A stretch of DNA of 38,673 nt, from contig JADGJA010000131.1 in assembly GCA_027596035.1 (NCBI GenBank), forward strand, positions 1 to 38,673, read 5' to 3'. Positions 1 through 38,673 of the stretch are shown one piece after another (positions within the stretch are counted from its first letter, which is position 1; every line of letters starts with the position of its first letter). A program made the translations under genes and the position numbers. Source of the stretch: Thoreauomyces humboldtii. Its lineage: Eukaryota; Chytridiomycota; Chytridiomycetes; Spizellomycetales; Powellomycetaceae. The notes beneath the pieces were generated by a model. It had not been told where the DNA came from, searched no databases, and saw nothing but the letters and a program-made list of their open reading frames with translations.

Positions 1-428
1 GGGGGGGGTTTGCGTGCAACGCGTGATGCTCAAAAGGTCCTCGGAGGCGAACCGCTGCCGACAAGAGTTGTTGCAACTACAAACACTCCGTCCGCTCCCG
101 CCGTTTTTCCGGCAGAGAAAGTCGGTCGGTGACCACAGAGGTCTTCCACTCTCATAGTCCGCGTGTTCTGTAGGTATGCGGCAGTCCGATACGCTGCAAG
201 GTTCTTGCCGCATAGAATCATTGGGGCCCTGAGGAGCGTTGTAAGTAGAAGTGACCATAAAGCTTGATCTTAATTAAAGTCTAATATTAAAGACTATCAT
301 TTCCCCGTCAGGAAGATCTCTGTAGCGGAAGCTAGTTGCAGGGTGGCAGGAAGCCTGTGAAAGAGATCGCTACTGCGGGGGTACCTGTTCCTTGTTCCGC
401 TTTCAGCAAGGCTCCTCTCCTCAGTGCA
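1..428. other. Left end, no gene seen
   Basis: The window opens with eight G residues, matching a C run at the other end, which looks like a contig-end artefact. The rest has no convincing coding sequence. Around 270-300 is an AT-rich patch with a short imperfect inverted repeat (AGTCT...AGACT). It could be part of the promoter of the phosphatase gene that follows. Confidence 0.5.
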
Positions 429-2056
429 ATGTTCATCAGACCTTGGATAATTCTGGTGACACTTTCCACGGCCAGCTGTTCGGGCGGACATTATGCCACT
501 CCCGTGGTCGACGATCATCTTCCGATCATGCGAGACCCTGCCGGAGGTCAAAGGATGGCAGCCAGCACTAAGGTATCCGTTGGCTCGATGGTTGCTCCTC
601 TCTGCTTTGGATGTTCACTCGGTTTCATCCGATAGTCTCGTTATAACTTGCAGACATCCGGCAGCTCCCTCTTCGATTCTGGCATGCTGTTTAGACGGAC
701 GAGTTGCCCGAGAGGCTCGCAGTTCGTTCCCGAGCAGGAGGATGGGCGGTGTAATGTCCTCCAGGTGCAGCTGGTGGCACGCCATGGTACAAGGAATCCC
801 ACAGCAGGTGACAGCGCATGGTCGCGAGCGCTCTACAGAAGGGTTCCTCATTCCTGTTTTCTCCCTGAAGGCAATTTGAAAAAGCACAAACTGTTACAAG
901 CAGACCTTGCTTCTTGGGACCTCCCCGTATCTCTCTCCTCCATCTTTTCGAACTTCACTCTTCTCTGCAACGATTCCATGGCCGGTATGATCACGACGCA
1001 AGGCGAACGCGACATGATCCAGCTCGCAGAGCGCTTCAAAATCCGGTATCCGACTCTGCTATCGAATGCGTCACGACTTTCCTGGCAAGCCACGAACATC
1101 AGCCGTGCGCTAACCAGCGGTGAAGCCTTTCAACGAGGTCTTCTCTCGTCAGCTAGCGATCTCGAAGCTGCGGTGGATCAGATCCGCGCCTCGGTCGTGA
1201 TGAAGAACCGGGACGCGGATCTGAGACCGCATACCAGCTGTAAGAGATACCTGGAGGCAATCAAAGAGAAGGAGAAGGGATCCCAGGCTGATCAGGAGTT
1301 CATGGAGAGCCAGTTTCCCGCTATCAGGGATCGGGTGGCTGAACGAGGGGGTTTCGGAAACCTTACCTCGAAGCATGTCATGCAGATGTTCAGCATCTGC
1401 GCGTTTGAGGAAGCGATACAAGGGAATCGAATGGGATTCTGCTCGCTCTTCACGCCTGATGAGCTCGTGCTGAGTGATTTCGGATCCGATCTAAAGGTAA
1501 GCTCAAGCTACCTCGATGTTCAACGAACGGAGCAGATCGACTCAAACTTTAGAATTAGTTTTGGAGCTATCGCGGTTATGGCTTCCTCCCCAATGAGAAC
1601 CTGGCCTGCTCCCTTCTTACCACTCTCTGGACAAACCTATCCTCTTTCCTCGCCAACCCATCCTCCACTCCGACCGGAATCTTCAAGTTCGCCCACGCCG
1701 AAACCATCGCACCCCTCCTGACCACCCTCGGTCTTTTCCGGGATCCACCTCCCGGACTGCATCCAAACATGACGAACCGAGAGATGTCCTCCCGTGTGTA
1801 CAAGACCAGCGCGTCCGTACCGTTCGCCGGCAACGTCGTGTTCGAGCTGCTCGAGTGCGACGGCAGACACGTCGTGAGGGTGCTGTCGAACGAGAGGGTG
1901 GTTGTGATTCCGGGGTGTGGAAGTGAGGTGTGTCCGGTGGAGGTGTTTGGCCGGTTGATGGAGGGGAAGATTGGATGTGATTTCGATGGGGAGGTGTGTG
2001 GGAATGAGGAGGGAACGGAGGGTGGGGCTGCTACGTTCGCTTTTGGGAGAAGATGA
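429..2056 (+). CDS. Secreted histidine acid phosphatase, MINPP/phytase type
   Basis: Proposed exons 429-572, 654-1496 and 1559-2056 (introns of 81 and 62 nt) give 494 residues, the usual length for multiple inositol polyphosphate phosphatases. The start is the ATG that opens a hydrophobic leader (MFIRPWIILVTLS), so a signal peptide of roughly 18-20 residues is expected and the enzyme should act in the secretory path or outside the cell. The catalytic RHGTRNP motif lies near residue 91, where the histidine is the phosphate acceptor. The matching FAHAETIAPLL motif near residue 373 has HAE in place of the HD of classical acid phosphatases, which is typical of MINPP1. C-terminal spacing of VLSNERVV and CPVEVF also fits MINPP. 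The family removes phosphates from phytate and inositol polyphosphates; the substrate here is inferred. The first intron is the least certain boundary. Confidence 0.82.
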
Positions 2057-2179
2057 AAACAGCTGGTTCTTTCTGCAGACACTTTGGATAAAACAATAGA
2101 ATCCACATCCTGGACTCACCCTGACGGCCATCGATGACACCCCGAAGGTCCCTGGGGCCAGGATGATCCTCACTCCGTT

Positions 2180-2963
2180 CTAGACGCACACCTTGAGAAC
2201 AAGGACATCACTCCTGTCCGACGGAGGACCCATCGACAGCTTCTGGCGGCGTTTCGCTGGCGGCGGAAGGCGACGAACGAGACTCGCCCAATATCCTTCG
2301 AAGACTCTTGTTCGCAGTGCGAAACGTCGTACGAGTGAACTGAACACCCTGCTGTACTGGTACTGTACAACGCTCTCTGTCCCTGGCGGGACTACAGTAA
2401 CCTTTCTGAGAGTCGAACACACTTTGCAGAACGTGGAGACCCCCAATTTCGGCCTTGACAAGCCTGGCGGGCAACGCCCTGTCGACTGCAGCGCGCTCGA
2501 CGTTCTTGTCATCTCTCTACCATTCTCTCCGCGTGGGGATTCTTGCTCGGTGCCCGGCGTGCCATGACCCACCGCTGCCCGCTGCCCGTACTGTATCTGA
2601 CCGTAGGCGGTGCCCTCGACCGGTATCTCCTCGTTTCGCGACCTCCCTCCTCGTCCACGTGGGTGCTTGATAGAACTTGTCACTCGAGATTGGCTAAGGA
2701 TGGGCAATGTTGGCGTCGTATGCTTTGGGGAGGGAGACACCTGCCATCTTCCTCACAGCCGCAGGGGAAAAAAAAGATACGAATTTGCAAAACTTTATCG
2801 ACGATGATATCATGTCGTGCGTGGGGACGTTCGAGTCGAACATCCTCTCCGGACTCGAACAAATCCGGGTCTGGAAAGTCCCCAAGTCGACCAAGGTGGC
2901 CTTCATGCGGCATGTTACCCCTTCCTCGGGGGAAGCCAGCCACCGACATGGCACCCACCCCAT
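2180..2963 (-). other. Possible multi-exon gene, unresolved
   Basis: This otherwise empty stretch contains several short, codon-like minus-strand pieces. One near 2963-2790 includes MKATLVDLGTFQTRI. Another near 2660-2570 includes PVEGTAYGQIQYGQ. A third near 2510-2400 includes LPARLVKAEIGGLHVLQ. C-terminal candidates in two frames reach 2208 or 2180. They could be exons of one gene convergent with the phosphatase and divergent from GMPP, but I could not find a single consistent splice model and recognise no domain. A plus-strand reading of part of the region (2707-2900) is also open. RNA-seq or a protein match would be needed to call it real. Confidence 0.25.
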
Positions 2964-3563
2964 CCCTTACCGTATCCCACCGGCCGACTCGAAACGGCAG
3001 GCCGATGAGCGAGTTGGACCTGTCCATGGAATCTTTCGCGTTTCGCACTTCACCTTCGACAGTCCACCCTGTGTGTGTGTTTGTTGTGGGCATTGGGGAG
3101 CGATCGGGCAAGCGCACACACGCACGCGAGGCTTCTTCCTCGCCCATCTCGTGTCGCACCGCCGAGCTTTCCAAAAGGCGAGCGGGGCGGCTCACGTCAG
3201 TCCAGGTCGGTTCGGTTGTCCCCTTGCGGGAAACGAGGGGCGGGAGGAGACGTGCCTGCCGCTCTCGTGGTTTCGACTCCCTTCTTCGCGGAGAGAATCT
3301 GGCGGTGACCCCCCCTTGCCCCCTCTTCCTTCTGGACTCTGCCCAGAGATGATGGCCTCCGCGTGGGGGTCTGTGCTGTCTGGCGGCTTCTCTCCTCGCG
3401 AATATAAGCTCCCGTCCGGCGGCCGCTCCCTCGTTCTGATCCTTGACGACCTCCTATACCAAACCACTCGTACTCATCTCCACACTCTCCCGCATACCTG
3501 TTCTTCCCTTCCTCGCCTACATACCCCTCGTCTCCTACTACTACCCTATCACATACAGCAACC
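2964..3563 (+). promoter_or_regulatory. GMPP promoter and leader, TATA at 3403-3408
   Basis: There is no convincing gene here. A GC-rich stretch with a GTGTGTGTGT run near 3070 is followed by a TATA-like element (AATATAAGC, 3401-3409) about 160 nt before the GMPP start codon. A pyrimidine-rich leader runs from about 3430 to 3560. This arrangement is typical of a strongly expressed housekeeping gene in fungi. The transcription start itself is inferred. Confidence 0.45.
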
Positions 3564-4849
3564 ATGAAGGCTCTCATCCTCGTCGGTGGTTTCGGAACGC
3601 GTCTGCGCCCTCTCACATTCACAAAGCCAAAGCCGCTGGTCGACTTTGCCAACAGACCAATGATCCTGCATCAGATCGAGGCTCTCGCCAAGGTGCGTCT
3701 TCGATGTGTCTTGTTGCGGTCTCCTGCGCCGCATGCGTGCACGTGTGCCTTTCCATGTCGGCCGCGATGCCGTTTGTGCAGAGATCAGCCGTTTTTTCAC
3801 ACCCCGACTCCCACCGCCCATTTCCACAATGCGTAGCTGCAGAAAACAAGCGGATGTCTAACCTTCACAACGCTCTACCGTTCCCTCCCTAGATTGGAGT
3901 CACTGATGTCGTACTCGCTGTAAACTACCAACCACAAGCCATGCTGGTCGCCATGGCCGAGGTGGAGGAAAAGTTCAACATCAAGATCCACTTTTCGATC
4001 GAGAGCGAGCCCCTCGGCACGGCTGGTCCCATTGCCCTGGCACGCGACATTCTCGCAAAGAACGACGCTCCCTTCTTCGTCCTCAACTCGGATGTCATCT
4101 GCGAGTTCCCATTCGAGGAGATGATCGCTTTCCACAAGGCACACGGAAAGGAGGGAACCCTCATGACGACTCCCGTCGAGGACCCCACAAAGTACGGCGT
4201 CGTCGTACTCAAGGAAGGCACCTCGCAGATCGACCGGTTCGTCGAGAAGCCAAAGGAGTACGTCGGAAATCACATCAACGCCGGCATCTACATCTTCAAC
4301 CCGTCCATGATCAAGCGCATTTCTCCCAAGCCAACATCGATCGAGAAGGAAGTGTTCCCCTTCATGGCGCAGGACGGTCAACTGTTCGCCACGCCTCTGG
4401 AGGGATTCTGGGCCGATGTCGGTCAGCCAAAGGACTTCCTCACGGGCTCAGCTCTGTACCTCGCGTCCGTCCACACGAAAACGCCCGATATTCTCAAGGT
4501 CGGGGACGGCATCGTCGGCAACGTCCTCGTGGACCCATCGTGCGAGATCGGACCCAACTGCGTGATCGGACCCAACGTCGTCCTCGGACCCAAGACCAAG
4601 ATCGGAGCCGGAGTCCGTATCGCCAACGCTGTCGTCATGGAGGGATCCGTCGTCCGTGACAACGCCTACATCAAGGATTCCATCGTCGGATGGTCATCGT
4701 CAGTCGGCAAGTGGAGTCGGTTGGAGAACATCACGGTTCTCGGAGAGGACGTGCACATCTCGGACGAGGTCTTTGTCAACGGTGCTTGCGTCCTCCCTCA
4801 CAAGAGCGTCTCGGCATCCGTGCGAACTCAGGGCGTCATCATTATGTAG
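3564..4849 (+). CDS. PSA1/MPG1: GDP-mannose pyrophosphorylase (mannose-1-phosphate guanylyltransferase)
   Basis: Exons 3564-3692 and 3893-4849 (one 200-nt intron, phase 0) encode 361 residues, the same length as yeast Psa1. The enzyme joins GTP and mannose-1-phosphate to make GDP-mannose in the cytosol, the donor for N- and O-glycans, GPI anchors and cell-wall mannan. The nucleotide-binding signature [11 protein letters not shown] is at residues 8-18, followed by KPKPLVDF at 21-28. The sugar-binding [17 protein letters not shown] is present. From about residue 245 hexapeptide repeats ([15 protein letters not shown]) form the left-handed beta-helix. The start is the first ATG after the leader, and every conserved block is present, so the gene looks intact. 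The next gene downstream on the same strand is a mannosyltransferase that depends on this product. Confidence 0.97.
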
Positions 4850-5358
4850 ATTGATGGACTCTTTGGAACTCCATTCTTCCTCCTTTACCCACACCTTTTA
4901 TTGTTCTCTCTTGCACTATCTACCCCCTCACTCGCCTCATCTTCAGCGACGTTTCCCATACATATTCTTTTTTTCTGTTGTTCCGCTCTAAACTATGAAA
5001 CCTGCTTGAACTATCATCACTCTCTCTGTATTGCGCTACGATGGTCTCGTCTCGACGGATGACTCGAGCATACGGCCGGGCGAGGAGGATTTGCTCGTTC
5101 GCCGCTTTTGTTTGGACAGACACTCGACGACCATCTTGCTTTTCCCACTGTTTTGGACTACGGCGCCTCGTTTTATTGCTAACAACACTCTCCGCCAGCT
5201 ACAGAAACAGCCAACTCCACGACAAGGAGCCGCGAAAGGATCCGAGAGAGTGAGGCCTAGCTGCAGGTGCTTCACCACCGTCTTCCGTCTCCACTTCGTA
5301 GGGCACAGTCCTCCTTTCGGCCCTCGCTCGCAACTGCGCAAACAAACAGGGATCGAGA
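4850..5358. other. Intergenic, GMPP to mannosyltransferase
   Basis: This holds the 3' flank of GMPP, rich in pyrimidines and short T runs, and the leader of the mannosyltransferase. Open frames on both strands have no family signature. A non-coding first exon or leader intron for the downstream gene cannot be excluded. Confidence 0.4.
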
Positions 5359-6885
5359 ATGCTCACCTCCCGCATGGTCAGCCTCCCACGGGGGCGGACC
5401 TCCCGCCTTGGCATGCTTGCCGTCCTCACCGTCGTGATGATATATTGTCTCTACACCGCCGTGAACGACACCGAAGCCATCGATGCGGCTACCGGCGGCA
5501 TGCACGAGAACGCAAAGGTCAATCGTCTTCTCCACCAACCGGGATCACCCTACTCCCGAGCCGACCTGAGCTACTCGAAGAAGGCTGGCATGAACCTTGT
5601 CTCGGTGGACGCCGTGTCCTCCAACGCGACGTTGGTGAACGATGGGTCAAGCGTTCGAGTCAGGGGTGTCTTGGTGATGCTGGCTAGGAACTCGGACGCG
5701 AAGGGTGCGGCTAGCAGCATCCAGAGCCTGCAGGAGAGGTTCAACGATCGGTTCGACTATCCTTTCGTGTTCTTGAACGACAAGCCGTTCGACGAGGCGT
5801 TCAAAACGAAGATGAGGGAGGTGGCTCCTAGGAGCGAACTCATGTTCGGACTGATACCAAAGGAACACTGGTCGTACCCCGACTGGATCGATCAGGAGAA
5901 GGCCGCGCAGGTCCGGAAAGAGATGCGCGAGAAAGAGATCATCTACGGAGGGTCTGAGCCTTACCGGCACATGTGTCGATACAATTCCGGATTCTTCTAC
6001 CGTCATCCCCTTCTGGATGAGTTCGACTACTATTGGAGGGTGGAACCGGACGTCAAGTTCGGATGCGACATCAGCGACGATCCCTTCCGATACATGCAGG
6101 AGAACAACAAGCTGTACGGGTTCACCATCTCCCTGTACGAGTACGGAACCACCATCGAGACGCTGTGGAAGACGTCGAGGGACTACATGAAGGCCTACCC
6201 GAATCGGATCCGATCCGACAATGCACTCGCCTTCCTAACCAACAACGGCGACCTCGAAAAGTACAACCGATGTCACTTTTGGTCCAACTTTGAGATTGCA
6301 TCCCTTCACCTCTGGCGATCGAAGGCATATACTGACTACTTCGACCACCTCGACCGTGCCGGTGGATTCTTCTACGAACGATGGGGTGACGCTCCCGTCC
6401 ACTCCATCGGAGCAGCCATGATCCTCAAACCCGAACAGATACACTTTTTCAACAACATTGGATACTTCCACAACCCGTTCCAGCATTGTCCCGTCGACCA
6501 ACCTGCCTTCGCCGACAAGTGTCAGTGCGACGGCGTGAAGAACTTTGACATGAAGGGCTTCAGCTGCACACGAAAGTGGTTCGACCTGTACGGCGGCGGG
6601 GAGGACAACATCGAGGCGGAGAAGATCAGGGTCGTGAACGAGGGGATCCAAAAAGCCGAGGTTGCGAAGACCAAGTTGGCGGAGGATAAGAGCAAGGCCG
6701 CAAAGCAGGAGGAGGAACACAAGCGACGAGCGGCGGAGAAGGAGAAGGCCGACAAGCTGAAGAACAAGAACGCTGTCAACGTGGAGGCGAGAAACGATCG
6801 TGGTGCGGAAACGGAGACTCCCCACGAGGCGAGGACGAGGAAGATCGTGGAATCGATCGAAGCTTCCGCCGCATTTCGAGGTTGA
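5359..6885 (+). CDS. Golgi alpha-1,2-mannosyltransferase, GT15 (KRE2/MNT1/KTR) family
   Basis: A single-exon gene of 508 residues. It is a type II membrane protein: a short basic cytosolic tail (RGRTSRLG), then a hydrophobic anchor around residues 18-35 (MLAVLTVVMIYCLYTAV), then the lumenal catalytic domain. GT15 hallmarks are clear: YRHMCRYNSGFFYRH from residue 202, YYWRVEPDV from 224 (the metal/nucleotide-binding EPDV), the HFWSNFEI block, and GGFFYERWGDAPVHSI from 335. The family transfers mannose from GDP-mannose to O- and N-linked mannan in the Golgi. The last 90 or so residues are an unusual highly charged Lys/Glu/Ala coiled-coil tail (for example KQEEEHKRRAAEKEKADKLK), absent from classical KRE2 proteins. 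It lies immediately downstream of GDP-mannose pyrophosphorylase, the donor-making enzyme. Confidence 0.95.
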   Translation: MLTSRMVSLPRGRTSRLGMLAVLTVVMIYCLYTAVNDTEAIDAATGGMHENAKVNRLLHQPGSPYSRADLSYSKKAGMNLVSVDAVSSNATLVNDGSSVRVRGVLVMLARNSDAKGAASSIQSLQERFNDRFDYPFVFLNDKPFDEAFKTKMREVAPRSELMFGLIPKEHWSYPDWIDQEKAAQVRKEMREKEIIYGGSEPYRHMCRYNSGFFYRHPLLDEFDYYWRVEPDVKFGCDISDDPFRYMQENNKLYGFTISLYEYGTTIETLWKTSRDYMKAYPNRIRSDNALAFLTNNGDLEKYNRCHFWSNFEIASLHLWRSKAYTDYFDHLDRAGGFFYERWGDAPVHSIGAAMILKPEQIHFFNNIGYFHNPFQHCPVDQPAFADKCQCDGVKNFDMKGFSCTRKWFDLYGGGEDNIEAEKIRVVNEGIQKAEVAKTKLAEDKSKAAKQEEEHKRRAAEKEKADKLKNKNAVNVEARNDRGAETETPHEARTRKIVESIEASAAFRG

Positions 6886-7434
6886 TCCGTGGGATCTTTA
6901 CAACCAAGATTCCACCACCTTCCTACAACACCCGTCTCCCTACAACACCCGTACAACACCCGCTCTGACCTTGCGGCGTTCCAACCGGAGCCGCCCCTCT
7001 CCTCTGACCACCTCGAACCTCTACAAGTAATCACGTCAAGTTAGTGCTTCCTCTGCCACTTTATCTTCCATCTCTCCCAGCGTGGACCACTATCTCCTCT
7101 GCACCACCCCCCTAACCATTTTTGGTCGGCAACCTTCCTCTTCCTTACCCATACACTTTCTTCCCGGGGTGCTAGCAATAGTCCACGTCACGTCTAATCA
7201 AATCAGACCCCGCCCGTCATATCATTAAAAGCATCCCCATACTGTTCCTCAACTTGATTGTACAAACGAAACATATATATTCAAGAAAGAGCCGCTATCT
7301 AACACTATCGATACAGAAACGCTACGCTACAGGAGCTACCATACGAAGAGAACATACACCATACATACGCAGATCTCAAAGAGTCTGGGTGACCTCTCGA
7401 GGCGCTACCGGTCAATAGGTTGCAGAGGGGGGTC
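6886..7434. other. Convergent 3' flanks
   Basis: The region between the tail-to-tail mannosyltransferase and F-box genes has no coding signal. A small triple repeat of ACAACACCCGT occurs at about 6923-6960. Around 7200-7300 it is AT-rich (ATTAAAAG, ATATATATTC), which fits poly(A) signals for either gene. Confidence 0.4.
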
Positions 7435-9697
7435 TTAGGTTTCCATCAAGGACGACCGTGCGACGACGAGCTCCTCGATCCACCAGAACCTCTTCCTCAA
7501 CTTCATCGCATAGGCCTCGCACGTCGATCTGTCCCGCTCGACTCGAGCCAGGTACGGAAGAACGTCCTCCCCCTTCGTCGGCTCGATCGAACCGCCGCCA
7601 GCAGCGATCCCCTCGAACTGCAACCTCACGGACCTGAGGAACCTCCTGTTCGTCAACACGGGCACCAGGACCTCGTCCTCCCACTCGGACGTCAGTACGG
7701 GGAGACACTTGGTCCCGACCATGTGCAACGTCTCGAGACGAGGCCACGATGCGACGGGGGTCAGGGATGCCAGGGAACGGACCCTGAATCCCGCGATGAC
7801 GAGGTGAACGAGGTCGGGACATGAGACTGTCAGGTCGTGGATCACGTGGGACGGGAACGAGAGGGTCGAGGACCCCTCGTCGTCGTCGTCGTCGTTGTCG
7901 TGAGAGTGGGAACGACGATGGTGGTGGTGGAAGGCTTCGACGGTCAGACTCGTCAACCTCGGTGCGTGTTGCAGCAGCGACGTGACGGTGCCTATGCAGA
8001 TCTTGTGTCCCAGATGACTGACGCCTCGGACGACCAGGGTCCTCAGACACGGGAACGGGATCGTGACGGTGGGTGGGAGGTGGGCTGGTAGGTAGGAGAG
8101 TTTCAGAGAGGTGAGGTGGGAGGGGTTGCATGAGACGAGGAGGGTGGGGAACAGGGGACAGTTGATGAGGTTGAGGTGAGTCAAGGATGGGAGTTTGATG
8201 GGCTGTGAGGATTCTTCGGGTTCCGCTGACAGCTCTCGAATGGATCCTGAGCGGATCGTCAGTTCGCGGAGGTTGGAGAGTGTGGCGTTGAAGGATGCTG
8301 AAGTGGTGGGTGGAAGCCACACGGGGATACCGACGGAGGTGCACGTGTGAGCCGGTGCACTGACGCTGATGGTTTTCAACGACGGGTAGTCTCTGACGAT
8401 CGAAGCCAGATCCTCGGTCGTGAGCTTCGTGTCGCAGAGGGGCACGATCTTGATGTGTTCCAGACCGTGACTACCGTTGCCGTTGCCGTCACCGGCGTCC
8501 CAATCCCGTCGATGGGCGGTGGCGGCGGGAAGGACCCTGTACAGACAGTTTCCGAACCTCAACGTCTTCAACGTCGGGAACGCGTCGCACAGTCTTCCCA
8601 CCAACGACACCCATCCTTCTTTAGGACCCCACACGCTGCACTTGTCGAACTCGAGGTACGTCAGCGCCAGTCCCTTCAGCCCCTCGGCCATGGCATCGAC
8701 CAATCCGGGCGGTGCTTCCAGAGTGCTCAGCGTCAACGACGTCAACGCCGGACAACCTCTCGCCAGAGCCGGGAACATGGCGAGGGGTAGGAAGGCGTAG
8801 TCGATCTCGAGGGACATGGTGCGAAGATGAGGGAGGGCGGGGGTCCGGTCCGTGTCGCTGTCGGATCGGGAACCACCGGGTGACAGGAGATCGACGAGGG
8901 ACAGAATGGCGGAAGGGGAGAGACTCGTCAGACTGAGTTCTCGCAGAGAAAGCGTCGTGACCATGTCCTTCTTCCTGATCCAGAGGTGAGGGTCGTCGAT
9001 GCGGACGCGGGTCAAGGACGGCACGGAGTTGAGGATCCAAGACAGGTTCCTACGCAATCCTGGCGCTTTCCAGAGTTCTCTGTGCGTGGAAGCTGCCGTC
9101 GCGTTGCCGGATTCGGCATCTGCGATGCCCACTCCGTCCTCTCCGTCCTCACCCTCATCATCCTCATCGGCAAAGACGGGAACCTCGTCTCCGTCGCCGA
9201 CACCCGCCACGACCAGCTCCTCGAGACACGGACATCCGTCGACCGCACCAGGCACGATCCAGTCGCTCGGACACACGATGATACGGAGTGTAGGATGTCC
9301 CACGAACTGCCTGGCGACCAAGGCCAGCCTCTCCCTCGCGATCGCCGTGGATCCTGTCCGTGCGGCAACGATCTCGAGTCTCTTGAGACGTGGATGTCTG
9401 AGGAGGATGGTGTGCAGACCCGTTCGTACGACACTTTCCGTGCATTCGATCGAGAGCGTCTGGAGCGCGGATGAGGTTGGTGAGCAAGGCGAGACGTTCG
9501 TTTTCTATTTTTGATCAGCATACCTCTACGTCTCGGGAGAGTCTGGCCCACCGCGAGCACACCAGGGCCAGACGAGCCACCTGCTTGTTGAACGTGAGGC
9601 TTGAGAAGACGTGCAGGAGGGTCTCGTTCGGAAGGTCGTTGATGTGGACTTTGCGTGGTCGTGGTGGTGGTGGTGGTGGTACGACGGCACCCAGCAT
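7435..9697 (-). CDS. F-box / leucine-rich repeat protein
   Basis: Exon 1 is 9697-9524 and exon 2 is 9459-7435, with a 64-nt intron (GTATGC...CTCCAG, phase 0), giving 732 residues. The first exon carries a run of six prolines and then an F-box: KVHINDLPNETLLHVF...LALVCSRWARL (about residues 16-53). The second exon continues directly as RHPRLKRLEIV and contains many leucine-spaced segments (LTHLNLINCP, LTSLKLSYLP, LRTLVVRG) typical of a degenerate LRR array. The family supplies the substrate-binding subunit of SCF (Skp1-Cullin-F-box) ubiquitin ligases, with the F-box binding Skp1 and the LRRs the target. The target here is unknown. An acidic stretch (DEDDEGEDGEDG) sits near the start of exon 2. 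Without the short first exon the F-box would be missed. Confidence 0.85.
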
Positions 9698-10036
9698 GAC
9701 TGAAGGAGTGTAAACCCCACTCCCAGAATAGAAAATGTATTCTTATCGGCTCTCGACTAACAATAGCGCTGATGATGGATGTATTCCAAGGGATTGAGGA
9801 TGGACCCCCCACGGTGGTTATCCCGTCGACCGTCTCCCGTCGCCCGCCGTCTCCCGTCCCCGGCCCCATCCCTCCTCCTCGTTCCCCTTTTTTCCAGCAG
9901 CAGAAAGGAGGAAGGAAAAGGAAACGCGGGGCGACGCGTTTGGGAAGGAAGCCACCGCGTCCAGTCGGATCGGACAGTCAGTCCCATAATCCGACTGCGG
10001 TGATTATACTCTTGGAAGTCTCTACACACATGATTA
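9698..10036. promoter_or_regulatory. F-box gene promoter and tRNA-Lys upstream region
   Basis: No gene seen. It is C-rich near 9800-9890. A TTATACT element at about 10004-10010 lies 27-33 nt upstream of the first tRNA-Lys, the position expected for a polymerase III upstream TATA element. Confidence 0.4.
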
Positions 10037-10109
10037 GCCCGCCTAGCTCAATCGGCAGAGCGTGAGACTCTTAATCTCAAGGTTGTGGGTTCGACCCCCA
10101 CGGTGGGTT
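10037..10109 (+). tRNA. tRNA-Lys (CTT), copy 1
   Basis: A 73-nt cloverleaf without intron. The seven-bp acceptor stem (GCCCGCC with GGTGGGT) closes with a G-U pair. The anticodon stem TGAGA/TCTCA encloses the loop CTCTTAA, giving anticodon CTT, which reads AAG. The T arm is GTGGG-TTCGACC-CCCAC. It is identical to three other copies in the window and faces copy 2 about 280 nt away. A TATA-like element lies near -30. Confidence 0.97.
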
Positions 10110-10390
10110 CTAGCTGCAAGCAGAAGAGTATCCGGGAGGAGGGAAAGTCCCATTGCTTGCATTGCAGAGTTTCTTTTTTGCGTGTTCACACTGGACGCTT
10201 GTTTCTGACGGGGGAAAAGGTTTTGCGAGAATCCCCAACCAACCACCAACTACGCTGTCCAAAATCTGACCTCTTCCATCCCGCTCACATTTTTCCTGAA
10301 ACACATGCAAAAATAGAGTTCATCCCGAAGGACCCATAGAGCTGATCCGTAGAACACAGCTCTTTGCCGTCGTTCTCCACCTGTTTGCTG

Positions 10391-10463
10391 AACCCACCGT
10401 GGGGGTCGAACCCACAACCTTGAGATTAAGAGTCTCACGCTCTGCCGATTGAGCTAGGCGGGC
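10391..10463 (-). tRNA. tRNA-Lys (CTT), copy 2
   Basis: Identical in all 73 positions to copy 1 but on the opposite strand, so the two are tail-to-tail with about 280 nt between them. Upstream on its own strand is a TATATT/AATATA element at 10490-10495, near -30, and a copy of the CGCTGCGCAA motif at 10504-10513. Confidence 0.97.
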
Positions 10464-10809
10464 TTACAGGAAGGGAAGTTCGACAGGTCTATATTGGGAA
10501 CGTCGCTGCGCAAAAATTAATTCGGCTGAGTTGGCTCTGCCCCGTGCATGTTGCTTGTTGTTTGGTTGTTTGTTGCATTCTTCTCGAAACGCATGCACGC
10601 CAGATGGACGGGGCGCGTAATAGCAATGAGCGACAACTTCCAACCCTCCGTCCACGATAGCGACCACGTTAGGCTGAGAAACAATAGATGATATTTTCGC
10701 CACGAACGGTACGTAAGTGTTCCCAACCCCGACGCGTAGGAAGAGTGTCCGGCCTTCTCCCTGCATCACAAAAACAACAAGAGGACGGAACTTATCGTGT
10801 TGGTTCATC
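10464..10809. other. Intergenic, no gene seen
   Basis: This lies between tRNA-Lys copy 2 and the 3' end of the CDGSH gene. Small open frames here show no domain, and the longest on the minus strand overlaps the CDGSH 3' end. Confidence 0.4.
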
Positions 10810-11651
10810 CTACCGGACATATCCTCGGGTGACGACAACGGCAACCACGGCAACGGCGGCGGCGGCACCGGCCAGCAGAGACGATGTGAGAAGCTTGTTC
10901 TGCTTCTTTGCGACGGCGAGTTCGGTCATGAGGGAGGTGTTGCGCTTGAGGAGGAACTGTAGGGGAAAGCGTGAGTAAGAAGAGGTTTCGGCAGCTCGGA
11001 AAGATCCGGAACGGAACCATCCATTCAGCGCAAGCCACCCCGGTCTCAAGTTGCCGGGATGACTGGTTGTGCCGCTCCTTTTATAGAACGAGGACTGGAG
11101 CGATTCCCTCGCCCACCTCTCGCCGGCCCTTCCTTCCCACTGCGGACGCGAATCATGTTTCCGACGGACCGCTCACCTCGTTGTACTTCTTGATACCACC
11201 CTCCTTGCGGTGAGTTCCGTCGCAGAAGGCTCCGTTGGCGCTCTCTCGGCATCCGCACAGGTACACCGTCTTTTTCTCGTCGACCGTCAGCTTCTGGGGT
11301 TTCATTCCGCTGCCCTTGTGCTATGGCGGATATCGATCGACGGAGGGATTCAGCATTGGACGGGAGAAGGCCATAGATTCTTGGAATGCCCAACGGGGAA
11401 GGGGGCAGGGAGCAACTTACGCTTCCATCGCAGAAAGGCTGCGACTTGGACTCTCCGCACGTGCAGTAGTAGTAGTCCTTTCTGAGAAAGCACAAAGAGC
11501 CGTCTGAGCATTCGCGTTGGGGCTGGGTGATCTCTCTAGCGCAAACAGCTCATCCATACCCAGGCTCCAACTCGACGGCGTAGGGAGATGGCTTTGTAAG
11601 GGCACCGACGGGCGCGGGGACGACGACAGATGACGCTTCGGGGACGGTCAT
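10810..11651 (-). CDS. Dual-CDGSH iron-sulfur protein with C-terminal membrane anchor
   Basis: Four exons on the minus strand: 11651-11560, 11481-11421, 11320-11177 and 10956-10810 (introns 78, 100 and 220 nt), giving 147 residues. The start is the ATG in a good context (CCCACCATGACC); an upstream in-frame GTG is not used. Two full CDGSH cluster-binding motifs are present: CTCGESKSQPFCDGSH and CGCRESANGAFCDGTH, each with the three Cys and one His that bind a 2Fe-2S cluster. Having two motifs in one chain resembles CISD3/MiNT. Unlike that soluble mitochondrial protein, it ends in a hydrophobic segment (SLLAGAAAAVAVVAVVVTRG), so it may be tail-anchored, perhaps in the outer mitochondrial or ER membrane. 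Members act in iron and redox homeostasis. The last intron is the longest and the least certain. Confidence 0.9.
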
Positions 11652-12142
11652 GGTGGGAAGAGAGATTCCTTTGGTAGATGACGGGGGCGTGGAGGTGACG
11701 GATCTTTGCGTGCAAGGAGCTTCTGTTTTCGAAGACACGATACTGGTCCAGGGGTAGGGTTGTGTCGTCCACTCTCGCGCGCGCCGTGCACAGCTTGAAC
11801 GCGAGAGAAGAACGAATCCGTGCAGACTCTTCTTCCATCACAAGAGGATTGTAGCGCAGCCCAGCACCGCCGATGGCAACCCAGAGCTGCGAGGAACAGC
11901 CAACATAAAGCTGATCAGAAAAGAACAGGGACATTGCAAAACACCACCCTTGAGACAAGCGAGCGATGGTCCAGCTATCGCGGGCTCTGGCGGGCGGGGA
12001 CTCGCCCGAAAAGAGAACTCGTTCGCGCAGTGCCAGCCAAGCGAGCTTGACACTGCGCGAGAGTTGCTGACGACGCGATCCGACTCCCTCAACGCCGCCA
12101 TCCCATCCACCTGAAGCAAGCCGACACCATGCAAAAGATTCA
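11652..12142. other. CDGSH promoter region, no further gene seen
   Basis: Upstream flank of the CDGSH gene, reaching to the tRNA-His gene. Open frames on both strands show no domain or repeat. Confidence 0.4.
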
Positions 12143-12213
12143 TGCTCCCTGCGAGAATTGAACTCGCGTTCCTGCCGCCACAAGGCAGTGTTCTGCCACT
12201 AAACTAAGGAAGC
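12143..12213 (-). tRNA. tRNA-His (GTG)
   Basis: A 71-nt cloverleaf including the discriminator A, with no intron. The acceptor stem GCTTCCT pairs with AGGGAGC (one G-U). The D arm is GTTTAGTGGCAGAAC. The anticodon stem CTGCC/GGCAG holds the loop TTGTGGC, giving anticodon GTG. The T arm is GCGAG-TTCAATT-CTCGC. No extra 5' G is encoded in the acceptor stem, which fits the post-transcriptional G-1 addition of eukaryotic tRNA-His. Its 5' half and upstream flank are duplicated in a tandem array right next to it. Confidence 0.9.
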
Positions 12214-12517
12214 CCTTGGGTTAGGAACGGTTTCTCTACGCTACTTGATGCTTTCCAGATGCGGCAGTGTCTGCCACTAAACTGAGGAAGCGGTTGGGTT
12301 AGGAACGGTTTCTCTACGCTACTTGATGCTTTCCAGATGCGGCAGTGTCTGCCACTAAACTCAGGAAGCCCTTGGGTTAGGAACGGTTTCTCTACGCTAC
12401 TTGATGCTTTCCTGCTCGCACAAGGCAGTGTCTGCCACTAAACTAAGGAAGCGGTTGGGTTAGGAACGGTTTCTCTACGCTACTTGATGCTTTCCTTTGG
12501 CCACAGGGCGGCAGTGT
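12184..12517 (-). repeat. Tandem array of tRNA-His 5' halves plus upstream flank
   Basis: Units begin at 12184 (inside the intact tRNA), 12263, 12341 and 12424, with periods of 79, 78 and 83 nt, and a degenerate fifth start at 12510. Read on the minus strand, each unit contains about 45 nt of upstream flank (the block spelled AACGGTTTCTCTACGC on the plus strand) followed by the tRNA 5' half. That half runs from the acceptor strand through the D arm to the anticodon stem CACTGCC. The T arm and 3' acceptor strand occur only in the intact gene. The unit starting at 12424 extends further and keeps the GTG anticodon loop. The acceptor bases vary slightly between units (CTTCCT, CTTCCTC, CTTCCTG). 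Confidence 0.9.
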
Positions 12518-13093
12518 TTCAAGACTTAAACCAGCGGAAAGTAGTCGTTTTTGCGGTCTGTGCGTGCAAAGTTGTGTGCATGATAGGCGGTTCTGCGCGT
12601 AGTCGAGTAGGCTGTCCAAATCTTGCATCTACGAATTATCACTGGGGCGATGCTTCGACTCCCCTTTCAAATCGCCAAATGCCTTGGACCCTCGCTAGTG
12701 GCCACGTACAGTACAGAAGGTTGGGCGCGCCGAATCTGTACGAGACGGCGGGCAGGCTGACCGTGAGCTCCGTCAGGCCGAGGTAGAGCGTAACGTTGTT
12801 GCGCCCCACTCTCCTTGCGAAAAGTAAACGATTTTTTTTGTCTTTTTCTAGGCGGGACCCCTAGGGGCGCCGACGAAGTTAGGAGTCCTTGGGTGTTTAG
12901 GCAACGCTTCCAGGGCATCGAGGGGCGTTACCATGACCCCAAGGATTCTCGTCTAAAGAAACAAGGAGCGGTGCGTTTCCTCTCTTTTTGCTCAAAATAC
13001 AAGTCAAGAAACGCAGCGAAACATGTACGCAATTGCAAAAGCGCAGCACCGGAATAGACGTCACGACATGGGATTTCACCCTGCATTCTTTCT
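12518..13093. other. Intergenic, no gene seen
   Basis: Flank between the tRNA-His array and the 3' end of the next gene. Short open frames only, with no domain or further tRNA-like fold. Confidence 0.4.
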
Positions 13094-14103
13094 CTAGTCC
13101 CAGATCCCGCCACCAATACCAGTCCCCGTGGCAGGTCTTCCCTGAGCCTGAACATTCTGGCTTGTTCCGTTCCGAGCCAAAGCCCGCTCCCTCTGTGCCG
13201 CCTTCTCCTTCTCCGCGAGAGCGGCAATGTGGGCTCTCTCCTGATTCCGTCGATGCTCACGGAGGGCAATGGACTGATCATCCTGCATGGATTGTTTCGC
13301 GAGTTTGACGCGTTCCGCCTTGCGTTGGTTCTCCCTCTGCTTTTTGGTCAAAGTCTCCGAGGATGAAGAATTTGACTTTGTCGACGAAAAGGATGGGGTA
13401 GAAGTCGTGGTAGCTGGACGGATGGAGATGGAGCGAGGTTTGGCAGGTTTTCCTGGCGTGACGAGATGAGCAGAGCGACGAAGGAAGATGCGTGTTTTCT
13501 TATGCAAAACATACTGTTGACGACATCGACCATGGACCAACCGTCCTCCCCTGACACGTCATTCGCCGAGACTTCCTCAGGACCCTTCACTCGCAGGACG
13601 CGCGCAAGCTCTCCTTCGTCATCGGAATCCAGATCCATGTCGGGTTTATGGGTGCCAGCGGCAGACGGTGGAGCAGCCACTGGCAGAGCCGGAAACTCTT
13701 CCTCTCGCCTCGCGGCCTCCTGCTTCCTAGCGGCCTGAAGAAGCTGCTTCGTGGACTGATGTTTCTGCGACTGCTGCTGCTTCTTCTGCGGTGCTTCTGG
13801 TGCCGGTACCTGAGCTGGAATCGAGGGGGTTTTTGCGGGTCGTTTGTTGACTGCAGAGACGGACGTCGAGGGGGAGAGAGCTGGGGATACGAGGACGGCA
13901 TCCGTGTCGGAATCCAGGCTTGCTTTAGTCGCGGTTATGGAGTCCTTTGCTGATGACTTCTTCTTCTTCTTGTTCTTTTTCGCTTTGGCGGAAACATCGG
14001 TGGTCGGAGAACCTGTGGTGGGTGGTGATGGTGCGGCTGCTGGACCGACCGCCCAGAAATAGACGACGAGCGCACCCACGAGAAAAGCGATCATCACGTT
14101 CAT
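13094..14103 (-). CDS. N-terminally anchored basic/low-complexity protein of unknown function
   Basis: Exons 14103-13515 and 13452-13094, with a 62-nt intron (GTATGT...GCCAG, phase 1), encode 315 residues. The N-terminus is a hydrophobic segment (MIAFLVGALVVYFWAV, about residues 4-19) that would insert as a signal anchor. Next come a lysine run (AKKNKKKKKSSAK) and Ala/Pro/Ser-rich sequence. A Gln/Lys-rich helix follows (APQKKQQQSQKHQSTKQLL), then EEFPALP, then an acidic DSDDEGE patch, and finally GEDGWSMVDVVN at the exon end. Exon 2 is a charged helix (KKQRENQRKAERVKLAKQ) ending GIGGGIWD. The overall plan, an ER-type anchor with a cytosolic basic coiled tail, recalls ribosome-associated membrane proteins, but I recognise no family. 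It is transcribed divergently from the cupin gene. Confidence 0.75.
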
Positions 14104-14807
14104 GTTTAGACGGAGAGACCTGGAGAGGCAGCTTGGATTGGGACTTGTCTTATGTGTGTGGATGAACGATTGCGGTTCAACGCTTCAACGTGTTGCTGTG
14201 CGCTGGACGGCACTGGGGATTGGTCACTTTATGATCTGCTGCGCCCCCCGTCGTCGCAAGCCCCATCCTCGTAAGGATCTACCTTACCTTCTTTGCAATT
14301 CATGCGGGAATGGTGAGAACTGCTCAAGAGATATGTACAGGTCGATAACGGTCCAAGGGAGGTACAGTCCAATGAAAGAGAGGCGGTCTGTACATTGCAA
14401 GGTTTGATTTCCGAGAAGGGGTGCAAGAGCCCGGACCATTCAGAACTTGGCAGCCCATACTTCTCGATGGCCAACTTCACACACACAAACACCTCGCTAG
14501 TCTAGAACTTCTGCCGCAGAACTTTATCGCTGGAGCAAACCCTTGTGGCCGTCCCCAAGGGCCGGGTCGCTAGGGGTCGCTACCTTTTCCTCACGCATGA
14601 GCCGCTGTCGAATTGTCTCGTCCACGCCCCAGTGCCCCAGTCCACGCCGTCGTCCTTCGGAATCCCACCGGTCGGGGCTGAAGCTTTGCGGTCGCTATCT
14701 ACGGACCACCTCTGGACCTTTTCACGTCAAGTCTTGTGATAAGTTCAGAAGATGTTGCCGTCAACCCCCGCCGCTTCGAGTCCATTGCCACATTCTACGT
14801 GCCATCG
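14104..14807. promoter_or_regulatory. Shared divergent promoter region
   Basis: A 700-nt region between the divergent anchored-protein and cupin genes. No coding signature was found. The in-frame stretch just upstream of the cupin ATG begins with GTG and lacks conservation signals, so it was left as leader. Confidence 0.4.
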
Positions 14808-15436
14808 ATGGCACCAATCCAGCTCCCCACCGTCGAAGCGCTGATAAAGAACCTCAACCTTCAAGCCCATCCAGAAGGCGGATATTATGCCGAAACCAAC
14901 CGCACACCTTCCGCGGTCCCCACATCCGACCACGACCTCACCACTTCCATCTACTACCTGATGTACAGATCGATCGACGAACCACGTTGCGCTCGATCGA
15001 GTCTCCACTGTCTGACGCGAGCGACCGAGACCTTCTACCTTCATCCATCGACCGCCAGCGCGACTCTCGTCGAGGTGGACGCCGATGGTGTAGATCGAGG
15101 GGTGGCGACGGCGAGGCTGATCCGACTCGGATGGGACGTGGCGAGCGGTGAGGTGTCGCAGCATACGTTCCGACAGGGGGTTTGGTTCGGAGGGGTCACG
15201 AACGCAGTGGAGGAGGGAGAGTATACGCTCGTGGGCTGCGCTTGTGGTAAGAGAGGCGAGCAGTGCCTGCGTCGATGGGTCGGTGAGCTTCGTTGACGAC
15301 ACTTGCTGTAGCTCCCGGATTCGACTACAAGGAGTTTCAGATGATAAAAGATCATCCAGACGTTGTCGAGGTGTTGACGAGTACCTTCAAGGACAAGGAC
15401 AAGCTCGTGTGGGACTTTTTGTCGAGACTGTTGTGA
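14808..15436 (+). CDS. DUF985 (cupin_5) family protein
   Basis: Exons 14808-15246 and 15312-15436 (65-nt intron, GTAAGA...CTGTAG, phase 1) give 187 residues. The start is the first in-frame ATG, immediately before the family's N-terminus. Family hallmarks appear in order: LIKNLNLQAHPEGGYYAET (about 12-30), TSIYYLMY, SSLHCLTRATETFYLHPS, the GEVSQHTF...VWFGG strand block, and YTLVGCAC. The intron interrupts the conserved GC-x-APGFDY motif, which is completed by APGFDYKEF in exon 2. These are small beta-barrel cupins, often without a known substrate; plant and bacterial relatives are uncharacterised or proposed to bind small molecules. It appears complete. Function cannot be taken further from sequence. 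Confidence 0.9.
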
Positions 15437-16028
15437 ACACCTGTTGGAATTTTGTTGCTTATAAAATGTCTCGGTTTTATCTGTCTTGGCGAGCCGTAAG
15501 ATGAGTCGGATTTTGGCGTGCGGCGCTGCCCGAGAGACTGGAACGTTGATGGGCCACGATCGGAATCCCTTGAGGATGCATCCTGTTGCGGGATGCAAGA
15601 TCGGCTCGTGATTTTTACAGGGCCATGAATGATGAACTGCCTGCGTCTCGGGAGCGCCATGGGCTGTTTACCTCCTTCGGGTGCGGAGGAACAGCTGCTG
15701 GGTGGCCAGGAGCCTGTCAAAACGTGACTTCGCCTCTTCCTCTCCGCACGAGAGCATACCGCAGTGTGACTGCACACGTATATTCAGCTCTCAAACCCAA
15801 AAGCAGCAGCAACGCAACGCAGCTGATTCCTGTTCAAGGGACTCTGACACTCACAAGCTCCCTTCCGAACCCTTCGCCTTTGATGGCGGAGCCACATTAT
15901 CATGTGTCCTTCGGATTTGATATGACACCGCCTACCCACGGCAATATAGATATGGCCGGGCAGAGCTGACCACCCCCCACTCACCTTCCCCTCTTCCGGT
16001 CTTGCCTTCCTTTGCATACCTCAAAAGC
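15437..16028. promoter_or_regulatory. Intergenic; cyclin promoter
   Basis: No gene seen. A near-palindrome around GGATGCATCCTGTTGCGGG lies at about 15574-15593. An AATATAGATAT element at about 15942-15952 lies some 80 nt before the cyclin start codon and is a plausible TATA box. Confidence 0.35.
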
Positions 16029-16845
16029 ATGTCTCCAGCGCTCACCACACCTCGACCTTACATGAAGGGTAGAAGCTTTCGACACACCTCCATCAAACCT
16101 GCAACACCATTTCTCCGCACGAAACCTCGAAGAAGCATGTCATACTCTCATACGGACGACTGGATGAGCGAGCTCGCATGCTGGTTCATGAGGTGAGAGT
16201 GAAATTTAGTCAAGGACGTGGAGATATCTCTGCCAGGTACTGACGGAGCACATCGATGTTCAAAGGACCTCATGGTTTCCAACATCGACAACGTCCAACT
16301 CCGCCATCCCACCTCTCCAAACCTTCGTATCCCACATCCTCCGCCAGACAGAGAATCCTCAATCGATTCTGTTTTGCGCCCTTCTGTACCTCAACCGTCT
16401 GCGCTCCCTCGCGAGACCATCCATACACGATTCTCCTACGGCATCCCATCGTCTGTTCGCAACGGCCGTCCTCACCGCCGTGAAGTTTGTCGACGACGGT
16501 GGAGTCGAGAACGGGACGTGGGCGAGGATCGTTGGGCTGGACGTCATGGACGTGAACGTGAGAGTGTTCTTGAGTTTCTGCTTTCGCAAGAATCCATCCG
16601 CTAACCAGGCATCCTCCTTTTAGTTCATGGAACGACAATTCCTGACAGCTCTGGATCACCGAATATGCATCACGATGGAGGAGTACAGCGCGTGGCTCTC
16701 GCTCGTCTGCTCTTCGTGGGCCATGGCCGTCGTTCCCAGTGTCAAGCCGCCAAGATTCGTGCCGCTGCCCGTGCCTCCACCTCTGCCATCTTATGTGCTT
16801 CCTCCCGTTTCATACGAGCGACTTCGATCGCGATCTGTGTGGTGA
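16029..16845 (+). CDS. PHO80/PCL-type cyclin
   Basis: Proposed exons 16029-16192, 16224-16557 and 16624-16845 give 239 residues. The cyclin box is clear: PPLQTFVSHILRQTENP, then SILFCALLYLNRLRSL, ASHRLFATAVLTAVKFVDD, WARIVGLDVMDVN at the exon end, and FMERQFLTALDH...MEEYSAWL after a 66-nt intron. This is the Pho80-like cyclin fold, which in fungi partners Pho85-type CDKs in nutrient, polarity and cell-cycle control. A basic N-terminal extension (RTKPRRSMSYS) precedes the helix MSELACWFM. The first intron is only 31 nt (GTGAGA...GTGGAG). It is the only frame-consistent GT-AG pair I found, so either it is a microintron or that junction needs correction. The C-terminus is short and proline-rich. 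Confidence 0.8.
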
Positions 16846-17562
16846 TGATTGCAGCCACTGGTGTAGTATAGTTTTAGGAAGGCTAGGCTAATTGCTGTGC
16901 GGCACGGTAAATGAGGATCTGTGTTTTTTTTTTGGAGAGCATGTTCTTGGTGTGCTGCCCCGTGGAGGCTTTGTTATCTTATCCTATCACCCCACTAATA
17001 CCGTTCCGTGAGTTCCGTATCGTTGCAAAGCGTCCGAAGGCGCTCGAGAATGAATCGGTGCTGCTCTCGCTAGCTAAAGCTGTCCAATCCGCCGTAGCGA
17101 TTTGACCAGCGTTCTTTGAATGACCAAGACTTACGACGCGGACATCTTCATCACACGTAACTGCGGTAAGCGCAGCCATGACATCGGTCTCGGTGTATGT
17201 CGGATGACGTTGCGTATCTCGGTCGCGTTCGTTTGAGGATGACGACACTCCTAAATGGAGTGATGGGGTGGAAGCCCGCAGAAGCAATGAATCTGCTCAA
17301 AGACGATCAGTAATTCAGCCAGCGCAACCAAACTTGAAACATAGAAGGGAGGAAAGATCATGAGCAGAGAGGCAGAGAGGTGAGCTTTCGAACGCGAACC
17401 TGAAAGTATCGATAAACAATCTCGCTTACAGCTGCCCACCTTTTCTGCTGCGCATAAAGCGTAGCATAAGACGGTTGAACGTGGTCGGTGCCTGCTTTTA
17501 CATGGCCTGAGACCTCGACTAGATACGCCTGAAGCCAGAAATAATAGCAAAAATAAAACATG
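16846..17562. other. Intergenic, weak minus-strand exon candidate
   Basis: A minus-strand frame (17287-16979) contains TDVMAALTAVTCDEDVRV followed by a GTAAGT donor-like site, but no start, partner exon or family was found. One TGCTGCGCA motif lies at 17446-17454, downstream of tRNA-Lys copy 3. I see no other gene. Confidence 0.3.
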
Positions 17563-17635
17563 AACCCACCGTGGGGGTCGAACCCACAACCTTGAGATTA
17601 AGAGTCTCACGCTCTGCCGATTGAGCTAGGCGGGC
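17563..17635 (-). tRNA. tRNA-Lys (CTT), copy 3
   Basis: All 73 positions match the other three tRNA-Lys copies, with anticodon CTT in loop CTCTTAA. Downstream on its strand is a T-rich run (TTTTATTTTTG) that can serve as a polymerase III terminator. Upstream, CTTATAG abuts the 5' end, and three TGCTGCGCA motifs follow within 240 nt. Confidence 0.97.
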
Positions 17636-17655
17636 CTATAAGAAAAGCCACGTTT

Positions 17656-17874
17656 TGCTGCGCAACAGGAGAGCAGGGTCCATCAGCGGAGCGTTGGCTT
17701 TACAGCCAATTCGTAATGTTGACGCTGTACATGTCAGTGCAAGTCCAGCCTTGCTGCGCAATGTGAGGAAATATTTTGGATGCGAAGGACCCGTATACCA
17801 AGCGTTGCTTCCATGAGTCCATTGTATTTGTCGGAGCTTACTTTCAAGAAGCAATACACGGTAGGTGCTGCGCA
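17656..17874. repeat. Cluster of TGCTGCGCA motifs upstream of tRNA-Lys copy 3
   Basis: The 9-mer occurs at 17656, 17752 and 17866 in the same orientation, within 220 nt just upstream of tRNA-Lys copy 3. Two more precede tRNA-Lys copy 4 and a shorter version precedes copy 2. A 66-codon ATG frame (17934-17734, minus, beginning MAPTKVDVTEILRRK) spans part of this interval; it has no recognisable domain. Confidence 0.5.
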
Positions 17875-17952
17875 CTGACTTGCTGATACTTTTCTTCTAA
17901 GGATTTCAGTGACGTCCACTTTGGTCGGCGCCATAAATAAGAGGGTCCATGA

Positions 17953-18871
17953 CTATTCGATCCCTTCGCCTTGCTTCAATGCGGCGAGAACGTGCTGCGG
18001 TATGTCGGCTTTCTTTTGGTTCTCGTAATCGAAGGTGACGATTTCGCATTCGCACTGTGCGGCAAATAAAGTGGATGAGTGGATAAAAATGGGCGAAGAC
18101 GGGTGTTTTCGAGTCCGGGAAGATGGGGAAACCTCTGCAACGATCACGCCGTGTGCGTGAGAGACGATCCGACCCAGTTGAGTAAACCGATTTTTCTTGA
18201 TGGATGCCGGGTCCACTCGGACACCGATCGTCATGGTGTCGGGATAGGTTGCCTGCGCTTTATATCGAGTCGTTACGCTCGCAACGATGGGGCCTGCGAA
18301 GAAGGTTCCTGACGGTAAGGCGAGCGGATTGCCACTGACCCGCGGCACACCTTCGCAGCGTACCCACGGTGATGGGAGTCATAAAGTTTTTGTACTCCTG
18401 CTTGGTCAGGTTTGCCCCTAGCGTGTGGTGGAACCACGCCATTCCTGAGAATTCACTGAAGATGCTTAACGTTGGTATTCAAATCTCAAACGATAGTGTC
18501 CTCTTACTTACGGCCGCTTTCGAAGTATCGCATGTGCTGCACATTATCTATGGGTATGTTGAATGAACACGAACGTCGAAACTGCCAGGCACTACAAGCG
18601 TGGGAAACTCACTCAGATGACCAAAGGAGTCCTGGTCGCCCCACTGCACCGGCAGATTGATCAACGCAGAGAATCCTTCCAAGTGCTTTGCAACCTGAGG
18701 GGGAAGCTGCTTCCGGACCTCTGCCGCATCGACGAGGGCACCGATCGGAAGGTGCGGGTGGCTCGGCGTGGCGGGTAACGACGTGTGTTTTGCGCGGAGC
18801 TGATTCGCCACCTGCAGGATTCGGCGGGATGGAGACTGAGCGGATGCGGTGGACGCGAGTAGCTGAATCAT
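17953..18871 (-). CDS. Hot-dog fold acyl-CoA thioesterase (4HBT family), probably mitochondrial
   Basis: Five minus-strand exons: 18871-18613, 18547-18512, 18444-18364, 18293-18133 and 18054-17953 (introns 65, 67, 70 and 78 nt), 212 residues. Splicing assembles the hot-dog signature WGDQDSFGHLNNV from exon 1 into the 36-nt exon 2, which goes on to HMRYFESG. In this family Asp and His/Asn of the D-x-D-x-x-G-H-x-N-N pattern position the thioester and water. Later blocks are TPITVGPIVASVTTRYK, YPDTMTIGVRV and CECEIVTFDYENQKKA. The N-terminus (MIQLLASTASAQSPSRRILQ) is Arg/Ser-rich with no acidic residues, suggesting a mitochondrial presequence. The family hydrolyses acyl-CoA thioesters; chain specificity is unknown. 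The last intron is a multiple of three and has an unusual GTTTCC donor, so it might be retained. Confidence 0.88.
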
Positions 18872-19633
18872 GCCGGTGGTCTGTAAGTCTGGAATGGGAA
18901 GCAAGCAGAGGATAGCGAGTTACAGGCTCGAGGGCAACCTGTGGGAAGAACGGGAAAGCGTACACCGAGACGCGATGGTGTCCAAGCAAAGGGCATCGGC
19001 ACCAAAGTCAGCAGCATTCCTTTGTTAGACCCCGATTCCTTGAAAGACCAATGGAAGTGCTAAGATCGGGACCTTCCGCAACGTTCAAGTTTCCATCCGC
19101 TAGACCCCAGAACGCATGTATCATGCATGAACTGCCGAGTAGAAATGCGGTCAACGGTATTGTGTATTGCAGTTTTTATTAAGCCCAAAACGGCTGCAAA
19201 TCAACCCTCTCTTTTAGTGAGTGAGGTCACCGCCTCCCCCAGAAAAACCACACGCATTTCTGCTTCTCGGTTCTTTCTCCGTGTTGCTGCGGGTGCTTTC
19301 TATTTCAGGGCACCGAGAGGACATTGCATTTGCTCACTGCAATCTCTCACTCCGCCACCCACCTCCTATTCCTATCCGAAGGCACAGCTCTTGCTGAGAT
19401 CAGCAACCATCCAAACCTCTAGTTCCGCTCGTCCGGACTAACTCCTGCTCAGCTCCCTTCAGGCGGAACTAAGCTACTTACCTGCTCCCTCGATAACTCT
19501 CGCATAACGATATAGCAACGGACGAGAAACAGAATTCCACGTCAGTCAACATCCGTCAACCCGAGCAGAGAGCGCATCGCTCCTTCCCATCTCAAAACGT
19601 CTGTCAGCACGGTTCCGATCAATCTTCTAAACC
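18872..19633. promoter_or_regulatory. Divergent promoter region
   Basis: Between the thioesterase and the coiled-coil gene. No gene or domain was seen in either strand. An upstream non-coding exon for either gene is possible. Confidence 0.35.
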
Positions 19634-22600
19634 ATGTCGACACGAACGATGACACAGAGCCAGCTCTTGGATGCCGAACAAGTGCTAGGTGCAACCTTAG
19701 CAGACTTACAGGCCAACATCGTCAAAGAACAGCAGCTCAAGGACGCAGCAGCTCGCATGGCATCAGCGCACACGCAGAAGAAGGCTAGGAAGGAGGCCGA
19801 AAACCAGGTCATTGGTGAGTTTTCGTGAGGACTTCTTCCGAAGGATGGAAGGGACCGGCGAGGAACAAGGACATCATGCGAGCGATATTTTCTGCTCGGA
19901 TGAAAACACAGTATCGAGTCGGTTCACGTACTTACCGTCTCCTTCTCTCCTTCTCTCCTTCTCTCTTCCTGTCACGTAGTCTGCGGTCAGCGCTTGGAAC
20001 AGCTCGTCGGTCAAGTCTTCAATGTCCTTACCCGTTACAAGGAAGTAACGGACTGTATTCGCACCAACACTCAAGCGGACCATCGCCAAAGCCAGTCTCC
20101 GAGAGCTGAACATAATCCGCCAGTTCCTGTGAGTGGGACATGGCGAACGGCAATTCAATGGTTCATTTACTGACATTGCTTACACAGCCACCTCGCACGC
20201 GTGCGACGGAGGTTCAAGACAGAGGACATGCTCGCGGGAGCAACTCAGGAGCACCTATCACACCGCCTCGTCCGCCGGTCAACGAAGGCTCATCGGGAGC
20301 AGCTACGGGCACGGATGTGTCGCCGAGGACCTCCGGATCGGAACTCTCCGACACTGGAGCTGCCATCAACGCGAACGAAGAGGACCAAACGAGAAAACTG
20401 AGAAAGCAAGTCGTTGCCTTGCAACACGAGCTGGCGCGACAGGATCAAGAAACTGTGACGCTCGCTGCCCTTCTGAAGGAGGCTGAAGATTGGGTTCGCG
20501 ACGATCAGAAAAAAGCCAAGAAGTTCGTAAAGGCGAAGGAGGAACTCGAGGTCCGCCTGGCGAACGTTACGCGCGAGCTCGAGGACACCCAGCGTTTGGC
20601 CTCAGACCAGAGAGCTGAGATCGAATCCGCTTGGGGATCCGCTTCCGTGTCTCAGATGAACGAATACGAAGATCACATCCAGGAATTGAAGCGAGAAAAG
20701 GCCGTCCTGATCGCGCAGGTCAACGCCTGTCAGACTGTGATGGGAGAGTACGAGGGTCAAATAGAGAACCTCGCACGTGTCAACGAGACGCGCTTGGCGG
20801 AAATCGCACGCCTTCAGAGCGTCGCAAAGGAGTTGAAGCTGGTCGAGGAGGAGAAATCGACCTTGTGTGAGAAGCTCGAGATGCGCAATGCCTCCCTGGA
20901 CGCTTTGGAATCCGAACACGGTCGCCTCATTGCCTTCGTCTCGGAGCTTCAGGAGAAGCTGAGCGTCTCAGCTCAGACTGGACCCCTGGAGCCGGACATG
21001 TCAACCGCGGACGATGGCAGTGACAAGGAACACGAGTCTAAGAAGCTGAACGCGGACCTCGCAGCCGCGATGCTCACCATCGCCGATCTGCAGAAGCAAA
21101 TAGAAGCAGCATCGCTGAAGAACGGCGAGCTCGCAAAGGCTGCTGAGGTAACCCACCTTGCCGAACTCACGGCACTTGGCCGTCACATCGAGACCGCGCA
21201 GGCGGATGCCAGGGCCGCTGAAGAGGTCCACCTCTCTGAGCGAGACCACCTGCAGTGCGAGATCACTCGCGTCCAGGAGGCACATGCTGCCGACGTACAG
21301 AAATTGAACGCGATCGTCACAGGACTCGAGCAGGCCTTTCGAGCCGAGGTTGCCAAACTGAATGACGTGATCACAGAGCAAAAGGTTGTGACGGACGCTA
21401 TCAGGGCGGAACTGGCGGAGTCTCGCCAAGTCCAAGCGAGCCACTTTGAACTTGTCAAGACTCTGAAAGCAGAAAAGGCTGCAGGAGACCTCGTCGTTGC
21501 AGACCTCGAGCAGGGCCACCAAGCCGAGGTCGGCAAGTTGACCGACGTCATCACCGAGCAAAAGGCGATGATGGACGCTATCACGGCGGAACTGACGGAG
21601 TCACGCAGAGTCCAAGCGAGCCACTCTGAACTCGTCAAGACTCTGAAAGCGCAAAAGGCTGCAGAAGATGTCGTCATCGCGGACCTCGAGCAGGACCACC
21701 AAGCCGAGGTGGCCAAGCTGACCGCCGTCATCACCGAGCAAAAGGCCCAGATGGACGCTATCAGGGCGGAACTGGCGGAGTCTCGCCAAGTCCAAGCGAG
21801 CCACTTTGAACTTGTCAAGACTCTGAAAGCGNNNNNNNNNNNNNNNNNNNNNNNNNNNNNNNNNNNNNNNNNNNNNNNNNNNNNNNNNNNNNNNNNNNNN
21901 NNNNNNNNNNNNNNNNNNNNNNNNNNNNGCAGAAAAGGCTGCAGGAGACCTCGTCATTGCAGACCTCGAGCAGGGCCACCAAGCCGAGGTCGGCAAATTG
22001 ACCGACGTCATCACCGAGCAAAAGGCCCAGATGGACGCTATCAGGGCGGAACTGGCGGAGTCTCGCGAAGTCCAAGCGAGCCACTCCGAACGTGTCAAGA
22101 CTCTGGAAGCGCACAAGGCGGCGGGAGACGTTGTCATCGCAGACCTCGAGCAGGGCCACCAAGCCGCGGTCGGCAAATTGACCGACCTCATCACCGAGCA
22201 AAAGGCTGTGATGGACGCTATCACGGCGGAACTGACGGAGTCACGGCAAGTCCGAGCAAGCCACACCGAACACGTCAAGACTCTGGAAGCGCAGAAGGCG
22301 GCGGCAGACGTTGTCATCGCAGATCTCGAGCAGACGCAGCAAGCCGAGATCATCAAGCTCACGGAGGTGATCACTGAGCAGAAGGCTTCGACAGACGCTA
22401 TCATCGCGGATCTTGAGCAGGCGCAACAAGTCGAAGTGGCCAACCTGAAAGAAGTCATCGGCAAGCAGAAGGGCGCAACAGATGCTATCATCGCTGAGCT
22501 TGAGCGTGCTCAGCAACTCGAGATCACCAAGCTCAAGGAAGATCTCGAGACGCAGCGTGCGACAGCATCGAAAGCCAGCGACGAGCTCAAGGAGACGAAC

Positions 22601-22954
22601 ACCCGTCTCAAACAAGCGACACGCGCGGTGATGAATCTGAACGCGGATCGTCTTTCTCTCCACCGCCGCGTCGAGCAACTGGAGGGCGACCTGGGTGCCG
22701 CAAAGCAGGAGGCAGACCTACGCATGGGTGGGATGTCCCGCGCGGTCGAAACGGCCATCATGGAGCGCGATGCCCTCCGTCGCGAGCTAGCCTCCCAAGA
22801 CCACGAGTCCTTCCAGGATCTGCTCGCAAAGAACCTCGAGCAGACTTCGCTCCTGGCAGCCGCACAGGACCAGCTCGTGGTCCTTGGTCGTCGGCTTCGA
22901 GACGCCGAGACCAAGCTCGCCACTGCCGCTACCGGCACCGGCTGGTGGTCTTGA
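19634..22954 (+). CDS. Long coiled-coil protein with 60-residue internal repeats (interrupted by gap)
   Basis: Exons 19634-19814, 19980-20128 and 20188-22954 (introns 165 and 59 nt). If the gap is 177 nt the protein would be 1058 residues. Exon 1 starts at an ATG in good context and is already helical (LLDAEQVLGATLADLQ). Exon 3 begins with a Pro/Ser-rich linker, then an almost continuous alpha-helical coiled coil rich in Glu, Lys, Gln and Ala. From about 21321 it is built of 180-nt (60-residue) units containing DLEQGHQAEVGKLTDVITEQ and VQASHSELVKTL. It then changes to 29-residue half units (DLEQAQQVEVANLKEVI) near 22410. The C-terminus is a non-repeated coiled coil ending in GTGWWS. No enzymatic domain is visible; a structural, tethering or cytoskeletal role is inference. 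The frame differs by one across the 97 N, so the stated gap length is not real. Confidence 0.85.
21321..22409 (+). repeat. 180-nt tandem coding repeats
   Basis: The GACCTCGAG-type landmark recurs at 21321, 21501 and 21681 before the gap and at 21961, 22141 and 22321 after it, always 180 nt apart outside the gap. Units before and after the gap are nearly identical at the DNA level, which explains why assembly failed here. The next landmark, about 22410, is only 87 nt on, marking a switch to half-length units. Confidence 0.9.
21832..21928. other. Assembly gap (97 N)
   Basis: A run of N inside the repeat of the coiled-coil gene. The flanks read CTGAAAGCG before it and GCAGAAAAGGCT after it, which are successive pieces of the same repeat unit. 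Confidence 1.
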
Positions 22955-24397
22955 GCATTTAAACGGGGGGAAACCCCTGAGCTTACAGCAAAACAAACTT
23001 TTGGACCGGGAATATCCGGGGGTGGCGAAGAGACCGCAACCTTTCTTCTCTCTTTCCGAAGGGGGAGGTCATGTACATATTTTCTTGTTTGGTGCGAGTT
23101 GTTGGGGTGCCGAGCGTCGCTCGGACTTTTAATCTGGGGGAGGGTGCAGGAAGGAAGGGGCTCTAATAGAAGCAAATAATACCTGAATTGTGGAAGAGAC
23201 CTCCGGCAGACCGCGCTTCCTCAACAAATGCCAGGTTGGGATCCGGTAGCATCCCGTGCATTGTTTCACCGCTCTGAACTTGCCGCTACTCTGTTCATCC
23301 TTGGCAAAGACTGCGTCAACGTATGCAACGCAATCTTGGACTACCCGTAGCCAAAAGTAACTTGGAGGACTGGTCGCGTAGACTCTGATTCCGCAATGCC
23401 TGCGTTGTTTTCGCTCATGTAGATACTGAGGAGGGTAGACTTGTAAAGCCCAGTTCAGCCAATTAGTCGCAAATAGCCGCTTTGTTGGACGTTTGCGGCA
23501 GCCAATCGACGTAAAAAAAGCGGGAGCATACTTAGACGGGAAGGCACGTAGCCTTACCGCGCGCAATGTACCCGATGGAAGCTGCGAGATAGAGTAGTCC
23601 TTTTCCCCACCACCAGCGCCCAGCAAAAAATCGCCATACTGGGAGCGCCTTCCGAGGGCGATGGGCGAGGGCATACAGCTGTCGGTAGGCAGCCACGGGC
23701 ATGTCCGCGGTTCACGAGGCCCGTTCCTGCCATCAAACCGAGGCGGGGGATCGATTACGCTTTTGGCCCTTCCAATTCGTTCCCGAATCTGACTTTTCAA
23801 GTGAACCACCTTTGTGACTTTGAGAACAGCAACACCGCTTACTGGCCTCCTCAAGCCCCGGCATTCATTCCCCGGGATACTGCCACATCTGGTCCCGCGT
23901 GGATCTTGCGTCTCACCGATCAACCATACTGTAACGAGATGACTAAGAAAGGTGCGGCACGTTCCCACTGGTATATCTCGTGTTTTCTACGGTGAATTAC
24001 TGTCGGTAGCTCTTGATCCTTCAAACGAATCTGCCGGCCTATGTTGTAAGACGCAGGGCTAGGTACAGTAATAGAAGCATGTTCGTACGCCAAGTTTCGA
24101 AGTAATCACTCGCCCTGAGTTCCAAGCAATTTACGCGAGAATACGTAGAGGATATCCTCAGAGTAATATGATGGTTGGCGCCAGTACCGTAAACTCTTCT
24201 AAAAAGAAAAGGGGCCTGACGCAACGCTGTATCGCGAGCATACAGTACAACCGAGTGGATTTATTTTCCACTTATTTGAGTGGCAGCCAAGGAGAGAGAG
24301 GATTGCGAGATGCTGCGCAATGGGAAAGTCAGATCTGCTGCGCAAGTCCAAACACGCACGCGTTATAAGCTGTCCAATGTGGCTTGCAATCAGTATA
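22955..24397. other. 1.4 kb without a supported gene
   Basis: The longest frame is minus, 23968-23129 (279 codons), but it starts with GTG, has irregular amino-acid composition and no family signature, so I do not call it. Upstream of tRNA-Lys copy 4 are two TGCTGCGCAA motifs (24311-24320, 24336-24345) and a TTATAAG element (24363-24369) at about -30. Confidence 0.4.
24311..24345 (+). repeat. Pair of TGCTGCGCAA motifs upstream of tRNA-Lys copy 4
   Basis: Two identical 10-mers 25 nt apart, about 55-85 nt upstream of the tRNA. The same word is found upstream of tRNA-Lys copy 3. Confidence 0.5.
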
Positions 24398-24470
24398 GCC
24401 CGCCTAGCTCAATCGGCAGAGCGTGAGACTCTTAATCTCAAGGTTGTGGGTTCGACCCCCACGGTGGGTT
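24398..24470 (+). tRNA. tRNA-Lys (CTT), copy 4
   Basis: Identical to the other three copies over all 73 positions, anticodon CTT. It is followed at once by CTTTTTG, a polymerase III terminator (24472-24476), and preceded by TTATAAG near -30. Confidence 0.97.
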
Positions 24471-25441
24471 CTTTTTGCTCGCTTTCTTCTTTTCCAGTGA
24501 ACGACGATGTCGATCAGCCGATGTAGCTGCTGCGAGCGTTGATAATCCGGATCATCGTGACAAGTGGGTATCGAGAAGACTCGCGCCGTCACATCAGCAC
24601 GCGCTTGGTCTTCGCGCTGCATGTCGATCGTACGTAACCGGAAGCCAGTTGAGCTTGTTGCCGGCGACGTTGATCAGCCAAAGTTGATGCTGCAGCATCC
24701 GCCACAAGGCAGTTCGTGATCCGGCTCGATTATCGTGCTAGCCAGGATTTGAGAGAATTCGCGTGGGCTTCGCGTGGAAGATTTTCGGCGCCATCTCCGG
24801 TTTGCCCTGGGGTCGAGATACCGTGCGTAGCTGGGAGCGCGTTGCTGAAAGGCTGAGTATAAAAGAATCAGCGGATCGCTACTGTTTCGGAATTCTCTCT
24901 ACCTTCGAGTGGGTAGATGGTCCTGCGACCAGCGCTATATCGCCCCAATTGCCGCGCCGCATCCATTGCGGGGAAAGGCAGCGGGCCAGAGTCGACGACA
25001 GGTACGCCTTCAGAGGAGTGTACTTACATTTGCAGAGGAATGAATGGTACGAAGGGGACAGGTCAGGTCCATCGCGCTTAGATGGGCGTGGGAACGGGTG
25101 CGCTGAAGCGCAGAGCAACCCTTCCAAATCGACAGCTGTCCGAGAGTTTCGTCCGAGAATTCTTCCTGGCCACTGCCCCATCACTTTCAGGCCATCGATC
25201 GGGCTATGGTTCTAACAGATGCAGTGGGATGCAATAACGCAAAAGATGCGCAATTTAATTCGGCGCATATCTTGTATGGACAGTATAAAGATAGTGCAGG
25301 CCGCTGGGATGCTATGGGGAGGAGAGGTGACCCAGAGCGATTTTTTGTCAGCATTTTTTTGTCGATATCGGCTGCGGGGAGCGACTAGCACATGGGATCT
25401 ACACGAAAGCGACGTATATCTATCCTGAACTGTCTGGGTGC
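24471..25441. other. Intergenic, no supported gene
   Basis: Frames on both strands lack ATG starts or domains; the plus frame at 24763-25215 begins with GTG. It ends at the 3' end of the orphan gene on the minus strand. Confidence 0.4.
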
Positions 25442-28321
25442 CTATGTCTCCTTCCATGGCTTGGGCAAACCCGTCCAGAACCTGGAAAAGGTGGTGGAAG
25501 CCACGGCGATGTGGAGGTCCACACACAGCTCGCAACGGCGTTCGGCGCTCCCCCCTCCCTCGACCAAATGCCCGCAGTCCCAAACCACAAACTCAAAGGC
25601 ATCTGACAGAGGTTTCCGAGGCACCACTGCGGCTTTTTTTCCCTGCTTTGATGAGGACGAGACCGAAACCTTGGGGACTTGAAAACTGCCGATGTCCACG
25701 TTGCAAATGGTGGAGCGGACGCGCAGCGGCAGCGGCAAAATCCCCTCCTGCATGACAAGCAAGAGGGTTTCTTTTTTTGCCTCCTTTTCTGTGCCTTTCT
25801 TGCTTTTCTTTGACCGGGAGGCTTTTCGGAAACCGCAGACACCCCAGCTGACAGCCCGGGTGCTGCTACAACCGACGCAGCGCCGTGACCGGGAGCGTCA
25901 GGTTGTACTTCTCGCCTGATCCCCTGCCTCCGAGCCTGCTTTGGTGAACCGGATAGAGGAGTGGCTGCAGGTGTTGGCAGGGAGTTTTCGGCGCTCTCTT
26001 CCGACTCCAGCCTGCTCGGCAGGGACTTCCCTTTGCTCTCTTCCAGCCGCACCGGCGGCACCATCACGGAATACAGGGATGTCTCGCGGTTGAAAGAAAC
26101 TGTACACTCTCCATGCAACGCCTGGAAAAGCGTTAAGAAATTTGCGGACGCACGATCCACTGCGTCATCCGCCTCATCCGTTGCCTTCCTTGGTCTGCGG
26201 AGGTGCGGGTTCAAATCCAAATTGCCCATCCCTCTTCGCTGTTGTTCAGCCTGACGAAGCTGCGCCTCCACCTCGGTCCGAGCCGTGAGGAACTTGTAGC
26301 AGGCGGCCGATCGATTTGCTGTGATGTAGCAGGCCTGAAGACAAACCTGCGTCTCGGTATCGTGATAACTAGTGGTCGCACGCAGCAGGGAGTGGAAGAT
26401 CTCGATATCCTCGCTTGAGAACTGCGTGAGATCCGCACTGGGATGATGCTGAATATAACCGAGGATAAAGGTTACAATGCTAACGTAATTGATCTTGTTG
26501 AGACGGATGCACACTGGAAGCATTTGAAGGAGCATCTGAAGGATGTCGGTACGCCGGCCAGTTGCAAACACGCCCAGCGCGTCCAAAGACAGAGGAATCT
26601 CTTCGTCAAAAAGCCATCGCAAGGCGCTTTGGATCACTCCTGCGGCTGGGTTGAGAAAGGGCTGACGAAGATCCAAGATCTGCTGGCGTACGAGAAGCCA
26701 TGCCCGAAGCAGGATTGTCAGAAGAGCCACTCGCCGAGCTGGCCGTTGTTTGACGGTAGCTAGCTGTATTTTTTCAGCGTCTTCAAGTGCAACTGTCACC
26801 ATAGGCTGCAGAAGATCAAAAGCGAAGCGGAAGATAGCCTCCTGCAGGTTGATGGCGATATGCAAAAAGTCCGGAACCGGGATGAGACGCTTTCGAAGCC
26901 GATGAACAGGTGCGTCGGAGCCATCAGCATTGACCCCGCCGTATAGCAGCTTCATTGTGTTCTTCCAGACATAAAAATCACCTGCAAAATGCAAGGTCTC
27001 ATTTGCAGGGACTCGTTCGACGAGAAACTTCTCGACGTGCTTAAAGAGAGCCACGTAGTCTGAATGACTTCGCATTTTGTTGCCGAAGCTGCCCAAGATG
27101 GTGATCTAATGATCGCAGCCGTATGGGCCTCGGTAAATTTATGATGAGTTCGCCGACGCTGGCATCAGATGAACGTTGGCCCAGTTGTAATCGTTGGCTT
27201 TCAAGACGGCACACACGCCCGTTTGAAGACTCTGATACAGCTTGTCGTGCGCCTGAAATGACACAGCTAAGGTGTTCATGACGTGAACATGTGGACGAAA
27301 GACTCAGTGCAAATTACCTCAGCGATGGCTTTGGTCTTATGAACCAGCATCTTTGATGGATGATAACAGATATTAAATCGAGAGAACAACTTTCTGGTCT
27401 CGTCCGTTGACGCTGCAAGCGCCGGCGTAAAGTACTCCTTGAGGACGAGAACCTATGGTTCCGGCGAGAACAGCAATGAGTCTGGAGGTTGCGGCCGCCA
27501 GCAGCATCCCGGCGACAGCTCTACCTTCCTGGGGAACCTAATAGATGCTTCCAACAGAATAGCCATAACAATTTGCGGACGCGCACGCACTCTCACAGCC
27601 GTGGGATTGGCAGCCGAACCGTAATCAACTTGACTGTGCGCGTGAAGCACAGATCACAGTTCACATCGAGATGCTCAATGAATGCTTCGATTTCCAGCAG
27701 CGGAGATCCCTCAAATGAGTTGGTCGCAACAAGGTGCAGGCAACGGTCATAATGGGTGGAGACCAGCTCGGGCTCCACAGCGGGCACATTGCTTGTCGCC
27801 GTCCCCGACACTGTCGCCGACGCGCTTGCCGACTCCTGGCTGTTCTCCGCATGGATGGTCTGCAACTGACAGACCTCGATCCCCTCTGCCTCATCCACAA
27901 AAACAAAGCTGACATCCTCCTCCATCCCGTCGCCAGAGTGTTCCTTTTCCGCACAGATGAAACCAGATTTGTGCCAGCGAAAATAGCACGCACCGCAGGC
28001 GTACCAAGCTGGGTCCTGGCCCTTTGACGGCCACTCACATTCAAGGCCAGCCTTAAACAACCGGCGCACCGACTGCCATGTGATTGCATAGAACCTAGAG
28101 CTCTGCTTCTGCTGACATAGAGCACATCCTGGTTGATATGTCCACTTGCCGTGTCGGCCGTGTTTCTGCTGAGGCCGGAATTCTCTAGGGCCAGACGGGG
28201 CCGAGTGGTATGGCATGCTAGAACACGGGATTTCCTGCAGGCAAGATAGAACATATGCATTGGTCTCCCATCTCAAACCCTTTTCCTTTCCCCGCTGGGC
28301 AACCGCTGGCCGGCTGAGCAT
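25442..28321 (-). pseudogene. Orphan Cys-rich gene, possibly transposon-derived, with one probable frameshift
   Basis: Minus-strand model: about 28321-27620, then 27452-27318, 27252-27175, 27105 to about 25779, and after a frame change, 25771-25442. Introns of 65 and 69 nt in the middle are well supported by frame; the first junction is tentative. The N-terminal part has a cysteine cluster (CALCQQ...GLECEW...WYACGACYFRWHK) that looks zinc-binding. The main exon contains PVPDFLHIAINLQEAIF and EDIEIFHSLLRATTSYHDTE, patterns reminiscent of host-type proteins spread by fungal DNA transposons (KDZ/DUF6589-like), though I cannot confirm this. At a run of seven A (T7 at 25772-25778) the frame shifts; one extra A would continue into a conserved-looking tail with WDCGHLVE...RRCELC. 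Either a sequencing/homopolymer error or a real lesion. I recognise no function. Confidence 0.45.
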
Positions 28322-29688
28322 TCTCACTCCGCCGCCGCAAGCCAGAAATCGGCTTCACCAGAGGCAGGACGGCCCTTCCACCAAAACCAGCTCCTCGAAG
28401 CTGCTACAAACAACGCCACAGATAGAGCAGGATCCTGCGAATATAGGAGAGCAATAATATGTATGTATTTAATAGAACTTGCTCAATGTCAAGGACAGAA
28501 TGTCTGACGGTCATGTCAGAGGAAAGCACAGGAACGCTCAGCGACGACGACCCTCGCGGCGGGTGGCTGTGTAGCCATTACCGTAGGGTTGCCCTGAGGG
28601 GGAAGGCTGGAAGATGTTTGTGGCGCAGCTTCCCATTCTGCAGTCTTCCCTTCGGTGCGCTGCCGCCTCGTTGATGCCTGCACATTTCTGCACTTTTTTC
28701 GACGCAAGCACACAACGATGCCCAAACGCTAACGCACAGACCAAACTGATCACTCCCCCATGTTCACTGCATCCAGCACACCTGACACTACCTTGCAAGC
28801 AAATGATCCAGAAAGCACAAGTGAAGCAGCGGACAGAGAAGATGCCTATGTGGTGGAAAGGATCGTTGCATGTCAAGGACAAACGGTAGGTTCAGGGATT
28901 TGCTCTCATGCCCTCCTCCATCATGGAAGGCGACTCACAACTCAAGGCTGGTAGGAAAAAGATTTTAAATATGAGGTCAAATGGGAAAACTGGCCATTGG
29001 GAAAACTGGCAGCCGCTGTCGTCATTGTAACACCCAACGGTCAGCTTCTCCCGGGAGCTGGAGGGGAGTCTGTTACACATTTACTTTTTGCTGCATACAT
29101 TTCCTTGTCTTTTCCAATAACCTGTATCGTGCTCGTTGATGCTGCCATTGTTCTGCTTTGTGTTGCCGAAAAGAAACGGCGGGTGCAAATTGGTGCAACA
29201 TGGGTGAAGGTGGCAGCGCAGCAAGCCAACACCATCTCGGCTCATCTCAGCTCATCTTTGTCGGCAAGCCAGCCAAGTTCACATACTGACACTTTGCCGG
29301 CGGAACAATATACAGATGGCACACCGGAACAATTTACTGTTTGTAGACACCTTGCAGAACTTGGGCTGGAGTGTCCGCTGCTTCGGCGAGAGCTGTACAT
29401 TTACCTCGGTACAGATTTTCTTATATCTGTCAATAAACTTCACTGTGCTTCCGGATGCTGCGTTTGTGTTATGTTTTTTATGGCCGGAAGGTAATGGCGC
29501 TTGCAAAGCTTGTGCAGGGTGGTTGAGACCGGATCCCTATATTGGTCGGCGACCGCAAAGATCTAACTTGCACTTTATACAGAAACCCATGATACAGCGT
29601 CGACCTTCTTACAAAATATGTGCAAGAAGGCGGCCTTCCCAGAAAGGTCCGTCAAAACGCCATCCCTCCACTCTGTACCCTCCCTTTG
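28322..29688. other. 1.4 kb, lower-GC, decayed-looking sequence
   Basis: No supported gene. Contains the direct repeat TGGGAAAACTGG (twice, about 28981-29010) and short duplications of GCTCATCTC near 29240. Two diverged copies of a longer segment, about 29090-29180 and 29400-29490, would translate on the minus strand to similar peptides (STIQVIGKDKEMYA and STVKFIDRYKKICT). It may be a decayed mobile element or duplicated gene fragment. Confidence 0.35.
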
Positions 29689-32600
29689 CTATTGCTCGAA
29701 CCGGCTTTTCTTCGAGGCTGTCGATCGATTCGGCTTTCTTGCTTGACGCTGTGACGCGACCGCCATACCTTGCAACGTTGCCAATAATACCTGACCCGCT
29801 TCCCCCGCGCAGCCCTCCACATCTCCGTCCTCGTCTTCATCGTCATCGTCATCATCATCATCATTATCCTGATTCCACTCCCCATCCAGGTCTCCCTCGT
29901 CAGGGTCGGATCCGTCCTCGGTCTCCTCGTCGGAACCGAACAGCTGCTGGAACCGTGGAGTTTCGGCCACTACGTTTGGGGTACAGCGAGCGAGGTTCTC
30001 ATTGGCGAGTCGTTGGATGCGGGCGAGGTTTGGGTGTTGGGAGAGATCCAATTGGTAAAATGACTGAGGTTGTGGGGTTGTGGCCGAAACGTAATCTGGA
30101 CGTGTTTCATAGAGAAGCATCCGTCTTTGCTGTTGGTGTTCCTGCAGTCGTTTAAGGCGTCTAGCCTTGAGGAGTCCGACTACGTTCCGTGCGTGTCCGT
30201 ACGCTCCTTCCAACCCGCCCTCGGTCCCACTGATGTTCGCGTCATCATTATCGGGGTGATCACCGTCTTCTCCGCTGTCGCTCTCTCCTGGGTCCTCTCC
30301 ATCTCGGGTCCCTTCACCTTCCGAAAACATGCCTTCATCGTCCGTGGTGGAGAAGCAATCGTCGTCACCGATAGCTTCACCTTCCTCGATATCGCGGTTG
30401 CGTTCACGCTCGTCGAAGGCTCGTCCGGCAGCAACGATCTGTCTCCATCGAGATGGCTGCTCAAACGCGGCCGAATCGTTCATCGGTCGGGGCTCGTCCG
30501 CAGTGTTCTCGTTATGGCGAAGCGTGGTGCCCACCGCAGTAACCTCGTCGTCATGTTCGTCCCCGCTGTTCATTGTAAGTTGAGACTGGGAATGGTGGGC
30601 TTCTTCGTTCCGCTCTCCGTAAGCTTCCGGTGTGTATGCGCGCGCCACGCCTTCGGCCGCAACGTTTGGGTAGCGAAGTCGAGCTGCGCGAACCAGTTCT
30701 GTTTCCAGACTTCCCGAGGCGGACCGAGAATAAGCTTCGCTGCTTTCATCATCTTCAATCCGGGTAATAACATCGTCTGATTCGGGCACAATTGGTACTG
30801 GCCCGGACGCAACGGGCAATTGTGGCTGCTGCGCAGCAGTCGCTGTGATTGCTTCGTCGTACTGTGCTACAAGAAATGTCAGACGAGCTGCATCGTCGGT
30901 AACGTTCTGCACGAATTGCTAATGAATTGGTCGACAGTTAGGCCGCACGAAATATGCAGATAATGCACGAAGCGAACGACCTACCTCATAGGTACGAACT
31001 TCCCTCCGGATAGTCATCAGATCATCCGCCAATGTTAACTCGCGCTCGCGGTTGCGCACTACTGCAGCGGAGGTTGCATCTGCTGTTTCCCGACTTTCAA
31101 CGTCGGTCAATGCAGATAGTGAGATATCTCCAAAAGCCGAAGCCTCATCGGTATCGGGAACAGCAAAAACGAGTCCCTCGCCTGATGGGCTTCGTCTCCT
31201 TTCATCTACTGGGGAAGCCGAGGTTACGGGTCCACGCGGATCCGATGGCTGGACAGGCACAGCGGGGATGCGTGCTGACATGCCAAGAGACGGATATGAA
31301 GGAAACAGCTCGCCCAGGAGGGCGTAGTCCGAAAAGGATCGACTCTGAGGCATGGCTCCGGATCTACTGCCTAAAAGACCTCCCGGCTGTACGTGAGGCG
31401 GTCCCGCCTCTTCTGACGCACTTGTAATTTCGGATGGTTCCGCGGCGGGTGCGCTGCGGTGCGCATACCAAGGCATCATTCCAAATCCGGAGCTAGTGAC
31501 AGGTGCTCGAGTAGGTCCTAAACGAGGCACGGAACTCTCCAAAATAATTGCGTCGTTGGCCGCGCTGTCGTCACGGGCAGTCTGTGCAGAGGTCTGCGCT
31601 GATGAGCGATCCTGAGCGAAAAGACGCTGCCAGTGCGCATCTGTGTGGGTAGCTCGTGTTCCGACGTCAAGGGAAGTCACGGTGCAGTCCTTTGCCCACT
31701 CGGTCGGGGCGCCGATCTCGAGTTGCGCGATGTGTCTATAAAGATCAATAGTTGAAGGCTTGTGCGCTGAAGTGCATCTCCACGTGCGCGTCCAGAGAAA
31801 CCTACTTACGCCGTCAGATCGCGGCACTTCTGCGCGAAGGACAATGCACGTACGGCAAACTTCAGAGTCACAGTGTCATCTTCGGGAGATAAAAAGCCTT
31901 CCGATTTCAAACGATCAAGTGGCCAGAAGTAATCATATCCGGCCGATGCTCCCATCTTGAAGTCTGCGACCGTCGAGCGCACAAAGGCCTTGTGGCTTGC
32001 AACTGCCGATGCTGAAGGCTCCTAGAAAGTAGGAGAACCTTTCAATACCTGATCAGTTTATCTATCGTACAGCATCGACATCTACCAGTTCGATGCGGAA
32101 CTCGTAAGGAACTACATCCTGAGATCCATGAATGAGTTCCAGGTAAATTGAAATGCAGAAGCCCGCTGCTGCGTCCGCTTTTCCTGTGGGAAGAACTTCG
32201 TCGTAAAAGATGTTTCTGCTCGTCTCTCATACAGCCCTGAAGTTACCATTGCAGTGTACCCTTAACCGCCATACTAATCCAGCAGAATGGTGAGGCTCTG
32301 AGACAAGCACATTACCCAGGTGAGATGCTCGGGAGAAATGCGGAATGACCATAGTAGCCACATGGAAGCTCGGAACGGTGTCTTCCTCAAAGTCCAGGGC
32401 AAGGACGGGAGGCGCGGTCTGGTTTGGCCGCAGAGACGTCTTTTCGCAGAAGCAGAGCGTTCAGACAATACCTAAGTGCAGGTCGAAATCAGGCTCACCC
32501 GTACCACATTCATGGACTGCTCAATGTTCTTGATTAACTGCGACGGTAGAGACCGAAGTCGAAAATCCTGAAGTTCCTCCAGAGCAGCGATCAAATTTCC

Positions 32601-33864
32601 TTGATCGTTTAGCAGTCCTCCTCGATACTCTGCACATGCCAACATAATGAGATACATGTTGTATTTACTCGTCGGCAGACTTGACTTACCATCAAGAATG
32701 TTCGTCTCCTTTTCCATATGCGCACGCAGCCTGTCCTTGGCCGTGTGAAATGCTCGCAGTAATCGACCGTCCGCCTGTGAAATTTGATGAATAACAACTT
32801 CAAAGAATCGGAAGCCGTTGTACCCCATACCTTTCCTTTCGCCGCCGTTAAACCTGCCTGCATAGTCTTGACAGCGAGGATCTTCTCTCTGTATGCGTTC
32901 ACGAGCTGAAATACAGCTTGTATCTTTTCGTCAATCAGCTCGATCTGCTGGTCATAGATCGTTTGCAGATGGACCAGCGTGTGTGATTTGTGCTGTAGAG
33001 ATGTTGCCAGTGTGAGACCCTATCGTATCTCTCTCTGTCTAAGCTGCGAGATAGTCACTCACCCTGTCGCCAATCACAACGCAGTCGGGACAGATGGCCT
33101 CTCGACAGTGTTGACAAAAGTAATAGAACGGAACACCATGCTCAGAGCAAAGGTCGCCTGGAGTCTCTACAGACGCAATGTCGGCTTCTGAAACATTCTC
33201 GCACATCACATTCCGGAGTTGCTGATGATTCGAGGAGTCAGCTAAGGTTCTGAAGGTTGCGAGCAAGTGTGGACACAAAGTCACGAACCTGAGCCAAGTC
33301 GTCCACAAAGCGACATTGCACGAGCTCATGATCGAGCAGGTATGCGCGGCAGTGTGGACAATCCGAACGGTTGGCAAGCCAGGTCTAGGGGCACTCGAGC
33401 GCGTTAATTCCTGGGAGAGGCCGAGTGCACGCCTTGATTCGAACCCACCTTCAAGCACTTTTCGCAGCCTATCTTGCTACAGCTAGGACACATGACAGGC
33501 TTGTCGAACTCTCCGAAACATATGAAGCATTTGAACCTGGCAAGCGTAAAGCATTCTCCGTTAGCTGCATTTCCTCGAACTGTGCTTTGAGAAGTGAGCC
33601 TCCGACGCGCAAGGAAAGGGAATCATACACTCACATGTCATCCAGAACACGCGAGACCCCACCACCGCCTTTGGCATCCTGCCTGCGGTTCTTTCTCCGG
33701 TCCTTTGGACTTTGAGGAAAGCGTTCTGCTATGGGCGCGGCACTCGACCGTGCATCCCGACGGGACGTTGAGGAGGTGGTGCCGTGAAGGGAAGCCGAAG
33801 GAGATATTCTGCGAGACTCTCTTCCCGCCCTTGCTCCATCAGAAAGGGTTGAAGCTGGTCTCAT
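29689..33864 (-). CDS. TRIM37-like E3 ubiquitin ligase (RING, B-box, coiled coil, MATH)
   Basis: Thirteen minus-strand exons: 33864-33635, 33536-33449, 33384-33285, 33241-33063, 32992-32831, 32774-32690, 32629-32499, 32439-32316, 32273-32247, 32183-32071, 32021-31810, 31735-30985 and 30918-29689, giving 1143 residues. The RING reads FKCFICFGEFDKPVMCPSC...CEKCLK then WLANRSDCPHCRAYLL (about 77-120). The B-box is LCSEHGVPFYYFCQHC...ICPDC followed by HKSHTLVHLQ. A coiled coil (about 200-320) leads to a MATH domain assembled from five short exons: ATMVIPHFSRASHLG, WRLRVHCNG, GFCISIYLELIHGS, FRIELVDVDA, and ADFKMGASAGYDYFWPLDRL, ending at HIAQLEI (about residue 487). This order is diagnostic of TRIM37. 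The 650-residue tail is low complexity with an acidic run. In animals TRIM37 acts on centrosomes, peroxisomes and chromatin; the role here is unknown. The 43-nt intron at 33242-33284 is uncertain. Confidence 0.88.
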
Positions 33865-34627
33865 GCTTTACGGCTCGGTTCTTTGAGCTTATGCTGGTAT
33901 TTTCCCATTTGCTCTACCATGCACCCGAAAGTGCGGGGAGGTCACCGAAAACGCGAAAGCACTTCCTGACGGGGTCCGAGCGGATCGGACAGACGCGTCG
34001 GCCGGTGCGTTCGTTGCGGCAAGAGTGATGCGGGGATGGGTGGCAATGTCGGGGATGTCGGGGATGTCTAGAGTGTCTTTGAGCATGGATTAAAGCTCTC
34101 TGCTCGCTGCATCTCGATGATCTACTTAACAAGTGGTTACGAGCAGCATAGCTGCATCGGGAGTCGTTAGGTGTTCATGAGACCGCCTGGGGCTTCTGAC
34201 CGACAGGTGTGCATAACGCTCATCACTCTCGAAAGCACCGCCCGTTGACCTTCTACCATCAACGGATCGAAGGCATGCATTCGTCCTGCCGGTCATCCCC
34301 CGCCTTTGTTCAGGTCATTTCGTCAAAGTTATCGCCTTCAACCGGCGGGTTCCGGCATCGTTGATCTCCCTTCCCTGCGTCCCGTGTATCTAAAAATAAC
34401 TAGGGTTTCCGAGGCATGGTAACTCAATGACGATGTATCAGCCCGCTAGTATCGCAAAACCCCACCTTCATCGTTTCTCTTTCTACAGAAACAATCATGC
34501 TGGACTGATCGGTCACTTTCCCACTACCAGCCCGCCTCTTTTAGCACTGAGGTCTAATCGTAGACAGCGGTCGTGCGACAGGCCCCACGACACAAACACG
34601 CATCGACCAGGGCACCAGGTCGCCATC
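33865..34627. promoter_or_regulatory. Divergent promoter region, TRIM37-like and seven-helix genes
   Basis: No separate gene seen. Contains a small GGGATGTC tandem repeat near 34045-34075 and an AT-rich TATCTAAAAATAACT element at about 34387. In-frame ATG codons at 34427 and 34433 could extend the seven-helix protein by about 67 residues, but that stretch has no helix or family character and is more likely leader. Confidence 0.4.
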
Positions 34628-35990
34628 ATGGCCGCAGTGTGCGACAAAGTAGGAGAGGAGCTCACGTCACGTCTGCATACGAACTTCACCGCACAGATAC
34701 GTCAGCTTTACCAAGATTGTGCATCCAACACCACCAACGCCTTAACGAATCAGGCTAGTGACAGCTTTTATAATTTCGTCGAAATTTCCTGGATAGGTAA
34801 TGAATGATTCTAAGGCCATCTTAGAAGACACTCAAGGCTGATCTAGTCCTTATTTAAAGCTGGCCTCGTACTTCACGTTCTCGTACTTGGGCTGTTGGGG
34901 GAGCGGATAACGAGCATCAAGTACGGTTCGCCAAAAGCTTTTGCGTACGGGCTCCTCAAAGTCCTAATTCTTGTCTTGCGCTAACAGACACAAACCGACA
35001 ATTGCCGCGTTCACTGCCGCTGTCACATTTTCGATCCTCCTTTCCCTATGGGATATCATTGGAAACATTACTACCATTCCTTGGCTGTTTGGATACCGGT
35101 AAGGCAAAGATCCTATGACAGACCGCATTTGGTAATCCTCGCTGATCTCTATATCTTTCCCAGGGGGACTGAGCTGTTCTATTACACTTCCGCCATTTTA
35201 ACGGCGACGGCCGAGACGTCCATCTCCGCCTTGCTTTATCTCCGCGTGAGTCCAGGCATCGCTCAGGCACGTAAGGTCTTGAGCGTTTACCGATGGGCCA
35301 AACGCTGACTAAAAGCTACGATCTGATATAGAATAGGTTTACGGGAAGAAGACAGACATGGCTGGATTTGCCGCGGTCGCGGTGGTAGGGATTCTGGAGT
35401 TCTCGAGATGTTTGCAAGGTGCCATAAAGTACACCAAAACGGACGACTATGATCAAAACCTTTATGACTGGCGGATAGTATGGACAGCTTTCAGCTACAA
35501 GATCTTTTTGGACGTTGTGTTGTCCGCCTATTCCCTTCGCATGTGAGTTCAACAAGAAGATGAAGTCCACTTTACTCAGAACTGATACTACTGCAGAGTA
35601 CACCAAGCATCCCATCGAGCAAGCACGACCAGCACTGTCGTAATACGAGACGACGCTGCACTGCTTGTTGCCTACCTGATCCGCATGCTGCTCTTCCTGA
35701 CGCTTGACGTGGTTCGAGTGTTGTCGTATGACTCCTTCGGCAACACCTCCTCCATCAGTATAAGAGCGGACATTCCCATGACGATCGACGGTCTCCTCGG
35801 CGCGTGGAAGCCGTACCTTATTATCACCGACGTGGCGAGAATAAGAGCCGTGAAGGAGGCTTCTATCTCGGTGTCGATGTTTCCCCGAAGGAGCAGTTAC
35901 CGGGATAACTCTATGGATTCCCGAGCCAACCCGCAAATGAAGCCCCTCTATCAGCCGACTGGGACGGTAGATCCAGATCTGGTCTTGTAG
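34628..35990 (+). CDS. Seven-helix receptor-like membrane protein, orphan family
   Basis: Proposed exons 34628-34796, 34860-34920, 34988-35098, 35164-35245, 35337-35542 and 35597-35990 (introns 54-91 nt), 340 residues. The N-terminal 50 residues carry N-glycosylation sequons (NFT, NTT) and no signal peptide. About seven hydrophobic helices follow: AGLVLHVLVLGLLG, TIAAFTAAVTFSILLSLWDI, FYYTSAILTATAETSISALL, GFAAVAVVGILEFSRC, VWTAFSYKIFLDVVLSAY, LLVAYLIRMLLFLTLDVVRV and a weaker last one (LGAWKPYLIITDVA). The C-terminus is a Ser/Arg-rich cytosolic tail. This N-out, seven-helix plan is GPCR-like, but I recognise no known GPCR class. The second intron has an alternative donor (43 nt instead of 67). 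It converges with the repeat-peptide precursor gene, which makes a ligand link worth testing. Confidence 0.75.
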
Positions 35991-36700
35991 TATATGTCTG
36001 CTGTTTTTATTTTGTTGACACGGGGCCTGAAGCGACGCGGACTCCCGCGATCAGCCTTGGAGCTGTCTGACATATACATTTTGTACTCGTCCTTGTACAC
36101 ATAGCTATTCAAAAGTGGCTTTTAACCTACAAGGAGTAGGCTTTTCAGGGGTGTATGGGCACATGAGCAAACCAAGGTTATAACAGTCCGGTCACTCGTG
36201 AAGTTGGAATTCGATAGCGTCAGCATCAGAACCAGACTGGCGTTGAACGGATTCGGAACTGGTCTCCATCAGAAGTAGGAATCAGAAGTAGGAAATAGTC
36301 GCCTATGATTCAGCAGTATCATATGATCTTCACACGGGAAGAATTGTAATCTAAGGTCGCGATGGACCGCTGGGGGAACCCGCAGGAGGAATCGTCTCCC
36401 CTTAGGGCCTCAATTTGACAGCTCCCCAAGACTGAGATCTTGAGATGGTTGGACCAGAGATGAAAGGGCCAAGGAAACCGCATCAACTCGTCCCATCGTT
36501 AAGACTTACAAGAAGAGTCCCTTTCGGAGTTAGACATCGTTGAACTCGAGGATGACGCCACGACGGTGCAAGCCATGGCAGGGACCATGACAGGAGCGGT
36601 AACCATCTACTTCCCGCAACTTAACCGCAAAAGGTGCCATGATTTAATTTCAGAAATCAATAGACTTTCAAAATCAAGCTACTACTACGAAGAAGGAAGC
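35991..36700. other. Tail-to-tail intergenic region
   Basis: 3' flanks of the seven-helix and precursor genes. Contains a short direct repeat ATCAGAAGTAGGA (about 36268-36294). No coding signature. Confidence 0.4.
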
Positions 36701-37549
36701 CTACACGAGGAACCAGGACACGGCAGCGACGCAGACCGCCGATGCCACCGCTCCAGCTGCGGCGCTCTTTCCAGCCGAAGAGTACGAGTCCTCGGTGCTA
36801 CGCTTCTCGACGCGTGGGTCTCCGTGAACGAGACGAGACGAAGGGTCCCGCTTCTCGACGTTCGCCTCGGCAGGGATCACCCGAGGATCGCGCTTCTCGA
36901 CGTCCGCCTCGGCAGGGATCACCCGAGGATCACGCTTCTCGACGTTCGCCTCGGCAGGGATCACCCGAGGATCACGCTTCTCGACGTCGGCGTTCATCCA
37001 GCGAGGATCACGCTTCTCGACGTTCGCCTCGGCAGGGATCACCCGAGGATCACGTTTCTCGACATTCGCCTCGGCAGGGATCACCCGAGGATCACGCTTC
37101 TCGACGTTGGCGTCGGCTTCGGCATAGCGGATGCGAGGATCCCGCTTCTCGACGTCGGCGTCGGCTTCGGCGTAACGGATGCGAGGATCCCGCTTCTCGA
37201 CGTCGGCGTCCATCCAGCGAGGGTCGCGCTTTTCAACGTCTGCGTTCATCCATCGGGGGTCGCGCTTCTCGACGTCTGCGTTCATCCATCGGGGGTCACG
37301 CTTCTCGACGTCGGCGTTCATCCATCGGGGGTCCCGCTTCTCGACGTCGGCGTTCATCCATCGGGGGTCACGCTTCTCGACATCAGCGTCCATCCATCGG
37401 GGGTCACGCTTCTCGACGTCGGCGTCCATCCACCGGGGGTCGCGCTTCTCGATGTCGGCGTTGTAATGTTTGAGAGGGTCGGCGACGACACCGTTGAGGA
37501 GGACGGAAGCAGCAGCGACGGCGATAATCTGAGACTTGAGGTTCACCAT
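36701..37549 (-). CDS. KEX2-processed repeat-peptide precursor with signal peptide and GPI-like tail
   Basis: A single-exon gene of 282 residues. The ATG at 37549 was chosen because it opens a signal peptide (about residues 1-23, ending NGVVA); the frame upstream is not signal-like. Residues 24-36 are a short pro-region ending EKR. Residues 37-250 are sixteen tandem units, each ending EKR, so there are 17 Lys-Arg sites for a KEX2-type protease. Unit classes are DPRWM(D/N)ADVEKR (8 copies), DPRIRYAEADA(D/N)VEKR (2), DPRVIPAEA(N/D)VEKR (5) and a final divergent unit starting DPSSRL. The last 32 residues (small residues SSAGKS, then AAAGAVASAVCVAAVSWFLV) look like a GPI-attachment signal or membrane anchor. 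The plan matches fungal KEX2-processed repeat proteins (mating alpha-factor, repellents, some RiPPs), but the core peptides match none I know. No tailoring enzyme is seen nearby. Confidence 0.9.
   Translation of the reverse strand: MVNLKSQIIAVAAASVLLNGVVADPLKHYNADIEKRDPRWMDADVEKRDPRWMDADVEKRDPRWMNADVEKRDPRWMNADVEKRDPRWMNADVEKRDPRWMNADVEKRDPRWMDADVEKRDPRIRYAEADADVEKRDPRIRYAEADANVEKRDPRVIPAEANVEKRDPRVIPAEANVEKRDPRWMNADVEKRDPRVIPAEANVEKRDPRVIPAEADVEKRDPRVIPAEANVEKRDPSSRLVHGDPRVEKRSTEDSYSSAGKSAAAGAVASAVCVAAVSWFLV
36800..37441 (-). repeat. Coding tandem repeats of 36, 42 and 48 nt
   Basis: In coding order: seven 36-nt DPRWM units (37441-37190), two 48-nt DPRIRY units (37189-37094), two 42-nt DPRVIP units, one stray 36-nt DPRWM unit (37009-36974), three more DPRVIP units, and one 48-nt divergent unit ending at 36800. 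Lengths are all multiples of three, so the frame is kept through every unit. Confidence 0.95.
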
Positions 37550-37729
37550 GGCTGTCTTGTCTGTGTGTAGTCTGTGTGTCGTAAAGGTAGGCGGTGATGG
37601 TTCTGGACAAAAAGATACTAAATAATAAGAGGAGGGAGGAGGGAAGGGAGGATGAAAGGGGAAAGGATGGGGGAGGAAGGGCGGATGAGGAATGAGGAAC
37701 CGAGAGGAAAAGGCGGGTAGTACCTGGTA

Positions 37730-37736
37730 CTTATAC
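37730..37736 (-). promoter_or_regulatory. TATA-like element of the precursor gene
   Basis: On the minus strand the sequence GTATAAG lies about 180 nt upstream of the start codon, followed by a pyrimidine-rich leader (CCCTCCTTCC-type runs). This is the same spacing as in the GMPP gene. Assignment is by pattern only. Confidence 0.45.
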
Positions 37737-38673
37737 GATTCCTTTGACATGTATGACCGCGCATAAGGAAATGCGATCATGAGGTTACCGCCTCAATGCG
37801 CGCGAACGTGCGGGGCCGCTAATTCCACCCGTCAAAATGAAGACACCTGCTTCAACGCCGTTCATTATAGTGCGGCTTCAAACCAGCAGCCTAAGCTATT
37901 TCCGGAGATTCGCTGGCGCAGATCTTTTTTGGGATTTCAGATACAGACTAGTCAGTCTGCGAGCAAGCCCGCGGGCAGTGTCTGCACCTTTCATGACCCG
38001 GGAAAGCCTTGCCTTCGTGGCATCCGCGCCTCGTTTTGCCTATAGGGCAGGCGGTTTTAAGCCCGGTATGGCGCATTGCCGCTGTCCAAAGTAGATGGGC
38101 GACGGAGTATGTTCAGGAGTACATCGTCACCATCCGAAGGGAACTCCGCTCCAGGCTTGATTGCGAATGTGAAAAGCCGACAATCCATTTCTTTACGTAG
38201 GTAACAGAGATGCTGAGGTGCATCGTAGGTATCACCTCGTTGGTATCACCTAAGTCGCTCATGCCGCTGCGTTAGATTGACTTTGCCATTGTGTCAGTGT
38301 CGAAAACGGGAATCCTGACGTCGTCAGCGGCGTCAGCGCTAACTGCTCTGGGGAGGGACGAGATTCCCAAGTAGTACGGAATTGCTTTCGGTGGCTTCAC
38401 CAAGCTAAATGGCGGTTCTCATCTTGAGCCTTCTCGTCTTGGGCGGGAGTCGATGTAAGTGGCAAGACTCGCGACATAGAACAGACGCATCTTGATCTCC
38501 CGTTAAGCATTCATCCCCACCACGCCATATCCTCATGTTTTCTGAAGGCTTTGAACGGAGGCAGGCAAGTAAAAGAGTGAGGTGCTTGACCCGAGACCGC
38601 ATTGCCGCTGTACGGTTGTGCCGTCGTCGTTCCGTCCAGCCTGTCGGACGAGGTCAACGCGTGGTGCCCCCCC
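37737..38673. other. Right end, no gene seen
   Basis: Upstream flank of the precursor gene and the scaffold end, which finishes in a run of seven C. Open frames on both strands are short and lack ATG, domain or splice support. A short direct repeat, GGTATCACCT, occurs twice at about 38226-38250. Confidence 0.4.

Follow-up and report, generated by a model that had tools for sequence, protein, structure and literature searches.

Gene A and its repeat array

Near one end of the window (the whole 38,673-nucleotide stretch of DNA that was analyzed, contig C37 of its assembly) lies gene A, which encodes a predicted secreted precursor built of short repeats separated by Lys-Arg (KR) sites. Its parts are listed in Table 1.

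Table 1. Coordinates of gene A and its parts within the window
Feature	Position	Strand	Remarks
Gene A coding sequence	36701..37549	minus	282 aa plus stop (36701-36703), read as a single exon; based on translation and unit differences
Signal-peptide-like start, residues 1-23	37481..37549	minus	Cleavage predicted after ...GVVA
Short pro-segment DPLKHYNADIEKR	37442..37480	minus	First KR at its end
DPRWM[D/N]ADVEKR units, n=7	37190..37441	minus	
DPRIRYAEADA[D/N]VEKR units, n=2	37094..37189	minus	
DPRVIPAEANVEKR units (DPRVIP class), n=2	37010..37093	minus	
DPRWM unit no. 8	36974..37009	minus	DPR codons GAT CCT CGC, those of the DPRIRY units
DPRVIPAEA[N/D]VEKR units, n=3	36848..36973	minus	
Divergent final unit DPSSRLVHGDPRVEKR	36800..36847	minus	
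C-terminal segment STEDSYSSAGKSAAAGAVASAVCVAAVSWFLV, with small residues ahead of a hydrophobic end	36704..36799	minus	GPI-signal-like or membrane tail, at pattern level

Split at its KR sites, the gene A product falls into a 36-residue leader ending in NADIEKR, 16 units, and a 32-residue tail. The 17 KR sites reported in the initial annotation were all counted in the translation; 16 of them read VEKR and one reads IEKR, and the residues that follow are DPR at 15 sites, DPS at one, and STE at one. The same annotation had sorted the 16 units into three classes. Their number stands, but only 15 can be so classed (eight DPRWM, two DPRIRY, and five DPRVIP), and the last (DPSSRLVHGDPRVEKR) is divergent. 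Net of KR, the 16 units measure 10 to 14 residues; a KEX2-processed repeat protein (KEP) is expected to have three or more repeats, each 8 residues or longer, between dibasic sites.

The signal peptide and the hydrophobic C-terminal tail with small residues ahead of it, both proposed earlier, were recovered at the level of hydropathy (mean over 15-residue windows). The N terminus peaks at 2.39 over residues 8 to 22, with small residues at -3 and -1 of the predicted cleavage site as judged by eye; the tail, within segment STEDSYSSAGKSAAAGAVASAVCVAAVSWFLV, reaches 2.32, and the repeat region is always at or below -0.61. Tandem Repeats Finder detected periods of 42, 48, and 36 bases and one row of 120 over the blocks of the gene. 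The eighth DPRWM unit carries DPR codons of the DPRIRY type, which suggests an exchange of pieces within the array.

The gene A array is under coding constraint and is not a chance repeat. Like units differ by 21 distinct base changes, 18 of which are silent; the three non-silent changes are all Asp/Asn. Random placement of 21 changes would give 15.3 non-silent ones, and three or fewer were reached in none of 5,000 simulations, with units treated as a star and each distinct change counted once within the three classes. At codon positions 1, 2, and 3, variable sites numbered 1, 0, and 8 across the 12 codons of the eight DPRWM units, 1, 0, and 3 across the 14 codons of the five DPRVIP units, and 1, 0, and 3 across the 16 codons of the two DPRIRY units.

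A paralogue with the same core and a third gene with a shared leader

The window's own assembly (G000; 20.7 Mb in 823 contigs) was searched with gene A, and apart from gene A itself two stretches were found on contig C422, which make up gene B. Its product, of 236 aa, opens with a signal-like start and a pro-region and carries seven units such as DPRWMNMAIPAKPSGAAADVEKR; the last unit ends at the stop codon without KR (...VVPDVKG) and is followed by no hydrophobic tail. The gene has a GT-AG intron of 69 bases, in phase 2 according to its coordinates. All seven KR sites read VEKR followed by DPR, and DPRWM is identical in every unit. The proposal of a peptide family is thereby borne out, a second locus encoding the DPRWM core between identical processing sites.

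Gene B encodes two predicted peptide forms: units with Asn continue as MAIP (3/7), and those with Asp continue as IAVP (4/7). In both genes, Asp and Asn alternate at the same position of the unit. What genes A and B have in common is EKR, DPRWM, and this Asp/Asn residue, and what follows differs, so that the peptide start may be taken as the recognized part. Variation within gene B was counted over six of its seven units, the last being left out. In the four units of 23 residues, codon positions 1, 2, and 3 vary at 4, 3, and 15 of 23 codons, and in the two other units at 2, 0, and 7 of 25; outside DPRWM the units do change amino acids, with 7 first or second positions against 15 third positions variable in the former set.

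The leader of gene B in turn matched a third gene, gene C, on contig C45 (E value of 4.5e-10 in the genome search). Compared by BLASTP as a single pair, the two leaders agree at 47% over 76 aa (E value of 3e-15), and VFPV.GGTWV.I and EL.RR are among the invariant stretches. The gene C model (L055 1498-1915; C45 match at 13933-14157) has 115 aa and a 70-base phase 2 intron, and it continues through an AEAEVNVE spacer and SRK into a single, unrelated hydrophobic peptide, FGGRILSVALPILKGVTAKEN. The intron precedes the peptide cassette in both gene B and gene C. Since genes A and B share the unit and genes B and C share the leader, the precursors appear to have swapped cassettes.

No accepted Pfam family was found in genes A, B, and C; genes A and B each gave one match, below the cut-off. 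Within 600 bases upstream, the three genes had no promoter word in common beyond chance and no 8-mer present in all three. Shared upstream 10-mers numbered two for A-B, none for A-C, and two for B-C, against shuffled means of 1.38, 1.06, and 1.16.

Searches for homologues

The core peptides had been said to match none that was recognized, and the searches agree. Among about 5.8 billion proteins, gene A had no homologue at an E value of 0.001 (7,999 candidates scored) and gene B had none at an E value of 1 (8,000 candidates scored); such searches score only the candidates sharing most words, and diverged relatives could escape them. The collection includes at least six chytrid genera. Gene finders often miss short repeat genes. 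Gene B was without a match among viral contigs and had a weak match on contig C612 (E value of 0.13) in the assembly. In literature text, DPRWM was found in a single paper, on rat protein acetylation and unrelated by its title.

Two gapped patterns with EKR spacing gave 12 and 11 matches in the assembly, all in the C37 and C422 arrays (backward-pattern controls, 2 and 3); because these patterns require GAG for Glu, other KEPs would be missed by them. The ungapped pattern EKRDPR gave 24 matches (control, 3), with 15 on C37, seven on C422, and one each on C408 and C818. The latter two were rejected as KEPs: no unit is repeated within 40 residues on either side, and the two stretches are unlike each other.

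The host genome

A mannosyltransferase gene elsewhere in the window (5359-6882) points to a chytrid in or near the family Powellomycetaceae (Spizellomycetales, Chytridiomycota) as the host, as far as the sequence of one gene can place it. Among the best 120 of 4,488 matches, the top score after the protein itself belonged to Thoreauomyces humboldtii (73% over 89% of the query), and the matches included Powellomyces hirtus (69% over 83%), Geranomyces variabilis (66% over 91%), Fimicolochytrium jonesii (65% over 66%), and Spizellomyces (59% over 84%). Mushroom proteins were interspersed in this set at 50 to 56% over 56 to 61%, with Marasmius tenuissimus second. Thoreauomyces, Powellomyces, Geranomyces, and Fimicolochytrium are the four named genera of Powellomycetaceae.

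Predicted processing and products

KEX2-type processing of the gene A precursor is very likely. The precursor would enter the ER, and a kexin would cut behind each KR. Candidates for this protease were found on contigs C132 and C365, where P-domain matches stand with subtilase matches alongside and a hydrophobic stretch, seen by eye, lies behind the P-domain. The match on C365 spans three stop codons, probably belonging to an intron, although a broken gene is conceivable. A putative carboxypeptidase would then trim KR from the gene A peptides. Asp-Pro follows 16 of the 17 KR sites in gene A and 7 of 7 in gene B, and all 23 units of the two genes begin with it; a dipeptidyl peptidase may take off this N-terminal pair. 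For that step, contig C808 holds a DPPIV-type peptidase with DPPIV_N matched over its whole length plus Peptidase_S9, with a hydrophobic stretch upstream in another frame, and a further DPPIV_N match, split in two pieces, was found on C213.

Each gene A precursor would in this way yield eight RWM[D/N]ADVE, five RVIPAEA[N/D]VE, and two RIRYAEADA[D/N]VE peptides, or the same peptides with DP still attached. The products of gene B would be longer but begin in the same way (RWM[D/N][I/M]A[V/I]P.KPSG and similar sequences). Computed [M+H]+ values are 1232.536 and 1233.520 for DPRWM[N/D]ADVE, 1309.675 for DPRVIPAEANVE, and 1618.782 for DPRIRYAEADANVE; without Asp-Pro they are 1020.457, 1021.441, 1097.595, and 1406.702. 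Example forms of gene B give 2254.081 and 2042.001.

Taken as a whole, the data are best explained by gene A being a secreted multicopy precursor of the KEP class that releases linear signal peptides in a chytrid host, a reading that we consider probable. The acidic ends of its peptides (ADVE and AEANVE) count against it, as they would remain in place unless another protease trims them.

Relation to known KEPs

The assignment to KEPs made in the initial annotation holds, given the signal-like start, the 16 units between KR sites, and the kexin-like genes in the genome. On sequence grounds, genes A and B are a new family within this known class: they share with other KEPs a signal-like start, three or more short repeats separated by dibasic sites, and kexin-type genes in the host genome, whereas the DPRWM, DPRIRY, and DPRVIP cores of gene A matched none in the searches. 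Gene A also differs in its hydrophobic tail and in carrying three core classes in one precursor, which is rare; PMC6339444 gives three motif types for 2 of 1,193 KEPs and two types for 77.

The class itself is already known in Chytridiomycota, for which PMC7329392 records 178 KEPs in 14 of 19 strains. The authors of PMC6339444 excluded any protein with a predicted membrane segment (TMHMM) from their KEP set, so gene A, with its tail, might have been dropped there; the detection section of PMC7329392 names no membrane-segment filter. Neither Spizellomyces nor GPI occurs in the main texts of these two surveys, and Powellomyces is absent from the main text of PMC7329392; the supplementary tables, which stand apart from these main texts, may list a relative without discussion.

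An X-Pro pair after the Kex2 site, the STE13 signature, is treated in PMC6339444 as a mark of candidate peptide hormones, and genes A and B carry it. Rep1 of Ustilago maydis is likewise a Kex2-cut repeat precursor, but it is described in PMC6339444 as lacking this signature, whereas every unit of genes A and B begins with Asp-Pro. The class is ordinary for fungi. The present case is of interest for its host, for the peptide start that genes on two contigs have in common, and for the exactly defined, testable peptides that it offers.

Proposed signaling and comparison with pheromones

The role of a signaling or surface peptide had been put forward as one of two options; we infer that signaling is the likeliest function. 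Unmodified linear peptides would signal between cells of one species through a receptor other than Ste2, and the N-terminal RWM[D/N] common to the gene A and gene B peptides would be the part recognized by it. That the peptides signal to their own kind is a tentative suggestion, which we hold at somewhat less than even chances. KEP-type precursors do give linear peptides in one fungus, Coprinopsis, according to PMC9769878; the same source describes KEP knockouts there as having no detectable phenotype, which counts against signaling.

Ascomycete alpha-factor precursors are one close comparison. They have the same prepro organization, tandem copies, KR sites, and X-Pro after the site, and the final copy in gene B runs to the stop codon with no KR after it, as in MFalpha1 (a likeness drawn in part from PMC6339444). 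Both X-Pro after the Kex2 sites and dipeptidyl peptidase matches (C808 and C213) are features of the alpha type. Genes A and B differ in the Ala-rich spacer before KR and in their cores, which have no significant similarity to alpha pheromones. When six cores were compared with six alpha-type pheromones, shuffled sequences did as well in 232 to 1,851 of 2,000 cases, and a likeness of the cores was rejected. The closest case, W..IAVPAKP of gene B against fission yeast P-factor, was equaled by shuffles in 297 and 232 of 2,000 for two gene B forms; for the other four cores the figures were 1,200 to 1,851. The Pfam family MF_alpha had no match in gene A or B.

With a chytrid rather than a member of Dikarya as the host, the discussion of receptor and function changes. 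STE2 is reported in PMC12842992 as exclusive to Ascomycota among 1,357 species, so the receptor for chytrid peptides would be of another type. Profiles of Ste2 (PF02116) and Ste3 each gave zero matches in the assembly, in a search without a positive control match. For Chytridiomycota, passages of PMC3251606 give no reliable Ste2, Ste3, or Git3 homologues and report eight rhodopsin-like sequences in Spizellomyces punctatus. Homologues of animal-type receptors are found mainly in early-diverging fungi; those of the rhodopsin type cluster in Entomophthoromycotina, and those of the glutamate type in Blastocladiomycota and Chytridiomycota (PMC12842992).

It is conceivable, though we regard it as doubtful, that a flagellated fungus uses the RWM[D/N] peptides of genes A and B as a pheromone or to signal aggregation and senses them through a receptor unrelated to Ste2, for example, an animal-like GPCR. 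If so, multicopy kexin-cut peptide signaling in fungi would not be tied to the Ste2 system of Ascomycota. No chytrid peptide pheromone was described by title or displayed abstract among the papers listed. The strictly kept start shared by two chytrid genes gives exact peptides that can be synthesized, which makes signaling in zoosporic fungi directly testable.

Alternative readings

The peptides could act on other organisms, as antimicrobials, toxins, or effectors, instead of on the producer's own cells; this is the strongest of the alternatives but an unlikely one. Some KEPs are the source of mycotoxins (PMC6339444), a role in interaction with the biotic environment has been suggested for the KEP peptides of Coprinopsis (PMC9769878), and gene C encodes a single hydrophobic peptide that could be of such a kind. 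Against this, the units of genes A and B contain no cysteine, the contigs of the three genes hold no UstYa match, and the gene A cores are conserved across the array instead of diverging.

Somewhat less probable still is that precursor A is GPI anchored at the membrane or wall as a surface protein, with its KR sites cut little or only at the surface. KEPs with surface roles do exist, Rep1 giving hypha-attached peptides (PMC6339444). The gene A tail has small residues followed by 13 residues of mean hydropathy 2.22 to its end; the simple omega/omega+2 rule holds at nine positions in the last 32 residues, so the rule is unspecific and the fit to a GPI signal is loose. GPI attachment is compatible with cutting at KR, so the tail is no bar to peptide release. 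If the GPI signal is real, attachment would take place in the ER, ahead of the cutting in the Golgi; the anchor would keep the precursor on the membrane as its peptides are set free, and the stub alone would stay anchored. Against a surface protein, gene B, with the same core, lacks any such tail, and the gene A units are short beside the longer peptides of Rep1.

Modified cyclic peptides of the ustiloxin (dikaritin) type are a very improbable product of gene A. UstYa (DUF3328) is best known from RiPP clusters of Dikarya, and ustiloxin-type cyclization uses Tyr, which the DPRWM and DPRVIP units lack. Dikaritin precursors do have the same KEP architecture, and one UstYa match was found in the assembly (C334:45088-45384, L027; 72 bits over profile positions 123-214), but it lies off the contigs of genes A, B, and C, none of which has a match of its own. 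Contigs C37 and C422 are 38.7 and 17.3 kb long, and beyond their ends only the C334 UstYa could be a missed neighbor. Its absence from C37, C422, and C45 makes unmodified peptides more likely. In PMC7329392, KEPs that carry a mating-factor or pheromone annotation are without accompanying DUF3328 genes, with three exceptions; this pattern fits a linear peptide, though it is no test of linearity. A kinesin-like frame, seen by eye, lies near the C334 match.

On the plus strand, a 331-aa open frame crosses the gene A array, the gene B repeat likewise has a long plus-strand frame (339 aa), and one antisense frame gave four non-silent changes of 21 (again in none of 5,000 simulations), the remaining four frames failing, so the silent-change test alone cannot fix the strand. 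The passing frame is the one that shares its wobble positions with the coding frame of gene A. The minus strand is favored by three features, namely, the signal-like start, protease sites of uniform sequence, and a paralogue of the same sense with a GT-AG intron and a shared leader, and a noncoding or antisense tandem repeat with the open frame as a by-product is extremely improbable.

Other features of the window and near gene B

Near gene B, two tandem copies encode a small protein that looks secreted and has a Thr-rich region (L004 101-761 and 1972-2542). In the window itself, a 15-kb part carries four tRNA-Lys(CTT) genes, distributed over the two strands (10037, 10390, 17562, and 24398). 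In the interval 12143-12495, a tRNA-His call runs into the beginning of a tandem repeat that has about four copies of 78 bases. A long open frame at 21342-22410 contains internal tandem repeats of about 180 bases, looks coiled-coil-like by eye, and is broken by a run of N. A B-box zinc finger (Pfam PF00643; E value of 9.7e-07) is encoded on the minus strand at 33039-33476.
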